The notes under the pieces are model-generated. The model was not told where the DNA came from. It saw only the letters and a program-made list of their open reading frames with translations, and made no database searches. From the NCBI RefSeq assembly GCF_014836545.1, contig NZ_JACSQS010000010.1:1-64000 (forward strand): 64,000 bases of DNA, written 5' to 3'. This document shows, one piece after another, positions 1 to 64,000 of the stretch. Source of the DNA: Stenotrophomonas lacuserhaii. Lineage in GTDB: Bacteria; Pseudomonadota; Gammaproteobacteria; Xanthomonadales; Xanthomonadaceae. The stretch's first letter is position 1, and the number at the start of each line of letters is the position of its first letter. The translations under genes were made by a program, and so were the position numbers.

Positions 1-50
<50 letters not shown>

Positions 51-104
51 CCCCTGACAGGTTCCGGTGGCCGCCACCCGCGTAATGAAAAAAGAACAAA
101 GGCA

Positions 105-145
105 GGGGTCAGAGTCCTTTCGCTGCGCGAAAGGACTCTGACCCC
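105..145. repeat. Perfect inverted repeat with GGGGTCAGAGTC ends
   Basis: Two 19-base arms are perfectly complementary around a 3-base loop (TGC). The arm begins GGGGTCAGAGTCC. The same 12-base end sequence is used in the palindrome at 21324-21375, so the two belong to one family of dispersed palindromes. A strong RNA hairpin would form on either strand. It could act as a bidirectional terminator or be a REP-like mobile palindrome. Confidence 0.8.
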
Positions 146-204
146 GTGTTTCTCCCACCCTTCCAAGCCCTGCTCTGTCCATGGGCCCCCATGGACCTGT
201 CGAA

Positions 205-309
205 GGCGGGGCGGGGTGGCTGTGCAGGACCGTCTTTTCGCATGGATGCGAAAAGCGAGCCTACAGGGACGTACTTGCGGCGATTCCCACGAACCCACCC
301 CGCCCCGCC
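205..309. repeat. Nested intergenic inverted repeat
   Basis: Fifteen-base GC-rich arms at 205-219 and 295-309 are exact reverse complements. They enclose a second hairpin at 234-255 with 10-base arms (CTTTTCGCAT / ATGCGAAAAG). No convincing gene lies in 146-405. This stretch looks like a structured intergenic repeat element downstream of the gene ending at 406. Confidence 0.6.
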
Positions 310-405
310 AACGCAGCAGCCCTGCAGCTCTTGACGTTGACGTTGGCTCTGGCTTGAAAGGCAGGTGCCGGGCGCAGCCCGGCAAACAAACAAACAAACC
401 CAACC

Positions 406-828
406 CTACGGCTTGATCCTGGCGTCAGCACCCTGCGGCACGCTGTCGTGATACCGCCCCGTGCGCGAATCGAACACCCGGTTCGGCCCCGCTGGCTTCA
501 CCCCCGGAATGATCCGCCCGTCGCGGTCATACACCTTCGCCGGGGCCGTGCTCGCCGGCGGCGCCACCACCTTCGCCGGCCCGGTGCTGCGGATCGGCCC
601 CGCCGCTGGTGGCGGGCTGGCAATCGGTCGTGGTGCCTGCACCGGCGATGGCGGCGAAGGCTGCACCACGCGCGGCGGCTGTGGAGCCGGCGGCGGTGGC
701 GGCGGACGCACCGTGGTCGCACTGCGGGTCGCCGTCGGACTGGACGGCGACGCCACCTGCGCCGACGCCAGCGCCGGCACCAGCGCCGGCACCAGCAACG
801 CAGACAGCAGGATCAATGAACGCTTCAT
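406..828 (-). CDS. Proline-rich exported protein of unknown function
   Basis: The start chosen (ATG at 828) gives 140 aa beginning MKRSLILLSALLVPALVPAL, a clean Sec signal peptide ending near ALASA. The longer open frame extending to 1326 is antisense to msrB and is rejected. The mature part is low complexity, rich in proline, alanine, serine and threonine, with a polyproline run around residues 50-70. The C-terminal 40 residues are more ordered (KVYDRDGRIIPGV, then VFDSRTGRYHDSV), and they resemble short repeats found in small envelope proteins. No catalytic motif is seen. It is probably periplasmic or cell-envelope. The family was not recognised. Confidence 0.7.
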   Translation of the reverse strand: MKRSLILLSALLVPALVPALASAQVASPSSPTATRSATTVRPPPPPPAPQPPRVVQPSPPSPVQAPRPIASPPPAAGPIRSTGPAKVVAPPASTAPAKVYDRDGRIIPGVKPAGPNRVFDSRTGRYHDSVPQGADARIKP

Positions 829-954
829 GGCAGCCCCCGGTAGTAGTTCAATGCAGCGTGCGCCGCTTCCCGTGTGCCTGCCATGAACAGCGCCGGTGCT
901 TGCATGCCCGGCCCCACGCCCCCATCTCCGCAGGCAGCCCCCAGGAGATACCGC

Positions 955-1422
955 ATGAGCGCCTTCGACCTCACGCCCCCGACCGACGCGCAGCGCCAGG
1001 CACTGGAATCCTCGCTCAGCCCCGACGAAGCCCGCGTGCTGCTCCAGCACGGCACCGAAGCGCCGTTCTGCGGCGTGTTCCTCGACAACAAACGCGATGG
1101 CGTCTACTGCTGCCGGCTGTGTGCCCTGCCGCTGTTCCGCTCCAGCACCAAGTTCGATTCCGGCACCGGCTGGCCCAGCTTCTTCGCCCCGTTCGCCCCA
1201 GAACACGTGCGCGAGATCCGCGACATCAGTCACGGCATGATCCGCACCGAGATCACCTGCGCCCGCTGTGGCAGCCACCTCGGCCATGTCTTCCCGGACG
1301 GCCCGCCGCCCACCTTCGAGCGCCACTGCCTGAACTCCGTCTCACTTTCGTTCACCGAAAACGGCGCGTCCTATGACGATCCACTGCAGCGGGGCGGCGC
1401 CGAAGCCGAACCCGCCGGCTGA
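955..1422 (+). CDS. msrB: Peptide-methionine (R)-S-oxide reductase MsrB
   Basis: This 155-aa protein reduces methionine-R-sulfoxide in oxidised proteins, normally recycled by thioredoxin. The SelR/MsrB fold is clear: zinc-binding CxxC pairs at C53/C56 and C102/C105, the [10 protein letters not shown] segment near residue 67, [10 protein letters not shown] near 108, and the catalytic cysteine at C125 in RHCLNSVSL. The usual resolving cysteine in the GxGWPS loop is replaced by threonine (T71), a known variant. AGGAGA at 942-947 supports the ATG at 955 over the upstream in-frame ATG at 874. There is no signal peptide, so it is cytoplasmic. Confidence 0.95.
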
Positions 1423-1522
1423 TCCGCCGCGGCAGGCCCGTTGACGGATTTCACATATTGCCTCTTCAGAAACCGCGTGAACGCGCCGTTAGGGAGATAC
1501 CCCCTCTCCCTGCGTCGCGTCC

Positions 1523-2377
1523 ATGCTCATCCTCATCGGCTTCCTCGTCGTCATCGCCAGCGTGCTCGGTGGTTATCTCGGCGCCCACGGACGACTGGGC
1601 GCGCTCTGGCAGCCGTATGAGCTGGTGATCATTGGTGGCGCCGCCGTGGGTGCGTTCCTGGTCGGCACCCCGGCAAAGACCGTCAAGCAGACCCTGAAGG
1701 CCAGCGTGGCCGTGTTCAAGGGCCCGCGCTACAAGCAGCAGGACTACATCGACGTCCTCAGCCTGGTGTACGAGCTGCTCAACAAGGCCCGCCGCGAAGG
1801 CTTCATGTCGCTGGAAGACCACGTGGAGAAGCCCGGCGAAAGTCCCATTTTCGCCAACTACCCCAAGGTCCAGGCCGACCACCACCTGGTCGACTTCATC
1901 ACCGACTGCCTGCGCCTGATGATCGGCAGCAACATCGAACCGCACGAACTGGAACCGCTGCTGGAGCTGGAGCTGGACAAGCACCATGCCGAAGCGCTGG
2001 CGCCGTCGCAGGTCATCACCAAGGTGGCCGACGGCCTGCCCGGCTTCGGCATCGTGGCGGCGGTGCTGGGCATCGTGATCACCATGGGTTCGATCGGCGG
2101 CCCGATCGAAGAAGTCGGCGCGCACGTGGCCGGCGCGCTGGTCGGCACCTTCCTTGGCATCCTGCTGGGCTACGGGTTCGTCGGCCCGATGGCCGCGGCG
2201 ATGGAAGCGCGCGCCGAGCAGGACAGCCGCATCTACGAATCGGTGAAGACCGCCCTGCTGGCCTGCCTGCGCGGCTACAACCCGAAGATCGCGCTGGAAT
2301 TCGCCCGCAAGACGCTGCCGTCCGACGTGCGGCCGGCGTTCTCCGAATTCGAGCAGCACCTCAAGACGGTCAAGTAA
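1523..2377 (+). CDS. motA: Flagellar motor stator protein MotA
   Basis: This 284-aa inner-membrane protein forms the proton-driven stator of the flagellar motor with MotB. Four hydrophobic segments are visible (about residues 1-20, 33-50, 170-192 and 200-222). The cytoplasmic loop carries R90 and E98, which contact FliG in the E. coli protein. P173, essential for coupling, is conserved at the same number in the sequence GLPGFGI. The gene ends 3 bases before motB, so the two are co-transcribed and probably translationally coupled. No other flagellar genes are nearby, so this is a stand-alone motAB locus, which is common in xanthomonads. Confidence 0.97.
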   Translation: MLILIGFLVVIASVLGGYLGAHGRLGALWQPYELVIIGGAAVGAFLVGTPAKTVKQTLKASVAVFKGPRYKQQDYIDVLSLVYELLNKARREGFMSLEDHVEKPGESPIFANYPKVQADHHLVDFITDCLRLMIGSNIEPHELEPLLELELDKHHAEALAPSQVITKVADGLPGFGIVAAVLGIVITMGSIGGPIEEVGAHVAGALVGTFLGILLGYGFVGPMAAAMEARAEQDSRIYESVKTALLACLRGYNPKIALEFARKTLPSDVRPAFSEFEQHLKTVK

Positions 2378-2380
2378 GCC

Positions 2381-3343
2381 ATGAGCGAGACCAAGCCCAC
2401 CGTCATCGTCCGCCGGGTCAAGAAGAAGGGCCACGCCGCCCACCACGGCGGCTCGTGGAAAGTGGCCTACGCCGACTTCGTGACCGCGATGATGGCCTTC
2501 TTCCTGGTGCTGTGGCTGGTGGCGTCCACCAGCAAGCCCGAGCGCGGCGCCATTTCAGAATACTTCCGCAATCCCAGCCCGTTGTCGGGCACGAGCAGTA
2601 CGCCGGCGCCGGGCATGGCCGGGCCGGGTGGCGCCAGCACCTCGATGATCAAGCTGGGCGGGGCGGCCGATGTCAGCCGCGGCACCAGCAACGATCCCTT
2701 CCAGAACCAGCAGGAAAGCATTCCCAAGGCCGTCGACCCCGACTCGCGCCAGCAGGAAAAGAAGCAGCTGGAAGCGCTGATGCAGGAACTCACCGAGGCC
2801 ATCAGCAAGAGCCAGGCGCTGGAACCGTTCAAGGACCAGCTGCTGCTCGACCTGACCCCGGAAGGGCTGCGCGTGCAGATCGTGGACAAGCAGAACCGGC
2901 CGATGTTCGACCTCGGCGGGGCGGCACTGAAGCCGTATACGCAGACCATCCTGCGCGAACTGGCGAACTACCTGAACCACGTGCCGAACCGGATCAGCCT
3001 GACCGGCCACACCGACACCGCCGCGTACAGCACCCAGCACGGCTACGGCAACTGGGAACTCAGCGCCGACCGCGCGAACGCGGCCCGCCGCGCGCTGGTG
3101 GACGGCGGACTGGATGAGGCCAAGGTCACCCGCGTGGTCGGGCTGGCCTCTTCGGTGCTGTTCGACAAGACCAACCCGGCCAACCCGATCAACCGCCGCA
3201 TCAGCATCGTGGTGATGACCCGGGATGCCGAAGCTTCTGCGCTGGCAGGCGCCGGCTCCCCGGTCGCGTTGTCGCCCGCAGTGGCCGATCCGGACGTGCA
3301 GGCCGCGCAGGTGCCGGCCGTGGTGGGTGACGCCGCGCCGTAG
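2381..3343 (+). CDS. motB: Flagellar motor stator protein MotB
   Basis: This 320-aa protein anchors the MotA/MotB stator to peptidoglycan and carries the proton path. The short basic N-terminus and single membrane helix contain D32 (VAYADFVTAMMAF), the proton-accepting aspartate at the E. coli position. The OmpA/MotB peptidoglycan-binding domain covers about residues 150-285, with ISLTGHTDT and NWELSADRANAARRAL as signatures. The C-terminal 35 residues are an Ala/Pro/Val-rich tail with no clear role. The start is 3 bases after the motA stop. Confidence 0.97.
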   Translation: MSETKPTVIVRRVKKKGHAAHHGGSWKVAYADFVTAMMAFFLVLWLVASTSKPERGAISEYFRNPSPLSGTSSTPAPGMAGPGGASTSMIKLGGAADVSRGTSNDPFQNQQESIPKAVDPDSRQQEKKQLEALMQELTEAISKSQALEPFKDQLLLDLTPEGLRVQIVDKQNRPMFDLGGAALKPYTQTILRELANYLNHVPNRISLTGHTDTAAYSTQHGYGNWELSADRANAARRALVDGGLDEAKVTRVVGLASSVLFDKTNPANPINRRISIVVMTRDAEASALAGAGSPVALSPAVADPDVQAAQVPAVVGDAAP

Positions 3344-3406
3344 CGCCAAGCGCGCCCTGCGCTGGGCCATTACAATGGCGGTCTTCCCTTTTTGCAGGCT
3401 CCCACC

Positions 3407-3925
3407 ATGTCCAAGCTCTCCAAAGCCAAGCGCGACAAGCGCAAGAAGCAGCAGCCCAAGCGCGCCTTCGCCCGCCTGAGCGACCAGCAGCAGGTGCAGA
3501 ACCACGCCGTGCTGACCAACGAAGAAGGCCAGGTGGTCGCGGCCATCGGCCTGCAGGGCCGCCAGTGGCTGCTGTCGATCGGCGGCCAGACCATGGGCAA
3601 CGCGGATGATCCGATGCCGATGCTGGCCATGCTCAAGCACCTGGCCAACGTACAGGGCAAGGAAGGCCGCAAGGTCGACCTGCAGTACTCCGAAGGCCTG
3701 GGCGAGCTGATCAAGGTCATGGCTGCCGAAAAGGAACTGGACGCCGACGCGTACCTGGACCAGCTGGCCGCCGAGTTCGACAACATCGACGCCGAAGACG
3801 CCGCTGAAGGCGAGGCTGCACAGGACCTCGCCGACGGCGAAGCAGCCACCGAGGCCCAGGCAGACGCAGACGCAGACGCAGACGCAGAAGCGGAAACCGA
3901 AGCCGACGACAAGCCGAAGGCCTGA
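3407..3925 (+). CDS. Conserved protein with basic N-terminus and acidic C-terminus
   Basis: The 172-aa product starts MSKLSKAKRDKRKKQQPKRA, a strongly basic segment. A compact central region (about residues 30-120) is followed by a very acidic Ala/Asp/Glu tail with a DADADADAEAETEAD-type repeat. The ATG at 3407 is preferred to the in-frame TTG at 3392. The charge polarity suggests a nucleic-acid or ribosome-associated protein, but that is inference. The gene follows motB by 63 bases and precedes the DUF4031 gene by 17, so it could be in the same transcript. No known function. Confidence 0.8.
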   Translation: MSKLSKAKRDKRKKQQPKRAFARLSDQQQVQNHAVLTNEEGQVVAAIGLQGRQWLLSIGGQTMGNADDPMPMLAMLKHLANVQGKEGRKVDLQYSEGLGELIKVMAAEKELDADAYLDQLAAEFDNIDAEDAAEGEAAQDLADGEAATEAQADADADADAEAETEADDKPKA

Positions 3926-3942
3926 AGGGCCTCGGGACCAAG

Positions 3943-4221
3943 GTGACGGTCTACGTCGACGACGCAGTACAGGCCTGGCGCGGACAGCGCTGGGCCCACC
4001 TGATGGCCGACACCCTGGCCGAGCTGCATGCCATGGCCGCGCAGCTCGGCATCCCGCGTCGCGCGTTCCAGAACAAGTCCAGCGGCGCGCACTACGACGT
4101 CACCGTGGCCCTTCGCGAACAGGCGATCGCGCTCGGCGCGCAGCCGATTTCCCGGCATACCGATCGCGAACGGGTCAAGGCGGTGATCGCCAACGCCCGC
4201 GCGCAGTACCAGCCCGGGTAG
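3943..4221 (+). CDS. DUF4031 domain protein
   Basis: A 92-aa cytoplasmic protein beginning MTVYVDDAVQAWRGQRWAHL. The N-terminal YVDD motif and the WxHLMAD segment are characteristic of the small DUF4031 family. Its function is unknown. It may belong to the same transcript as the upstream basic/acidic protein (17-base gap). The ATG is the first in frame, and the gene ends just before the convergent DUF6630-like gene. Confidence 0.85.
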   Translation: MTVYVDDAVQAWRGQRWAHLMADTLAELHAMAAQLGIPRRAFQNKSSGAHYDVTVALREQAIALGAQPISRHTDRERVKAVIANARAQYQPG

Positions 4222-4242
4222 CGAGCACAGGATCCGGCACGG

Positions 4243-4785
4243 TCAGAACGGATCGCTGCCCAGCCGCACTTCAACGTTCAGCAGCGAACACAGCGCCAGC
4301 ATCGCGTCGTCGTCGCGGGTCAGCGCCATCCACCCGGTGAAGCCGTCGCTGCCGGCATCCACGCTCCACAGCGTGTAATTGTTCTCGCGCAGGCGGTCGA
4401 AGGCGGTGGACATCAGCTGCACGCCATCCAGACCGATGCTGAAGTCTTCGTCGTCCAGGTCGCCGCCCCAGTCCACCTGCAGGTTGAAGCGCGCCGACAG
4501 CTCGTTGACCGCCGACATCAGCGATTCCAGGTCATCGCGTTCCACCTCGAAGCCGCTCTGCCAGCCGATCGCGGTGAACAACGGCGGGATCCAGTCGCTG
4601 TCCGGCTCCAACGGCTCACCCTGTTCGGCCAGCAGCTCGCGCCAGCGGTTGAACTGGGCCAGCGCCAGCTCTTCGTCGCCGGGATTGATCAGCACCAGCA
4701 GGTTCCATGCACGCGCCTCGAAATCGTCCTCGTCGTAGTCGTGGGCGTCTTCTTCGAAGTCGAAATAATCGCTGTTGTCGGGCAT
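4243..4785 (-). CDS. Acidic DUF6630-like protein
   Basis: A 180-aa, very acidic cytoplasmic protein. The ATG at 4785 (MPDNSDYFDFEEDAHDYDED) is chosen because the upstream extension is basic and unlike the rest. The central region has the pattern ARAWNLLVLINPGDEELA and WDAGSDGF-like segments that I associate with DUF6630 proteins; that family name is from memory. No catalytic motif or membrane segment is seen. It is convergent with the DUF4031 gene, with 21 bases between the stops. Confidence 0.75.
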   Translation of the reverse strand: MPDNSDYFDFEEDAHDYDEDDFEARAWNLLVLINPGDEELALAQFNRWRELLAEQGEPLEPDSDWIPPLFTAIGWQSGFEVERDDLESLMSAVNELSARFNLQVDWGGDLDDEDFSIGLDGVQLMSTAFDRLRENNYTLWSVDAGSDGFTGWMALTRDDDAMLALCSLLNVEVRLGSDPF

Positions 4786-4932
4786 GGTCGTGGTCCTGCG
4801 GGTATGGTGCTGTGGCACGCATTCTGAGGCCTTGCGGCCGCCGCCGGAAGCATCGGCGTTGGGTCGGGCGCCGCGTACAGGTATCCTTCACCCCATGAAG
4901 CCGGCCTTGGTGGCCGTCACAGTGAAGCTGAA

Positions 4933-5184
4933 ATGAGCGATACGCCTCCCGACCACCTGGCCATCAACCCGGCCAGCCCCCACCACGATGCGCAGGCGCT
5001 GGAGCGCGGCGTCGGCGTGCGCTTCAATGATGTCGAGCGCACCGATGTTGAAGAATATTCGGTCAGCGAAGGCTGGATCCGCGTGCAGGCCGGCAAGGCG
5101 CGCGACCGTCGCGGCAACCCGATGACGCTGAAGATCAAGGGCAGCGTCGAAGTGCGCTACCTCGACCTGAAGCCGCAGGCCTGA
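4933..5184 (+). CDS. DUF3297 family protein
   Basis: A small 83-aa protein (MSDTPPDHLAINPASPHHDA). It matches the short DUF3297 family: an N-terminal PPDHLAxNPxSPHxxA segment, a central GVGVRFNDVERTDVEEYSV and a C-terminal GNPMTLKIKGSVEVRY. The function is unknown; it is widely conserved in proteobacteria. It is divergent from the DUF6630-like gene, and the 147-base gap between them must hold both promoters. A GTAG palindrome follows 19 bases after the stop. Confidence 0.88.
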   Translation: MSDTPPDHLAINPASPHHDAQALERGVGVRFNDVERTDVEEYSVSEGWIRVQAGKARDRRGNPMTLKIKGSVEVRYLDLKPQA

Positions 5185-5202
5185 GGCCTGCTGGACGGGC
5201 CT

Positions 5203-5281
5203 GCGGTAGCGCCGAGCCATGCTCGGCGGGCTGTGCCAGGCACCGCGGCAAACGCCGCCGAGCATGGCTCGGCGCTACCGC
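5203..5281. repeat. SMAG-type GTAG palindrome pair
   Basis: The element begins GGTAGCGCCGAGCCATGCTC and ends with its reverse complement, GAGCATGGCTCGGCGCTACC. The two arms flank a GC-rich centre. It sits between the ends of the convergent DUF3297 and antiporter genes, where it probably acts as a bidirectional RNA hairpin that stabilises or terminates transcripts. Confidence 0.85.
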
Positions 5282-5292
5282 CAGCATGCCCC

Positions 5293-6939
5293 TCATTCCC
5301 TCTGCCGCGATTCCAGCAGGTCCAGGTTACGGATCAGCTTGCGTGATATTTCATCGGAGATCAGTCCGCGACGGGTCAGCCGGAACAGCTCCTCGCGTTC
5401 GGCGTTCAGCCCGGCGCCGCGCAGCTGGCGGTAGCCCCGTTCCATCCGCCTGACCTTTTCCGGATCCGCATCCGGGCCCTGCTCTTTTTCCAGGTTGCGC
5501 TGGTACAGCAGGCTCACCCGTGATGCCGCATCGTTGTACAGCTGCACGTTGTCGGTGGTCTGGTTCTGCACCAGCTGCTGGCGCATCCGCTCCACTCCGG
5601 CCAGCGCCGCCTTGGATGCCAGCTTGCGCGCTACGTCCTCTTCCTTGCGCTCGCCCGAATCGGCCGGCAGCTGCAGGCCTTTCAACAACTGCGGCAAGGC
5701 CACGCTGGCGCCCACCAGCGAGAACAGGATCACCGCCGCGGCCAGGAAGATCACCAGGTCACGCGCAGGGAATGGATCGCCGCTGGGCAGGAACAACGGC
5801 AGGGTCAGCACGCCGGCCAGGGTAATCGCCCCGCGCACGCCGGCCACCGAGGTCGCCACCACGATGCGCCAGCTGGGCGCCTGGCGCTGCTCGTCGCCGC
5901 GACGCCGCGCGCGCAGCAGGTTCCAGCGCAGCGACAGCCATACCCACAGCAGGCGCAGCAGGATCAGCGCCAGGTTGATCACGATCACATACACCGCCAG
6001 CCACCACGGACTCTGGTGGCCGCTCTCGCTCATCGTGGCCACGGCACGCTCCACGATGCCCGGCAGCTGTTCACCCAGCAGCACGAACATGATGCCGTTG
6101 AAGCTGAACTGCAGCATGTTCCACACCGCCGAACGCTGCACGCGCATGCTGCCGGACACGCGGCCGGTCAGCTCCACGTAGCTCATCGTGATGCCCGCCG
6201 CCACTGCCGCGAGAATGCCCGATGCGTTGATCTCTTCGGCCAGCAGATAGGCCGCGAAGGGAATCAGCAGGTTGACCAGCATCGCCGCGCCCGGCTCCTC
6301 GCCGAAGCGGCGCCACAGCCAACGCTGGAAGGTGGACACACCCAGGGTCACCGCCACGCCGACCGCCAGCCCGGCCGCAGCCACCCACAGGAAGGTCATC
6401 GAGGCGGTGGCCAGCGAGAACGAACCGGTCATCACCGCGGCCACCGCGAAGCGGAAGCAGACCAGGCCGGAGGCATCGTTGAGCAGCGATTCGCCTTCCA
6501 GAATGTGCATCAGCCGCTTGGGGATCGGCGCCTTCGACGCGATCGCGCCCACCGCCACCGGATCGGTCGGCGAAATGATCGCCGCCAGCGCGAAGCACAC
6601 CGCCAGCGGCATCACCGGGATCATCCAATGGATCAGCAGGCCGGCGCCGATCACCGTGAACACCACCAGCCCGAAGGCCAGTTCGAGTATGGCGCCCTTG
6701 TCGCGGAACAGCCCCTGCTTGGGGATGCGCCAACCGTCCAGGAACAGCAGCGGCGGCAGGAACAGCAGGAAGAACATGTCCGGGTCGAGCGCGTGCCCGC
6801 GGTTGAATACCCCTGCGATCACCGCGCCCAGCGCGATCTGCACCAGCGGCAACGGCAACGAAAACGGCAGTACGCGGACCAGGTAACCGCTGGCCACGAC
6901 GGCGACCAGCATCGCCAGGACCACTTCAATGGTGTGCAT
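5293..6939 (-). CDS. CPA1-family Na+/H+ antiporter
   Basis: A 548-aa inner-membrane protein with about 12 hydrophobic segments in residues 1-410 and a cytoplasmic C-terminal domain of about 120 residues. The ion-binding region is typical of NhaP/YjcE-type CPA1 exchangers: IISPTDPVAVGAIASKAPIP and LEGESLLNDASGLVCFRFAV. It exchanges protons for Na+ (or K+) to control pH and salt. The C-terminal part (EKEQGPDADPEKVRRMERGY region) is predicted helical and probably regulatory. It is transcribed alone. The first in-frame ATG at 6939 starts right at the first membrane helix. Confidence 0.92.
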   Translation of the reverse strand: MHTIEVVLAMLVAVVASGYLVRVLPFSLPLPLVQIALGAVIAGVFNRGHALDPDMFFLLFLPPLLFLDGWRIPKQGLFRDKGAILELAFGLVVFTVIGAGLLIHWMIPVMPLAVCFALAAIISPTDPVAVGAIASKAPIPKRLMHILEGESLLNDASGLVCFRFAVAAVMTGSFSLATASMTFLWVAAAGLAVGVAVTLGVSTFQRWLWRRFGEEPGAAMLVNLLIPFAAYLLAEEINASGILAAVAAGITMSYVELTGRVSGSMRVQRSAVWNMLQFSFNGIMFVLLGEQLPGIVERAVATMSESGHQSPWWLAVYVIVINLALILLRLLWVWLSLRWNLLRARRRGDEQRQAPSWRIVVATSVAGVRGAITLAGVLTLPLFLPSGDPFPARDLVIFLAAAVILFSLVGASVALPQLLKGLQLPADSGERKEEDVARKLASKAALAGVERMRQQLVQNQTTDNVQLYNDAASRVSLLYQRNLEKEQGPDADPEKVRRMERGYRQLRGAGLNAEREELFRLTRRGLISDEISRKLIRNLDLLESRQRE

Positions 6940-7054
6940 GCATCATCCAGATGACGGCGCCAACGGGGGAAGGATAGCCATGCGGCCAAGGCGCCAGTGA
7001 CCTGAAAAAACTAGCACACCACGACGATCAGGCCCACGCCTGCATCGAGCGGAC

Positions 7055-7885
7055 TCAGCGGGGCGACAGCAAACCGCCGGCCCCGTCGAAGCGGTAGAGA
7101 TCCATCGCCAGCATGCCGGCATCGATGCCCGCATCGATGCGTCGTGCCCCCAGTCCGCCCTCCCCTGCCGCGCCGATGGCGAAGTGCAGCGGCTGCAGAT
7201 GTTCATCGCTGGGATGCGCCTGCACGGCACCCGGCGCCTGGGCGCGGTAGTCGAGCAGGGCATCCACGTCGTCATCGGCCAGGCGCTGCTCCACCCAGCC
7301 GATGAACGGCCGCACGTAGGGTGCTTCCTTGCCGTCCTGGTAACGGCGGAAATCGTGCAGGTTGTGGGTGATGCTGCCCGAGCCCACCAGCAGCACGCCC
7401 TGTTCGCGCAGCGGCGCCAGCGCCCTGCCCAGCGCCAGTTGGTGGGCCGGACCCAGCTGCGGCTGCAGCGACAGCGGCACCACCGGGATGGAAGCGTCCG
7501 GGAACAGGAAACGCAACGGCACCCAGGCCCCGTGATCCAGCCCGCGGCTGGGATCCAGGCGCGCCGGCAGGCCGGCATCCAGCAGCAGCTGCTGCACCTG
7601 GGCCGCCAGCTCCGGCGCACCCGGTGCCGGGTATTGCAGGCGATACAACGCCTCCGGGAAGCCGCCGAAATCATGGATCGTCGGCGGCAGCGGATGCGCG
7701 CCCACCAGCGGTTGCGTACTCAGCCAGTGCGCGCTGGCCATGACGATGGCGCGTGGGCGAGGCAGATCGGCCGCCAGTTCGGCCAGCCGCTGTCCGACCA
7801 GTCCGGGCTGCAGCGCGGTCATCGGCGAACCATGCGAGATGTACAGGCTGGGCAGGCGGCGCACGGCGGACTCCTGATAGGACAT
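7055..7885 (-). CDS. DODA-type extradiol ring-opening dioxygenase family protein
   Basis: A 276-aa cytoplasmic protein of the class III (LigB-like) extradiol dioxygenase family, which includes E. coli YgiD. The metal-site histidines fit YISHGSPM (residue 18 region), SAHW, the LDHGAWVPLRFLFP segment and a late HPSDEHLQPLHFA. Members open catechol-type rings such as L-DOPA with a non-haem metal ion, but the natural substrate in bacteria is mostly unknown. The first ATG (MSYQESAVRRL) is used. It is transcribed alone, on the same strand as the antiporter downstream of it. Confidence 0.9.
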   Translation of the reverse strand: MSYQESAVRRLPSLYISHGSPMTALQPGLVGQRLAELAADLPRPRAIVMASAHWLSTQPLVGAHPLPPTIHDFGGFPEALYRLQYPAPGAPELAAQVQQLLLDAGLPARLDPSRGLDHGAWVPLRFLFPDASIPVVPLSLQPQLGPAHQLALGRALAPLREQGVLLVGSGSITHNLHDFRRYQDGKEAPYVRPFIGWVEQRLADDDVDALLDYRAQAPGAVQAHPSDEHLQPLHFAIGAAGEGGLGARRIDAGIDAGMLAMDLYRFDGAGGLLSPR

Positions 7886-7987
7886 CGCTCAAGCTTAGTG
7901 CCAGCGGCCCGCGCGAAAAATACGTTGCACCGAGCCGGTTTGTTGCAGGAACGGAAACAATGGACACCTTTGCGGCCAGCTTCGAAC

Positions 7988-8059
7988 GGTAGCGCCGAGC
8001 CATGCTCGGCGAGCGCTCCGCGCGGTGCAGGCATTCGGCCGAGCATCGCCCGGCGCTAC
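7988..8059. repeat. SMAG-type GTAG palindrome overlapping a stop codon
   Basis: GGTAGCGCCGAGCCATGCTC is followed by a loop and an imperfect complementary arm ending GGCGCTAC. The minus-strand copy of GTAG supplies the TAG stop codon (8056-8058) of the EAL gene, so the element is fused to the end of that reading frame. This is a placement reported for such repeats. Confidence 0.85.
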
Positions 8060-11013
8060 AGAACCCCTTCCACCGCGTCCAGCCGCTCGATCACCGTCTT
8101 CAGCGGCGCTGGCCGGCCGAGCAGGTAACCCTGCACCTGGTCGCAACCGTGCGCGGCCAGCCACTGCAGCTGGCCCGGCGTCTCCACGCCTTCGGCGATG
8201 ATGGTCAGGCCCATGCTGTGGCCCAACGACAACAGCGCGCGGCAGATCGAGGCATTGCGCGGATTGATCTCCACATCGGCGACAAAGCTGCGGTCGATCT
8301 TCAGGATGTCCAGCGGCAGGTGCTGCAGGTAGGACATGCTGGAGAAACCGGTACCGAAGTCATCCAGCGACACGCAGATGCCCTGTTCGTGCAGCCGCTG
8401 CATGGTCTGCATCGCCTGGGCCGGCTTGCGCATCAGGCTGCTCTCGGTGAGCTCGACCTGCAACGCACCGCGTGCCAGCCCGAACTCCTCCATCGCGCGG
8501 CCGAACTCGCCGACCAGGTCGCTGTTGAAGAACTGAACCGCCGATACGTTCACCGCGATCGGCAGGTCGGCCCAGCCGGCATCCACCAGTTGCCGCTGGG
8601 CCTGCGCGGCAGCACGGATCACCCAGCGCCCCAGCGCCAGGATCAGCCCGGTGTCTTCGCACAGCTGGATGAAATCGCCCGGCGGGATGAAGCTGCCATC
8701 GGCCTGTGGCCAGCGCAGCAGCGCCTCGAGCGCGGCCGGCGTGCCGTCGCTGGCGTGGCAGATCGGCTGGAAATACAGTTCGAATTCGGCATCGATGGCG
8801 TTGTGGATACGGCCGGCCAGCCGCAGCCGCTCGGCCAGGCGTGCATTGACGCTGGGATCGAAGCGCGCCAGCACATCGCCTTCGGCGCGCGCGCTGTGCG
8901 CGGCCTGCGCCGCCATGCCAACCACCTGCGCCGCCAGCAGCCCATCACCTGGCGCGTGCACGGCCACGCCGATGCTCGGCTCGAACTGGTGCAGCGAGTC
9001 CTGCCCGCGCACCGGCTCGGACACGATCTGCACCAGCGCATCCAGCGCGTTCTGCGCATCGTGGGCATCGCTGAAGGCGAACACGAAGTCTTCAGCCGGC
9101 TGGAAGGCCAGCCAGCCAAACCGCGCGCCCAGTCCGCCCAGCCGCGTGGCCATCGCCTGAAGCACTGCATCACCGATGTCATTGCCCAACGCATCGGAGA
9201 TCAGCCGCAGCCCACGCAACTGGATGAAGGCCACCGTGTAGCCTTCGCCGCACTCGTCCAGTGCTTCGGCCAGCGCCCGCGTATTGAGCAGGCCGGTCTG
9301 CGGATGGTGGCTGGCGTGGTAGGCCAGCTCGCGCTCGTAGGCCAGCCGCTCGCTCACGTCTTCAGCCAGCACCAGGCAGGCCGCGCGTCCATCGAAATCC
9401 AGCCGCGAAAGATGTGCCCGTACCTCGAACACGGTGCCGTCCTTGCGCTGGTGCAGGCGGATTTTCGCGTCCTGCACCTCGCCGATGCGGGCTTCAGCGA
9501 TCGCGCCGCGGATCTCTTCCCAGCCTTCGCGCGGCCGGATGTCCAGAATGCTCATCGCCAGGAATTCTTCGCGCGTATAGCCGTACTGGCTGACCGCGGC
9601 CTGGTTGACCTCCAGAAAGCGCAGCGTATCCGGGTCGAACACCCAGAACGGCGCCGGATTGCGGTCGAACAGCAGGCGGAACTGGCGTTCGGCCTGGTCG
9701 GCGCGCTCGCGTGCCAGGTAGCGTTCGCTGATGTCGGTCATCGCACCGATCATCCGCCGCTGGCGATCGCCGATCATCACCCGCCGACCGCGTGCGGACA
9801 CCCAGCGCACGTCGCCGCCCGGCAGCACGATGCGGAACACCTCGTCCAGCACCGCATCCCCGGCGAATGCCCGGTCGAATGCCGCCTGCATGCGCACGCC
9901 GTCTTCGCGGTGCACGCGCTGGAAGAACTCGGACAACGGCAGCGCATCGACGTCAACGCCGAAGATCTCCCGAGCCAGCGGCGACCAGTGCAGCTGGCAG
10001 GCATCTTCGTCCACGTGCCAGGTGCAGACATGGCCCACCTGATGGGCCAGCAGCAGCTCGGCGTGGCCGGTGCGTAGTTCCTCGGCCAGCACATGCTGGC
10101 GCCGCGCTGCGCGGCCGACACCCCACACCAGGCCGGCCAGCAGCCCGCAGTAAAGCAGGAACATCGCCACCGAGGCGTACACGTAAGGCCACCATGCGGC
10201 CAGTACTTCGCGATGGCCCAGCCCGGCATACACCGCAAGCGGATACTGATGCAGCGTGCTCATCGCCGATATGCGCGCCACCCCGTCGACCGGGCTGGTT
10301 TCCACGCCCAGCGAACGCACCGCGTCACTGCCCAGCGCCTCGCGGTGGGCCAGCCCGAAACGCTGCCCCACCACGTTGCCGTCCATCGGTGAGCGCGCCA
10401 GCACATGGCCTTCCACATCGCTGATCGACACCACCCCGCGCGTGCCGATGTCCAGCCCGCCGATGATCCGCTGCAGTTCACTGGTATGCAGGCGCACCAG
10501 CAGCCAGCGGTCCTGTTCCAGCTGCAGGGCCAACGGCAGCACCCAGTTCAAGCCGTCGCGTCGCTGCGGCGGCCCCAGGTACAGGTCACTGCCAGTGCCA
10601 CGCCGTTGCCCGTCCACCCAAAGCGGCAGCTGCAGGTCGCCGACGCCGCTGGTCAGCGCGCGGCCGTGCTGGTCCACCACCACGATGCTGTCCAGCTCGG
10701 CATGCCGGTGCAGCACGCCGGCGATGTTCTGGTCCAGCAGCTCCGGTGCCTGTCCGGGCACGCTGCGGAACAGTTGCGCAGCGTCTGCGCCGACGCCCTG
10801 CATCGCCCGTTCCAGGTTGCGCATTTCCAGCCACAGCAGGCGCTGGCTGCCGACGGCCAAGGTGCGGCTCTGGCGCTGGGCAACGTCCTGCCGGCGCTGG
10901 AAGTCACTGGCCAGCATCGTCGCCAGCCCCGCGGCGAACAGCAGGCCGAGCAGCATTCCACCCCACAACAGGGCACGCTGCGGCCGAACCAGCATGCGGC
11001 TCAGTGCGGCCAT
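8056..11013 (-). CDS. Membrane sensor with PAS, degenerate GGDEF and EAL domains (c-di-GMP phosphodiesterase)
   Basis: A 985-aa inner-membrane protein. The start at 11013 (MAALSRMLVRPQRALLWGGM) places a membrane helix at residues 14-35, then a periplasmic sensor region, a second helix near 310-340, two PAS/PAC modules (about 370-630), a GGDEF-like domain (640-720) and an EAL domain (735-985). The GGDEF signature has decayed to PAEDF, so cyclase activity is unlikely. The EAL domain keeps EALLRW, NVSAVQF, ELTESS, DDFGTGFSS, KIDRSF and EGVET, so c-di-GMP hydrolysis is expected. It is divergent from the M13 peptidase gene. The stop codon lies in a GTAG repeat. Confidence 0.92.
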   Translation of the reverse strand: MAALSRMLVRPQRALLWGGMLLGLLFAAGLATMLASDFQRRQDVAQRQSRTLAVGSQRLLWLEMRNLERAMQGVGADAAQLFRSVPGQAPELLDQNIAGVLHRHAELDSIVVVDQHGRALTSGVGDLQLPLWVDGQRRGTGSDLYLGPPQRRDGLNWVLPLALQLEQDRWLLVRLHTSELQRIIGGLDIGTRGVVSISDVEGHVLARSPMDGNVVGQRFGLAHREALGSDAVRSLGVETSPVDGVARISAMSTLHQYPLAVYAGLGHREVLAAWWPYVYASVAMFLLYCGLLAGLVWGVGRAARRQHVLAEELRTGHAELLLAHQVGHVCTWHVDEDACQLHWSPLAREIFGVDVDALPLSEFFQRVHREDGVRMQAAFDRAFAGDAVLDEVFRIVLPGGDVRWVSARGRRVMIGDRQRRMIGAMTDISERYLARERADQAERQFRLLFDRNPAPFWVFDPDTLRFLEVNQAAVSQYGYTREEFLAMSILDIRPREGWEEIRGAIAEARIGEVQDAKIRLHQRKDGTVFEVRAHLSRLDFDGRAACLVLAEDVSERLAYERELAYHASHHPQTGLLNTRALAEALDECGEGYTVAFIQLRGLRLISDALGNDIGDAVLQAMATRLGGLGARFGWLAFQPAEDFVFAFSDAHDAQNALDALVQIVSEPVRGQDSLHQFEPSIGVAVHAPGDGLLAAQVVGMAAQAAHSARAEGDVLARFDPSVNARLAERLRLAGRIHNAIDAEFELYFQPICHASDGTPAALEALLRWPQADGSFIPPGDFIQLCEDTGLILALGRWVIRAAAQAQRQLVDAGWADLPIAVNVSAVQFFNSDLVGEFGRAMEEFGLARGALQVELTESSLMRKPAQAMQTMQRLHEQGICVSLDDFGTGFSSMSYLQHLPLDILKIDRSFVADVEINPRNASICRALLSLGHSMGLTIIAEGVETPGQLQWLAAHGCDQVQGYLLGRPAPLKTVIERLDAVEGVL

Positions 11014-11318
11014 TGATGGCAACGTCGGCTGTGGTGGCCTGGAGCTCTCATTCGCTAACGTTTTCCTGTGATCCAGACCTAAGCGGCCGCGGATCGGCTT
11101 TCTTGACCGTGCTGTCCACTCTCCGGGGGTACCACGTCGAACGCGCTTCCTCCCGGCCCCGTCGTGCAGCATGCATCAGGCCGATGACGACAGGAAGAGT
11201 GCCCGCGCCTGTTCAGCCAGATCCGGCACACGCCGCGCCCGGTTTCGGTACGGTGGCCTTTGCAACCAGCCCCACCAGCAGGGATTAGACTGGCGGTTTC
11301 CCGTCGCCCGAGTACTTC
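11014..11318. other. Divergent intergenic region
   Basis: This 305-base region separates the start of the EAL gene and the start of the M13 peptidase gene, and must hold both promoters. I see no clear sigma-70 boxes, riboswitch or small gene. The open frames extending through it have poor codon use. Confidence 0.5.
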
Positions 11319-13436
11319 ATGCCTACGTTGCGTCGCGCTCCCCTGCTGCTGGCGATCACCGCCAGCCTGTCCCTTTCGCTGGCTGCGTGCAGCGGCGACA
11401 CCCCGCCCAGCGCGCCCGCTGCGCAACAGCAGGCAGCGGCCGAGCAGGCGCCCAGGCCGCAGCTGGGCAGCTTCGGTTTCGACGCCGACGGCATGGACCG
11501 CAGCATCGCCGCCGGCGACAACTTCTTTGATTTCGCCAACGGCACCTGGGTCAAGAACACCGAAATCCCGGCCGACCGTTCGCGCTTCGGCAGCTTCAAC
11601 GTAATCGCCGAGAAGACCCAGGTCGACACCCGCGCCATCCTGGAAGGCGCCGCCAACAACGCCCAGGCCAGCGGCGAAGACAAGCTGATCGGCGATTACT
11701 ACGCCGCCTTCATGGACGAAGCCGGGATTGAACAGCGCGGGCTGGCGCCGGTGCAGCCGCAGCTGCAGGCGATCGACGCACTGGCCGACAAGGCCGCCCT
11801 GGCGCGGGCGCTGGGTGCCGACGTGCGCGCCGACGTGGACCTGCTCAATGCCACCAATTTCTATACCGACCGCCTGTTCGGCCTGTGGGTATCGGTGGAC
11901 CTGCTGCAGCCGGCACGCACCGCGCCCTACCTGGTGCAGGGCGGCCTGGGCCTGCCGGACCGTGACTTCTACCTGGGCGATGGCCGCATGGCCGAGCTGC
12001 GCCGGCAGTACCAGGAATACATCGGCCAGGTACTGACCCTGGCCGGCGTTGCCGATGCAGGTGCCAAGGCGCAGCGCATCGTCGCCCTGGAAACCAAGAT
12101 CGCCAAGGCGCACGCCACCCAGGAAGAAACCAACGACGTGGCCAAGGGTGCCAACCCGTGGACCCGCGAAGACTTCAGCGCCAAGGCACCCGGCATGGAC
12201 TGGGCTGCGTTCCTGGAAGCGTCCGGACTGTCGCAGCAGCAGGACTTCATCGTGTGGCAGCCGAAGGCCGTTGCCGGCCTGTCGCGGTTGGTCGCCACCG
12301 AGCCGCTGGAGGCCTGGAAGGACTACATGACCTTCCACGCGCTTGATCGCGCAGCCCCTTACCTGCCGAAGAAGTTCGCCGATGCGCGCTTCGCCTTCCA
12401 TGGCACCGCATTGAGCGGCACCCCGCAGCAGAGCGATCGCTGGAAGCGCGCGGTGGACGATGCCAACCATGCCATCGGCGAGGCCATCGGCAAGCGTTAC
12501 GTGGAAAAGCACTTCGATGCGAAGACCAAGGAACGTGCCGACGAGATGGCGAAGAACATCATCGCCGCCTTCGGCAAGCGTATCGATGCACTGGACTGGA
12601 TGTCTCCGCAGACCAAGGCCAGCGCAAAGGCCAAGGTCGCCGGGCTCAAGGTCGGCATGGGCTACCCGGACAGCTGGCGTGACTACAGCGGCCTGGAGAT
12701 CAAGCGCGATGATCCGCTCGGCAACGCACAGCGCGCCGAGCAGTTCGAATACCAGCGCAACCTGGCCAAGCTGGGCAAGGCGCCGGACCACGGCGAGTGG
12801 GCGATGCTGCCGCAGACCATCAATGCGATGAACGTGCCACTGGAAAACCGCCTGGTGTTCCCGGCCGCCATCCTGCAGCCGCCGTTCTTCGACGGTGCGG
12901 CCGACGATGCAGTGAACTACGGCGCCATCGGTGCGGTGATCGGCCATGAAATCAGCCACGGCTTCGACAACGCCGGCGCACTGTTCGATGAAACCGGCCG
13001 CCTACACAACTGGTGGACGCCGCAGGACCTGGAGAAGTTCAACGCGGCCGGCGACGCGCTGGCGGCACAGTTCAGCAGCTACGAGCCGTTCCCCGGCGTG
13101 CACGTCAACGGGCGCCTGTCGCTGGGCGAGAACATCGCCGACGTGGCCGGCCTCGGCACCGCCTACGATGCCTACCAGCTGTCGCTGCAGGGCAAGCCGG
13201 GCGAAACGCTGGAAGGCTTCACCCCGGACCAGCGCTTCTTCCTCGGCTTTGCCCAGGCATGGCGCAGCAAGAGCCGCGAACAGGCATTGCGCAATTCCCT
13301 GCTGACCGACGTCCACGCGCCGGGGCAGTTCCGTGCGCTGACCGTGCGCAACCTGGATGCGTGGTATCCCGCCTTCGAGGTCAAGGAAGGCCAGAAGCTG
13401 TACCTGGCACCGGAAAAGCGCGTCAAGGTCTGGTAA
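11319..13436 (+). CDS. M13 family zinc metallopeptidase (PepO-like lipoprotein)
   Basis: A 705-aa neprilysin-type endopeptidase. The N-terminus is a lipoprotein signal with the lipobox LAAC (acylated C24), so the enzyme is anchored in the envelope. The catalytic zinc motif HEISH lies at residues 543-547 in VIGHEISHGFD. The third zinc ligand is E604 in ENIADVAG. NAMN-type substrate-binding (INAMNVP) and the C-terminal VRNLDAWYPAFEV block complete the family pattern. M13 enzymes cleave oligopeptides on the amino side of hydrophobic residues. The gene is transcribed alone and is convergent with the MpaB-like gene, whose stop lies in a short inverted repeat (13474-13488). Confidence 0.95.
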   Translation: MPTLRRAPLLLAITASLSLSLAACSGDTPPSAPAAQQQAAAEQAPRPQLGSFGFDADGMDRSIAAGDNFFDFANGTWVKNTEIPADRSRFGSFNVIAEKTQVDTRAILEGAANNAQASGEDKLIGDYYAAFMDEAGIEQRGLAPVQPQLQAIDALADKAALARALGADVRADVDLLNATNFYTDRLFGLWVSVDLLQPARTAPYLVQGGLGLPDRDFYLGDGRMAELRRQYQEYIGQVLTLAGVADAGAKAQRIVALETKIAKAHATQEETNDVAKGANPWTREDFSAKAPGMDWAAFLEASGLSQQQDFIVWQPKAVAGLSRLVATEPLEAWKDYMTFHALDRAAPYLPKKFADARFAFHGTALSGTPQQSDRWKRAVDDANHAIGEAIGKRYVEKHFDAKTKERADEMAKNIIAAFGKRIDALDWMSPQTKASAKAKVAGLKVGMGYPDSWRDYSGLEIKRDDPLGNAQRAEQFEYQRNLAKLGKAPDHGEWAMLPQTINAMNVPLENRLVFPAAILQPPFFDGAADDAVNYGAIGAVIGHEISHGFDNAGALFDETGRLHNWWTPQDLEKFNAAGDALAAQFSSYEPFPGVHVNGRLSLGENIADVAGLGTAYDAYQLSLQGKPGETLEGFTPDQRFFLGFAQAWRSKSREQALRNSLLTDVHAPGQFRALTVRNLDAWYPAFEVKEGQKLYLAPEKRVKVW

Positions 13437-13480
13437 GCAGCAGGTCTCGTGGGCGACCGGCAGGGGTGGGTTAACGACTG

Positions 13481-14401
13481 TCAGTCGTCACGCCCTCCCC
13501 CAGGCCACACCTTCAGCACCTCCACCCCGACCCCCATCCGCGCACACGCGCGGCTGGCCAAGCCATCCGGCAGGGCGCGGCGGAACAACGGCGCCGCGCC
13601 CTGCAGCACGCGCATCGAAGCGCGCGCCTGCAGCCGTTGCCGCGTTCCCTGTTCCAGCATCTCGCCTGCCCACGGCGGCAGCAGCGCCGCCGCGGCGCCC
13701 AGGAACACATCGCGCGAGAGGCCCGGCACCGGTACCGGCAGCCGCACCGACTGCAATACCTGCAGCACCTCGCGGGCCCGCTCATCCAACCGCAGCTGCG
13801 GTTGCTGCAGCGCAAACCAAGCGTCCACTTCGGCTTCGCTGCGCGGCACGCCGGTGGCGCCCAGCGCCTCGGCCACGCGCCGGTATTCATCGTAGTAACG
13901 GTCGGCCAGCGGCCCGGGCACCGCACGCCCGTAGCGACGGAAACCCTGCAGGAAGCCATACGCCTCGGTCACGTGCACCCACGTCAACAGCGCCGGATCA
14001 TCCGCCGCGTAGGGCACGCCATCCACGCAGCCACGTACGTTGGCATGGATGCGGCGCACACGCGAAACCAGCTTTTCCACCTCGGCTGTCGGCGCGTAGG
14101 TGGTGCCGGCGACGAACGCGGTGGTGCGGCGCAGCCGGCCGACCAGGTCTTCGCGGAAATTGGAATGGTCATACACTCCGGCCAGCGCACGCGGATGCAA
14201 CAGCTGCAGCATCAACGCGCACAGCCCGCCCGCCAGCATCGAAGGCAGTTCGGCGTGCACCCGCCAGGTCATGCTGTCCGGCCCGAACCAGCCAGGATCG
14301 CCTGCCGGGTGGTCATAGTCGATGCCACTCTGGCCGCGCGGGAAGGCGTCCAGTACCCAGCGGCGGATCGGGGCGGTCAGTGGAGAGAGCGGAGAAGACA
14401 T
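13481..14401 (-). CDS. Oxygenase MpaB family (DUF2236) protein
   Basis: A 306-aa protein starting MSSPLSPLTAPIRRWVLDAF at 14401. The longer frame to 14578 is rejected because its first 59 residues are cysteine-rich and uncharacteristic. The DUF2236 pattern is present: ALMLQLLHPRALAGVYDHSN near residue 65, TTYAPTAEVEKLVSRVRRIH, and LTWVHVTEAYGFLQGFRRYG with the conserved histidine. Family members such as latex-clearing protein and fungal MpaB use haem b to cleave or oxidise alkenes, but the substrate here is unknown. No signal peptide is seen. Confidence 0.9.
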   Translation of the reverse strand: MSSPLSPLTAPIRRWVLDAFPRGQSGIDYDHPAGDPGWFGPDSMTWRVHAELPSMLAGGLCALMLQLLHPRALAGVYDHSNFREDLVGRLRRTTAFVAGTTYAPTAEVEKLVSRVRRIHANVRGCVDGVPYAADDPALLTWVHVTEAYGFLQGFRRYGRAVPGPLADRYYDEYRRVAEALGATGVPRSEAEVDAWFALQQPQLRLDERAREVLQVLQSVRLPVPVPGLSRDVFLGAAAALLPPWAGEMLEQGTRQRLQARASMRVLQGAAPLFRRALPDGLASRACARMGVGVEVLKVWPGGGRDD

Positions 14402-14719
14402 GCGGCGGCTCAAGACTCGTCGGGTCGGCGCAGATTGCGCGTTTCCGGCCCATTGTCGGTCATCGGCGGTGACCGGACGCCTCACGGTGTCTGCCCCAGC
14501 GAAGGATGTGCGGCCGCAGCACGATTTCCACTGCGACATCTTGTCGCAGGCCATCCCGCCGATGCTGCATCGCATCACCCCCCTCGGCTGCCCGCGTATT
14601 CATCCCGACCGCCCCCGTGATCTTCGCGCCGCCCTTATTGCACGCCTCGCTGGAAGTGCTAGAACTGAATCCGCCTCACCGCTCAACGCATCGCCGCACG
14701 TTCCAACAGGGAGCCCGCC
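14402..14719. other. Divergent intergenic region
   Basis: These 318 bases separate the MpaB-like gene and the small membrane-protein gene at 14720. GGGAG at 14707-14711 is the ribosome-binding site of the latter. No other feature was recognised. Confidence 0.5.
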
Positions 14720-15334
14720 ATGATTGCTTTGTTCAAAGGTCTAGGATTGTTGTTACGCGACAACGAGCTGTACCACAGTCCGTTCGAAAAACAGGTCGCC
14801 CATTGGCGCGGCATGAGCGAACAGCAGATCCGCGACGAGGTCGCCGTGCTGGCGCAGGCGAAGTGCCAATGGCTGATGGCCTCCATCGTCGGCTGGCAGG
14901 CCTCCTCCCTGCTTATCCTCGGCCTGATCGCCAACTACCTGTGGCGCGATGACTTCCATATCACCTTCACCCGCGTGGTGATCATCATCGGTTCCTGGGT
15001 TTCGATCCTGTTCGTGATCTGGTTCATGGCCAACATGTTCGACCAGCAGGCCGGCTTCGAACGCTGGATGAAGGCCTTCAACAGCCGCGCGCGCATCACC
15101 TCCAGCGCCGACAGCGTGGAATGCGTGGCCGATGCGCTGGGCATGGCCGAGCACTATCCGGAAGTGCTGGATTACAAGCAGGCCGTCACCAGCCGGCGTG
15201 AGCTGCGCCACGAAGACATCCGCATCATGACCGAGATCGGGCGCATGCGGCAGCACAGCGAACTGGTCGGCCGCCTCAACCACGTCGGCGAAACCAGCAG
15301 CCACCGCGACCTCACCCTGCAACCGGCCTTCTGA
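14720..15334 (+). CDS. Two-helix membrane protein of unknown function
   Basis: A 204-aa protein beginning MIALFKGLGLLLRDNELYHS. The GGGAG at 14707-14711 supports this ATG. Two transmembrane helices lie at about residues 55-72 and 86-108, close enough to form a hairpin with both ends in the cytoplasm. The C-terminal half is soluble and charged (DVLDYKQAVTSRRELRHEDI region). No catalytic signature or known domain was recognised. It stands alone between divergent and convergent neighbours. Confidence 0.75.
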   Translation: MIALFKGLGLLLRDNELYHSPFEKQVAHWRGMSEQQIRDEVAVLAQAKCQWLMASIVGWQASSLLILGLIANYLWRDDFHITFTRVVIIIGSWVSILFVIWFMANMFDQQAGFERWMKAFNSRARITSSADSVECVADALGMAEHYPEVLDYKQAVTSRRELRHEDIRIMTEIGRMRQHSELVGRLNHVGETSSHRDLTLQPAF

Positions 15335-15337
15335 CGG

Positions 15338-15679
15338 TTACTGGCAGGGGACGCTGGCGCTGCTGCTGACGCAGGTCCTGAAGCCTTGTGGCAGGCCTTC
15401 CCGCTTCTGCGTGTGGCCAGCGCGGATGTCGAAGGCCTGCAGCATGCCGCGTTCGCAGCGCTGCTGGCCGTCGCAGGTTTCCTTGAAGACCTGGTAATAG
15501 CAGCGCCCGCTGGCGCTGCGGACGCAGTCGAACGACGCGCTTTCCGCGCGCACCGAGGTGCGGCTGAACAGCTGGTCGATGCCCTGTTCGCTGATGCGGG
15601 TGATCGAGGTGCTGGTGACCTTGTCCTGGCAACCGAACAACGACAGCAGGCAACTCAGCAGAGTGGTGAGATAACGCAT
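15338..15679 (-). CDS. Small putative lipoprotein
   Basis: The 113-aa product starts MRYLTTLLSCLLSLFGCQDK. The LFGC sequence at residues 14-17 is a plausible lipobox, so it is likely a lipoprotein. The mature part has five cysteines (near CVRSASGRCYYQVF, ETCDGQQRCERG and TCVSSS...PCQ) that could form disulfides in the periplasm. The function is not recognised. It lies 34 bases downstream of the LytTR regulator gene on the same strand and could be its last cotranscribed gene. Confidence 0.72.
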   Translation of the reverse strand: MRYLTTLLSCLLSLFGCQDKVTSTSITRISEQGIDQLFSRTSVRAESASFDCVRSASGRCYYQVFKETCDGQQRCERGMLQAFDIRAGHTQKREGLPQGFRTCVSSSASVPCQ

Positions 15680-15712
15680 GGCACGGTCCTTCCTTGTTGG
15701 CCCGGGGCGGCT

Positions 15713-16483
15713 TTACATGCCGCGGAACAGGCTCATGAACGGTTGACTGACGGTGAGCGTTTCAGGCCGGTCGCGCAGGCGCAGCACGCCGCGTCCGGTG
15801 TCATCGCGGCTGACCGCCGCCACGGCCTTCATGTTGACGATGGTGGAGCGATGCACCTGCCGGAACTGCCGCGCATCCAGCGCCTCCAGCAGCTCGCGCA
15901 GCGGGGTGCGCAACAGGCTTTCCCCGGCCGCGGTAACCACCGTGGTGTACTTGTTGTCCGCGCGGAAATACACCACGTCTTCCAGCATGATCAGCACGGT
16001 ATCGCGTCCATTGCTTGCAGTGATCCAGGCCAGTGGCGGGGCGTCGGCGCGCGGTTGCCCGTTGCCAAGGCGCTGCAGCAGCCGCTCCAGCACGGCATCG
16101 TCGTTGCGCGCTGAAGGCAGGCGCGCCAGCAGGCGCTCGCGCGTGGCCAGCAGGCGCTCGTCGCTCACCGGCTTGAGCAGGTAGTCCATGGCGCCCTGTT
16201 CGAAGGCATCGATGGCGTACTGGTCGTAAGCGGTGACGAACACCACCTGCGTGCGCGGGCTCAGCTCGCCCAGCGCGCGCGCCACCTGGATGCCGCTGAT
16301 TCCGGGCATGCGGATGTCCAGGAAGGCGATGTCCGGTTGCTTCTCGGCCAACTGCTCCAGCGCACTGGCGCCGTCTTCGCACTCGGCCACGATGCGCAGC
16401 TCGGGCCACAGCCGGCGCAACTGGTCCACCAGCGCACTACGCAGCAGCTCTTCGTCTTCGGCGATCAAGGCATCAAGCGGCAT
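15713..16483 (-). CDS. LytTR-type response regulator
   Basis: A 256-aa DNA-binding response regulator of the LytR/AlgR class. The receiver domain (residues 1-120) has acidic D10/E11, phospho-acceptor D56 in FLDIRMPG, T/S in VTAYDQYAIDAF and K in YLLKPVSDERL. A LytTR DNA-binding domain covers about 155-256 (VYFRADNKYTTVV, FRQVHRSTIVNMKAV). The start at 16483 (MPLDALIAEDEELL) is preferred because it sits directly before the receiver fold. It overlaps the 3' end of the partner kinase gene by 11 bases, which indicates translational coupling. Confidence 0.93.
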   Translation of the reverse strand: MPLDALIAEDEELLRSALVDQLRRLWPELRIVAECEDGASALEQLAEKQPDIAFLDIRMPGISGIQVARALGELSPRTQVVFVTAYDQYAIDAFEQGAMDYLLKPVSDERLLATRERLLARLPSARNDDAVLERLLQRLGNGQPRADAPPLAWITASNGRDTVLIMLEDVVYFRADNKYTTVVTAAGESLLRTPLRELLEALDARQFRQVHRSTIVNMKAVAAVSRDDTGRGVLRLRDRPETLTVSQPFMSLFRGM

Positions 16484-17732
16484 GGCGCGGCTCCTTGGCA
16501 ACCTGCGGCAGGGTCATGGTGGCGGCTACGCCACTGGGGAAATTGGCGACGATCGCCACCCCGGCCTGTTCACCGCAGGTCAGGCGCAGGCGTTCGCGCA
16601 GGTTCTTCAGGCCGATGCCGGTACCGCTGGTGCCGTGGCCGAAGCCCAGGCCGTCGTCGGCCACGGTTACGGTGACGTGGTCATCGAAGGCCCGCGCGAT
16701 GATCCAGATCGTGCCGCCGCCGGGCTTGGGTTCAAGGCCATGCTTCACCGCGTTTTCCACCAGCGTCTGCAGCGCCATCGAAGGCAACTGCACGCTGTGC
16801 AGGGCATCGGGCACCTGCACGTCCACGCCCAACCGGGCGCCCATGCGGATGCGCAGGATTTCCAGATAGGCACGGGTACGCTCAAGCTCCACGCCCAGCG
16901 TGGACACCGACTCGTCCATGCTCGGCAACGAACTACGCAGGTAGTGGATCAGATGGCCCAGCATCACGTCCGCACGTACCGGATCGGTGCGCGTCAGCAC
17001 CTGCGCATTGGCCAGCGTGTTGTACAGGAAGTGCGGTTCCACCTGCGCGTGCAGCAGGTTCAGGCGTGCGACCGAAAGTTCTTTTTCCACGTGGGTCTGT
17101 TCGGCGGCGGCCTGTTCGTCGCGACGCTGGTCGGCCACGCGGCGGCTGACGGCTCGGGTCACGGCCTCGGCATTCTCGTAGTTGCTGCCCTCATCCAGTG
17201 CCAACAGGTCGGCCCACCAGCCGGCATCGGGTTCGAACAACAGCGTCACCGTGCTGGTGCCCTGGCCCGGGGTGATCGTCGCCAGGATGCTGTTGCGCTT
17301 GATCGCCAGCCGCGCCGGCAGGTTCCAGCGCGAAGGCTGGCGGCCATTCCAGGGATCCACCCGGCGCACGTACGCACGCACCTGCAGGCTGCCCGATGCG
17401 CTCTCGATGTCTTCCACGCGCGGCAGCTCGGCAATGGCCGATTCCAGCAGGGCGAAGGCCGGGCCGGCATCCATCGGCAGCTCGATCTGCCGCCGCTGGC
17501 GGCTGGACAGCGTGCTGCCATCCAGCTTGCCGGCCACCAGCCACACCCGACGCACATGGGTGATCGCACTGCCCAGTGCGGACAGCATCAGGAACATCGC
17601 CAGCAGCCCGAACACCCACCCCGGACCATCGTTCATGCCGCTGAAAAGCCCGCTCCAGACCATGCCGGCCACGATCAGCGCCGCCGTCCAGGCCAACAGG
17701 TGTCGGAATATCAAGGAGACGCTGGGAAACAC
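16473..17732 (-). CDS. LytS-type sensor histidine kinase
   Basis: This kinase phosphorylates the LytTR regulator encoded just downstream. Membrane helices lie near residues 10-30 and 42-62 of the 419-aa form. The His-kinase (5TM/LytS) dimerisation motif HAQVEPHFLYNTLAN holds the phosphorylated histidine. The ATPase domain has the N box LVENAVKHGL, then VTVADDGLGFG and GIGLKNLRERL. A GTG at 17732 is chosen as start; a TTG at 17789 would add 19 residues with no better signal. The signal it senses is unknown. The paired system is a cytosolic transcription switch of the kind seen in xanthomonads. Confidence 0.88.
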   Translation of the reverse strand: MFPSVSLIFRHLLAWTAALIVAGMVWSGLFSGMNDGPGWVFGLLAMFLMLSALGSAITHVRRVWLVAGKLDGSTLSSRQRRQIELPMDAGPAFALLESAIAELPRVEDIESASGSLQVRAYVRRVDPWNGRQPSRWNLPARLAIKRNSILATITPGQGTSTVTLLFEPDAGWWADLLALDEGSNYENAEAVTRAVSRRVADQRRDEQAAAEQTHVEKELSVARLNLLHAQVEPHFLYNTLANAQVLTRTDPVRADVMLGHLIHYLRSSLPSMDESVSTLGVELERTRAYLEILRIRMGARLGVDVQVPDALHSVQLPSMALQTLVENAVKHGLEPKPGGGTIWIIARAFDDHVTVTVADDGLGFGHGTSGTGIGLKNLRERLRLTCGEQAGVAIVANFPSGVAATMTLPQVAKEPRHAA

Positions 17733-17839
17733 GGAGGCTGCCTTAACGAAGGAATGGGCCGAGCATAGTGCGCCAGCCCACCACCGCAAGCACCCGGCGA
17801 CGAAAGCCGGGAATCAGCCGACCAACCGCCCCCTGGCAG

Positions 17840-17858
17840 TGACGGCCGCTGGCCGTCA
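17840..17858. repeat. Short palindrome of the TGACGGCCGCTGGCCGTCA type
   Basis: A 19-base palindrome is placed just past the 3' end of the M28 peptidase gene. Identical cores occur at 19581-19599 and 39631-39649, so this is a second subclass of the dispersed GTAG repeats. It probably forms a terminator-like hairpin. Confidence 0.7.
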
Positions 17859-17870
17859 GCCCCCCCCGCC

Positions 17871-19520
17871 TCAGCGACGCTGCGCAGCGCTCTGGTCGCG
17901 CACCGCGCGGAACGCTTCTTCGGCGTTCCAGTTCGGCCACGCACGTGAGTTCGCCAGCTCGCTGCCCAAGGTGTACAGCACCTCCAGGTCACGCGCAGCG
18001 CCAGCGAACTTCCAGTCCGGCTGCCACTCATCGCCCTGCTGGTGGTAGCGCTTGGCGGTGTAGTCGTCCGATGCCTTCCTGCCCGCCGCGATACCGCCGT
18101 CCACCCAGTCCTGCCCGGCCGACCAGGACAGCGCCGGTACGCCACGCTTGGCGAACGGGAAGTGGTCAGAGCGGAAGAACAGGCCGGCTTCCGGCTTTGG
18201 ATCCGGCGTATAGCGGATGTCCCAGCGCTGCGCCACGGTCTTCAGCTGGTCCAGCAGCTCGAAGCGCGCGGTGCCGTAGATGCCGAAATCGCGCGACGGA
18301 CTGAACGGCGCCATGCCATCCATGTTGATCACCGCCACGGTCTTTTCCAGCGGGTACAGCGGATGGGTCGCGTAGTACTCCGAACCCAGCAGCCCCTTCT
18401 CTTCGGCGGTCACCGCCAGGAACAACAGCGAACGCTGCGGCCTGGGCGCCTTGGCGAAGCCCCGCGCCAGTTCCACCAGCGACGCCGTGCCGCTGGCGTT
18501 GTCCAGCGCCCCATTGAAGATGCGGTCACCTCGGGCATCCGGCTCACCCACGCCGATATGGTCCCAGTGCGCGCTGTACACCACCGTCTCATCGGCGTGC
18601 GTGCTGCCGTCCAGGCGTGCGGCCACGTTGTGCGAGGTGATCACCTCGGTCTTCACCGCGTACTTCGCATCCAGGCTGGCACCGGTAAGCGGCACCGGCT
18701 TGAAATCGCGCTGCTGCGCCTGTTGCTTGAGCGCCTCGAAATCCAGGCCGGCCGAGCGGAACAGGTCCACCGCGAGGTCGCGCTGGATCCAGCCTTCCAG
18801 CAACGGGTGGCTTTCGGCCGGCGTCTCACGCACCACGTCGAACATGGTGTTGGTGTTGGATCCGGCCACGGTGGCCCAGCCATACGATGCCGGTGCGGTC
18901 TCGTGCACGATCAGCACGCCGAGCGCGCCCTGGCGTGCGCCTTCTTCGTACTTATAGGTCCAGCGACCGTAGTAGGTCATGCCCTTGCCGTCGAAGTCGC
19001 CCTGGCCGGTCTCGAAGTCCGGATCGTTGATCAGCACCACTGCGATCTTGCCCTTCAGGTCCACGCCCTTGAAGTCATCCCAGTTCTTTTCCGGTGCCTT
19101 CACGCCGTAGCCGAGGAATACCAGCGGGGCCTTGCTGATGTCGACCTGGTGGGCACCGTTCATTGCCGCGCGCACGGCGATCTGCTTGCCCTGTTCCAGC
19201 GGCACGGCCTTGCCGGCCTGCTGCAGAGACAGCTGCGGGATGCCGACGATGTCGCCCTTCAGCAACGGCACGGCCTGGGTCCACAGGCGCTTTCCGTCCT
19301 GCAGGTCACCACCGGGCTGGAGGCCGGCGGCAGCGAACTGCTGGCTCAGGAAGGCGATGGTCTTCGCCTCGCCGGCGGTGGCCGGTGAGCGGCCTTCGTA
19401 GGCATCGGAGGCCAGTTCCTTGACGTCGGCGGAGATCCGCGCGCCATCGAACTTCGGCGTCGCCGCCATCACCGCGGTGGACACCGACAGGGCCAGCACG
19501 CTCATTACCACTCGCTTCAT
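17871..19520 (-). CDS. M28 family zinc peptidase with PA domain, exported
   Basis: A 549-aa aminopeptidase-like enzyme. The start at 19520 gives MKRVVMSVLALSVSTAVMAA, a Sec signal peptide; the frame running to 19613 is only an extension. A PA (protease-associated) insert occupies about residues 120-270. The co-catalytic zinc ligands fit the M28 pattern: H in SAHWDHIG, D in GALDNASGT, EE in TAEEKGLLGSEYY, D in INMDGMAPF and H in RSDHFPFAKRG. It should release N-terminal residues from peptides in the periplasm or outside the cell. The gene is monocistronic, with GTAG-type palindromes at both ends. Confidence 0.93.
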   Translation of the reverse strand: MKRVVMSVLALSVSTAVMAATPKFDGARISADVKELASDAYEGRSPATAGEAKTIAFLSQQFAAAGLQPGGDLQDGKRLWTQAVPLLKGDIVGIPQLSLQQAGKAVPLEQGKQIAVRAAMNGAHQVDISKAPLVFLGYGVKAPEKNWDDFKGVDLKGKIAVVLINDPDFETGQGDFDGKGMTYYGRWTYKYEEGARQGALGVLIVHETAPASYGWATVAGSNTNTMFDVVRETPAESHPLLEGWIQRDLAVDLFRSAGLDFEALKQQAQQRDFKPVPLTGASLDAKYAVKTEVITSHNVAARLDGSTHADETVVYSAHWDHIGVGEPDARGDRIFNGALDNASGTASLVELARGFAKAPRPQRSLLFLAVTAEEKGLLGSEYYATHPLYPLEKTVAVINMDGMAPFSPSRDFGIYGTARFELLDQLKTVAQRWDIRYTPDPKPEAGLFFRSDHFPFAKRGVPALSWSAGQDWVDGGIAAGRKASDDYTAKRYHQQGDEWQPDWKFAGAARDLEVLYTLGSELANSRAWPNWNAEEAFRAVRDQSAAQRR

Positions 19521-19576
19521 TGCTCTCTCCAGCAGGGACTGCGACAAGACCTCGAGTGTAGCCGCTGCATGCGCCG

Positions 19577-19599
19577 GTAGTGACGGCCGCTGGCCGTCA
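19577..19599. repeat. GTAG-type palindrome
   Basis: GTAG followed by the palindrome TGACGGCCGCTGGCCGTCA. It lies between the 3' end of the sigma-factor gene and the 5' end of the M28 peptidase gene on the same strand. Such a hairpin could end the sigma operon transcript. Confidence 0.75.
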
Positions 19600-19609
19600 A
19601 TTCCAAGCA

Positions 19610-20854
19610 TCACCGAAACGCATCCGCGCGCGCCACCAGCGCCTCGCGTTCGCGCGCGTTTCCACTCAACCCAGCCGCGTGCAGGAACGCAGCACGCGCA
19701 TCCTCATCGCGCCCCAGCCGGGCCAGCACTTCCCCCCGCACTACCCACAACGGCGCATGTGCCTGCAGCCTTGGTTCCAGCAGCAGCGGCTGCAGCTGCC
19801 CCCAGGCCACCAGCGGGCCCTCCGCGCGCAGCACCGCCACCACCCGGTTCAACGCCACCACCGGGCCCGGCTGCACCTGCAGCAGACGGTCGTACAGCGC
19901 CGCTATCGCCGCCCAATCGGTGTGCGCGGCAACCCGCGCACGTGCATGGCAGGCAGCGATGCCGGCCTGCAGCACATAGCGGTCGTCTTCACCGCGCAAC
20001 TCCCGCGCACGCTGCAGTGCCGCCAGCCCACGCTCGATCTGCAGCCAGTCCCAGCGCGCGCGGTCCTGCTGTTCCAACAGCACTGCACGCCCGTCCGCAT
20101 CGGTGCGCGCGGCGCCGCGTGAGGCCTGCAGTTCCATCAGTGCCAGCAGCCCGTGCACCGCCGCATGCGCAGGCAGCCGCGCCACCAGCACCCGCCCCAG
20201 CCGCAGCGCCTCCTCGCACAGCGCCGGGCGCATCCAGTCTTCGCCGTGGCTGGCCGCGTAGCCCTCGTTGAATACCAGGTAGACCACTTCCAGCACGGAG
20301 TGCAGGCGCGCCGGCAGCTCGGCGCTGCGCGGCACCTCGAAGGCCACCTGGCGGCGTTCCAGCGTGCGTTTGGCGCGCACGATGCGCTGGGCGATGGTCG
20401 GCTCGGGCTGCAGGAACGCGCGGGCGATTTCCTGCGTGGTCAGACCGCCCAGCAGGCGCAGGGTCAGCGCCACCCGCGCATCGGCCGACAGCACCGGATG
20501 GCAGGCCACGAAGACCAGTCGCAGCAGGTCATCGCCGATGTCATCGCCCAGCGCATCATCGTCATCCGGCGCTGACGCTGCGGCTGCATGCAGCATGTCG
20601 CCCCATTGCGCATGCTGCCCGGCAATCCGCTGGCGCTGGCGCAGCACATCGATGGCACGGTTGCGCGCAGCGGTCATCAGCCAGGCTCCTGGATTGTCCG
20701 GCATGCCCTCCAGCGGCCAACGCTCGAGCGCGGCCAGCCAGCAGTCCTGCACCAGCTCCTCGGCCCGGCCGATGTCACCGCCCAGCATCCGTGCCAGGCG
20801 CGCGATCAGTCCCGGCGACTCCATCCGCCACAGTGCCTGCAGCCGCTCCTGCAT
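19610..20854 (-). CDS. ECF42-type sigma factor with C-terminal TPR-like extension (DUF6596)
   Basis: A 414-aa ECF sigma factor, about twice the usual ECF length. Region 2 (residues 10-80) contains VQDCWLAALERWPL and WLMTAARNRAIDVLRQRQR. Region 4 (about 115-170) contains LTLRLLGGLTTQEIARAFL and TIAQRIVRAKRTLERR. The following 240 residues are helical with repeated acidic/aromatic patterns, matching DUF6596/TPR extensions of group ECF42. The ATG at 20854 is preferred to an upstream GTG because it starts 2 bases after the VOC gene stop. ECF42 factors have no anti-sigma gene; the TPR extension is thought to control them. It is last in an operon with VOC and yciI genes. Confidence 0.93.
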   Translation of the reverse strand: MQERLQALWRMESPGLIARLARMLGGDIGRAEELVQDCWLAALERWPLEGMPDNPGAWLMTAARNRAIDVLRQRQRIAGQHAQWGDMLHAAAASAPDDDDALGDDIGDDLLRLVFVACHPVLSADARVALTLRLLGGLTTQEIARAFLQPEPTIAQRIVRAKRTLERRQVAFEVPRSAELPARLHSVLEVVYLVFNEGYAASHGEDWMRPALCEEALRLGRVLVARLPAHAAVHGLLALMELQASRGAARTDADGRAVLLEQQDRARWDWLQIERGLAALQRARELRGEDDRYVLQAGIAACHARARVAAHTDWAAIAALYDRLLQVQPGPVVALNRVVAVLRAEGPLVAWGQLQPLLLEPRLQAHAPLWVVRGEVLARLGRDEDARAAFLHAAGLSGNAREREALVARADAFR

Positions 20855-20856
20855 GC

Positions 20857-21279
20857 TCAGGGCGTCTTCATGCAGTTGACCATCCACGGCTTGCCATAGC
20901 GGTCCTGCAGCATGCCCCAGCGATGCGCCCAGAACGTTTCGGCCATGGGCATGTGCACCACCCCGCCTTCGGCCAGCGCGGCGAATACCCGCTCGGCTTC
21001 CTCCGGGGTATCCACGTCCACGTTGATGGTGGTGCTGCCACCGCCCTCCTCGCCCGGGCCATCGGCGGCCATCAGCACCGCCGTGCCCACCTCCAGCTGC
21101 GAATGCGCGACATGATCCAGGGTCTCCGGCGGCATCTCGCTGCAGCCGGGCGAACCGTCGGAAGGCGGCATGTCGCGGTACTGCATTTCCGCGGTGACCT
21201 TGCCGCCCAGCGCCTGTGCATAGAACGCCATCGCTTCGTGTGCCTGGCCCTTGAAGCCAAGGAATGGAATCAATTTCAT
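20857..21279 (-). CDS. VOC family protein (PhnB-like)
   Basis: A 140-aa member of the vicinal-oxygen-chelate superfamily, of the PhnB / 3-demethylubiquinone-methyltransferase-like class. The start MKLIPFLGFKGQAHEAMAFY and the C-terminal FWAHRWGMLQDRYGKPWMVN block are typical. Members bind a small molecule or metal, but many, including this class, have no known reaction. It lies between the yciI gene and the ECF42 gene, with 2 bases to the sigma start. This arrangement is standard for ECF42 operons and implies a common stress response. A large palindrome separates it from yciI. Confidence 0.9.
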   Translation of the reverse strand: MKLIPFLGFKGQAHEAMAFYAQALGGKVTAEMQYRDMPPSDGSPGCSEMPPETLDHVAHSQLEVGTAVLMAADGPGEEGGGSTTINVDVDTPEEAERVFAALAEGGVVHMPMAETFWAHRWGMLQDRYGKPWMVNCMKTP

Positions 21280-21323
21280 TTTCGATACTCCGTGCAGAGG
21301 TGGTTACGAACGACCAGGAAGTA

Positions 21324-21375
21324 GGGGTCAGAGTCAGGGGTCAGAGTCAGGACTCTGACCCCTGACTCTGACCCC
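21324..21375. repeat. 52-bp near-perfect palindrome inside the ECF42 operon
   Basis: Two 25-base arms are exact reverse complements around a 2-base centre. Each arm is itself a tandem of GGGGTCAGAGTCA and GGGGTCAGAGTC. It starts 2 bases after the stop codon of the yciI gene and ends 44 bases before the VOC gene. In the operon transcript it would form a very stable hairpin, so it may reduce read-through from yciI into VOC and the sigma gene. It shares its repeat unit with 105-145. Confidence 0.88.
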
Positions 21376-21377
21376 GT

Positions 21378-21797
21378 TCAGCGCGCGGCGCTCTGTTCGC
21401 GCAGGCGCTGTTCCTTCTCGTGCAGTTCGGTGGTGAAGGCCTCGCCGAAATCTTCTTCGGCCATGATCGGCCGCAGTTCCAGCACATCGCCCGGCGCAAA
21501 GGGAGCGCGCTGCGCCCACTCCAGCGCCTCGTCCAGTGAGCGCACCTGCCACAGCCAGAAGCCGGCCACCAGCGAGCCGGGATCGGCAAACGGACCGGCT
21601 TCGACCTGCGGCGGCGTCGCATCGCCGAAGCGCACGCGTTTGCCTCGGGCACTGGCATGCAGGCCTTCCCCCGCCAGCAGGATCCCGGCGCGCACAAGCG
21701 CTTCGTTGAAGTTGCCCATCGCGATCATTTCATCGGTGCTGGGCAGGGTGCCCGCCTCGATCCTGGCATTGGATTTGACGAAAACCATCACCTTCAT
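21378..21797 (-). CDS. YciI family (DGPF-type) protein
   Basis: A 139-aa dimeric alpha-beta barrel protein of the YciI/DGPF family. It begins MKVMVFVKSNARIEAGTLPS and carries the family loop as AGPFADP, where most members have DGPF. The function of DGPF proteins is unknown; they are the usual companions and targets of ECF42 sigma factors. It is the first gene of the yciI-VOC-sigma operon, and a candidate ECF42 promoter lies about 50 bases upstream. A second yciI gene is encoded divergently. Confidence 0.9.
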   Translation of the reverse strand: MKVMVFVKSNARIEAGTLPSTDEMIAMGNFNEALVRAGILLAGEGLHASARGKRVRFGDATPPQVEAGPFADPGSLVAGFWLWQVRSLDEALEWAQRAPFAPGDVLELRPIMAEEDFGEAFTTELHEKEQRLREQSAAR

Positions 21798-21843
21798 GTC
21801 TACGCTCCCAAAGCAGCCGGTAGTGCCCGGCCTTCATGATGTC

Positions 21844-21870
21844 GACGAACCACGGGCAGGGAAATCGACA
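21844..21870 (-). promoter_or_regulatory. Candidate ECF42-dependent promoter
   Basis: Read on the minus strand there is TGTCGA (plus-strand 21865-21870), a 17-base spacer, then CGTC (plus-strand 21844-21847). The TGTCGA / CGTC-like pair is, from memory, the promoter motif described for ECF42 factors. It lies about 45-70 bases before the first yciI start, which suggests autoregulation of the operon. A partly mirrored TGTCGA on the plus strand (21840-21845) could serve the divergent yciI gene, but its spacing is worse. Confidence 0.6.
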
Positions 21871-22004
21871 CCCCCCGCAAACGCTGGATCACCCGCCATC
21901 CGGTCACGTGCAGGGCCATGCAGCACGCCCCGATGCGGCGCCGCAACACAGCCTGGCGCGGGTCTGCGCGATCATGGGCACCCGCCGCCAACGGACGTCG
22001 CCCC

Positions 22005-22382
22005 ATGCCGCAGTACGCCCTGCTGATCTATATCGACCCCGCTCTGCTGGGCGCCCTGCCCAGCGAGGAATTCGATGCGCTGATGCGCGCATGCCTGCAG
22101 CATGCCGATGCCCTGCAGGCCGAAGGCACGCTGCTGGCATCGCAGAAACTTCAGCCGATCCAAGAAGCCCGCACGTTGCGGGTACGCAGTGGCGAGGAAC
22201 GCGTACTGGACGGGCCCTTCGCTGAAACCCGCGAACTGCTGGCCGGGTTCAACCTGATCCAGGCACCCGACCACGAGAGCGCCCTGCGCATCGCCCGCGG
22301 CTTCCCGTGGGCACGCTTTGGCAGCATCGAAGTGCGTCCGTTGGAAGACCTCGACGCCGAACGGCTGCGCGTCGGCGCCTGA
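22005..22382 (+). CDS. YciI family (DGPF) protein
   Basis: A 125-aa YciI-like protein with the canonical motif LDGPFAETRELLAGF at about residues 64-78. It begins MPQYALLIYIDPALLGALPS; this ATG is preferred because the longer frame from 21918 adds a basic, uncharacteristic leader. It is divergent from the yciI-VOC-ECF42 operon with a 207-base shared region and is most likely part of the same regulon. The reaction is unknown. A conserved His/Asp pair in this fold is thought to form a small active site. Confidence 0.9.
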   Translation: MPQYALLIYIDPALLGALPSEEFDALMRACLQHADALQAEGTLLASQKLQPIQEARTLRVRSGEERVLDGPFAETRELLAGFNLIQAPDHESALRIARGFPWARFGSIEVRPLEDLDAERLRVGA

Positions 22383-22415
22383 GCCGGCAACGCGCCACCA
22401 GCCGTCCGCAGCAGC

Positions 22416-24491
22416 TCAGTCGACCAGCACCACGCGCAGGTCGCGCCCGCCCAGCGCATCGTTGCCACTGTGGTCGCGCGCGTGCGCCCGGATCACGTAC
22501 TCACCCGGTGGCAAGGCCGCCGGCTGCCAGCGTCCCGCCGCCATCAGTCCATCGCGCACGGTGTTGGTCGCCAGGTAACGGAAGCGGGTGACCGCGCTGC
22601 CGTGCACGGTGATGCCACTGTCCGGCGCATACGCCACGCGCACCGCCTGCTGCTGCGGGGGCATGCGGTTGAACACGATGTTCCAGCGCGGCTGCTCGTA
22701 GCCGGCCAGCGGCTGCCCGGCCGCATCCCGTATCTGGTAACCCACCTGGTACAGGCCCAGCCGTCGGCGTGGCAGATTGCCGTCCACCTGGTCCCAGGCC
22801 TCCACCACGATCTGCACGCCGCGCCCCCTGCGTGACACCGGCACGCGTCCCTGGGCATCGGCGCGCAGCGGCTGGTCGGCGTCGTCCAGCAGCGCCACAT
22901 CGGTGATGCGCGGCGCCACGCTATCCACGAAGCCGTTGAACCCGAGCAGCGCGGCATTGCGCTGGAAGCCACTGCTGCCCACGCTCAGGTGCACGTGTGC
23001 CTGGCTGTTGATGCTGCCCAGACGGTCGCCGGCGTGGATCCGCGTTCCGCGGCGCAGGCGGACGCGCTCCAGCTTGCCCTCCGCATCGAACAGCTGCTGC
23101 CAGCGTTCGTCGAAAGCCACCCCGCGCGGATCGCGGCCCACCCGCATGTGCAGGTAACGCAGCGGCCCGACCTCCAGCCCTTCGGCCTGTCCACCCACGG
23201 TCCAACTGGAGAACGGGCTGTCGATCTTGCCATCGGCGATCGCCAGCACGGTCTGGCCGACATCGCCGCGCACGTCGAAGCCATCGTGCAGGTGATGGCG
23301 ACTCTCGCCCTTGAAGTTGCCGCGCACCTCGCCCAGCGTGCCCACCACCTCGTGCCAGCCCTGCTGCGGCGCCAGCGGCCAGCGGCCCTCGGTGCGCGGC
23401 AACGGCGCATCATCAGCCGGTCCCACCTGTGCCGGTGCAGGCGTCTGGCCCGGATCCAGCACGGCCACCCGGTGCAGGCGCCACGCCGCGGCATCGGCCA
23501 CCCGCAGGCTGCCATCAGCGGCCACCGCCATGCCACTGGGGCGGGCAAGCCGCGGTACCTGGCCGGTGCCGACCAGCGCGATCTGGTGGCCCTGCGCCGA
23601 TACCTGGACGATGCGCCCGCTGCGGTCGCCCACGTACAGCACGCCGTCATGGCTGCGCGCCAGCGACAGCGGACCATTGATCACGTTGGAGGACGGCACC
23701 GGCGTATCCACCTGCCCGTCCATGCCGACCCGGCGGATCGCGTTGTTGTGGAAATCGGCCACCAACAGTGCCCCGTCGCCGTCCCACGCCAGGGCCACCG
23801 GGGTATCGAAGCGGGCCACCCCGGGGAAGCCATCGATGTGCGCCGGCTCACCGCCGCCGGCCAGGGTGCGCACCCTGCCATCCGGGCTGATCACCCGGAT
23901 ACGGTCGTTCCAGGTATCGGCCACGTAGACATTGCCGAGCCCATCCACCGCCACGCCCATCGGGCCGTCGAAACGTGCCTGGGCCGCCGGACCGTCGGCG
24001 AAGCCGCGGATGCCGCCAGCGAGCGTGGTGACCTGGCCGTCCACGCCGATCCGGCGGATCGCATGGTTGCCGGTATCCGCCACGTACACCACCCCGGCTG
24101 CATCGCGCGCCAACCCGGAAGGGGTGTGGAAACGTGCCTGCAGCGCCGGCCCATCAGCCAGCCCTTCGCTGCTGCCGGCCAGCGTGGACACACTGCCATC
24201 GGCGGCCACCCGACGGATCCGGTTGTTGTCGCCGGCGTCGGCCACCAGCAGGCTGCCATCGGCGAGCGCAAGCAGCGCATACGGATCGGAGAAGCGCGCC
24301 TGCATTGCCGCCCCGTCGCGCAGGCCCGGCACGCCATCGCCGGCCAACGGCTGCAGCTGCGCGGTCCAGCCCAGGGGGGTCGGTGCCGGTCCTGCGGGCA
24401 CCGGCCCGGTGACGGTTCGCGGCAGGAAGGTCGCCGCAACCGCGAGTGCGGTGACCGCGGCAATCCCGATGATCCATCGCACACGCACCAT
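22416..24491 (-). CDS. Exported NHL-repeat protein with C-terminal M23-like domain
   Basis: A 691-aa protein. The start at 24491 (MVRVRWIIGIAAVTALAVAA) is chosen because GAAGGG lies 6 bases upstream. It has a signal or membrane anchor. Residues about 45-330 form at least five NHL repeats (YVADTGNHAIRRIGVDGQV, YVADTWNDRIRVISPDGRV types), a beta-propeller. The second half contains HDGFDVRGDVGQTVLAIADG and HVHLSVG, which resemble the HxxxD and HxH metal ligands of M23/LytM peptidases, followed by an Ig-like region. It may bind or cut peptidoglycan. The domain order is unusual. It is on the same strand as, and 105 bases downstream of, an SLT transglycosylase gene. Confidence 0.82.
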   Translation of the reverse strand: MVRVRWIIGIAAVTALAVAATFLPRTVTGPVPAGPAPTPLGWTAQLQPLAGDGVPGLRDGAAMQARFSDPYALLALADGSLLVADAGDNNRIRRVAADGSVSTLAGSSEGLADGPALQARFHTPSGLARDAAGVVYVADTGNHAIRRIGVDGQVTTLAGGIRGFADGPAAQARFDGPMGVAVDGLGNVYVADTWNDRIRVISPDGRVRTLAGGGEPAHIDGFPGVARFDTPVALAWDGDGALLVADFHNNAIRRVGMDGQVDTPVPSSNVINGPLSLARSHDGVLYVGDRSGRIVQVSAQGHQIALVGTGQVPRLARPSGMAVAADGSLRVADAAAWRLHRVAVLDPGQTPAPAQVGPADDAPLPRTEGRWPLAPQQGWHEVVGTLGEVRGNFKGESRHHLHDGFDVRGDVGQTVLAIADGKIDSPFSSWTVGGQAEGLEVGPLRYLHMRVGRDPRGVAFDERWQQLFDAEGKLERVRLRRGTRIHAGDRLGSINSQAHVHLSVGSSGFQRNAALLGFNGFVDSVAPRITDVALLDDADQPLRADAQGRVPVSRRGRGVQIVVEAWDQVDGNLPRRRLGLYQVGYQIRDAAGQPLAGYEQPRWNIVFNRMPPQQQAVRVAYAPDSGITVHGSAVTRFRYLATNTVRDGLMAAGRWQPAALPPGEYVIRAHARDHSGNDALGGRDLRVVLVD

Positions 24492-24596
24492 CTGCATCCC
24501 TTCGTTTTTTTCGCAGGCAGGACGATAGCCGCTGCCGCAACGCGTGCCAAGGCGGTGCCGCCGCGCGCGTCTCCGCAGCACGCCTGCGTGGCACGC

Positions 24597-25367
24597 TCAG
24601 CGCGCAGGCACTTCGCTGCGGATGCCCATCGCCTCGCGGTAGCGCGCGTACAGCGCCATCACTTTTTCCACGTAGGCCAGCGTTTCGGCATACGGCGGCA
24701 CGCCGTTGTAACGGCTCACCGCGCCGATGCCCGCGTTGTAGGCAGCCGCCGCCAACACGTGGTCTCCCTTGTAGCGCCGCAGCAGCGCGCGCATGTGGCG
24801 GGCGCCGCCATCTATCGATTGCGCGGCCGAAAGCGGGTCCTGCACGCCATAGTCGCTGGCGGTGTCCGGCATCAGCTGCATCACCCCCTGCGCGCCCTTC
24901 GGCGACACCGCGGCCGCATCGAAACCGCTCTCTGCATGGGCGATCGCCCGCAGCCACGCATCTTCCACGCCGGTCGCCTTGGCCGCCGCCTTGAACTGTT
25001 TCGCATGCGGTGCCAGCTGGGCCGCGCCGACGCGCCCCAGCCCGGCATGTGCCGGCTCGCCCGGCGGGGTGGCCACGGTGAACTTCAGGTACACCCGCGA
25101 TCCCGGCAGGTTGCGGGTGGAGTAGACCAGCCTGCCGTCCTGCTCGCGTTCGTACAGGGTGCCGCTGAACACCCCCATGTTCCCCCACAGGTTGGGCGCC
25201 TGCACGGCGCTGTCATCGATTTCCTTGGCCGTGCAGCGCGATCCCGGCTCCGGCGCGGTCGCCATGCTGACCGTGTTGCCCTGGACGCAGCGGTACACCG
25301 TGCGCGCCTGCGCCGGCCCACAGGCCAACCCCAGCAGCAGCACACACAGGCAGGGAGGCAGGCGCAT
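24597..25367 (-). CDS. Lytic transglycosylase (SLT, GH23), exported
   Basis: A 256-aa secreted enzyme that cleaves the glycan strands of peptidoglycan. The start at 25367 (MRLPPCLCVLLLGLACGPAQ) gives a signal peptide. Residues about 22-55 resemble a DUF4124-like N-terminal segment (TVYRCVQGNTVSMATAPEPG). The SLT domain covers about 130-245, with the catalytic glutamate in AIAHAESGFDAAAVSPKGAQ and GVMQLMPDTASDYGV, AAYNAGIGAV and YAETLAYVEKV as family motifs. It probably acts in the periplasm. The NHL/M23-like gene 105 bases downstream may share its transcript, giving a small cell-wall cluster. Confidence 0.93.
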   Translation of the reverse strand: MRLPPCLCVLLLGLACGPAQARTVYRCVQGNTVSMATAPEPGSRCTAKEIDDSAVQAPNLWGNMGVFSGTLYEREQDGRLVYSTRNLPGSRVYLKFTVATPPGEPAHAGLGRVGAAQLAPHAKQFKAAAKATGVEDAWLRAIAHAESGFDAAAVSPKGAQGVMQLMPDTASDYGVQDPLSAAQSIDGGARHMRALLRRYKGDHVLAAAAYNAGIGAVSRYNGVPPYAETLAYVEKVMALYARYREAMGIRSEVPAR

Positions 25368-25611
25368 CAGCAGGGGAAGCCGGCAGGGAGGTCGGCGGCA
25401 TGTTGGTCCTGCGGTGCGGAATCCCCAGTGAAGACGCCGAGTGACGCGTCTGGCTGCTTGCGCTGATGCCCGGCCCGGCGCGCGGCACGCGCTGGCGGCG
25501 CCCTCGTCGCCCAGCCCCCCCATCCGCTGCGACGTTCAGCTAGGCTGGAGGGCAAGGCGGCCTGCATGCAGGGTCCGGCCGAGCGCCTCACCCCCGGACA
25601 CGGAGCTGTCG

Positions 25612-27213
25612 ATGAACCGCACGCGCATGCTGCTGCTGATGGCCTTGGTGGGCCTGCTCGCCGCTGCGCTGCCGTTGGCGATGATGACCTGGCTCAGCTG
25701 GCACCATGCCGCCAACACCGCCCAGGCCCAGCTGCGCGAAACCGCCGAGCGTGCCCTGGAGCGCGCCGACCGCTCCTACCTGCAGGCGTTGTCCGCACTG
25801 CAGGCCATGCAGCGCACCCCGCTGGCGCCGTGCAGCCCCGAACATATCCAGCTGATGCAGACCCGGGTGGTCACCACCTCGTCGGTGGACCAGATCAGCT
25901 ATTTCCAGCAGGGCCGCGTGCGCTGCACCTCGTGGGGCCGTCCGGTCGCCGCGCTTGCGCCCGGCCAGCCCGACCACACCACCGCGGAAGGCGCCACCCT
26001 GCAGTTGGACCAGCAACCGCGCGCACCCTACGGGCGTTGCATGTTGTCGTTGCGGCTGGGCGACTACGAGGCGTTGATGGATCCGTACCATTTCGTCGAC
26101 CTGATCGATACGCGCGACATCCGCATCGCCATCGCCACCCCGGACGGACGATTGATCGCCCAGCAGTCACTCCCGGACCAGGCGCTGCTGCAGTCACTGC
26201 TGCGCGAACCACGCACCGGCGATGACGGCACACTGCTGTTCGCCAGTGCACGCAGCGAAGCGTGGCTGGCCATCGTGACCGCGCCACGCACCGGGATGGC
26301 CGGGATCTTCCTGCAGCAAGCCTGGGTGCTGGTGCCGATCAGCCTGCTGCTGGGTGCAGCGGCGATCGCATGCACCATCGCCCTGTCGCGGCGGCGCTAT
26401 TCGTTGAAAGGCGAGCTGAGCCATGCCATCCGCCGCAATGAACTGTACGTGGTCTACCAGCCGATCATCGAGCTGGAAACCGGTATCTGCGTGGGGGCCG
26501 AAGCGCTGGTGCGCTGGCGTCGCGCCGATGGCAGCGAAGTCCGCCCGGACCTGTTCATTCCGTTGGCCGAAGCCAGCGGACTGGTCGGGGCGATCACCGA
26601 TGAGGTGATCCAGCGGGTGATCGTGGACATGCGCGACCTGCTGGTCGGCGACCGCAGCGCGCACATCGCCATCAACCTGGCACCGGAAGACATGATCAGC
26701 GGCCGTGCGCTGAAGGTGATCGCCGCCAAGCTGGCAGGCACCGGCATCGCCAACCAGCAGATCTGGCTGGAAGCCACCGAGCGCGGCTTCATGGACATTG
26801 AAAAGGCACGTGCGGTGATCTCCGCCGCGCGCCACTCCGGGCATGCGGTGGCCATCGATGATTTCGGCGTGGGGTATTCCAACCTCCAGTACCTGCAGCA
26901 GCTGCCACTGGATGCGCTGAAGATCGACAAGTCGTTCATCGATGCGATCGGTACCGACAGCGCCACCAGCCCGGTCACCGGCCACATCATCGACATGGCC
27001 AAGACGCTGGGCCTGTTCGTGGTGGCCGAAGGGGTGGAAACCGAAGACCAGCTGGCCTACCTGCACAGCCGGCAGGTGGAATTCGCCCAGGGTTGGCTGT
27101 TCGCCAAGGCACTGCCGCGCGAAGAATTCATCGCCTTCCACAAGCGCCGCCAGGAACTGTATGGCGCGGCACGCGAAGACATGCAGAACACCCAGCGCCA
27201 GCCCGGACAGTAG
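25612..27213 (+). CDS. CSS-motif EAL phosphodiesterase (cyclic-di-GMP)
   Basis: A 533-aa inner-membrane enzyme. The start at 25612 (MNRTRMLLLMALVGLLAAAL) gives an N-terminal helix. A periplasmic CSS domain follows with APCSPEHIQLMQ and RVRCTSWGRP, whose cysteines in related PdeC-type proteins form a redox-sensitive disulfide. A second helix lies near 240-262, and the EAL domain spans 275-525 with EALVRW, NLAPEDM, LEATERG, IDDFGVGYSN, KIDKSF and EGVETEDQ. All catalytic elements are present, so it should hydrolyse c-di-GMP. It is the second EAL protein in the window and is transcribed alone. Confidence 0.93.
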   Translation: MNRTRMLLLMALVGLLAAALPLAMMTWLSWHHAANTAQAQLRETAERALERADRSYLQALSALQAMQRTPLAPCSPEHIQLMQTRVVTTSSVDQISYFQQGRVRCTSWGRPVAALAPGQPDHTTAEGATLQLDQQPRAPYGRCMLSLRLGDYEALMDPYHFVDLIDTRDIRIAIATPDGRLIAQQSLPDQALLQSLLREPRTGDDGTLLFASARSEAWLAIVTAPRTGMAGIFLQQAWVLVPISLLLGAAAIACTIALSRRRYSLKGELSHAIRRNELYVVYQPIIELETGICVGAEALVRWRRADGSEVRPDLFIPLAEASGLVGAITDEVIQRVIVDMRDLLVGDRSAHIAINLAPEDMISGRALKVIAAKLAGTGIANQQIWLEATERGFMDIEKARAVISAARHSGHAVAIDDFGVGYSNLQYLQQLPLDALKIDKSFIDAIGTDSATSPVTGHIIDMAKTLGLFVVAEGVETEDQLAYLHSRQVEFAQGWLFAKALPREEFIAFHKRRQELYGAAREDMQNTQRQPGQ

Positions 27214-27242
27214 CCGTCTTCGTATGGTTCATGCGGCCGTCC

Positions 27243-27369
27243 TATAATCGGCCTATCCACTTGGAGGCTTACGCCAATGCGCCACTGATGCCGCCGTCTT
27301 CATCGACGGCCTGATTCTTCTCCCGCCCCTGTACGCAGGGGGAGTCGATGGCATCTGTTGGAGGTCTGC
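27243..27369 (+). promoter_or_regulatory. Leader of the ABC-F gene: promoter -10, two tiny uORFs and a hairpin
   Basis: TATAAT at 27243-27248 is a consensus -10 box; the -35 is weak. TTGGAGG (27261-27267) is a strong ribosome-binding site for a tripeptide frame, ATG CGC CAC TGA (27277-27288). Its stop overlaps a second frame (ATG 27288, stop 27312-27314; MPPSSSTA). A hairpin GCCGTC-TTCATC-GACGGC (27293-27310) overlaps the second frame. The ABC-F ribosome-binding site is GGAGG at 27360-27364. This layout resembles leaders that control antibiotic-resistance ABC-F genes by ribosome stalling, but that is inference. Confidence 0.45.
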
Positions 27370-28973
27370 ATGACCACGCATCCGCTCACGCTTGAACGCG
27401 TGACCTGCCGCCTGCCCGATGGGCGCGCACTGTTTACCGATCTGTGCTTTACCTTCGACCCCATCGCCACCGGACTGGTCGGCGCCAACGGGGTCGGCAA
27501 GAGCGTGCTCGCGCGCGTGCTGGCCGGCACCCAGGCGCCTACGTCCGGCCGCTGCCATGGGGGTGGGCGGGTGTTGCTGCTACCCGCACTGAGTGGCGTG
27601 CCGCAGGGCCGCGTGGCCGACCTGGCCGGCGTCGGCGATGTGCTGGATGCGCTGGACCGGATCGGCGCAGGGCAGGTCGACATCGAAGACTTCAACCGCG
27701 TCGGGGAGCGCTGGGACCTGCGCGAACAACTGCGCCTGCAGTGGCAACGCGCCGGGCTGCCCGCCGACCTGCAGCCCGAAGATCCGGCCGCGCGCCTGAG
27801 TGGCGGGCAGGCGATGCAGGTGGCGTTGTCCGGTGCCTGGGCCAGTGGCGCAGACTGGTTGATCCTGGACGAACCCAGCAACCACCTGGACGCACGGCGG
27901 CGTGCCCAGCTGCGCCACGCACTGCAGCGCTGGCGCGGCGGGCTGCTGGTGATCAGCCATGACCGCGAACTGCTGGGGCAGATGGCCTGCATCGTCGAAC
28001 TGGATGCGCACGGGCTGCAGCGGTTCGGCGGTGGCTACACCGACTACGTTCACGCCAAGGCAGCGCACGAAGCCGCCGCGCAGGCGCAGCTGGACCATGC
28101 GCGACAGCAGCACCGGCAGCAGCAACGGCATGCGCGCGCGCTGCACGAACGCGCCCAGCAGCGGCAGTCGCGCGGTGCACGCAGCGCGCGCGATGCCAAC
28201 CAGGCACCGATCCTGCTGGGACTGCAGAAACAGCGCGCACAAGCCAGCGCCGGACGGCATGCGCAGCTGCAGGCGCAGCGCCTTGCCGACAGTGCCGACC
28301 GCCTGCGCGACGCCAGCGCCGGAGTCACCCCGAGCACGCAACTGGTGGCCTTCGCACCGCCCAGCCCGCACGCCAGCCAGCAGGTCGTGCGGCTGCAGGG
28401 CATGCAGCTGCCGCACGGCTGCCGCGCACCGCTGGACCTCATCCTGCAGCGCGGCCAGCGGCTGGCCGTGGTGGGCGACAACGGCAGCGGCAAATCGACC
28501 CTGCTGCGGGTGCTGGCCGGGCAGCTGGCGCCGCGTGCCGGCAGCTGTGATATCGGCGTACCGGCGGCCCTGCTGGACCAGGCGCTGGTCACGCTGCACG
28601 CGGGCAGCAGCGCGCTGGCGACGCTGCAGGCGGCCTGCCCGGCGACGCCAATAGCCGAACTGCGCACCCGGCTCGCCCTGCTGGGCCTGGATGCCGCGCG
28701 CATCGAACGGACCAGCGCCACGCTAGCGCCGGCGAGCGGCTGAAGGCGGCGATGGCGTGCACCCTGTATGCCGATCCCGCCCCCGGCCTGCTGCTGCTGG
28801 ACGAACCGGGCAACGCGCTGGACCTGGACGCGCTGCACGCACTGGAAACCCTGCTCGGCCAGTTCACCGGCACGCTGGTCATGGCAAGCCACGACCCCGC
28901 CCTGCTGCAGGCCATGCAACCCACCCACGTGCTGCAGATGAACGAAACCGACTGGACCCTGCGGCCGTGGTGA
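27370..28973 (+). pseudogene. ABC-F family ATPase, frameshifted in the second ABC signature
   Basis: Residues 1-457 read as an ABC-F protein: Walker A GANGVGKS (38-45), signature LSGGQ (143-147), Walker B WLILDEPSNHLD, H-loop ISHD, a helical linker rich in Q/R/A, and the second Walker A GDNGSGKST. At about 28722 the frame ends in a stop (28741-28743) where the second signature (LSAGERLK) should be. The rest (LLLLDEPGNALD, MASHD) continues in another frame to 28973. Restoring one base in CGCTAGCGCC gives an intact protein of about 534 aa. It is either a true null allele or a sequencing error. ABC-F proteins act on the ribosome, some giving antibiotic protection. Confidence 0.88.
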
Positions 28974-28992
28974 CAGGAGGTCCGTCGGCTTA

Positions 28993-29009
28993 GTGTTACT
29001 ATGTAACAC
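28993..29009 (+). promoter_or_regulatory. Perfect palindromic operator, Zur-like
   Basis: GTGTTAC TAT GTAACAC is a perfect 7-3-7 palindrome, 22 bases before the MerC start. The TGTTAnnnTnTAACA pattern is close to zinc-uptake-regulator (Zur/Fur-family) sites of gammaproteobacteria. MerC-like membrane proteins are often in zinc or metal regulons. Placement next to the start fits repression. Confidence 0.5.
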
Positions 29010-29031
29010 CCGGTTCCTGTTCCCGCCTCCG

Positions 29032-29409
29032 ATGAAATCCAGCCAAGCCGCCCTGCTCGACGCCAGCGCCGTCGCCCTGTCCAGCCTGTGCCTGCTGCAT
29101 TGCCTGGCCCTGCCGCTGCTGGCCGCCGCGCTTCCGCTGTTCGGTGCGTGGGCCGAAGCGGAGTGGGTACACGCTGTGTTCGTGGCCATTGCCCTGCCGG
29201 TCACCGGCTTCGCACTGTGGCGCGCCCATCGCCAGCACCCGCTGCCGGCGCCGGCCTGGTTGGCCGCAGCAGCCGGCCTGGCGCTGCTGCTCGCGGGCGC
29301 GCTGGAGTTCCCCAGCCACGACAGCGAGACGGTGGTCACGGTGATTGGCAGCCTGCTGCTCGCCGCCATCCACCTGTGGAACGCACGCCGCCGTCACCGC
29401 CAGTGCTGA
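29032..29409 (+). CDS. MerC domain membrane protein
   Basis: A 125-aa inner-membrane protein with four hydrophobic segments (about 10-30, 37-57, 65-85 and 98-115). The MerC signature LCLLHCLALPLL puts a cysteine pair in the first helix, where MerC binds Hg2+ or another soft metal. The ATG at 29032 (MKSSQAALLDASAVALSSLC) is used; the frame from 28990 covers the operator. There is no mer operon here, so it is more likely a housekeeping metal-related protein under the palindrome just upstream. Confidence 0.85.
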   Translation: MKSSQAALLDASAVALSSLCLLHCLALPLLAAALPLFGAWAEAEWVHAVFVAIALPVTGFALWRAHRQHPLPAPAWLAAAAGLALLLAGALEFPSHDSETVVTVIGSLLLAAIHLWNARRRHRQC

Positions 29410-29466
29410 GCAAGCGGTTACTGTAGGCGGCGGCCATCCGGCCGTGCAGGCAACGGAGCGCAGGCG

Positions 29467-29754
29467 ATGTCAGCAAGAGGAAGTGCGATCAAACGCGGCG
29501 TGGTGCCCTGGTTCGGGCTGTGCAGCTGGCTGGGCATGGTGATCGGCGTGCTGATCGAACAGGCGGCCCGCGCGATGGGCGCCAGCGGCAACAGCGCCAC
29601 CGCGGTGGGCGTGCTGGCTGCGGCCATGTGTGGGTTCTGCGCGGTGCTGGCCTCGCGCGTGCGCGATGAGCGCTGGCCGTGGCTGGCACTGGCCGGTGCA
29701 GCCTTTTCCGCGGTGCCGCTGGCGCTGTTCCTGGTGTCGATGATCCTCCACTGA
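29467..29754 (+). CDS. Small three-helix membrane protein, unknown
   Basis: The 95-aa product has hydrophobic stretches at about residues 14-34, 44-62 and 70-92, with a basic N-terminus (MSARGSAIKRG). No family was recognised. The gene follows merC by 57 bases on the same strand, with a GC-rich inverted repeat in the gap (near 29421-29446), so it may be a separate unit. Codon use matches the backbone. Confidence 0.7.
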   Translation: MSARGSAIKRGVVPWFGLCSWLGMVIGVLIEQAARAMGASGNSATAVGVLAAAMCGFCAVLASRVRDERWPWLALAGAAFSAVPLALFLVSMILH

Positions 29755-29826
29755 GCCCCGCACCGGTAACGCGATCACCCGCTGCGTCCTACACTAGCGG
29801 CCCCTGATTGCCACGCGAACGCCCCC

Positions 29827-30672
29827 GTGCCCCACTATTCCGGCCCCCTGTTGACCCGCGAAACCGCCACTGCCCTGCAGCGCGCGGCCGATGCTGGCGC
29901 GCCCAGCTGGGCCGGTTCGCTGGACCTGGGACGCAGCGAAGAAGACGTCGGCCTGTCTGCCGATGGTTTCGTTTTCCGTGGCCAGTCCTACCCGTGGCCG
30001 GGCAGGGTAAAGGACCGCACGCTGTACTACTGGGATGGTGAGGAGTTCCTGCCGATCTCGCGCTTCAGCGCATCGCTGATCAAGCTGGTGCCCACCGAAT
30101 GGGGCGCGCCAACCTTCGAAATCGACGGCATCAAGATGCTGCCCAGCGCCAAGCTGTCGCCGTTCGACGATGCGCGCCGCAAGGTGGAACTGATCGCCCC
30201 GGCCGGCAAGACCGTACTCGATACCTGCGGCGGACTGGGTTACTTCGCTGCCTGCTGCCTGGACGCCGGCGTGGCGCAGATCCGCTCGTTCGAAAAGAAT
30301 CCGGACGTGTTATGGCTGCGCACGCTCAACCCGTGGTCACCGGATCCGGACGCGGCCCGTTCCGGTGGCCGCCTGCAGCTGGCGCGGGGCGATGTATCCG
30401 AAGAAATCGCCACGTTGCCCAGCAACAGCGTGGACGCCATCCTGCATGACCCGCCGCGCTTCGGCATCGCCGGCGAACTGTATTCGCAGGTGTTCTATGA
30501 CCAGCTTGCACGGGTGATCCGCAGCGGTGGCAAGCTGTTCCATTACACCGGCGCACCGAACAAGCTGACCAGCGGCCGCGATGTGCCGCGCGAAGTCGCC
30601 AAGCGGCTGGAAAAAGCCGGTTTCAAGGCCGAGCTGGCGCTGGATGGCGTGCTGGCAACCTATCGCGGCTGA
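29827..30672 (+). CDS. Class I SAM-dependent methyltransferase
   Basis: A 281-aa cytoplasmic protein with a Rossmann methyltransferase domain in its second half. Motif I is TVLDTCGGLGYFA, the acidic loop is SFEKNPDVLWLR, and motif IV is AILHDPPRFG. The DPPR/DPPY type at motif IV is common in RNA or amino-group methyltransferases; the substrate is unknown. The N-terminal 110 residues (GPLLTRETATALQRAADAGA, then GRVKDRTLYYWDGEEFLPIS) are a family-specific domain. Translation starts at GTG 29827. The gene is convergent with the exported-protein gene at 30730, with an inverted repeat between the stops. Confidence 0.85.
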   Translation: MPHYSGPLLTRETATALQRAADAGAPSWAGSLDLGRSEEDVGLSADGFVFRGQSYPWPGRVKDRTLYYWDGEEFLPISRFSASLIKLVPTEWGAPTFEIDGIKMLPSAKLSPFDDARRKVELIAPAGKTVLDTCGGLGYFAACCLDAGVAQIRSFEKNPDVLWLRTLNPWSPDPDAARSGGRLQLARGDVSEEIATLPSNSVDAILHDPPRFGIAGELYSQVFYDQLARVIRSGGKLFHYTGAPNKLTSGRDVPREVAKRLEKAGFKAELALDGVLATYRG

Positions 30673-30687
30673 GCCTGTTGCTGCCAC

Positions 30688-30722
30688 GGCGCAGGTGCCG
30701 GCGCTGCGCCGACACCTGCGCC
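30688..30722. terminator. Inverted repeat between convergent genes, likely bidirectional terminator
   Basis: GGCGCAGGTG (30688-30697) and CACCTGCGCC (30713-30722) pair perfectly around a GC-rich 15-base loop. It lies exactly between the ends of the methyltransferase and exported-protein genes. No T tract follows, so termination efficiency is uncertain. Confidence 0.55.
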
Positions 30723-30729
30723 GGCGGCG

Positions 30730-31404
30730 TTACATCGCGTGCGACACCGCATTGGATGCACCGGCGGCCACCGCACCGGCTGCCGGCGCCAGCCCCATGC
30801 CGGTGGTGATCGCCGCCCCGGCGATATCGGCGCCCACCACTGCTAGCACCTTGCCCCAACCCCAGCGTGCGGTGGTCACCAGACCGCTGCCGCCGAAGCG
30901 TCCCTCGCCCTCTTCCCGCGTCCAATAGGCCAGCGAATGGCGGCCCACGCTCAGGCTGGCCAGCACGCTGGCCGCACCCTTCGAACGCGGGTCCAGCGTT
31001 GCCACCGCTTCCTGCTCCAACCGCTCGTACAGCGCCGCTGCATTCTCCAGGCTGCCGGCCTTGACGTTCACCTCGTCGATGCGCTGGAAGAAGCTGTATT
31101 CGCGTTCGCTGAACTGCTTGCGATACGGATCCATGCGCTTGGCCAGCGGCAGCGTCGGATCCAGGTCATAGGTCCATTCGAAGGTCTTGCGGAACTGCTC
31201 CATCGACATCTCCGGCTTGTAGCCGCACTGGCCCACCAGGTAATCCAGCATGTCTTCGATCGGTACGCGGTTGCTGCGCAGGCAGTCCAGGTACATGTTG
31301 TGCTGCACGCCGACGCGGTCCTGTGGGTTGCCGGCAGCGAAGGCGTTGCCACTGCAGGCAGCGGCCAGCAGCAGGGCGGAAGCGATCAGGGTCTTGCTAC
31401 GCAT
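30730..31404 (-). CDS. Exported protein of unknown function
   Basis: A 224-aa protein with a signal peptide, MRSKTLIASALLLAAACSGN, which could be processed as a lipoprotein at AAAC or after AFAAG. The mature region contains two cysteines (YLDCLRSNRVPIEDM, VGQCGYKPEM) and a helical middle part. Near the C-terminus there is a hydrophobic Gly/Ala-rich segment (VGADIAGAAITTGMGLAPAA) that could enter a membrane. No family was recognised. It is transcribed alone. Confidence 0.72.
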   Translation of the reverse strand: MRSKTLIASALLLAAACSGNAFAAGNPQDRVGVQHNMYLDCLRSNRVPIEDMLDYLVGQCGYKPEMSMEQFRKTFEWTYDLDPTLPLAKRMDPYRKQFSEREYSFFQRIDEVNVKAGSLENAAALYERLEQEAVATLDPRSKGAASVLASLSVGRHSLAYWTREEGEGRFGGSGLVTTARWGWGKVLAVVGADIAGAAITTGMGLAPAAGAVAAGASNAVSHAM

Positions 31405-31735
31405 GGTGGATCCTTCAGTCAGTGGTTGGAAAGTGCAGCGACGGCGGCAGGCCTTCGTTACCGCGCCACGTCCGCTGCACCGTTTTCACGCTAGGCAGCG
31501 CCCTGCCGCCGCTCAAGGACCGAACCGGGCCAATGCAGGAAGCTTTCGCAGGCCTTGCCCACCGACCCCTGCGCTGCACCGCCCGGCGCTGCAACGGCCT
31601 CAGCCAGACATCGCCGCCTTCGCAGAATCAACGGCTTGCCGTGATTCGTTCCCGGTTTGTTCCCGGCCACGTCCTGTCCTGCGGCTGCCACCAGCGCCAG
31701 CATGGACGCTCATCCGATCCCTGCAGGTCCCTGCC
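31405..31735. other. Intergenic region without recognised features
   Basis: These 331 bases lie between two divergent exported-protein genes, so both promoters should be here. I found no convincing boxes, structured RNA or small gene. Open frames crossing it are rich in rare codons. Confidence 0.45.
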
Positions 31736-32110
31736 ATGTCACCCATCCGCTGCTTGCTGCTGTGCCTCGCCGTCTCCGCCTCCGCCAGCCCCGCCGTCGC
31801 ACACGACATCGTCCCGGCCGACTGGTGCGTGGATGAAAACGCAAAGCCCGAGCGCGTGGCCGCGTTCAAGTTCGATGGCGGCCAGATCCGCGACGTCATG
31901 GACAAATGCGGCATCCTCGAAGGCGAGGACCACTTCCACACCGTCGCCAACGCGATGGGCGAGTGGTGCCGGATCGTGGCGCCGCGCCAAGATGCCATGC
32001 CGTTCATTTCAGGGCCGTCGAGCTTCACCGACAAGGATCACCATGCGCGCTACCGCATCGACAACGGCATCATGGGCATCTGCGCGGTCTGCGTGCGGCC
32101 GTCGCGCTGA
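31736..32110 (+). CDS. Small periplasmic protein, unknown
   Basis: A 124-aa protein starting MSPIRCLLLCLAVSASASPA, a signal peptide ending near AVAHD. The mature part has five cysteines (DWCVDEN, DKCGILEG, EWCRIVAP and GICAVCV), which suggests disulfide bonding in the periplasm, and several histidines (DHFHTVANAMG, DKDHHARYR). No known family was recognised. The stop abuts the stop of the convergent TPR gene with no gap. Confidence 0.72.
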   Translation: MSPIRCLLLCLAVSASASPAVAHDIVPADWCVDENAKPERVAAFKFDGGQIRDVMDKCGILEGEDHFHTVANAMGEWCRIVAPRQDAMPFISGPSSFTDKDHHARYRIDNGIMGICAVCVRPSR

Positions 32111-33868
32111 TCACGCATCGGTTTGCGCCTGCAGCGCAGTGCTGCGCGAATGGGCCAGCACCCCGTCTACGCCAGCCTGCAGCTGCTGCCGGCTGGCCGC
32201 ATCCAGGGCCGGGCACTGCGCGAGCACGTAGTAGGCAGTGCGCACCACGCTGCGCCATCGCGGCTGCCGCGGCAGCCGAGCCACGGACAGGTAACGTTCC
32301 AGCGCGCGGGCGCGCAGGCGCCCGTCATCCACGTTCACGCGCCACAGCCGACTGCGCTCTGCCAGCTCCAGCCGGCTGCTGCCGGTACAGCGCTCCCACG
32401 ACTCCACCGATGCCAGCATCAGCGCGACCAGTTCGCTGCGGAACGCCTGTGGATCGGCGCGGGCTGGCGCGGGAGGTGGCGACAGCGCTGGCGACGTCGA
32501 CGGCGGGGACGCAGCAGGCAGCGGCGGATCGGCCGTCCTCGGGCGCGACGGCGCACGCTGTAGACGCCGGCGACGCCGCAGCGCGAAAGCGACCACCACG
32601 GCCAGCGTCATCGCCAGCAACGCAGCAACGGGCCCGGCCGCGACCCAGTGCGACGACGTCGTACTCGCCTGCAGCCGACGATCCTCTTCCGCTTCGAAGC
32701 GCACGCGCATCCAGTCCAGTCGTTGGTCGTGCTGGGCACGCGCCTGCGCCAGCGCGCGTTCATTGGCACGCTCCAACGTCGCGTTCGCTGCCGTCACCTC
32801 GCCGCTGGCGCCCTGCACCGCAGCCAGCTCCTTCAGCAGATCCACTTCCACCGGGTCCCGGTCGGCCAGCGCCGCCAATGCCGATTCCAGCTGCATCCGC
32901 GCCTGCGGAAGCCGCCCTTCTGTCCGCTGCACGCGGGCCACCTGCAACTGCAGGGCCGCTGGCAATGGCAGCGTCCAGGAATCGGCCAGCGCGAGCGCCG
33001 CTTCCTGCCAACGGCGCGCGTCGTCCACATCGCCCTGCGCCAGTGCCACCCGGATCAGCCCATCGTGCACGCGCAAGGCATATACGCGGTTGCCTGCCTG
33101 CTGGTACTCCTGCAGCGCCTGCCGCAGCCAGGCCGCGGCCTGCGCGGGATGCCCGGCGTCCAGAGTCACGTCCGCCATCGATTCCAGCACGTGCGCTGCC
33201 TCGATGTCATCGCCGGTCGCGCGGGTCGCCTGCAACGCCTGCTGGTAGTAGCGCAGCGCGCTCCCGCCCTCACCCAGCGCGCGGTACACATCGGCGATGT
33301 TGTTGAGCACCGCGTTGGTCGCGCCGCCCTGCGCGCGCCGCAGCGCAAGGCTTTCGGTCAGGCTGCCCAGCGCGGCCCGGAAATCACCGATGCGACGCTG
33401 CGCCGAGCCCAGGTTGTTGAGCGCGCGGGCGGTTCCGTCCGCATCGTTGGCCGCCCGCGACCACGCTGCGGCACATTCGAACCGACGCAGTGCCTGGGGC
33501 AACCGCTCGCGGCGATAGTCGAGCACACCGCGCTGGCGGGAAACCGCCGCACGTAATGCGTCCGCGCCGCTTCCAGTGCCCTCTACCGCTGCATCGGCGC
33601 AGTCCAGCAGCCGCTCGGCAACGGCGTCGCGCGCGCCGTGCATCGCCTCGCCCGCGTTGGCCAACAAGGCCGCCACCACCTCCGCTGGCGCACCGTTGGC
33701 GGCAGGCAACAGGCGGCTGCGGCACAGACGCGCATCGGGCAACATGCGGTTCGTGGAAAGCCCGCTGCAGGCCGATGGACCCGCCGCGCCGGCCAGTACC
33801 GGCCAGGCCAACGCCAGCAGCGCCCAGCCGCCCCTCACGATGGATCGCCGCAGCGTCCGGTGCAGCAT
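32111..33868 (-). CDS. TPR-repeat membrane protein, probable signalling protein
   Basis: A 585-aa protein. After a signal peptide (WALLALAWPVLAGAAG), residues about 60-400 carry at least six TPR-like repeats (DGTARALNNLGSAQRRIGDF, TNAVLNNIADVYRALGEGGS, HVLESMADVTLDAGHPAQAA). A membrane helix lies at about 405-428, then basic residues and a proline-rich linker. The cytoplasmic C-terminus (about 470-585) is helical and unlike a kinase or GGDEF domain. The layout of periplasmic TPR sensor, one helix and cytoplasmic output domain fits a one-protein sensor. The output domain (SRLWRVNVDDGRLRARALER region) was not recognised. Confidence 0.78.
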   Translation of the reverse strand: MLHRTLRRSIVRGGWALLALAWPVLAGAAGPSACSGLSTNRMLPDARLCRSRLLPAANGAPAEVVAALLANAGEAMHGARDAVAERLLDCADAAVEGTGSGADALRAAVSRQRGVLDYRRERLPQALRRFECAAAWSRAANDADGTARALNNLGSAQRRIGDFRAALGSLTESLALRRAQGGATNAVLNNIADVYRALGEGGSALRYYQQALQATRATGDDIEAAHVLESMADVTLDAGHPAQAAAWLRQALQEYQQAGNRVYALRVHDGLIRVALAQGDVDDARRWQEAALALADSWTLPLPAALQLQVARVQRTEGRLPQARMQLESALAALADRDPVEVDLLKELAAVQGASGEVTAANATLERANERALAQARAQHDQRLDWMRVRFEAEEDRRLQASTTSSHWVAAGPVAALLAMTLAVVVAFALRRRRRLQRAPSRPRTADPPLPAASPPSTSPALSPPPAPARADPQAFRSELVALMLASVESWERCTGSSRLELAERSRLWRVNVDDGRLRARALERYLSVARLPRQPRWRSVVRTAYYVLAQCPALDAASRQQLQAGVDGVLAHSRSTALQAQTDA

Positions 33869-34105
33869 CCCGCCTCCGCCGTCGTGCGCCTGATGCCACC
33901 TAGTCTAGGAGCGCTGTGCGCCTGCACGCCGAATACCGATCAGCGCGGGCCGCCTGCGCCACCGGAAGTCGCGGTCCATTCCAGGCCGCTGCAGTCTCCG
34001 CAGCCGAACACGAAGCCGCCTCTCCGCCTTCCACTTGGGCCGCGTTAACCTCGCTGTCGGATCCTGCCGTAATCTTGGGTGGACACCAAAGCTACAGAGG
34101 ACGCC

Positions 34106-34193
34106 ATGACCGAGGCCCCTACCCAGCCCGCTGATGAAGCCGCTGCGCGCGGACAAGGCACTGAGCGAAGCCAAGGACAGCATGGCGGTGTAA
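34106..34193 (+). pseudogene. Frameshifted very small gene
   Basis: AGAGGA (34096-34101) lies upstream of ATG 34106. The frame begins MTEAPTQPADEAAAR, then loses phase in a GCGCGC run near 34146-34151. The continuation in another frame reads ADKALSEAKDSMAV and stops at 34191-34193. Joined, it would be a soluble protein of about 29 residues rich in Ala, Glu and Lys. It may be a real small gene with a slippage mutation, or chance. The rest of the 33869-34352 gap holds only a GTAG half-element near its right end. Confidence 0.35.
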
Positions 34194-34305
34194 GGCGGGC
34201 GCAACGCATGCTGTTGTAGGGGTCGAGCTCGCTCGATCCACGCCGCGCACGCGGCGGCTCTGCGTCCCGGCAACGCGATGCCTGACACATGCCGCGCTGC
34301 GCGCT

Positions 34306-34330
34306 CGCCGAGCATGGCTCGGCGCTACCG
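34306..34330. repeat. GTAG (SMAG-type) repeat arm
   Basis: CGCCGAGCATGGCTCGGCGC followed by TACCG. It is one self-complementary arm of the common GTAG element, 22 bases past the stop of the deacetylase gene. Its 5' partner is degenerate. Confidence 0.75.
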
Positions 34331-34352
34331 ACCCACCCGCCCACTGCGGCGA

Positions 34353-35321
34353 CTATTCGTAATCCACCTTCGCCAATTTCTTCACCCACGCCGGCACTTC
34401 CGGCTCACCTGCATAGAAGGTCTTCGGGCGCTTCTCCGCCATTGCCCAGCGGTGCAGCCAGCTCGGCCCGTAGCGGCCGTCATACCCGGTGGTACCACGC
34501 GCATACGCCGGGTCCTGCATCGCCTCACCCAGGCTGACAAACCGATACCCGCGTCGTTGCGTCGCCGCCACCAGCTCGGCGAAGGTCGCCGCGTTGAGTT
34601 CGTTGGCATGCATCAACCACACCTGTGGCAGCGCATAGCCAAGCAGCGTCACCGACTGCGCCTCGTAGTAATCCAGCTTGTTCAACATGTACGGCACGTA
34701 GCCTCGCCGCAGCTGCCGCAGCACCACCTCGCGCGCAGGCGTATCGGCCTGTTCGTTGAGCACGTTGGCATAGGCGAAGGCCCATACCCACTCCCCGTTG
34801 TCCACCGTGACCGGCGCGATGCGGTAGCCGTGCTCGGCGAAGAACCCGTCCATGCGGGCACGGTCCTGCGCCGTGCGGCCTGCGCGCAGGTACGGGTGGC
34901 GCATCCACACCGGCACCTGTCCACGCTCGGCCAGCAGCGGACGCAGCACCCGCTCGCCGCGCAGGAAATCCTGCTGGAACGCCTCTACGCCTTCCGCGTT
35001 CAGATCCATGTGCGACCACGTATGGTTGCCCAGCTGATAGCCCGCATCCAGCCAGTCGCGCAGCATCTGCACGCGCTGCGGCTGCACCACGCCGCCCACT
35101 TCCAGCTTGTTCTCGTTGACGAAGCCGACCACCGGCACGTTCGCCTGCTTCAACTGGTCCAGCAACGCCTGATGGCGTGCCTGCAGGTCCGGCGGCTGGA
35201 TCTCGTCCAGTCGCGCCCACGGCAGATCGTCGATGGTGACCGCGATGCGCCGGTCGATCTCGGCCGCGTGGCCTACGCCTGCGATGGCAAGCAACAGCAA
35301 CGCAAAAAAGCGGGATGTCAT
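34353..35321 (-). CDS. Polysaccharide deacetylase family protein, exported
   Basis: A 322-aa protein with a signal peptide (MTSRFFALLLLAIAGVGHAA; start at 35321). The NodB-homology domain begins right after cleavage, with the catalytic and metal aspartates in AVTIDDLPW, the HxxxH metal motif in GNHTWSHMDLNAEG, and a later MRHPYLRAG segment. Such enzymes remove acetyl groups from N-acetylglucosamine in cell-wall or surface glycans. The C-terminal third (VWLMHANELNAATFAELVAA) is typical of this subfamily. It shares a strand with a small basic protein gene 47 bases upstream. Confidence 0.9.
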   Translation of the reverse strand: MTSRFFALLLLAIAGVGHAAEIDRRIAVTIDDLPWARLDEIQPPDLQARHQALLDQLKQANVPVVGFVNENKLEVGGVVQPQRVQMLRDWLDAGYQLGNHTWSHMDLNAEGVEAFQQDFLRGERVLRPLLAERGQVPVWMRHPYLRAGRTAQDRARMDGFFAEHGYRIAPVTVDNGEWVWAFAYANVLNEQADTPAREVVLRQLRRGYVPYMLNKLDYYEAQSVTLLGYALPQVWLMHANELNAATFAELVAATQRRGYRFVSLGEAMQDPAYARGTTGYDGRYGPSWLHRWAMAEKRPKTFYAGEPEVPAWVKKLAKVDYE

Positions 35322-35368
35322 GGAGGTAACCGGGCCACGGCGGGCGGGTAGTCGGGCAGCCCCAGACT

Positions 35369-35533
35369 CTACCGCTGTTTGGCCGCCCACATGTTGTCCA
35401 CCAGATTGGGATACGGCCGCCCGTTCTCCTCCGCCCGCTGCCGTGCGGCAGCCTTCTGCGCATCCGTCAGCGGGCGCGATGCCTGCCCCTTGGGATTGGG
35501 CTTCTTCCAGGGCGGCGTGGTCGACTTGCGCAT
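35369..35533 (-). CDS. Small basic protein, 54 aa
   Basis: A short gene starting MRKSTTPPWKKPNPKGQASR at 35533. The product is basic with PPWKKPNPKG near the start, LTDAQKAAARQRAEENGRPY in the middle, and ends NMWAAKQR. Codon use is typical of the genome. Similar short proteins ending in a tryptophan/lysine-rich tail are, I believe, conserved in Xanthomonadaceae, but no function is known. It may be cotranscribed with the deacetylase gene downstream. Confidence 0.7.
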   Translation of the reverse strand: MRKSTTPPWKKPNPKGQASRPLTDAQKAAARQRAEENGRPYPNLVDNMWAAKQR

Positions 35534-35607
35534 GACAGGTTCCCGTGGCGTGGACGCAGTGACGCCCCGCGTGGCGGCCGGGCGTCGTTGAAGGCAAGTG
35601 GCAACGC

Positions 35608-36420
35608 TTACTTCTTGAGGAAGTTCAGCAGGGCCAGGTTGAAATCATCGGCGTGGCTGGTGTTGCAGCCGTGCGGCGCATCTTCCAGCAGCACCACTTC
35701 GCTGCCTGCGATGGCCTGGTGCGTACGCTTGCCGGAGCCCTCGTACGGCACCGTGCCATCGCTGTCGCCATGGATGATCAGGGTGGGCACGGTGACCTTC
35801 TTCAGGTCCTCGCGGAAGTCCGTTGTACCGAAGGCCTTCTGGCAGCCCAGTGCGGCCACCTGGTCGGACTGGTGGGCCAGCGCCACCGCTTCCAGGCACT
35901 GCGCTTCGGTGACCTTCAGCTTGCCGTTGGCACTGAAGAACTTCCTGGTGAAGTCGTCGAAGAAGGCCTCACGGTCCTTGGCCAACGCGCCGGCCATCTC
36001 ATCGGCGGCTTCCTTGCTCAACGGCCCATCCGGATTGTCGCTGCCCTTGAGCAGATACGGCGGCACCGCCGCGGCGAACACCACGCTGTGCAGGCGGTCC
36101 TGGCCGTGGTTGGCGATGTAACGCGCCACTTCGCCGCCGCCCATTGAAAAGCCGACCAGTGATACATCTTTCAGGTCCAGGTCTTCGATGAGGCCGGCCA
36201 AGTCGGCCGCCAGCGTATCGTAGTCATAGCCCTCGGCCGGCTTGTCCGAACGCCCGAAGCCACGGCGATCATAGGCGATGACCCGGTAGCCGGCATCGCG
36301 CAGCACCGGCACCTGGGCCTTCCAGGAATCAGCCGACAGCGGCCAACCATGGATCAGGACGACCGGGCGGCCTGTCCCACCGGAGTCTTCAACGTGCAGA
36401 CGGACACGGGAAGCAGTCAT
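35608..36420 (-). CDS. Alpha/beta hydrolase of the non-haem haloperoxidase type
   Basis: A 270-aa cytoplasmic enzyme starting MTASRVRLHVEDSGGTGRPV at 36420; the 212-residue extension to 37056 crosses intergenic repeats and is rejected. The fold signatures are IHGWPLSADSW (oxyanion HG), nucleophile S92 in GFSMGGGEVARY, an acid in IHGDSDGTVP and the catalytic histidine in EDAPHGCN. This is the bromoperoxidase/arylesterase subfamily that forms peracids or hydrolyses esters; the substrate is unknown. It is transcribed alone. Confidence 0.92.
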   Translation of the reverse strand: MTASRVRLHVEDSGGTGRPVVLIHGWPLSADSWKAQVPVLRDAGYRVIAYDRRGFGRSDKPAEGYDYDTLAADLAGLIEDLDLKDVSLVGFSMGGGEVARYIANHGQDRLHSVVFAAAVPPYLLKGSDNPDGPLSKEAADEMAGALAKDREAFFDDFTRKFFSANGKLKVTEAQCLEAVALAHQSDQVAALGCQKAFGTTDFREDLKKVTVPTLIIHGDSDGTVPYEGSGKRTHQAIAGSEVVLLEDAPHGCNTSHADDFNLALLNFLKK

Positions 36421-36572
36421 GGCAACTCCATGCAAGGGGAACAAGTGCCCCACGCTAAGGGGCCGGGGCTTGGGCCGTCGTGAAAGATCGTGGCGACGTC
36501 GTGACATGGCCTGCACGGGGCGGGGCTGCGGCGCGGATCGCCGGCACCCCGCGCGACCCCGCCGCGCGATCG

Positions 36573-36830
36573 CCTGCACATCGCGCGAACTGCTCTGGTA
36601 GCGCCGACCCATGGGCGGCGAGCGCACCGCGCGGTGCAGGCATCCCGCCGAGCATGGCTCGGCGCTACCAGTCTGCCGTCCACGTTCCCCGCCGAACCAC
36701 CTGCACATCGCGCGAACCTGCCGCGTGATCACCTGCACATCGCGCGAACCTGCTTTGGTAGCGCCGACCCATGGTCGGCGAGCGCACCGCGCGGTGCAGG
36801 CATCCCGCCGAGCATGGCTCGGCGCTACCA
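36573..36830. repeat. Cluster of two SMAG elements and three 18-base direct repeats
   Basis: Two nearly identical 74-base GTAG palindromes lie at 36597-36670 and 36757-36830. The direct repeat CCTGCACATCGCGCGAAC occurs at 36573-36590, 36700-36717 and 36732-36749. The block is in the 495-base gap between the divergent hydrolase and helicase genes, so their promoters must lie at its edges. It looks like a duplicated unit of palindrome plus spacer. Confidence 0.85.
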
Positions 36831-36915
36831 AGGCATCTTCGCCGCCCGCGCCCCCCCACGCTGCCCTATCATGACAACACCGTTGAAACACCGATCCCGC
36901 AGGACCGCAGTACGC

Positions 36916-39606
36916 ATGACGCAGCACTGGAAACCTTCGCGCCTGGCCCTCGCCCTGCCCCGCTCTGCCGCGTGGGAACTGCACCTCGATGGCGAAGACG
37001 TGCTGATTCACCTCGGCGATGCCATCCACCGGCATACCCTCGGCTTTGATGCGCACCTATCCGTGAAGCGCGGCCTGTTGTGGGCCAGCGTCGTGGTACA
37101 GCGCCGCGACGGCCCAACGATCACCCTCGACGGTCTCTCACACGCGGACGCCAGCACCCTCGCCACGGCCCTTGATGCAGCCGAACGCGCACAGGACCAG
37201 CGTGACCGTCGTCCGGCGTTCCTGCATAGCCTCGACCTGATGCGGCAGTGGAACGGTGAGGCCGAGGAACTGCTGACCGAGCGCCGCGCGCAACGGCGCT
37301 GGATCGGCCACGACGACCAGCAGGCCCTGTTGGCTGCGCGCCCCGCGATGGGTCTCTCACCCACCGCGCTGCACGCGCTGTTCCATGATGCTGACCTGCC
37401 GCTGGATGAGGACGAACGCGAATCGGCGTTGATCGAACTGGAGCTGTGGGAACAGGACTGGAACGCGGCCTGCGACGCCGTCAACGCGCAGATCCTCGCC
37501 ACCGAGCGCAACGCAGCGCGCCCCCTGCTGGACCGCGTCGAAAGCCGCCCGCTCACCGACGAACAGGCGCACGCGGTGATCTGCTTCGACAACCGCGTGC
37601 AGGTAGTAGCCGCCGCCGGTTCCGGCAAGACCTCCACCATGGTCGCCAAGGCCGCCTATGCCATCCAGCGCGGTTACGCCGAGCCGCGCCAGATCGTCAT
37701 GCTGGCCTTCAACAAGGAAGCCGCCGGCGAACTGCAGCAACGCACTGATCGCGCGTTCGCCCGCCTCGGCATGGGCGACAGCGTCGTGCAGGCGCGCACC
37801 TTCCACGCGCTCGGCCTGGCGATCATCGCCAGTGTCACCGGGCGCCGGCCCAAGGTGCCCGACTGGGCGGTGGATGCCACGCTCGGCTTCCATCGATTGG
37901 CCGACCTCATCGACCAGCTGAAGGACCGTTCGCACGCCTTCCGCACCCGCTGGGACATGTTCCGGCTGGTGTTCGGCCGCGACCTGCCGGCACAGGGCGG
38001 TGCGATGGATGCCGACGGCTGGGACAAGGACGGCAGCGGCTACGTGCGCACCCTGCAGGGCGAGCGCGTGCGCAGCGTGGAAGACTGCATCCTGGCCGAC
38101 TGGTTGTTCTACAACGGCGTGCGTTATGCGTACGACCGCAGCCAACGCTTCGACGCAGGCGATGAGGCCTTCCATGCACAGCCCACGCAGTTCTATTACC
38201 CGGATGCCGGGCTGCATCACCGGCATGGCGGCGCGGACACCGATCCGCTGCCGCACACGGAAGGCCCTCATCTGGACACCAGCTCGCACGATCTGCGCAT
38301 GGGATGGGCCTTCGACGATCTGGGCCAGGCACTGGCCGAGGGCGGCGTGGCGGTCGATCCCAACCCGGACCGCGACACACCGGACGACGGCCAGAAGCCG
38401 ATGCCCGACGCCGAGCTGATCGGTCTGATGCGCACCTTTATCAGCCATGCCAAGAGCAACTGCCTCGGCCTGGATGACATGGCAGCGCGACTGCGCGAGA
38501 TGCCCGACGACCAGTTCAAGGAGCGCTATCGTCGCTTCCTGGAGATCGCCGGACCGGTGCTGCAGGCGTGGGACGACGCGCTGGATGCAGAGCACGCCAT
38601 CGACTTCGAGGACATGCTCAACCAGGCCGCGGAGCACCTGGAACAAGGCCGCCATGCATCGCCGTATACGTTGGTGATGGCGGACGAATTCCAGGATGCA
38701 TCGCGCGCCCGCGCACGCCTGTGCCGCGCCCTGGTGCAGCAGCCGGGCACGTACTTTTTCGCGGTGGGTGATGACTGGCAGTCAATCAACCGCTTCGCCG
38801 GTGCCGACGTCTCGGTGATGACCCGCTTCAGCGAATGGTTCGGCCACGGGCAGGTGTTGCGGCTGGAGCAGACCTTCCGCTGCCCGCAGGCCCTGTGCGA
38901 TGTCTCCAGCCGCTTCATCAGCGCCAACCCGGCGCAGATCCGCAAGCACGTATGGTCAAGCACGCCGAGCCATGGGCCGGTGCTGCAGGCGTTCCAGGTT
39001 GCCGCGCGTGATCAGCTCAGCGATGCCGTGGGCCAATACCTGCAGCAGCTGCACGAAGCGTGCCTGAGCGGCGCGATGCCAGCAGGCCGCGACGGCAAGC
39101 TCAGTGTGTTCGTGCTGGGCCGCTACAACGCCGACCGTACCTACCTGCCCGGCAACTGGCGCTCACGCTTCGGCGCGACGCTGGAGGTCAGCTTCCTTAC
39201 TGCCCATCGCAGCAAGGGCATGGAAGCGGACGTGGTGATCCTGCCGGCGCTGCTGGACCGCGCCTTCCCCAACCTGCGCGCGGACGATGACGTGCTGTCG
39301 CTGGCGATGCCCAGTGGGGACACGTTTCCGCTGGGCGAAGAACGACGGCTGTTCTATGTGGCGCTGACACGGGCACGGCGCTCGGTGGCGATGTTCACTG
39401 TTTCCGGCAAGCGCTCGGCATTCCTTGACGAGCTGGAACGGGACGGCGCGCTGCAGGTGACCACGCTGGACGGAACGCCGGTGAAAGAGCAGCGGTGCCC
39501 CGCATGCGGTACCGGCGTCATCGTGAAGAAGACCGGGAAGTACGGTGACTTCCATTCGTGCTCCGGATACCCGCGGTGCGAGCATAAGCCGCGGCTGACC
39601 GCGTAG
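36916..39606 (+). CDS. UvrD/Rep-like DNA helicase (helicase IV type) with C-terminal zinc finger
   Basis: An 896-aa superfamily 1 helicase. The start at 36916 (MTQHWKPSRLALALPRSAAW) fits the N-terminal domain of HelD-type proteins; an ATG at 36871 would add 15 residues. Walker A is VVAAAGSGKTSTMVAKAA (about residue 235), motif Ia is VMLAFNKEAAGEL, Walker B is YTLVMADEFQDASRAR, motif III is FFAVGDDWQSINRFAG, motif IV is RLEQTFRC and motif VI is RLFYVALTRARRSV. It ends with a C4 zinc finger (CPACGTGVIVK, then CSGYPRCEHKP) like that of topoisomerase I. It unwinds DNA 3' to 5', probably in repair. Confidence 0.93.
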   Translation: MTQHWKPSRLALALPRSAAWELHLDGEDVLIHLGDAIHRHTLGFDAHLSVKRGLLWASVVVQRRDGPTITLDGLSHADASTLATALDAAERAQDQRDRRPAFLHSLDLMRQWNGEAEELLTERRAQRRWIGHDDQQALLAARPAMGLSPTALHALFHDADLPLDEDERESALIELELWEQDWNAACDAVNAQILATERNAARPLLDRVESRPLTDEQAHAVICFDNRVQVVAAAGSGKTSTMVAKAAYAIQRGYAEPRQIVMLAFNKEAAGELQQRTDRAFARLGMGDSVVQARTFHALGLAIIASVTGRRPKVPDWAVDATLGFHRLADLIDQLKDRSHAFRTRWDMFRLVFGRDLPAQGGAMDADGWDKDGSGYVRTLQGERVRSVEDCILADWLFYNGVRYAYDRSQRFDAGDEAFHAQPTQFYYPDAGLHHRHGGADTDPLPHTEGPHLDTSSHDLRMGWAFDDLGQALAEGGVAVDPNPDRDTPDDGQKPMPDAELIGLMRTFISHAKSNCLGLDDMAARLREMPDDQFKERYRRFLEIAGPVLQAWDDALDAEHAIDFEDMLNQAAEHLEQGRHASPYTLVMADEFQDASRARARLCRALVQQPGTYFFAVGDDWQSINRFAGADVSVMTRFSEWFGHGQVLRLEQTFRCPQALCDVSSRFISANPAQIRKHVWSSTPSHGPVLQAFQVAARDQLSDAVGQYLQQLHEACLSGAMPAGRDGKLSVFVLGRYNADRTYLPGNWRSRFGATLEVSFLTAHRSKGMEADVVILPALLDRAFPNLRADDDVLSLAMPSGDTFPLGEERRLFYVALTRARRSVAMFTVSGKRSAFLDELERDGALQVTTLDGTPVKEQRCPACGTGVIVKKTGKYGDFHSCSGYPRCEHKPRLTA

Positions 39607-39626
39607 CAGCACGTTGCCTGGGAACG

Positions 39627-39649
39627 GTAGTGACGGCCGCTGGCCGTCA
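39627..39649. repeat. GTAG-type palindrome
   Basis: GTAG followed by TGACGGCCGCTGGCCGTCA, 20 bases past the helicase stop. A further palindromic segment near 39690-39715 (GCCGACTGAAGTCGGCTCTA) follows. Together they probably end the helicase transcript. The rest of the gap to the RHS gene holds a promoter. Confidence 0.78.
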
Positions 39650-39874
39650 TACGTGACAAGAACGGACTCGGGTCGGCGCGTTCGCAGCCGAGCCGACTGA
39701 AGTCGGCTCTACACAGCCGCGTAGCTCTCGCGTTCCGGTATCAAGCGGACGACTGAGCCCTGAAATCAGAGCCGGAAGTGCTTGGCAGATTTCGCTCATG
39801 CGAAAGCGTGCCCGCTCCATATGTCGCTTTTGGCGCTACTCACCACCTTCGAAGCCACACAAACTGACGCCCGG

Positions 39875-39903
39875 TTGGATTTCGCCAGAAGTTCACATAG
39901 TAT
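39875..39903 (+). promoter_or_regulatory. Candidate sigma-70 promoter for the RHS operon
   Basis: TTGGAT (39875-39880), a 17-base spacer, then TAGTAT (39898-39903). Both boxes are near consensus and spacing is ideal. The RHS start codon is 65 bases downstream of the -10. The surrounding DNA is lower in GC than the backbone, as expected for an acquired locus. Confidence 0.55.
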
Positions 39904-39967
39904 TCAGCCAATCAACAGCGCAGGGAAGGCGCAGTACGCGCCATGCGTATCACTCGGGGGATTGAGA

Positions 39968-42900
39968 ATGGAATTCTGCGACAAGCGGATGCTGGCTGCG
40001 TCTCTGGCAACAGCGTTGCCTTGGCTCGTCATGGTATTGCCGGTCTTCGGCGCCTCGTCAGACATGGATTCGAGGAAGGGGATTCGCGTACGAAGCGTGC
40101 TGGACGGTAATGGCGGCCTTCCGCCGCCCACAGATTTAGGCCGGGTAACCACTACTGTTCCCGGCATGAAGTCATATCGCGGATTTTCGACCTCGTATCT
40201 CAATGAGATGGGACGTCGAACGGGTATGGAGGCCGGCGCTGGAGCCCGCGGCGCTTTCGTTGCCGCCAAGACCTCCAAGGAGCAGGAAACCGACGACAAG
40301 GAAGACGACTGTCAAGGCAAGGCGGGCAACCCCGTCGTTCTCTACACCGGTAACAAGGTGGAACATGAGCTCGACTTCGCCAGTAATGGCGAGATGGGCC
40401 TTTACCTGCAGCGCACCTACAACCATCACTGGAGCGCCACCGGCCTGTTCGGCCGCCACTGGCTGAGCAATTTCGATTACTCGCTGGTCTACTCCGACGC
40501 CCAGAATATCCTGTGGGCGCAACGTCCCGACGGCCGACGCATCAAGTTCCTGCTCGATACCGCGAGTGGTCGTTGGTACGAAGACAAAGCCCAGCCGGTG
40601 GCCTATATCACCCGCGACGCGAGTGGCGTGCTGACCCTCGTCAACGAAGACCGTGGGGTGGAGACCTACGACGCCGAGGGCTTCATGACCCAGCGCCGTA
40701 ACGAGCAGGGGGTGAAATGGACGTTCGCCTATAACAACCGTTACCTGCAAACCGTTACCCATTCCTCTGGAAGGAAGGTCACCTTTGCGTGGACCAACGG
40801 CCAGCTGACCCAAGTAACGGATCCGGCGGGTGGAGTTTACAAATACACCTATACCGCCAATGCATTCGGCAGTGGCACAGCACGGCTCGCCAGCACCACG
40901 CTCCCCGGCGCGCCTGCCACCACGATCACGTACCACTACGAGGATGCGCGGTTCGCGGGCGGGCTCACCGGAAAGTCGTTCAACGGCGTCCGCTACTCCA
41001 CCTTCGCCTACGACGTCGACAGGCGCGCAACCCTGTCCGAGCATGCCGGTGGTGTGGAGCGCTATACCTTTGGCTATTCCGTGCTGAGCACCGAGGCAGT
41101 GAGCCCGCCACCGGCTCCTGTCGCTCCGGGCAAGCCAATGAATGGAGGCGCCGAACCGGAGGCGCCTTGGTGCGAACCGCGTCCCGGCGGGGAAATCTGC
41201 TACGTGCCGCGGTCCCTCCCAGGCGGTGGCTTTGTGCCCGCAGGCATGAGCGCTGGATTGCCGTTGAACGCAATTGCCAGCACGACGGGGACCAAGCAGC
41301 GCCCGGTGAAGATCCAGGTCACCACGACCAACCCGCTGGGCAGGCGCACCACCACCGCCTATGACGACGGCAAACAGGTATCGGTGGCCGGGGATGCATC
41401 GCCGCGCTGCCCCGCGAGCTTCAAGGAAGCGTCCTACGATGCCAATGGCTACCCGGATCTTGTCCATGATTTCACAGACAACCTTACGGACTACGACTAC
41501 AACGCCAAGGGCTTCATGCTCAAGCGGGTTGAGGCGGTGGGAAGTAGTGCCGCCCGTACCACCCAGTGGCAATGGGATGCCACGACCAATCGTTTAACCA
41601 AGATGACCGTGCCGGGCGACCACGAGGTCACTTACACCTATGACAGTCGTGGCAATGTCGCCACAGTCACGACAAAGAATCTCAGTACCAATGGTCAATC
41701 CCAGCAGAGCCGCGTGCTTCGGTTCACATACACCTATCATTCGAATGGGTTGAAGGCCACCGTCAAGACGGACGGCCCCCTCGCCCAGGACGATGTGACC
41801 GAGACCTACAACGGCCAGGGCGATCTGGCCTCGGTCCGTAACGCGCTAGGCCATCAGGTTACCTACGCCAACTACAATGCCCTGGGCCTGCCACGAAAGA
41901 TTACCGGCGCAAACGGTGAGGTCACTGAGATCACCTATGACGCCCGCGGACGCATTACCTCGCAGAAGCAAAGCATAGGCACCGGCTGGGCAACGTCCAG
42001 CACTACGTTCGACGCCACTGGCAACGTGGCAAGTGTCACCCGCCCGGACGGTGTGACCACCCGTTTCAGCTATGACGCGGCACGGCGGCTGATGCAGGAA
42101 GTGCGTCCGATGGGCGATGGAACCTATGCCTGGACGTACAACAGCTATGACAACGCGTCGAACCTGACCCGGACCGAAGTGCGCCATGCCGACTTCCCTA
42201 TGGGGAGCGCGGTGACCGGTGTGATCGAGGGCATCAATCACGATGCCAACTGGAACTGGTCCATAGGTGGCTGGGCGTGCACCTCCGGATCCAACAGCTC
42301 CATTGACGTTCATGCTTACGCTGATAACGGTGCTCTCATAGGAGGCTTTACGGCGAATCAGGCCAGCGAAGCTGGCGTGGCTGCGGCCTGCGGTGCGAGC
42401 GGAAACAGCTACAGATTCAACATCCCGATCACCCTCGCCCAGCGCCAGGAATTGGGTGGGCGGCGAGTGACTATCTATGGAGTTTCGCCTCAGGGGTCCG
42501 CGCATAACAGGCCCTTGCCTGGTTCCAATAGCTACGCCATCCCAGATGCGCCGGTGGTGGGGCAAATCCATGGCATAGGCCGGGACGCTTCCCTCAATCA
42601 CTATGTCGACGGCTGGGCCTGCGCTGTGGGTTCAGCGTCATCAATCCAAGTCGACGGCTACGCTGAAGGGGGCGTCTATCTGGGTAGCGCGCAGGCCAAT
42701 CAAGCTGGCGACGCTTCCTTGCGAAATACTTGCCAAGCTAACGGAACCGCATATCGCTTCCAGTTGCCGATTACGCTCGCACATCGACAACAATTGGGTG
42801 GTAAGCGTGTCACTGTCTACGGAATATCGCCTCGCGGCCAGTCCCACAACGTAGCGTTGCCAGGCTCGGGCGTTCATGCGATCGCTCTGGCACCCGTCAT

Positions 42901-43657
42901 CGGGGATATTGGTGGAGTGACGCGAGACGAGAACTGGGACTACTTCGTGGAGGGTTGGGCCTGTTCCGTTGGACACGCGGGGTCGATCGATGTCCATGCC
43001 TATGTCGGCGGCTCTGCGGGCACGGGAAGCTTCGCGGCGGGTGGTCGCGCGGATCTGGCAACCGGCCCCGAAGTCGCCAATGCATGTCAGAGCCAAGGCC
43101 AGGCATACCGGTTCCGCTTGCCACTGGACCTATCGACACGTAGTGCACACGGCGGAAAGGCAATCTACATTCACGGAATCTCGCCGTTTGGTCAGCCGAA
43201 CCTCACTATCAACAACTCCGGCACCTACAGCGTGCCATCGATCGTGCGCACGGCGGAGAATCTCAGTTTCACCACAACGCCCGATAACATCACTAACGGT
43301 GAAGGCACCACACTCAGTGCCCAGGTTCGCAACACGGGCAACGTGGTCTGGCATGGCGATACCTACCTCGCATGGGGCTTCATCCATCTCACCGAGAACA
43401 TGCAGCTGGGCGCCCCTGTAAAGCCGGGAGAGACCGTAACGTTCAGTCGCCGTATTTCTCCTGAGAATCCAGGGAACGGCGGTCGCTACTTCGAGTACTC
43501 CGCGCAGATGGCGACGAATGGCACGGCATGGGGCCCACGATCCACGACGGGGGTGGTCGTACACAACAACCTGCCAATCTGCACCGGACGTATCTGTGAG
43601 GATCCGCGCCGCGTCACCCCGGGTGTAGGACTGGACGCCAAGGAAGGAGCTCGCTGA
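39968..43657 (+). CDS. Exported RHS-repeat protein with three 114-aa repeats and a C-terminal Ig-like domain
   Basis: A 1229-aa protein starting [20 protein letters not shown], with a signal peptide ending near FGASS; an upstream frame from 39782 is not favoured. A DUF6531-like entry segment ([18 protein letters not shown]) begins near residue 120, followed by YD/RHS repeats ([22 protein letters not shown]) to about 745. Then come three tandem units with W769, W883 and W997 exactly 114 residues apart (consensus GWAC..G..SSI.V.AY). Last is an Ig-like module (about 1095-1200, [20 protein letters not shown]) resembling NBR1-like domains. It lacks the RHS core, which the next gene supplies. Confidence 0.88.
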
Positions 43658-45909
43658 TGTCCGCATTGACCCTTGCCCTGATGGGCCTGAACAGCGTCGT
43701 CTTCAGCGCGAACTACGAATACGACGAGATGGGGCGTCTGATCGCAGAACGGGGTAACAGCGGTCAGAACGTCCGCTACGCCTATGACGCCGAAGGTCGC
43801 CTGACCCAGGTCACCGACTCACAGAACCGTGTTACACGCATGGAGTACGACGCACGTGGCAGGCTGCTCAAGCAGATCGATGCCGCGGGCGGAACGACCA
43901 GCTTCACGTATGACCTGGGCGACCGGGCGACGCGGGTGGTTGATCCACGCGGACTGGCTACAACGTATGCCTATGATGGATTCGGGCAGTTGTGGCGCCA
44001 GAACAGTCCCGATACCGGCACCACCTCGCATATCTTCGATGCAACCGGTCTGCTCTCCTCAACGACGCGCAACGATGGCTCGAGCACGACCTATGCCTAC
44101 GATGGGCTGGGGCGGTTACTGGCAGCCAGTTCCGATGGCCAGCAACTCGCCTACGTGTACGATGATTGCAGCAGTGGTAAAGGCCGACTCTGTGGTATCC
44201 GTGCTCCTGGGACTGATTCGAACTTTGCTTACAACGCGCAAGGGCAGCTGACCGGAAGGAACGACTGGATCACCCATGGCGGCGCACATACGCAGAATTC
44301 CACCAGCTATGAGTACGACGCGTTAGGTCGGTCCGCCAGAATCTTCTATCCTGACGGATCCGTGGCGAACTACGGTTATGCTGCGGGAGGCCATCTCAAC
44401 TCACTCTCTGTCAGTGCAGGTGGCAGCACCCATGGCGTCATCAATGGCGTGCAACTGAAAGCCATCGGCGCCAGGGCATGGCTGTCTTACGGGAACGGTC
44501 TTGGCAGGGGATATAATCACGATCTCGACGGTCGAATGACCGCCATGTCAGTGAGAGGACCTAGCGATTGGATGAGCTATCTCGACTATGCCTACAGTCC
44601 AGATAACGAGATCGCCCAGATTGCAGATGCACGTACAAGCAGTCTCAGTCAGAACCTTGGCTACGATCAGCTGAGCAGACTGGGATCACTGAGCCGCAAT
44701 GGCGTGCAAAGTCAGCTTTCCCACGACGCGGGCAGCAACTTGGTAGGGATCCAGTCAGGCGCCGATTTGACGCGTTTTGTCATCGATTCTCAAAGCAATC
44801 GCCTGCTGGAAGCTATTGATCCTTCAGGCACCCGCCGCTATCAATATGACGCCTTGGGCAACCGCATCAGCCAGACGCATGGTGCTCGGACGACGACCTA
44901 TGACTACGGCGCCTTCAACCGAATGGAGCGCAGCAACGTCGATGGGCGCGTTACTGATTACCTGCTGAACGCCCAGGGACAGCGCGTCAGCAAGCATAGT
45001 GCGACCAGCACGAGCCGCTACTTCTATGCTGGTCAGAACCAGTTGCTTGCCGAGCAGACGGATGGGCTGTGGGCCAACTACCTGTGGTTTGGTAATGAAC
45101 TGGTGGGTCTGGTGCGCAACGGCAACGTAGTCAACATCCACAACGACCACTTGGGGCGGCCCGAGTACGCAACTGACAGCAACCAATCGGTCGTATGGAA
45201 GGCTTACAACTACGCGTATGGACGGAGCGTCACCCAGGACAGCATCGGCGGACTCAACATCGGTTTCCCAGGGCAGTACTACGATGCCGAGACAGGGCTT
45301 TGGTACAACGGCTTCCGGGATTACGATGCGGAGAGTGGCCGGTATGTGCAGAGCGATCCGATCGGCTTGGCTGGTGGAACTAACACCTACGCGTACGCCA
45401 ACGGCAATCCTATTTCCTTCGTCGATCCAACGGGGCAGGTCGGTCTCCCCGGCGCATGCTATGGCGCCATTGCGGGAGCTATTGGCGGCTACGTATCAGG
45501 CGGTGACGCCAAAAGCATAATTGTAGGTGCTCTTGCCGGTGCAGCCGTTGGTGCGGTGAACCCGTATGCTTCGCACTGGGCCGGTGCAGCAGCTGGAGGG
45601 GCGCTGGCTAGCGCAGCTGGACAAGCAGCAGGCAATATTGCGTCGGGAAGGGACGCGCTCGATGCCGAGAACTACAATGCAGGAGCCGTGGCTGGATCAA
45701 TGGTTGGAGGAGGTGCAGCAAGCTTTGCAGGAAATGCGCTTGTCAAATTCTCCCCTGTTATCCGCCTCAATGTCGTGGGGCGACCGGTGGGCGCGACGAA
45801 CATTTTGAGAACACCAGGTCGGACGGCTGCTGCTATTGCGGAGGGATCGATTACGGGGGCAGGTGAACTCGCGGGATCAACAATCAGCTCTGGCTGCGGG
45901 TGCGATTAG
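43657..45909 (+). CDS. RHS-repeat protein with associated core and variable C-terminal tail (probable toxin)
   Basis: A 750-aa protein whose ATG overlaps the previous stop (TGATG), with AAGGAAGGAG at 43640-43649 as ribosome-binding site. YD repeats run from residue 20 ([14 protein letters not shown]). The RHS-associated core ends at about residue 590 with [20 protein letters not shown] and PISFVDPTG. After the core is a 160-residue tail with Gly/Ala-rich zipper-like stretches ([29 protein letters not shown]) ending GCGCD. The tail position is where RHS systems carry the toxin, but no enzyme motif is visible. The small gene after it is the candidate immunity gene. Confidence 0.88.
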
Positions 45910-45911
45910 AG

Positions 45912-46211
45912 ATGCACATCCTCGTAATTATGCTAGCACCATTCTTATTTGTCATTCCGCTCTCCGTTGGAGTCGCGGCAGCGACGACTCGCGTAGCGCT
46001 GATTTCCTACGCATTCTCGTACGCCGCGTTGTGCGGGGCTCTCCCGTTCGCGTACGGCTACCTTTTTATGCCCGACATCAGGGGAGACTTCGTCGAGATG
46101 CTCTCCACGGCAGCATTGATCGCGGGGATGAGGTTGATGGATCTATATGCATTCCAAGGTCTCCTCCTGTTCAAAGAGAAATGGAAAGAGGTCCGACGTG
46201 TCAACAGGTGA
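45912..46211 (+). CDS. Small membrane protein, candidate immunity protein
   Basis: A 99-aa protein starting MHILVIMLAPFLFVIPLSVG 2 bases after the RHS stop. Three hydrophobic segments (about 2-22, 28-50 and 58-80) precede a basic C-terminus (KEKWKEVRRVNR). Position straight after an RHS tail is the usual place for a cognate immunity gene. If so, the toxin may act at the inner membrane. The GC content is clearly lower than in the backbone. An in-frame GTG at 45900 is also possible. Confidence 0.65.
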   Translation: MHILVIMLAPFLFVIPLSVGVAAATTRVALISYAFSYAALCGALPFAYGYLFMPDIRGDFVEMLSTAALIAGMRLMDLYAFQGLLLFKEKWKEVRRVNR

Positions 46212-46298
46212 CTTACCGGACCCCAGTAGCCCAGCATGTTAATCAGGCTGAAATCCTCTCGCGTTTTTCGCCGTTAAGACGGCCACCCTTGCCTGAGG

Positions 46299-46568
46299 AT
46301 GGCTGTCTGCGGAAACTGCTTTTCCAAAGTATATGATCGGGGTCGTCACGGAAACATGACCGTAATGTCGGTGAGGGGACTAAGCGACTGGATCGATCAG
46401 CTGAAAGTAAGCCAAGAACTTTTCCGCCAGATCGCGCTCACAGGCGGCATAACCGAGCTGTATGTCGGCGTCTTCGTCGAAGGGGACAGCGGCTTTACGC
46501 TTGCAACTGACGATATGAGGCGCTTGGCCGAGCTGTCACTGGAGCTTTCGGTCGAGGTCTATCCGTAG
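46299..46568 (+). pseudogene. Chimeric remnant: RHS scar joined to the end of a DUF4279-like immunity protein
   Basis: The 89-aa frame reads YDRGRHGNMTVMSVRGLSDW, then QLKVSQELFRQIALTGGITE, then GFTLATDDMRRLAELSLELS and ends EVYP. The middle and end match the C-terminal part of DUF4279 proteins, which protect against nearby RHS or polymorphic toxins. The DNA around 46335-46392 is similar to the RHS gene at 44513-44571 (ATGACCGnnATGTCnGTGAG). So a displaced immunity gene was probably cut and joined at a short homology. It is not likely to be a working protein. Confidence 0.55.
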
Positions 46569-46666
46569 GTGGCTGCATCGATCCCATCAACGTCATGCCG
46601 TTCAGGCCTGTACCTGGACGTGATGGCAATGAAGTACGGGGATGCCCCCCAGAGGAAGATAGTCAC

Positions 46667-46849
46667 ATGAAACGATTTCTCGCCTCACTGGCATTTGTGC
46701 TCGTATACGCTTGCGGAGTTCTTATAGCCTGGAATACGCCCGGCATAGCAAACAACCTGACACCAATCTTTGCGATCGCGTGGGTCTTTGCAACCAACAA
46801 GATTGTTTCTTGGATGGTGAATAAGGCTGGCTGGGATCGCCATGAGTAA
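46667..46849 (+). CDS. 60-aa membrane protein
   Basis: It starts MKRFLASLAFVLVYACGVLI with AGAGGAAG (46651-46658) as ribosome-binding site. Two hydrophobic segments (about 4-22 and 30-50) fill most of the protein. It overlaps the next small membrane gene by 8 bases, so they form a pair. AT-rich codons mark it as acquired. The family was not recognised; it could be an orphan immunity gene of the RHS locus. Confidence 0.6.
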   Translation: MKRFLASLAFVLVYACGVLIAWNTPGIANNLTPIFAIAWVFATNKIVSWMVNKAGWDRHE

Positions 46850-47042
46850 GAACGCCATTCATCTCATAAACGCGGCCGTGACTTTCGCAATCTTCGCCCT
46901 ATGCACCGCAGTGTTGGTGGTCAAGGTTTTGGAAGAAGAGGCGCTGTTCTTCCGACACTATTTGCTCGGCTACCTAGGCTGCTTTTCCTTACTTCTCGCC
47001 GTTCTTTCAGTAGTGAATTTTCGCAACAGGCGCAGAAGGTAG
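46842..47042 (+). CDS. 66-aa membrane protein
   Basis: It begins MSKNAIHLINAAVTFAIFAL inside the end of the preceding gene (8-base overlap) and ends in a basic FRNRRRR tail. It has two helices (about 7-27 and 38-60). Translational coupling with the partner suggests a two-component membrane unit or tandem immunity proteins. No homologue was recognised. Confidence 0.6.
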   Translation: MSKNAIHLINAAVTFAIFALCTAVLVVKVLEEEALFFRHYLLGYLGCFSLLLAVLSVVNFRNRRRR

Positions 47043-47103
47043 GCGACCGGGGTGCAGCGTCAGCGGTTCGCGGAGTGAGGACGGACCGGCGCCGGAAGGA
47101 TCA

Positions 47104-47180
47104 GTGACGACCAACGGTCGTCACCCACCCTCCGCTTGCGGCATCACGCGCAAAAGCTTGACGGCCAGCGGCCTTCACTA
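47104..47180. repeat. Two GTAG-type inverted repeats
   Basis: GTGACGACCAACGGTCGTCAC (47104-47124) is a perfect hairpin. GACGGCCAGCGGCCTTCACTAC (47160-47181) is the degenerate end of a second element. They lie between the small membrane gene and the end of the beta-propeller gene and mark the right border of the RHS locus. Confidence 0.65.
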
Positions 47181-47185
47181 CCGGG

Positions 47186-48346
47186 TTACAGGGCGATGCG
47201 GGCTACGCTTTCCTGTGCGCCCTTCTCTTCCTTGTCGCCGTTCTTGATGCTCACGTACAGCACGTTGCTTCTGGCATCCAGTGCCAGGCTGTTCGGGTGC
47301 GTGGGCACTGACCACTCGCCCGTCTTCTGGTAGCTGTCGCTGTCATAGCCGGTCACCGTGCCTGCTTCGCGGTTGGTCACGTACAGGCGCTTGCGCGGTG
47401 CGTCCAGCAGGATGCCCAGGGTGCCGGCGTCGGCCGGGATGCTGGCCAGTTCCTTGCCGGTGGTTCGGTCCAGTACCAGCACGCGCTTGCCGGGGTGCGT
47501 GGACGTGAAGCCTTCGATGCTGCTGCCCTGGTACTTGCGGATCATCTCCGAGCCCTGGTCGGTGATGAAAAGACGCGGGCCGGCCGGGTCCAGCGCGATG
47601 TTCATCGGCTGCTCGGCGGTGACCTTGTACCGCTGCTCCACCTTGCCGGTATCGGTACCTACCACCACCACTTCGCCCAGCAGGTTGCTGGTGTACACGC
47701 GCTTGTTGGCGGCATCCAATGCCAGGCCAGGTGCCTTTGCGTTGCCCAGGCCCGGAATAGTGTCCAGCAGCTTCAGCGACTGCGTGTCCACCACGAACAG
47801 CACACTGCCCTGGCCAGAGTGCCCGGTGACGTACAGGCGGTGGTTGGCGCCGTCCACCACCAGCTCGCGCAGGTCGTGGGTGTAGCTGGCCTTGCCATCC
47901 TTGCCCACCTTCTTTTCCATCAGCTGCACGATGCCGAGCGCCTTGCCCTGCGCGGTGTCGACCACCGTCACCGAGGTGTCCACGGTATTGCCCACGTACA
48001 GGCGGTCATTGGCATCGTCCAGCACCACGCCGAAGCCCTTGCGCTCCAGCGGGATGGTGGCCTGCACGGCCAAGGTGGCCGGGTCCAGCTTCAGCACCTG
48101 GGCCGGGCCGGCGCCGTCGCCGAAGCCGCCCGAAGAGGCCACGTAGACCGCGTTCTGCCTGGCGCTGTAGGCCAGCTCGTACAGGCCCTGCGCCACGGCA
48201 CTGCGCTGCACGGCGGCAGCGCTGCTGACGGCCGGCGTGGCCGCGTAGGCAGCCGGCACGCCCATGCCGATGGCAATCGCCACGGCAAAGGCAGCAACGG
48301 TGCAGCGACGGGCCATGCCCCGGGTCTTGGAAGAGATCGAATTCAT
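47186..48346 (-). CDS. YncE-like exported beta-propeller protein
   Basis: A 386-aa protein with a signal peptide (MNSISSKTRGMARRCTVAAF, cleavage near AAYAAT). The start at 48346 is chosen; a longer frame to 48640 has an unlikely leader. Seven blades of a YVTN/YncE propeller can be followed: AVYVASSGGFGDGAGPAQVL, RLYVGNTVDTSVTVVDTAQG, HRLYVTGHSGQGSVLFVVDT, RVYTSNLLGEVVVVGTDTGK, RLFITDQGSEMIRKYQG, RLYVTNREAGTVTGYDSD and NVLYVSIKNGD. E. coli YncE is periplasmic, binds DNA and is iron-regulated. The ligand here is unknown. It is transcribed alone. Confidence 0.9.
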   Translation of the reverse strand: MNSISSKTRGMARRCTVAAFAVAIAIGMGVPAAYAATPAVSSAAAVQRSAVAQGLYELAYSARQNAVYVASSGGFGDGAGPAQVLKLDPATLAVQATIPLERKGFGVVLDDANDRLYVGNTVDTSVTVVDTAQGKALGIVQLMEKKVGKDGKASYTHDLRELVVDGANHRLYVTGHSGQGSVLFVVDTQSLKLLDTIPGLGNAKAPGLALDAANKRVYTSNLLGEVVVVGTDTGKVEQRYKVTAEQPMNIALDPAGPRLFITDQGSEMIRKYQGSSIEGFTSTHPGKRVLVLDRTTGKELASIPADAGTLGILLDAPRKRLYVTNREAGTVTGYDSDSYQKTGEWSVPTHPNSLALDARSNVLYVSIKNGDKEEKGAQESVARIAL

Positions 48347-48725
48347 TGCAGCGTCCTTGTGTGAGTCAGGAAAGATCCTTGGCTCGCGCGGCCGCGTATG
48401 CAGTGCAGAAACACCGAAGCGGCCGGCCACACGACGAATGCGTGGGCAGGCTGGCTGAGGACGACATGGTAACCCAGCTCCGTGGACGCGTCCTCCCCGG
48501 AGGCGGCCGACTTTGGTCGGTCCTCGGCGCATGCACGACACCTTATTCCTGTGACCAGCGCGCCCCTTGAAGTGAGGTAGGGCGCCAATCGCACTGCGAA
48601 ACACGCGTTGAAGGTGTCTTCCACGACGCTTCCCACGCACCTGTAACGCCTATCGATGACCAGCAGGTTTTCGTCCATCAAGCGATCTCCATAGTCCATC
48701 GGACCAACCTGAGTGGAGATTTCCC
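48347..48725. other. Divergent intergenic region
   Basis: These 379 bases lie between the beta-propeller gene and the exported-protein gene at 48726. A minus-strand open frame crosses it (to 48861) but has cysteine-rich, unfamilial sequence and overlaps the next gene; it is rejected. GTGGAGAT at 48713-48720 is the likely ribosome-binding site for 48726. No other feature was seen. Confidence 0.5.
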
Positions 48726-49526
48726 ATGGCACGTCCGTCAGTAAATCCCCGAGCGGTGCTGATTCCGATCCTTTTCGCCGGCCTGCTTCCCTGCGCGTAC
48801 GCGGGCAATCAATCCGGTAGCGCCGTAGTGGTGTTGGGCACGCAGGCCTACCGTTGGCCATTGAGCGAGTTGGCAGGTGACGAAGCGCCGCCCGCGCGGG
48901 GCCCGGTGGAGCTCACGCTCATCGCGCCGACCATGTGTCCACGCGTCACAGACTCGAACCTACGGGGCGCGGCTGCGGTGCAGGCAATGCTGGCCGAGGT
49001 GCCGATCACCATCGAATTCCCTGAAGGCCTATCGGCGACGGCGATGCTGGAACGCAAGCTGGACAATGACGGCAGCAGCGCAGCGGGTTCCCTGGAGCGG
49101 CGCGACCCACGCGAGCGCCTGGAACTGCGCCTGCAACAGCCACCGCAGTGGGGACTGTCGCCCTACACAGTCAACGAACAGCTGATGACGGCCTACGCCC
49201 GCGATTACCAGGCCCGCTACAAAAAGGCCCTGACGCGCACGCCCGGTAATGAACCGGACTGGTACATCGCCAAGTCCGCCGATGGCAGTTTGGGCACCTT
49301 CATCTCGTGCGATCCCCCGAAGGCCCTGCAGCCCTCGCTCAGCGGGCGCAACGACCCCACCATCGCCGCAATGGACCCCGCGCAGCTCGCCGGCTGCATC
49401 CACTACTTCATCGATGCCAAGCGGAATCTGTTCGTCCAGATGAGCTACCAGCGCACGTGGCTGAAGGACTGGAAACAGATGGAGGATGGCGTACGTGCGC
49501 AGATTGGCCGGGCTGAGGTGAAGTAA
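48726..49526 (+). CDS. Exported protein of unknown function
   Basis: A 266-aa protein with a signal peptide (MARPSVNPRAVLIPILFAGL, cleavage near AYAGN). The mature part has few cysteines (TMCPRVTD, FISCDPPKAL, AGCIHYFID) and a C-terminal beta-rich segment (RNLFVQMSYQRTWLKDWKQM) ending with a helix. It is probably periplasmic. Similar proteins occur next to secretion-effector loci in xanthomonads, I believe, but no domain was recognised. The XVIPCD effector gene is convergent 105 bases on, across a repeat region. Confidence 0.72.
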   Translation: MARPSVNPRAVLIPILFAGLLPCAYAGNQSGSAVVVLGTQAYRWPLSELAGDEAPPARGPVELTLIAPTMCPRVTDSNLRGAAAVQAMLAEVPITIEFPEGLSATAMLERKLDNDGSSAAGSLERRDPRERLELRLQQPPQWGLSPYTVNEQLMTAYARDYQARYKKALTRTPGNEPDWYIAKSADGSLGTFISCDPPKALQPSLSGRNDPTIAAMDPAQLAGCIHYFIDAKRNLFVQMSYQRTWLKDWKQMEDGVRAQIGRAEVK

Positions 49527-49533
49527 TCGACCT

Positions 49534-49585
49534 GTGACGTCCGTGACGTCCGTGACGTCCCTGTAGTGCCGACCTTGGTCGGCAC
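49534..49585. repeat. Triplicated 9-mer followed by a GTAG hairpin
   Basis: GTGACGTCC is repeated three times exactly (49534-49560), then GTAGTGCCGACC TTGGTCGGCAC (49563-49585) forms a hairpin. A palindromic GCCGGCTGAAGTCGGCTCTA follows (about 49607-49627). The block separates two convergent genes and marks the left border of the effector island. Confidence 0.8.
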
Positions 49586-49631
49586 AGCTTGAACAACCTC
49601 AATCCAGCCGGCTGAAGTCGGCTCTACAGGC

Positions 49632-50582
49632 TCACCCCATCCGCTGCACGGCGGCCTGCTGTTCCTGCACTTGGCTCTGTTCCTGCATGGCCACCTGCTG
49701 CTGCGACTGGCTGATGTGTTGCGCCTGCTCCATCGATTCATGCACGGGCGTCTGCACTGCGACCGCAGTGGGCATGCTGGCGCGCAGGTGCGCGGGGTCT
49801 GACGGATCGCCCTGGACGACGAACACGTTGGTGCCTGCGTGCCCCTGCTCATTAGCCTGGCTGAGCAGCACGTGGTCCACGCGGGACAGGCCGTTTTCCT
49901 TTGCCAGGCAGAACAGGCTGCCGCACATGCGCTCGCTGGCTTCGTCCGGGGTACGGCCGTGGGAGGCGTCGAGTGCCGCAACACCCCGCGATATCTGCCC
50001 GCCCAAGGCCTGGTCATTGCTGGTATACAGCCACTGCTCGAACGTCTGCTTCGGCAACGGGTTTCGCTCTTCCTTGTTGAGCGGGCTATCCGGAAAAGGC
50101 GCCTCAATGCTCTGGATATGCGGAACATTCCTCGCGGGTTGAATGACGCCTTCGAAGTTCTTGAACTCGATGCCGACCGCCTTGGCGTGGAGCCCCGCGT
50201 GGTTGAGGGCGCCCCAGGTGAAATCCGTACAACTGTTGCTGAAGGCGTCGTACTTCGCATCCAGACCGTACCTCACCGGGTCAGCCGAGTACTCGCGGAT
50301 CTTGTTGAACTGCTCTTCGCTGATCTCGATAGTGCGCGCGTAATACGGCGCGACGTAGGTCGAGGTGTCGGTAGTTGCGGGATCGCCTAGATATCCGCCG
50401 CCGGGTAGGCGATCCCCAGGCTGCCAACCTGCGCTGCGCACATCGGCGCCGTGGGATGTCTCCAGATACATATGTCCTGTCAGCGATGTCCCCCGGGACT
50501 CGTTCGGCTGCTCAGGATTCACCATCGGCGTGCCAGGCGCTGCCACGTAAACGGTCAGGGTATATGCGTCATTCTTATCCAT
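49632..50582 (-). CDS. Type IV secretion (X-Tfe) antibacterial effector with XVIPCD; Cys/His N-terminal domain
   Basis: A 316-aa protein. The C-terminal 120 residues are an XVIPCD, the signal recognised by VirD4 of the bacteria-killing T4SS in Xanthomonas and Stenotrophomonas: GLSRVDHVLLSQ (231-242), VFVVQGDPSDPAHLRASMPT (253-272), PVHESMEQ and a glutamine-rich tail. The N-terminal domain (1-190) has GTSLTGHMYLETSHG with H37 and SNSCTDFTWGALNHAG with C118, an order seen in permuted NlpC/P60-like hydrolases. This suggests a peptidoglycan amidase or related enzyme, which is inference. ATG 50582 follows the upstream lipoprotein stop by 2 bases. Confidence 0.88.
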   Translation of the reverse strand: MDKNDAYTLTVYVAAPGTPMVNPEQPNESRGTSLTGHMYLETSHGADVRSAGWQPGDRLPGGGYLGDPATTDTSTYVAPYYARTIEISEEQFNKIREYSADPVRYGLDAKYDAFSNSCTDFTWGALNHAGLHAKAVGIEFKNFEGVIQPARNVPHIQSIEAPFPDSPLNKEERNPLPKQTFEQWLYTSNDQALGGQISRGVAALDASHGRTPDEASERMCGSLFCLAKENGLSRVDHVLLSQANEQGHAGTNVFVVQGDPSDPAHLRASMPTAVAVQTPVHESMEQAQHISQSQQQVAMQEQSQVQEQQAAVQRMG

Positions 50583-50584
50583 GG

Positions 50585-51229
50585 TCACTTCGACTTTCCG
50601 TCATAGGCGATGATCAATTCAGCCGGACTGTCCTTGAGCGCTGGACGATCCTCCAGCAACTCGATCACTACGTGGTATCGGCCAGGCGCGGGCGAGCCCG
50701 CGTAAGCAAGCGCGAGCTCATCATAGATAAGCCCGTCCTGCAGCAGACCAGCCTCGCGCATCATCCCTGTATTGACACTATGTGGCGAGGCCTTGGGCGT
50801 GAAGCCATCAGCGCCAAGCTCGACTCGCTTCTTCAACTCCGGCGCTATTCGCAGAAGGGACACATCAGTCCGCGATTCTCCGTCAAGCTTCTGCAGGCGC
50901 ACGCGTGCTGGCAGCCCTTCCCGCACGATCAGGCTTGACCGCGCAACGATCGCCTTCGGCGTCTCCTCAGCGATCCGAATACCAATAACCAACGAAGAGC
51001 CTGCCAGCTCCCCAGGCGGCGGCAGATCAAACTCCAGATCCGCAATCACACCCGGCTTATCCAGCGCGACAGGCCGCGTCAGCGGCACCCGCGTGCGTGC
51101 GGCCGCCTGTACGGCATCAAGCGGCGCTACGGACGGCGGCGCAGGCGGCGGACCACTACAGGCGGAGAGCACGGCCAATGCGAGAGCCAGCGCAGTGCTT
51201 TGAAGGCGTCCTGATGATGATTTCAACAT
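50585..51229 (-). CDS. Putative immunity lipoprotein (X-Tfi) for the adjacent effector
   Basis: A 214-aa lipoprotein: the signal MLKSSSGRLQSTALALALAV ends in the lipobox LSAC (acylated cysteine about 24), followed by a proline-rich linker (GPPPAPPSVAP). The rest is beta-rich (GVIADLEFDLPPPGELAGSS) with no enzymatic motif. In X-T4SS systems each periplasm-acting effector is encoded with a lipoprotein inhibitor directly upstream, and the 2-base spacing here fits exactly. A periplasmic inhibitor implies a cell-wall or membrane target for the effector. Confidence 0.8.
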   Translation of the reverse strand: MLKSSSGRLQSTALALALAVLSACSGPPPAPPSVAPLDAVQAAARTRVPLTRPVALDKPGVIADLEFDLPPPGELAGSSLVIGIRIAEETPKAIVARSSLIVREGLPARVRLQKLDGESRTDVSLLRIAPELKKRVELGADGFTPKASPHSVNTGMMREAGLLQDGLIYDELALAYAGSPAPGRYHVVIELLEDRPALKDSPAELIIAYDGKSK

Positions 51230-51396
51230 GATGCATCCCTATTCGAGGCTTCCCGCACTGAGTGACGTGCAGTCTGGTTTCCTTGCCCTGCCGAGCATAA
51301 GGGAAGCGACTTATCGGGAAGTGATGACAGAATCGGCGGGCTGCGACTAGGTCATTGCTTGCTCAGCTGTGGTGCGTGGCTACCAGCGTGAAGATC

Positions 51397-52593
51397 TTAT
51401 TGTTTAGAACTATCTTCATTACCGGGTGCTACTGCCCAAATTAGGTAGTCCAGCTCTGCAATGGTCTTGGCCGGATATCCTGCAGGTGCGCGAGACAAGG
51501 CCGCCGCGAGCTTCTGCGCCAAATCGATGTAGCGGACGCCCTCGGGCGCCCGGCGCGGCGGACGGAACCGGTTTTCGGCGAGGAACTGCCTGACGGGCTT
51601 GTTTAGTACCGGATAACGTGCAGGCCAGTGCAGCGAAAGCATTTCCGAAAACCAAGCCTTACGCGCAGGATTGGCTGTCTTTCGCAGGTTGTTGAGCTGG
51701 GTGCGGACCACGGAATCGCGCTCGGCACTGGTCGCATCTAGGATCGAGACGAATGCACGGGCGAGTTCGCAGAAGTCAGCCTTTGCGCCTCTTCTCTCCC
51801 AGCCGGCCCCTTGGAGACGATTGCCTGCTTTCAAGCTCCAGAGCTGATTTATCTGAGCGTAGAAATCAGCGCTGCTCACATTGCCGGCCGCAGCAGCACG
51901 GAAAAGTGCTTGAAACTGGCCTCTGCCCTTTTCGAATATCGCCAGCTGGCCGCGCCTGCGCCTCATGAGCTCCGCAGCGCGTTCGGGCGAGATGTCGGGC
52001 AACTGGAACTGAATAACCGGCGTTGGCGTCTGCGAGCTGTTGGCGGCTGACAGCGCCTGCGGTTGGCTTTCGGCGGTGCGCTTCGGACGGACTTGACCTT
52101 CCTGATACTGCTCGATCCATTCCTCTGAAATCGGCACCGACAGGTTGGGCTCGCACATATCCTCGATCCAGCTCCGCGCAGCAGCAAACTCCCTCGCAGA
52201 AAGGGTGCCGTATACGTTGGCTTCGACGTTGCCGTCGAACGCAGCTCGCGTGAGGTTGGATGAGCCGACGATGGAGCGGCAATCACCACTGGCTGTCTTC
52301 CAGAATATCGCTTTCGGATGAAAGCCAGTGATTCCCTCCGCTGCGCGGAAATCATTCAGCTTGTCCGCAGGCATCCAGTTCAGCAGCTCACGGCAGGCTA
52401 CCTTCCGGGTGATTCCGAAGTCGATCCCGACTACTACGCGTAGGCGCTTAACGTTTGCCGGGGCCGGGATACTTGAATCCCAGTGTGTTAGGTAAGCGGA
52501 AACGATATACAGCTCTACCGCGTCGGCGATGGCCGCTGCATAGTGCTCACGCAGGAAATTCTTCGAGTTCTCATCATGCAGCAGGAGCTTCAT
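51397..52593 (-). CDS. Phospholipase D-like (single HKD) nuclease-type protein
   Basis: A 398-aa cytoplasmic protein. The start at 52593 (MKLLLHDENSKNFLREHYAA) has AGGAAGG upstream. One HKD-type motif is visible: H92 and K94 in GFHPKAIFW, then G110-S111 and N113 in SIVGSSNLTRAA, with E124 further on. A single motif implies a dimeric active site, as in BfiI or Nuc. A helical middle (about 190-250) and a C-terminal domain of about 140 residues (WFSEMLSLHWPARYPVLNKP) may bind DNA. It has no methyltransferase neighbour. It lies in an accessory island, so a role in phage or plasmid defence is possible. Confidence 0.75.
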   Translation of the reverse strand: MKLLLHDENSKNFLREHYAAAIADAVELYIVSAYLTHWDSSIPAPANVKRLRVVVGIDFGITRKVACRELLNWMPADKLNDFRAAEGITGFHPKAIFWKTASGDCRSIVGSSNLTRAAFDGNVEANVYGTLSAREFAAARSWIEDMCEPNLSVPISEEWIEQYQEGQVRPKRTAESQPQALSAANSSQTPTPVIQFQLPDISPERAAELMRRRRGQLAIFEKGRGQFQALFRAAAAGNVSSADFYAQINQLWSLKAGNRLQGAGWERRGAKADFCELARAFVSILDATSAERDSVVRTQLNNLRKTANPARKAWFSEMLSLHWPARYPVLNKPVRQFLAENRFRPPRRAPEGVRYIDLAQKLAAALSRAPAGYPAKTIAELDYLIWAVAPGNEDSSKQ

Positions 52594-52745
52594 GCGTTGC
52601 CCTTCCTGGACTGATCGATCTGCTGCTATCGGCAGCGACAGGCGAAGCTTAAGCATTGAAGCGTCCGCGGTTCAGTTTCGGACCCCACCAGCCCTCTTCT
52701 CCCCACGCTTGCACAAGAGCTCGTGTTTCCTGCTGCGTGCTCAGA

Positions 52746-52853
52746 CTATGCCCGCAGCTGATCATGATATTGCGCCACGGAGAGCTCCTGTGCGAAGGCC
52801 AAGGCGGGGCTGAGGCAGAGGGCAAGCAGGGTCAGGGGGGACGTCCGGGTCAT
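52746..52853 (-). pseudogene. Truncated exported protein (signal peptide only)
   Basis: A 35-codon frame starts MTRTSPLTLLALCLSPALAF, an excellent signal peptide, and stops soon after (AQELSVAQYHDQLRA). A bare signal peptide makes no sense as a finished protein. It looks like the 5' end of a backbone gene cut off when the DNA to its left (PLD nuclease) was inserted. Codon use is like the backbone. Confidence 0.55.
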
Positions 52854-53330
52854 CGCAGGTTCCTTGGGTGGCATGGGGCGAACTTAGCAACGGCCGGGGG
52901 AGGAGTTGCAAAAATAATGTGAGGCCGCGTGTCGCTTCGGGCCGCCGCCACGTTCGCAACAGGCCGTTGCGGTGAGCCCCGGGCGCCCATGGGCCGGGAT
53001 CACGCTTGCGTCGCCTATGAAGAACCATGCGCTGTCACTTTTGCAGATTCGCCCATGTACGCAATGACCTATGGCTGATGGTATGGACGCGCTGGCGACG
53101 AAGAGCGTCAGCCGGGATTGGCATCCTGTTAGCGCACCAAACCTTGGACTCTGTTTTGCCCTTTGGGCACGGCGGAGAATGCACTGCATCGGTTACCGGT
53201 CTTACGGTGGGCGGTGCGTGGGGATCCCTGATCCGCCGGTCTTTTGGTTTGGTCGCCCGGTATGCCAACCCGCATCGCCCGCCACCTGACGCCTCGGCGC
53301 AGGTGGCCTCAAGCCTTGTGAGGTACGCCG
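52854..53330. other. Intergenic region without a convincing gene
   Basis: This stretch holds an inverted pair GCAACGGCC (52887-52895) / GGCCGTTGC (52962-52970 area). A few short open frames show biased codon use but no family resemblance. The promoter of the three-gene cassette that starts at 53331 should be near its right end. No RNA gene was recognised. Confidence 0.4.
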
Positions 53331-53747
53331 ATGGATCCGCACTATCCTCTTAGCGCAGAGCGTCTGTATGCCTTGATGGGCGACCGGATGATCGACTTCC
53401 CGCCGCATTTCATAGAGCGCCTTGAGCGCAGGCTCGAAGAGTTTGAGACGTCACGCACCAACGCGCGCCGCGTGATGCACCTTCGCGTGGTGCGCGATAC
53501 CGAACCCGGTGTGCCGCTGACTGCCTGCGGCTGCGCTGGGGAGCCTCAGCGGGAGGCTGATGTGGCCGTGTCCATCCGCACGCTGCAGGCACTGGCCTCC
53601 ATCTTTGAAGTGCTGCACTCGTTGCATATGAGGCAGCAGGACGGTCAGCAGGATAGCGGGCTCGGCCGCTTCCTGATCGAAGAGCTGAGCGTCTGCGGAC
53701 GAGAACTGGTGCGGTCATCGGCAGGTGCCATGGGGGGCCAGCCATGA
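53331..53747 (+). CDS. First gene of a three-gene cassette, unknown
   Basis: A 138-aa soluble protein starting MDPHYPLSAERLYALMGDRM. It is helical with charged residues in the first half (FIERLERRLEEFETSRTNAR), then a cysteine-containing loop (LTACGCAGEP) and a longer helix (VSIRTLQALASIFEVLHSLH). No family was recognised. Its stop overlaps the next start by 4 bases (ATGA), so the two are coupled. By position it could be a toxin, a regulator or an effector-related protein. Confidence 0.68.
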   Translation: MDPHYPLSAERLYALMGDRMIDFPPHFIERLERRLEEFETSRTNARRVMHLRVVRDTEPGVPLTACGCAGEPQREADVAVSIRTLQALASIFEVLHSLHMRQQDGQQDSGLGRFLIEELSVCGRELVRSSAGAMGGQP

Positions 53748-54037
53748 GCGTGCCGGACAACAGATTTGCCAACGCGCGCGTCACCAATCTGCGTGCAGCG
53801 GAAATGGCCGAGTATCTGGATGGCCGCCTGCATATGATCAACTACGATGAATCGACTTTCGCGCGATCCCTCCTGCTGGCGTCCGAGCTATATGGAATGA
53901 GCCACGTCGCGTACGAGTGCGGACTGAGCAGCGACGCCATGCGCCGGCAGCTGAGCGGTACCCGCCCGCTCTACTTCGACAGCGTGCTGGGCGCCATGCG
54001 GGCGCTGGGTATCCGGTTGCGGATAGAGGTGGTTTGA
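53744..54037 (+). CDS. HigA-like / addiction-module antidote-type regulator
   Basis: A 97-aa protein. Residues 48-97 fit the helix-turn-helix of addiction-module antidote proteins (LYGMSHVAYECGLSSDAMRR, then VLGAMRALGIRLRIEV), which resembles the C-terminal pattern of HigA2/Xre-type antitoxins. The N-terminus (NARVTNLRAAEMAEYLDGRL) could bind a partner. It is flanked by two coupled small genes, giving a toxin-antitoxin-like layout, but neither partner has a recognisable toxin fold. Confidence 0.7.
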   Translation: MSVPDNRFANARVTNLRAAEMAEYLDGRLHMINYDESTFARSLLLASELYGMSHVAYECGLSSDAMRRQLSGTRPLYFDSVLGAMRALGIRLRIEVV

Positions 54038-54253
54038 GTGGTCGGCGTGGCACCCATGCCGGAGGCGTGGCTGACTGCGTTTGATGCCACGCTGGTGCGC
54101 TACTTCGCCGTTGATCATTTGGCTGCTGGGGCGGACGCGGCCGTCCTGCAGCGGTATGTGGACCTGCCGGGAGACCAGGCGGCGATGGCCTTTGCCGAGG
54201 ATTATGAGCTGGCGCGGCTGGACTGGTGGTCGTGGGGGAGAATAGCGACGTAG
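54038..54253 (+). CDS. Third gene of the cassette, 71 aa, unknown
   Basis: Translation would start at GTG 54038 immediately after the preceding stop. The product (MVGVAPMPEAWLTAFDATLV) is acidic with a tryptophan-rich end (RLDWWSWGRIAT). No family was recognised. The contiguous layout suggests it works with the HigA-like regulator. Confidence 0.55.
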   Translation: MVGVAPMPEAWLTAFDATLVRYFAVDHLAAGADAAVLQRYVDLPGDQAAMAFAEDYELARLDWWSWGRIAT

Positions 54254-54339
54254 GAATGCAACGCGATGCTGGCTAGCCACACGTGCAAGGGGTGAATAGG
54301 CAACGGAAGCCAACGTTGGAGGACTGACAGGAAGGAGGT

Positions 54340-57300
54340 TCAGCGCATGCCCATCGAACGCGCCTGCGCATCCTGCTGTTGCACCTGATCCAGCTGCACC
54401 TGCTCCTGCTGCTGCTGCTTCAACGCTTCCTGCTCCTGCCGCTGACTGACCACTTCCAACTGTTGCACAGACTGTTCAACCGGCGTCTGCGCTGCCTGTT
54501 CTGTGGGTATCGATGCACGCAGGTGCGCCGGGTTATCCGGCTCACCCTGGACAACAAACAGATTCTTCCCTGCGTGTGATTCAGGCGTCGCTTGGCTCAG
54601 CAGGACGTGGTCCACCCGTTCAAGACCGTTGTCCTTAGCCAGTACAAGCAGGCTGGTAGTCATGCGCTCGCTGGTTTCGTCGAATTCCCGCCCGTGCCGG
54701 GCATCCAGCGCCGCCACACCGGCGCGCACCTGCTGGTAAAGCGCGTGGTCGGGATGCTCGGGCTGCAGGGGTGCTGGGGACGGACGTGGCGTCTGTGCCT
54801 CATCGGCAAAGGCAGTGGCTGCTTGCGTGGTCGAAGCAGAGTGCACCGGCTGCTGTGCGGCCTCAATCTCGGGCTGCATGGGCGTATGGGGCGGTTGCTG
54901 GGCACTCGCGGAAGGCACTGGATGCGAAGCAGATTCAGCCGCCGCAATCTCAGTCGGGCGCTGCTGCAACGACGGTACCTGCTGCGCGGTGGTCGCGATG
55001 ATTGAGGCATCGGCACCTGACTCAGGCGCAAGCGGCGGCCGCTGCTGTACGCTGGCCTCCCTTTCCTGCGCAGGCTGCTGCGGGCTGCCGGGAGCTTGGA
55101 CCTGAGCGGCATGGTGCTCTGTAGTTGTGGGTGCACGCGTCTGGGCCTGCTGCGCGCTATGCGCTTCACGCTGGCTCGTCTCCTCGCTCGCCTTTGCGCC
55201 CGCACGCGCATTCTGCTCGGCGTGCAGCTCCTCTCGCTGCACGCGTGGCGGAGCTTGCTGGAGGCGCTCTGGTTCCGCCGGCGCGGCGCCAGGGGGCGCT
55301 GCTGCCATGGCCACCGCGGCGGCCGGCTGGATCGTCTGCGGCGGTAGGGCAGCTGCCGGCTCCGCATCGCGCTGTCGCTCCACATCAACGGCCGCTTGCG
55401 GCGCGTGGGTCTCATCCTGCAGCGGCGTATGCACGCTGACTGCAGCGAAGCTGGCCACCTGCTGCGCTTCCTGCGTGGAAACGCCTTGGCGATTGGCCTC
55501 GCGTAGTGCCTGCTGGTAGGCCTCGCGCTCATCGGGCGACAGCGCGGCGATGCGTAGTTCCGGCGAGTTCGGAACGGGGGCCTGCACTGCCTGCTGGGCG
55601 CGGACCTCACCCAGCGCCTGGCGCAGCTCATCGCTCCCCGTAACGGCCACCTGGCGAGCCACACCATCCTGCCCAGTCTGATAGTGCGCAATGGGGCTGT
55701 CATACCCGTACTGCCCGCTCTCGTTGCGCTGCAGCTGCTGCAGCGACGGTCCGGTGATGCCGCTGGCCTCGCGGGTGCGCTGCACGGCCAGTTCGATCGC
55801 CTGCTGGGTTTCAGGGTTTACGTAAAGATCTACACCGGCACTGCGGTAGCGATGCACAAGCTCATTCTGTTCCACCTGCGCGGGCGACGGTGCCGGCCGG
55901 GACTGGATGGCTGCCAACTCATCCTGCCACTGCTCCAGCGAGGGCTGGCGCATCTGGTTGGTGAGTTCCAGCTCGGCGGCGAGGTTTCCGCTGGCCTGCC
56001 CTTCCGCACCCTGCCAGTGCCCGGCTTCACTACGCTGATAGCGGTGCCCATCCGAGCCGAGGACTACATGCGGGGTGGCCTTCACCGACTCGACCGCTGC
56101 GGGAATAGCAACGCCGTACTGCTGCGCGCGTTGGGCTGCATGGCCTGCCAGGTAGGTCGCCGCCATTGCTTCCTGGCCCGTCGCGATGTTGGATTCAATG
56201 CGCCCCAGCGACTGCTGGTTGAGCTGCTGGGCACGCTCCGGCGTGGCGACCTGGGTTTCGTAAGTACCACGGTCATTGGCGCCGGAAAGCCCGGTCTTGA
56301 CCTGGCGTTCCCAGGCTTGGCTGTCCGGGTTTCGGTGCCAGTCTGCATTGTCCAACCCGCGCTGGTCGCTTGGCTGGGCGGGAATGCGGAAGGGATCTTG
56401 GGGCGTCGGGGTCTTGGCCAGCGCGAGCTCCACCGCCTTGGCGCCCGCCATGGCGCCGAGCTCCTGGGACTTCTCGTAGCTGGCCGCTATGCCCTGCTCA
56501 ACCGGGTTACTCCGGCCATCGGCCGTGCGGTCGATCGCCGCCTGCCGTTCCCAGTTCCGGCCGTTGAACTGCCAGTCCACGCCAGCCTTGTCCGTCTGGT
56601 GGTAGATGGCGCGGTTGTCCAGCAGATCCGCGCCTTTGTCGAAGGCCTTGCTTAGCAGCAGGGCGTCCGCCGCGACCACGGCAGCCGGCACGAAGCCGCT
56701 GCCGCCAAGGGCCATGGCCGTCGAGGCACCGCCCGCCCAGCCGCCCATGTTGCGGGCGATGGCATGGTTGAGTTCGGATTGGGCTGCGGTGGCGTTGCCC
56801 TGTTCGAGCAGCTCGGCCGAGCGGCGGGCGGTGAGTACGGCATCGGCGCCTGTGGCGAGCAACCCGCCGGAGCGGACGAGCGTGCGGGCAGATGCCTCGC
56901 CCATCAGGAGATCGAGGGACGCGGCGCCTTGTTGGCCGCGGGGGACGCGGATGCGGTAAGCAGCCTCCTCGCCAAGTACCTTTTCAACAGTGTGGATGCC
57001 CTGGGTGGATAGGACGATGCGGCCGTCGTGGTGTGCGTTGGCGATGGCGAGGGACAGGCCGCTGCGCTGGAGTTCAATGTTGCCGCCGCGCGTCGGTGGG
57101 CGGCTGTCCACGTGAATCTGGTTGAGCGTGGTGACGATGCGTGACTCTGAACTAGCAACTGCGCCCCAGCCGTGGTCTATGCCGGTGAAGCCTTTCAGGG
57201 CTTCTATTTGTTGGGCGTGGTTTTTGTTGTATGCCCAAGCATTTCGGAAGAAGTCCTCGACTTTTTGATTGGTCAGCGCAGCCGTTTGGCCGAGCGGTGT

Positions 57301-57666
57301 ATTCGTATTCAAATCACCGTTGATCAGGCCGACCTTGACCGTGTCACGTAGTTGCTCGACTCGGTGGACTATACGATCCATGGCGGCCGGATCACCTTCC
57401 AGAGCGGCCCTACCGTCCCTTGTTCTCGCCAAGTCATCCAGGCGTTCCAGCATCCCCTTTTGGTAGGCACCAAGCGGACCGCCATTGTGCGGTGTGACGC
57501 CTAAGGTGTCTGCGAACTGGGGGTTAACAGGGAGGAAAAGCCGATTTTCCGGCGCGTGGATGTCGAACCGTCCAAGCTGTTGTAGCTTGGCAAGCAACGC
57601 GCTGTTCTTCAGCGTCTGCTGCTCAATGCCATGATGGTCTTGGAAGTGTGTCGAGTAGTTGGGCAT
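54340..57666 (-). CDS. Large type IV secretion (X-Tfe) effector: N-terminal AHH-type nuclease, C-terminal XVIPCD
   Basis: A 1108-aa protein. Residues 8-75 match an AHH nuclease: HH at 11-12 (FQDHHGIEQQTLKN), LGRFDIHAPENRLFLPVNPQ and H60 in TPHNGGPLGAYQKGM. A long middle region (90-720) carries a hydrophobic Gly/Ala segment near 310-335 and repeats of the type WHRNPDSQAWERQV and YQRSEAGHWQGAEG. A Pro/Gln/Ala-rich linker follows to about 960. The XVIPCD is at the end (DNGLERVDHVLLSQ, LFVVQGEPDNPAHLRASIPT, then a Gln-rich tail). It should be delivered into rival bacteria to cut nucleic acid. The immunity gene is upstream on the same strand. Confidence 0.88.
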   Translation of the reverse strand: MPNYSTHFQDHHGIEQQTLKNSALLAKLQQLGRFDIHAPENRLFLPVNPQFADTLGVTPHNGGPLGAYQKGMLERLDDLARTRDGRAALEGDPAAMDRIVHRVEQLRDTVKVGLINGDLNTNTPLGQTAALTNQKVEDFFRNAWAYNKNHAQQIEALKGFTGIDHGWGAVASSESRIVTTLNQIHVDSRPPTRGGNIELQRSGLSLAIANAHHDGRIVLSTQGIHTVEKVLGEEAAYRIRVPRGQQGAASLDLLMGEASARTLVRSGGLLATGADAVLTARRSAELLEQGNATAAQSELNHAIARNMGGWAGGASTAMALGGSGFVPAAVVAADALLLSKAFDKGADLLDNRAIYHQTDKAGVDWQFNGRNWERQAAIDRTADGRSNPVEQGIAASYEKSQELGAMAGAKAVELALAKTPTPQDPFRIPAQPSDQRGLDNADWHRNPDSQAWERQVKTGLSGANDRGTYETQVATPERAQQLNQQSLGRIESNIATGQEAMAATYLAGHAAQRAQQYGVAIPAAVESVKATPHVVLGSDGHRYQRSEAGHWQGAEGQASGNLAAELELTNQMRQPSLEQWQDELAAIQSRPAPSPAQVEQNELVHRYRSAGVDLYVNPETQQAIELAVQRTREASGITGPSLQQLQRNESGQYGYDSPIAHYQTGQDGVARQVAVTGSDELRQALGEVRAQQAVQAPVPNSPELRIAALSPDEREAYQQALREANRQGVSTQEAQQVASFAAVSVHTPLQDETHAPQAAVDVERQRDAEPAAALPPQTIQPAAAVAMAAAPPGAAPAEPERLQQAPPRVQREELHAEQNARAGAKASEETSQREAHSAQQAQTRAPTTTEHHAAQVQAPGSPQQPAQEREASVQQRPPLAPESGADASIIATTAQQVPSLQQRPTEIAAAESASHPVPSASAQQPPHTPMQPEIEAAQQPVHSASTTQAATAFADEAQTPRPSPAPLQPEHPDHALYQQVRAGVAALDARHGREFDETSERMTTSLLVLAKDNGLERVDHVLLSQATPESHAGKNLFVVQGEPDNPAHLRASIPTEQAAQTPVEQSVQQLEVVSQRQEQEALKQQQQEQVQLDQVQQQDAQARSMGMR

Positions 57667-57701
57667 GGATCAGGCTCCTTCCTGTCGCCTATGCTTCTGG
57701 C

Positions 57702-58337
57702 TTAACGGTTGACCACGTCGTAGAACCAGAGACCGTTGGAATTCTTTGCGTTGACGATGCCTGCGTCCTCTACGGCGTCCTTAAACACCCGATCACAGAA
57801 GACCCCGCCATGGAACGGCAATCTGAAGACGTGCGCCGAGCCCAGCACGTCGCGCTTGAAGGCCAAGCGCACCTCACCCGTGAGACCGTAGTACTTCCCT
57901 TCTTCGTAATCGTCACTTACCACAAGATCGAGAGTGGAAGCTTCCTCGTCGAGGGCATCTACCGTACGGATCACATCGCACAGGAAATAGGTCGGCCCCG
58001 GAGAGCCGTCAGCCAGTCGGTAATCGGTTTCAGCGAAAACAAACGCTTCAGGATCAACCGCTTCCATAACTTGGCGTAGACGATCCGAGACAAGCCAGTA
58101 GCCGCTCATACCACCTTCGAGGTCCTGGGGGAGCACACCCTCTCGCGGGTGATAGACCAAGCGAGGAGTCTCACGCAGCGGTGGAAATCCACCCGTCTTG
58201 GGCTGAAGGATGAGACGCGGTGGCGTCAGCAGTTCCTGCTCATTCTCGAAGATCACCCCGTGGCCCTTCCCACCTCGCGTGGCGTCAGGCTGCAGCTGGA
58301 AGAACTCGCCTTTCCTCGGTTGATTGGTGTTTGCCAT
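57702..58337 (-). CDS. Imm11 (DUF1629) family immunity protein
   Basis: A 211-aa cytoplasmic protein starting MANTNQPRKGEFFQLQPDAT. The central block GGMSGYWLVSDRLRQVMEAV, GSPGPTYFLCDVIRTVDALD and the late GVFCDRVFKDAVEDAGIVNA are typical of DUF1629/Imm11 proteins. Members sit next to polymorphic nuclease toxins and block them. It lies 35 bases upstream of the AHH-type effector on the same strand. Lack of a signal peptide fits protection against a toxin that acts in the cytoplasm. Confidence 0.85.
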   Translation of the reverse strand: MANTNQPRKGEFFQLQPDATRGGKGHGVIFENEQELLTPPRLILQPKTGGFPPLRETPRLVYHPREGVLPQDLEGGMSGYWLVSDRLRQVMEAVDPEAFVFAETDYRLADGSPGPTYFLCDVIRTVDALDEEASTLDLVVSDDYEEGKYYGLTGEVRLAFKRDVLGSAHVFRLPFHGGVFCDRVFKDAVEDAGIVNAKNSNGLWFYDVVNR

Positions 58338-58892
58338 TCAAGGGATCCTATCCGTGTGAAATCGGGCTATTGCTGCGGGACAGATTAACCTGGGCGCCCG
58401 TAGCGAGCCAGTTCGATTGATGCGCGGAGGATCTGGCCCTTGCAGCGGCACTGAACTTCCCATGCGGCAGACTCAGTTCGGGCGGCCTCGAGTCTCTCTT
58501 GAGTCTTAGCGGCTGGGACGGCGTGCACGCATCCTGATCCGATCTTTGGGAGAGCAGACGGCGTTATGAGTTGATCGGGATCGGCTGCGGGACTTTGATG
58601 AGTCAGGCTGAGCTTCTATGCCATCGACCATGCGGACGCTGGGATGGATCGGAAGGAGCTGGGCTAGTACTGCGACCTTCCGGCGAAAGATGCTTCGCTG
58701 GCTTGCGGGAGGATTTGATCGCTGTCGGGTGGATAGGTTTTGACCGCTGACAGGGGCTCTACGGATAGCTAGCAGTTGCGCTCTCGGAAGGTAGCTAGGT
58801 GGGCGACTGCAAGCCAACGCCAGCACCGGATTGCAGCCGTTTGCGACACGAGGTATAGATAGCGGCTATCGGAAATGTTCGGAAGCGTCGCA
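58338..58892. other. Intergenic region with possible decayed coding DNA
   Basis: This 555-base region separates the divergent Imm11 and DUF3578 genes. Plus-strand frames contain fragments (for example FYAIDHADAGMDRKELG near 58614-58664) that end in stops and shift frame, so old coding DNA may be present. I could not assign them to a family. Both promoters must also be here. Confidence 0.4.
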
Positions 58893-59984
58893 ATGGGGAT
58901 CAAGGAAGAACTTGGAAGCGTTCTCGCACTGCAGAGGGAGTACAGCTCTGACCTAAACGAGGCAATGAGAGCCCGCGGTCAATTGATTAGGCACTCTCTG
59001 CCGGCCTCCCTCGCTCTCTATTCGGAAGATATGCGCGTCGGTATCGGGCTGGAACCCGGCGATCTCCTGATAGAGGGTCGTGATGGCCTAGGACGCCGAT
59101 CGCTGGTTCCTTGGGTGCGCTTTGCCTCCAAGAATCTTTCGCCCCGCGCCACGTTGGGTTGGTACGTGGTTTTCCTGTTCCGTGAGGACGGCGCAGGCGT
59201 CTACCTCGCACTGGCGCATGCCTCCAAAGAGGGCGCAGCTGGCGGTTTTGTTGCACGATCGGAGAGTGAAAGGCGACGACTAGTAAGGTGGGCTAGGGAT
59301 CTGCTGATCGATGAGATCGGTACCGACGACCGTCTCTCGAATCAGATGGAACTCGGCCAAGGCGATCTTGCACTCGCGTATGAAAGTACTACCGCAACTA
59401 GCTACTATTACCCCTCGCACGATCTGCCCAACGAGCTTCAAATTTCGAGCGATCTGCGTGCTATGGCGGGGCGTCTTGGACGCATCTACGCCGGTAGGTC
59501 CGCACAGATCCAGACGGGGGAGACCTCCCTAGATGTCATATCCGCCTTGGATGCAATCGAGCTGGCCACATCGGGCCGAGCGTTTAGGGGCCAAGGATAT
59601 GGCCTCACACCTGCCGAGCGCCGAGTCGTTGAGCTACAGGCAATGGCAGCAGCAACTAAGTACTTCTCGTCGCAGGGCTACGAAGTTCAGGACACCAGTT
59701 CTCACCAATCCTATGATCTGAAGCTTACACGGGGGCTAGAGACTGCTTTTGTAGAGGTGAAGGGCACTACCGGCCAACTCGGAGATGTTGTCCTCACTCG
59801 CAACGAAGTTGACCATCATTTGGCCTGCTATCCAAACAACGCGTTGTTTGTGCTGCACGGCATAAAGCTTAGCGACAGCACCTCTGGACCCATCGCGAAC
59901 GGAGGGATATCCAACGTGCAGATGCCTTGGCGAGTAGATCAGGAGCGGCTCCAGCCGATTGCGTACAGATATCGAATCGAGTAA
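58893..59984 (+). CDS. DUF3578 (McrB N-terminal-like) - DUF3883 nuclease fusion
   Basis: A 363-aa cytoplasmic protein. GGAAG at 58881-58885 supports ATG 58893 (MGIKEELGSVLALQREYSSD); ATG 58875 is also possible. Residues 20-150 match DUF3578, the N-terminal module of McrB-type restriction proteins (RATLGWYVVFLFREDGAGVY). Residues 240-345 match DUF3883 (NO VEIN C-terminal) with a PD-(D/E)xK core: SYDLKLTR with D275, then FVEVKG with E288 and K290, and LTRNEVDHH. No McrB GTPase or methylase is nearby. A single-protein modification-dependent restriction or nuclease defence role is the best guess. Confidence 0.82.
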   Translation: MGIKEELGSVLALQREYSSDLNEAMRARGQLIRHSLPASLALYSEDMRVGIGLEPGDLLIEGRDGLGRRSLVPWVRFASKNLSPRATLGWYVVFLFREDGAGVYLALAHASKEGAAGGFVARSESERRRLVRWARDLLIDEIGTDDRLSNQMELGQGDLALAYESTTATSYYYPSHDLPNELQISSDLRAMAGRLGRIYAGRSAQIQTGETSLDVISALDAIELATSGRAFRGQGYGLTPAERRVVELQAMAAATKYFSSQGYEVQDTSSHQSYDLKLTRGLETAFVEVKGTTGQLGDVVLTRNEVDHHLACYPNNALFVLHGIKLSDSTSGPIANGGISNVQMPWRVDQERLQPIAYRYRIE

Positions 59985-60295
59985 AGAGCTAGGATCGAAG
60001 AAGGTGTTCGGTTTTTTGTGTTCGGGCGATGGAGCCCGCCGTCGACGGCCCCTTGGCCTGGATAGTGGGTTGGTTTAGAGTCCGGTGTTATCTTTCTTCG
60101 CCGCCAACTGCGCGGCGTTCTGGCGGAGGAGAGCCCGCCAAGCGCTCGTTTGGGTCTTTCTTCGTAGTAGGTCGCCCCACCAGCTTTAGATGCTGGTACG
60201 GCTATGGAGCAATGTCGGGAACAAGTTCTCGTTGAGGGATTCGGGGAATCTCATAAACTTTGTTTTCGGACATAGCATGTTGAAGAAGAACATGT
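59985..60295. other. Intergenic region before the IS256 remnant
   Basis: These 311 bases of mixed-GC DNA follow the DUF3578-DUF3883 gene. GGTTTTTTGTG at 60010-60020 could be part of a terminator. No matching IS256 left inverted repeat to the right end (near 61618-61645) was found, so the left IS end may be lost. Confidence 0.4.
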
Positions 60296-61571
60296 ATGCC
60301 AACCAAGAAGAAGAAGACGCCACGCCAGACAGCGCGTAACCTGCCAAGGCTGCCGAAGGAGCGGATTGATCAGCTCGCCACTGGGACGATGAGCGCCGGG
60401 AAGATCGAGGACATCTCGGCAGCCCTGAAGATGGCACTGATCAAGCGTGCACCGGGGGCCGAACCTGGGCACCATTTGGGCTACTCCGCAGGCGCAAAGC
60501 TCCGGCCCGAGGCGCGCAACCAGCGCAACGGAAAGAGAGCAAGACGGTACTGACTGACCATGGCCCGCAGCGGTTGGATATGGCCCCTGATCGCGACGGC
60601 AGCTTCCAGCCGATCCTGATCTCCAAGCACGAGCGGCGCTTTGCCGGCTTTGACGACAAGATCATCGCCATGTCCGCACGAGGCATGAGCGGCCGGGATG
60701 TCCATGCGTTCCTGGCCGAGCAGTACGCCACGGAGGTGTCGCCGGACTTCATCAGCTCGGTAACCGACGGAGTTCTTGAAGAAGTGGCCCTGTGGCAGCA
60801 ACGCCCATCGGAGCCGATGTATCCGGTAGTACCTTCGACCCACTGCGTGTGAAGATCCGCGAAGAAGGCCTGGCATTCAGCAATGCGGTCTACCTGGCGC
60901 TGGGCGTACCGCCTGGTGGCACGCGGGACATCCTTGGCATTTGGATTGAGACCACCGAGGGCGCCAAGTTCTGGATGAGGGTGTTCAACGATCTCAAAGC
61001 GCGCGGCGTGGAAGACTAGACCGGCCATACATCCTGATCGCGGTGACCGACGACCTGAAGGGCATGCCCGACGCACTGGCGGCGGCGTACCCGGCCACCG
61101 CCCCGCAGACCTGCATCGTGCATTTGACTCGGAACGCCCTCGACTGCGCGGACTGGAAAACCATAAGCCGCTCGCAGCGCCCCTCCCAGCCGATCTACCA
61201 GGCGACCCATGCCGAGGCCGCAGAACAGGCGCTCGCGGCGTTTGAGGCCGGCCCGCCTGGGCCTCCGGTACCCACCCTGACAATGGCCCTGGCGGTGAGT
61301 TCGGGACCGCGTCGCCCCATTTTTCGTCTTCCTTATGGGAATCCGCAAGGTCATCCACACCACCAACGCCATCGAGAGCGTCAATGCGCAGTTGCGCAAA
61401 GCCATCAAGACCTGAGGGCATTTCCCCACCGATGAGGCAGCGACCAAGCTGATCTGGTTGGGTCCACGCAACATCACGGCCAACTGGACCGGCAACAGCC
61501 ATGGACGGAAAGAGGCGATGAGCCAGTTTGCGGTCCTCTAGGGAGACAGGCTCATCCGCTCGCCTTACTGA
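60296..61571 (+). pseudogene. IS256 family transposase, decayed
   Basis: The pieces in order are MPTKKKKTPRQTARNLPRLP, FQPILISKHERRFAGFDDKI, FISSVTDGVLEEVALWQQRP, VKIREEGLAFSNAVYLALGV, GIWIETTEGAKFWMRVFNDL and [18 protein letters not shown], ending GDRLIRSPY. They fall in different frames (breaks near 60540, 60840 and 61290) and are cut by stops at 61018-61020, about 61413 and 61539-61541. They include the IS256/MULE DDE pattern. At least five inactivating changes show an old, immobile copy. It lies next to the HATPase/receiver pair and marks past insertion. Confidence 0.88.
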
Positions 61572-61778
61572 GAACCCAGGCCGCCTGCCGGCGGCCATCG
61601 TCGCCCGAACCCAAAAAAAGGAGACTCTCCGCGCTTCTCGACAGATCCAAAGTAGGCAGGGAAAGCCACCTGCGTTTACGCACACATCAATTCAGTGAGT
61701 TCAATACAGGGAAGGCATGCGGCGCACAAATCTTCCTCATGAGGTAAAACAAGTGCGCCACATGAGATCGTTGCATGC

Positions 61779-63476
61779 CTACTTCCCAATCTTTCCCAAG
61801 GAGCTAAGCCTCAAGTACTCCGAGTCACTTACACCAATTCTCATCCAACTACCGAGCATGGCGGCCGCCTCACTCACTGCACGCGTATAGCGGATTTCTC
61901 CTATCCATTCGAACTTCGCATTCTCAACGTCACAAAAGACAAACGAATTATTCTCACGCCCGGCCAGAACTCGCTGCATAGAATTATCCGGAGCGAAGTT
62001 GAAGGACCTGATGAATGGTCTTTTTGAATCAATCTCCAGGCATTTCTCGACCGCGCCGGCCTCACGAATAACCAGTCCGTACTTCTCGGCGTTCACCCTA
62101 GCTCTTAGGAACACGAATGCTGCGTCCTCTTTGAGCCTCAACGTATCGCAAGCGGGGGTTAGGCAGATGAGATACTCAATGTCAGCTCCAGCACCCGGCC
62201 TATATGTTACAAGGCTACCTGTCGTTAGGGATGGCCTCCAATGCTCGTCACTTGGAACCTTTGATCGACCATGCGCTTCGCGTTTTAGGGCAACCAATCG
62301 CGCGAATTCATGCTCCGACTGCTTTGATTTCTCGATCGATCCAGCAAGGGAGGAAGAAATCAACCAGCGCCGCTCACGGAGCAGCTGCACGTCCCGGTCA
62401 ATTCCTCTGAACACCTTATCGTCTTTTACGCCACCTTCAACTATCTCCTTGAGCAAGGAAAAGTCAACAATGCTATCTCCCTTCTTCTGCTCGGTGACCT
62501 GAGATTTCTTTGCCTCTAGCCACCCCATCACGGGCCGCTTATCGAGAAATCGATCGGCAACACGCTCCAACCCCAGCGCAGAATCGCACTCAGAAACGAG
62601 CAACTCGCGAATCATCTGAGGCACATCCTCTCTGGGATTAGTTATCGTGTAATTCGCAACATAGGCTGGGTCCAACCATGCTCCGAATCTTGTCAGCATA
62701 TGATGGGCGCTTTTCCTAATCGCCCCCACTGCAGCCAAAGCGAATGACGGAACTAGACCATCTGCGAAATAACCGAAAGCCCTAATTAACTCGGATGGCA
62801 GAAGCGAAACCGGCGTGGATGTTTTGTTCTTCATTACTACGACAGTACTCTCTCCCGCCGCGCAAAAGTCCTGACCTGGCACGTCCGCCAAGGAAATACC
62901 ACCACGCAGCATGGCACTCTTCACATCATCAAATATGCCGTGGCTCAGAACCTCACCTGTGTAGATGCAGACAAGCCGCAACCGTCCATTCTCGCCATGA
63001 TCACGACGAGCTATTTCTTCAACCACTTTTATCGTCACGGATGAATCTTGCGGCTGCAGGTACCAGTCGATGATTACCAAGTCCGAAACCATTGATGCAG
63101 AGACAGCTCGCTCGATTTTCTGCGCAACATTACCATCAGCATCATTCGGGAGAACGAAAGCGCATGCAATACCCCTGGACGAAAAATCATCTGAGATGCC
63201 GCGAACATCTAGCCCGTGAGCGCTTAGCTCAACGACTGGCTCGGGAACCTCTAATGTGGCAGCTTCATCACCAAGACCACTATCGGCTGCAATCTCACCA
63301 GACATCTCTGCTCTCGGTGAAGTTACAAGCTCGGGCTCGTTGTCGATGACGACAGCAGTCTTCAAGAATTCTTTGACCGCGAGGTCGACATGAATATCCC
63401 ATTCCGAATGCGCGTCTACGCATCGACCATCCGCATCCTGCTGCTGCGCGCCCTGGAGATCCGTCTTATCCATCAT
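61779..63476 (-). CDS. Receiver-domain protein paired with a HATPase (predicted conflict-system regulator or effector)
   Basis: A 565-aa protein starting MMDKTDLQGAQQQDADGRCV at 63476; AAGGA 5 bases upstream supports this over the TTG at 63491. The N-terminal third is an unusual receiver: VVIDNE with D45, a long insert, VSDLVIIDWYL with D137 as likely phospho-acceptor, and LVCIYTGEVLSHG. The remaining 380 residues are a large domain with mixed helix and strand (VSLLPSELIRAFGYFADGLV, YLICLTPACDTLRLKEDAAF) and no known effector fold. It overlaps the kinase gene by 11 bases. It resembles the Pfam family named Response receiver domain (Response_reg_2; name from memory). It shows AT-richer, acquired codon use. 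Confidence 0.75.
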   Translation of the reverse strand: MMDKTDLQGAQQQDADGRCVDAHSEWDIHVDLAVKEFLKTAVVIDNEPELVTSPRAEMSGEIAADSGLGDEAATLEVPEPVVELSAHGLDVRGISDDFSSRGIACAFVLPNDADGNVAQKIERAVSASMVSDLVIIDWYLQPQDSSVTIKVVEEIARRDHGENGRLRLVCIYTGEVLSHGIFDDVKSAMLRGGISLADVPGQDFCAAGESTVVVMKNKTSTPVSLLPSELIRAFGYFADGLVPSFALAAVGAIRKSAHHMLTRFGAWLDPAYVANYTITNPREDVPQMIRELLVSECDSALGLERVADRFLDKRPVMGWLEAKKSQVTEQKKGDSIVDFSLLKEIVEGGVKDDKVFRGIDRDVQLLRERRWLISSSLAGSIEKSKQSEHEFARLVALKREAHGRSKVPSDEHWRPSLTTGSLVTYRPGAGADIEYLICLTPACDTLRLKEDAAFVFLRARVNAEKYGLVIREAGAVEKCLEIDSKRPFIRSFNFAPDNSMQRVLAGRENNSFVFCDVENAKFEWIGEIRYTRAVSEAAAMLGSWMRIGVSDSEYLRLSSLGKIGK

Positions 63477-64000
63477 TTGATTCCTTCTCAAATATCCCGA
63501 ACACGGTAGAGTCCCTATCAGAAGAGACGAGAATCAGTTCAAACCCTTCGCGACCAAGAGCTTCCTTGCTGATAGCTAGACCAAGCCCCCTACCGCCGGG
63601 CCGCTGCGTCTCCCCGAGTTCAAAGATGCGATCACGCAGCCTGGCTTCGATAGCTGGCCCATTATTGGACAAAAGAAAGCCCCTGCGGTCAGCGTCCAGT
63701 TTTATGGCCTTCCTCTGAAGCCCACCGACATTTAGCCAATAAATGGCATTGTCTATTATGTTAATGAATGCGCCCACGAGAGCTGACGATCTCGCCTCAA
63801 CTTTGAAAGCCCTAAACTCCATTGAGGCCTCCAGCTCAATTGTCTCTGCCGAAAGCTGATCTTGGAAGACGTTCCGAACAATCTCGATGATCTCGCTACC
63901 CGAAATCGTTACCCTCGAACGATGTAGCCTTCTGCCTAGCGGATCAAGCGCCTTTAAGTACCCGTCAAGGTGCTCGACATGAGTTCTCAAGTTCTTGTAA
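63466..64000 (-). CDS. Histidine-kinase-like ATPase (C-terminal part; gene runs past the window)
   Basis: The visible 178 residues are the end of a longer protein. They contain a helical linker (DGYLKALDPLGRRLHRSRVT) and a HATPase domain: N box FINIIDNAIYWLN, a G1 region read as LSNNGPAI where the usual aspartate of D-x-G is asparagine, and G2 GGRGLGLAISKEALGREGFE. The change at G1 may weaken or alter ATP binding. It overlaps the receiver gene start by 11 bases, so the two work as a coupled pair. The N-terminus and sensor are outside the window. Confidence 0.78.
   Translation of the reverse strand, partial: YKNLRTHVEHLDGYLKALDPLGRRLHRSRVTISGSEIIEIVRNVFQDQLSAETIELEASMEFRAFKVEARSSALVGAFINIIDNAIYWLNVGGLQRKAIKLDADRRGFLLSNNGPAIEARLRDRIFELGETQRPGGRGLGLAISKEALGREGFELILVSSDRDSTVFGIFEKESNDG

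Follow-up and report, generated by a model that had tools for sequence, protein, structure and literature searches.

A predicted single-chain MrcB_N–NOV_C nuclease in an accessory island of Stenotrophomonas lacuserhaii

The window analyzed here, a stretch of 64,000 nucleotides from Stenotrophomonas lacuserhaii, carries a gene (58893–59984, plus strand; 363 aa) for a predicted single-chain nuclease in which an McrB-type DNA-reader domain, MrcB_N (DUF3578/ADAM), is fused directly to a nuclease domain of the NOV_C (DUF3883) type. Both domains are present with their catalytic and pocket residues intact, fold comparison supports the assignment, the protein contains no GTPase, and its relatives are mobile and sporadically distributed. 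The reading that we prefer over a type II partner, at a probability of about 0.5, is that the protein acts as an NTP-independent, modification-dependent (type IV-like) endonuclease.

Results

The open reading frame is complete and stop-free, and the gene is present in one copy in its own genome. Translation likely starts at the ATG at 58893: it is preceded, about 8 bases away, by a GGAAG box, and relatives' proteins begin at this position in the alignment; a start at 58875, yielding 369 aa, is the alternative. Pfam detects two domains only, with PF12102 (MrcB_N) matching residues 21–197 (E = 2.4e-22; 79.9 bits against a cut-off of 25) and PF13020 (NOV_C) matching residues 253–313 (E = 2.9e-8; 34.1 bits against a cut-off of 22.1), both in the 369-aa numbering. 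The DUF3578–DUF3883 fusion proposed in an earlier, sequence-only reading of this DNA is therefore confirmed above the curated cut-offs of both families. PADLOC and NCBIfam assigned the protein to no useful family.

The reader half is encoded at 58935–59465 (plus strand), as assigned by Pfam, residue mapping, and a Foldseek match. The N-terminal domain of E. coli McrB (EcMcrB) flips the base and contacts its methyl group through Y64 and L68 (PMC3874153), and the ADAM/DUF3578 domain has been described as a methylcytosine reader (PMC11090510). The window protein keeps all four pocket residues of EcMcrB (W49, Y64, L68, and Y117). W49, L68, and Y117 are found in 12/12 relatives, that is, in 13/13 MrcB_N–NOV_C proteins with the window protein included, and Y64 in 10/12 relatives (11/13 with the window protein). 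The intercalating Y41 of EcMcrB is replaced in the window protein and is not conserved. Domain, pocket residues, and modeled fold all fit a predicted reader of a modified base. True McrB proteins and HNH nucleases contain a related reader as well; at one actinobacterial locus (L012:9923–17025), an NgoMIV-type nuclease and a C5 methyltransferase (MTase) adjoin a pair of McrB and McrC-like proteins in which MrcB_N is a 38% match to the window protein.

The core of the PD-(D/E)xK half (59610–59858, plus strand) comprises, in the 363-aa numbering, a helix bearing E247, followed by D275, E288-V-K290, and N-E305. D275, E288, K290, and E305 are kept in 12/12 aligned relatives, and E or D occupies position 247; the intact D...E-x-K set noted earlier thus stands, and its conservation makes E288 a sensible residue to knock out. 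The E/D...D...ExK pattern, invariant in 13 proteins, and the structural model point to a predicted nuclease with an intact active site. DUF3883 has been described as a novel restriction endonuclease domain (PMC3710099) and as a presumed type II nuclease (PMC10609329).

Because a phmmer search of PDB sequences with the window protein returned zero matches and a four-sequence profile returned a sole, marginal match (UPF0102; E = 1.2), fold comparison was used. The AlphaFold model, built from eight relatives (mean pLDDT 81), contains two domains predicted with confidence and, between them, a disordered linker (207–236), and the order of elements in its C-terminal half, helix-strand-strand-strand-helix-strand, matches that of PD-(D/E)xK nucleases. 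In a Foldseek search of the PDB, the top match was E. coli McrB-N with modified DNA (3ssc; probability 1.00, E = 6.6e-3). The next matches were archaeal Hjc enzymes (probability 0.99–1.00), Holliday-junction resolvases with the PD-(D/E)xK fold that the C-terminal half of the model resembles. The E-values are modest because any single template spans only one domain.

The protein itself has no AAA+ GTPase, no helicase or GTPase gene adjoins it, and no McrC was found by Pfam among the neighbors scanned in the window and onward to contig position 80 kb, which bears out the earlier claim that a GTPase partner is lacking. The MrcB_N–AAA+ GTPase fusion by which McrBC members are recognized is absent from the window protein.

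Between approximately 48.5 and 67.9 kb, a genus relative has largely different DNA instead, which identifies this region as an accessory island, as had been proposed. To the left of the nuclease gene, Pfam detects an Imm11-family protein and secreted effectors of the XVIPCD type; to the right lie a decayed IS256-type element and then, on the minus strand, a Response_reg_2 gene and the terminal part of a gene for a HEF_HK ATPase. Of the two flanking loci described previously, the effectors on the left were recovered, but the right-hand "defense locus" turned out to be the 3′ end of a paraMORC module. The insertion sequence (IS; 60012–61618), of the IS256/Mutator family, separates nuclease and module; its imperfect 30-bp inverted repeats (83%) begin 28 bases past the nuclease stop codon, and it retains a Transposase_mut fragment (PF00872; 60574–60852, E = 1.6e-19).

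Other genes in this part of the window merit description in their own right. Two genes for XVIPCD (X-Tfes) type IV secretion effectors lie among the minus-strand genes at 49632–50588, 54340–57666, and 57702–58337, and the 1108-aa effector, together with the adjoining Imm11-family protein (PF07791, E = 1.2e-71), forms a probable effector–immunity pair. A 419-aa PLD-like protein (51397–52656, minus strand), with weak matches to RE_NgoFVII, ZacB, and mREase_IV, is a candidate for another nuclease near the paraMORC module. Two successive RHS-repeat open reading frames of 1291 and 750 aa (39782–45909, plus strand) may represent a single RHS protein interrupted by a frameshift or break.

Only the last two genes of the three-gene module (methylase, HEF_HK–GHKL ATPase, and Response_reg_2) fall within the window. 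The Response_reg_2 receiver gene, the last of the module, occupies 61779–63491 on the minus strand (PF19192, E = 1.1e-30), and its product is a possible partner of the nuclease. The 3′ part of the paraMORC-type ATPase gene follows at 63466–64000 on the same strand (PF19191, E = 2.9e-25; HATPase_c_3; HATPase_c); the whole gene spans contig C1:63466–66444 and encodes 992 aa with HATPase_c_3, HEF_HK, and HATPase_c domains. The next gene upstream of the ATPase encodes a 355-aa C5-cytosine MTase (contig C1:66531–67598; PF00145, E = 2.2e-56), outside the window and 6.5 kb downstream of the nuclease. The statement that no methylase lies near was wrong for this reason: the contig runs on past the window edge. 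Judged by their domains, these genes constitute one C5 MTase/GHKL–HEF_HK/Response_reg_2 operon of the paraMORC-module kind. The module ends 1.8 kb from the nuclease gene, with which it is convergent. Besides the module's C5 MTase, the genome encodes two prophage-like C5 MTases, and with three such enzymes methylcytosine is probably present in host DNA.

HEF_HK/Response_reg_2/C5-MTase modules have been published (PMC8011034) and are related to the paraMORCs (PMC2292703). In its main text, the former paper lists MvaI_BcnI, EcoRII-C, HNH_2, and Vsr as nucleases, and not MrcB_N or NOV_C. Fifteen further HEF_HK or Response_reg_2 loci were compared, 13 of which have a GHKL gene and a C5 MTase. Full six-frame translation of the fetched module flanks, in which positive controls were recovered, revealed an MrcB_N–NOV_C protein in 0/13. 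A module with an MTase 70% identical to that of S. lacuserhaii likewise showed no such nuclease. The association between nuclease and module is therefore local rather than conserved, and MrcB_N–NOV_C was rejected as the regular nuclease of paraMORC modules in general. One of these loci (L065) carries an Eco47II-type enzyme, and another (L066:4834–12717) is a paraMORC module with a C5 MTase, GHKL, receiver, Vsr, and a NOV_C nuclease that has a different N-terminal half and is divergent from the MTase gene.

The genome-contig census of relatives was run with a single-sequence query, and the relatives described here are a minimum set. In the sampled genomes, the only full-length MrcB_N–NOV_C protein in 349 Pseudomonadota genomes besides the window protein was in one genome (G645), and none was found in 346 Actinomycetota-type genomes beyond the seed genome. 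Relatives are thus rare in the sampled proteobacteria and actinobacteria; they are also found, often as single genes, on plasmids and mobile elements of Bacillota. When viral contigs and annotated phages were searched with one protein, no relative was returned; prophage copies turned up in alignments.

Several relatives lie close to MTase genes: one forms a tandem with a C5 MTase 161 bp away (L037), one a tandem with an Eco57I-type N6 MTase (L039), one prophage copy is 1.1 kb from a C5 MTase (L084), and two, in a prophage setting, have an N6/N4 MTase nearby (L038 and L085). No MTase adjoins the relatives at L022, in Listeria (L111, L112), on mobile elements of Staphylococcus aureus (L113, L114), or in a Vibrio phage (L115). 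The Listeria and S. aureus genes stand singly, encode approximately 420 aa, and lie beside mobile-element or variable genes. A complete Planktophila genome that has the nuclease (G369) contains zero matches to PF00145, PF01555, and PF02384, and so offers no MTase partner from these three families.

At two Planktophila loci (L010:164–3540 and L011:7753–11125), the relative is divergent from SLFN-g3 (DUF2075) helicase and MazG-like genes, and the same set recurs in Priestia (L008:5079–8397); in Planktophila its MrcB_N nuclease has a NOV_C catalytic half, in Priestia an HNH one. This recurring set looks like an undescribed defense system. A NOV_C-domain protein approximately 40% identical to the C-terminal half of the L039 relative lies between IS26 copies and resistance genes (L116:2805–3941), and proteins of this type are very common on enterobacterial conjugative plasmids (more than 1,100 plasmid records).

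Discussion

A simple model would have the McrB-N-type domain bend DNA and flip a cytosine into the aromatic/leucine pocket, which would tolerate or prefer a C5 or N4 substituent on the flipped base. The C-terminal PD-(D/E)xK domain would cut nearby DNA, probably as a dimer, and cutting would proceed without the AAA+ motor and the McrC nuclease that McrB needs. Putative targets in defense would be phages or plasmids with modified cytosine in contexts other than those produced by the methylases of the host.

Two features place this type IV-like reading ahead of every other single explanation: conservation of the modified-base pocket and the many relatives that stand as lone genes. The Planktophila genome with no match to the three MTase families also counts toward it. 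Against it stand the probable presence of methylcytosine in host DNA and the relatives in tandem with MTases, an arrangement expected of type II nucleases; moreover, the conserved pocket could also serve an unmodified flipped base. McrBC-like enzymes coexist with host methylation in contexts other than their own, and a C5 MTase in the genome is therefore compatible with type IV activity. The single-gene, type IV-like system suggested at the outset consequently keeps its support from pocket and relatives, but the C5 MTase module nearby makes a type II rival serious.

In that rival, which we consider less probable, the protein would be a type II-like restriction endonuclease protected by the C5 MTase of the adjacent module: MrcB_N would read sequence by base flipping, and cytosine methylation would block cleavage, with regulation or help from the paraMORC/HEF_HK and receiver proteins. 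The short distance to the operon end speaks for such a partnership, but the genes are convergent, the IS remnant separates them, and GC content differs (0.57 against 0.51). A statistical link between such modules and type II restriction–modification genes has been reported (PMC8011034), and at L066 a NOV_C nuclease gene lies divergent from the C5 MTase gene of a related module; nevertheless, MrcB_N–NOV_C was absent from the fetched flanks of the 13 other modules, and a module with a 70%-identical MTase also shows no such nuclease. The L037 tandem with a C5 MTase is likewise favorable, but as a general role type II activity does not fit the single-gene relatives or the Planktophila genome. Proximity of nuclease and module may reflect chance clustering within a defense-rich island.

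It is improbable that the protein is a non-classical nuclease whose activity depends on some further trigger, for instance a partner helicase or a signal of infection, or that the gene is non-functional at this locus. The Planktophila relatives and the Priestia MrcB_N–HNH gene, with identical SLFN-g3/MazG-like partners, argue for a trigger of this sort, but the SLFN-g3 helicase was not found in the S. lacuserhaii genome; the adjoining IS remnant could signal loss of function, but the reading frame and every active-site residue are intact. More doubtful still is one regulated system of nuclease and module, in which the C5 MTase would mark self, MrcB_N would read cytosine methylation by base flipping, and HEF_HK/Response_reg_2 would license or restrain cutting, which, if true, would represent restriction under two-component-like control.

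If the preferred type IV-like reading is correct, the protein would be a motor-free, single-chain enzyme with the McrB base-flip reader, a compact McrBC counterpart that ranges across phyla, Pseudomonadota to Bacillota, and is carried by mobile elements. Such an enzyme would also provide a new reader–nuclease pair for mapping modified cytosine and help to explain barriers to transformation and phage infection. A type II enzyme would instead show the McrB reader at work in recognition that methylation blocks. In either case, the MrcB_N–NOV_C architecture would gain a function.

Among known systems, E. coli McrB-N (DUF3578/ADAM; PDB 3SSC) of the type IV McrBC system shares domain family, fold, and W49/Y64/L68/Y117 with the window protein, which differs in lacking the AAA+ GTPase fusion, the McrC partner, and Y41, and in the direct fusion to a nuclease. 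MspJI, PvuRts1I-type, and winged-helix-fusion modification-dependent endonucleases likewise combine a base reader and a nuclease in one chain with no NTPase (PMC3874153, PMC11037411), but the reader here has the unrelated McrB-N fold rather than an SRA-like or winged-helix fold, and the nuclease is of the NOV_C type. The neighboring genes are a textbook member of the paraMORC/HEF_HK/Response_reg_2/C5-MTase modules (PMC8011034, PMC2292703), which associate with type II nucleases, although MrcB_N–NOV_C is absent from the 13 sampled. In the open literature searched (closed papers and REBASE being outside its scope), no characterized single-chain MrcB_N–NOV_C enzyme was found. Single-chain MrcB_N–HNH proteins, for example that of Priestia (L008), join the same reader directly to a nuclease, but one of HNH rather than PD-(D/E)xK type, adjoining MazG-like and SLFN-g3 genes. 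The component domains themselves are already known.
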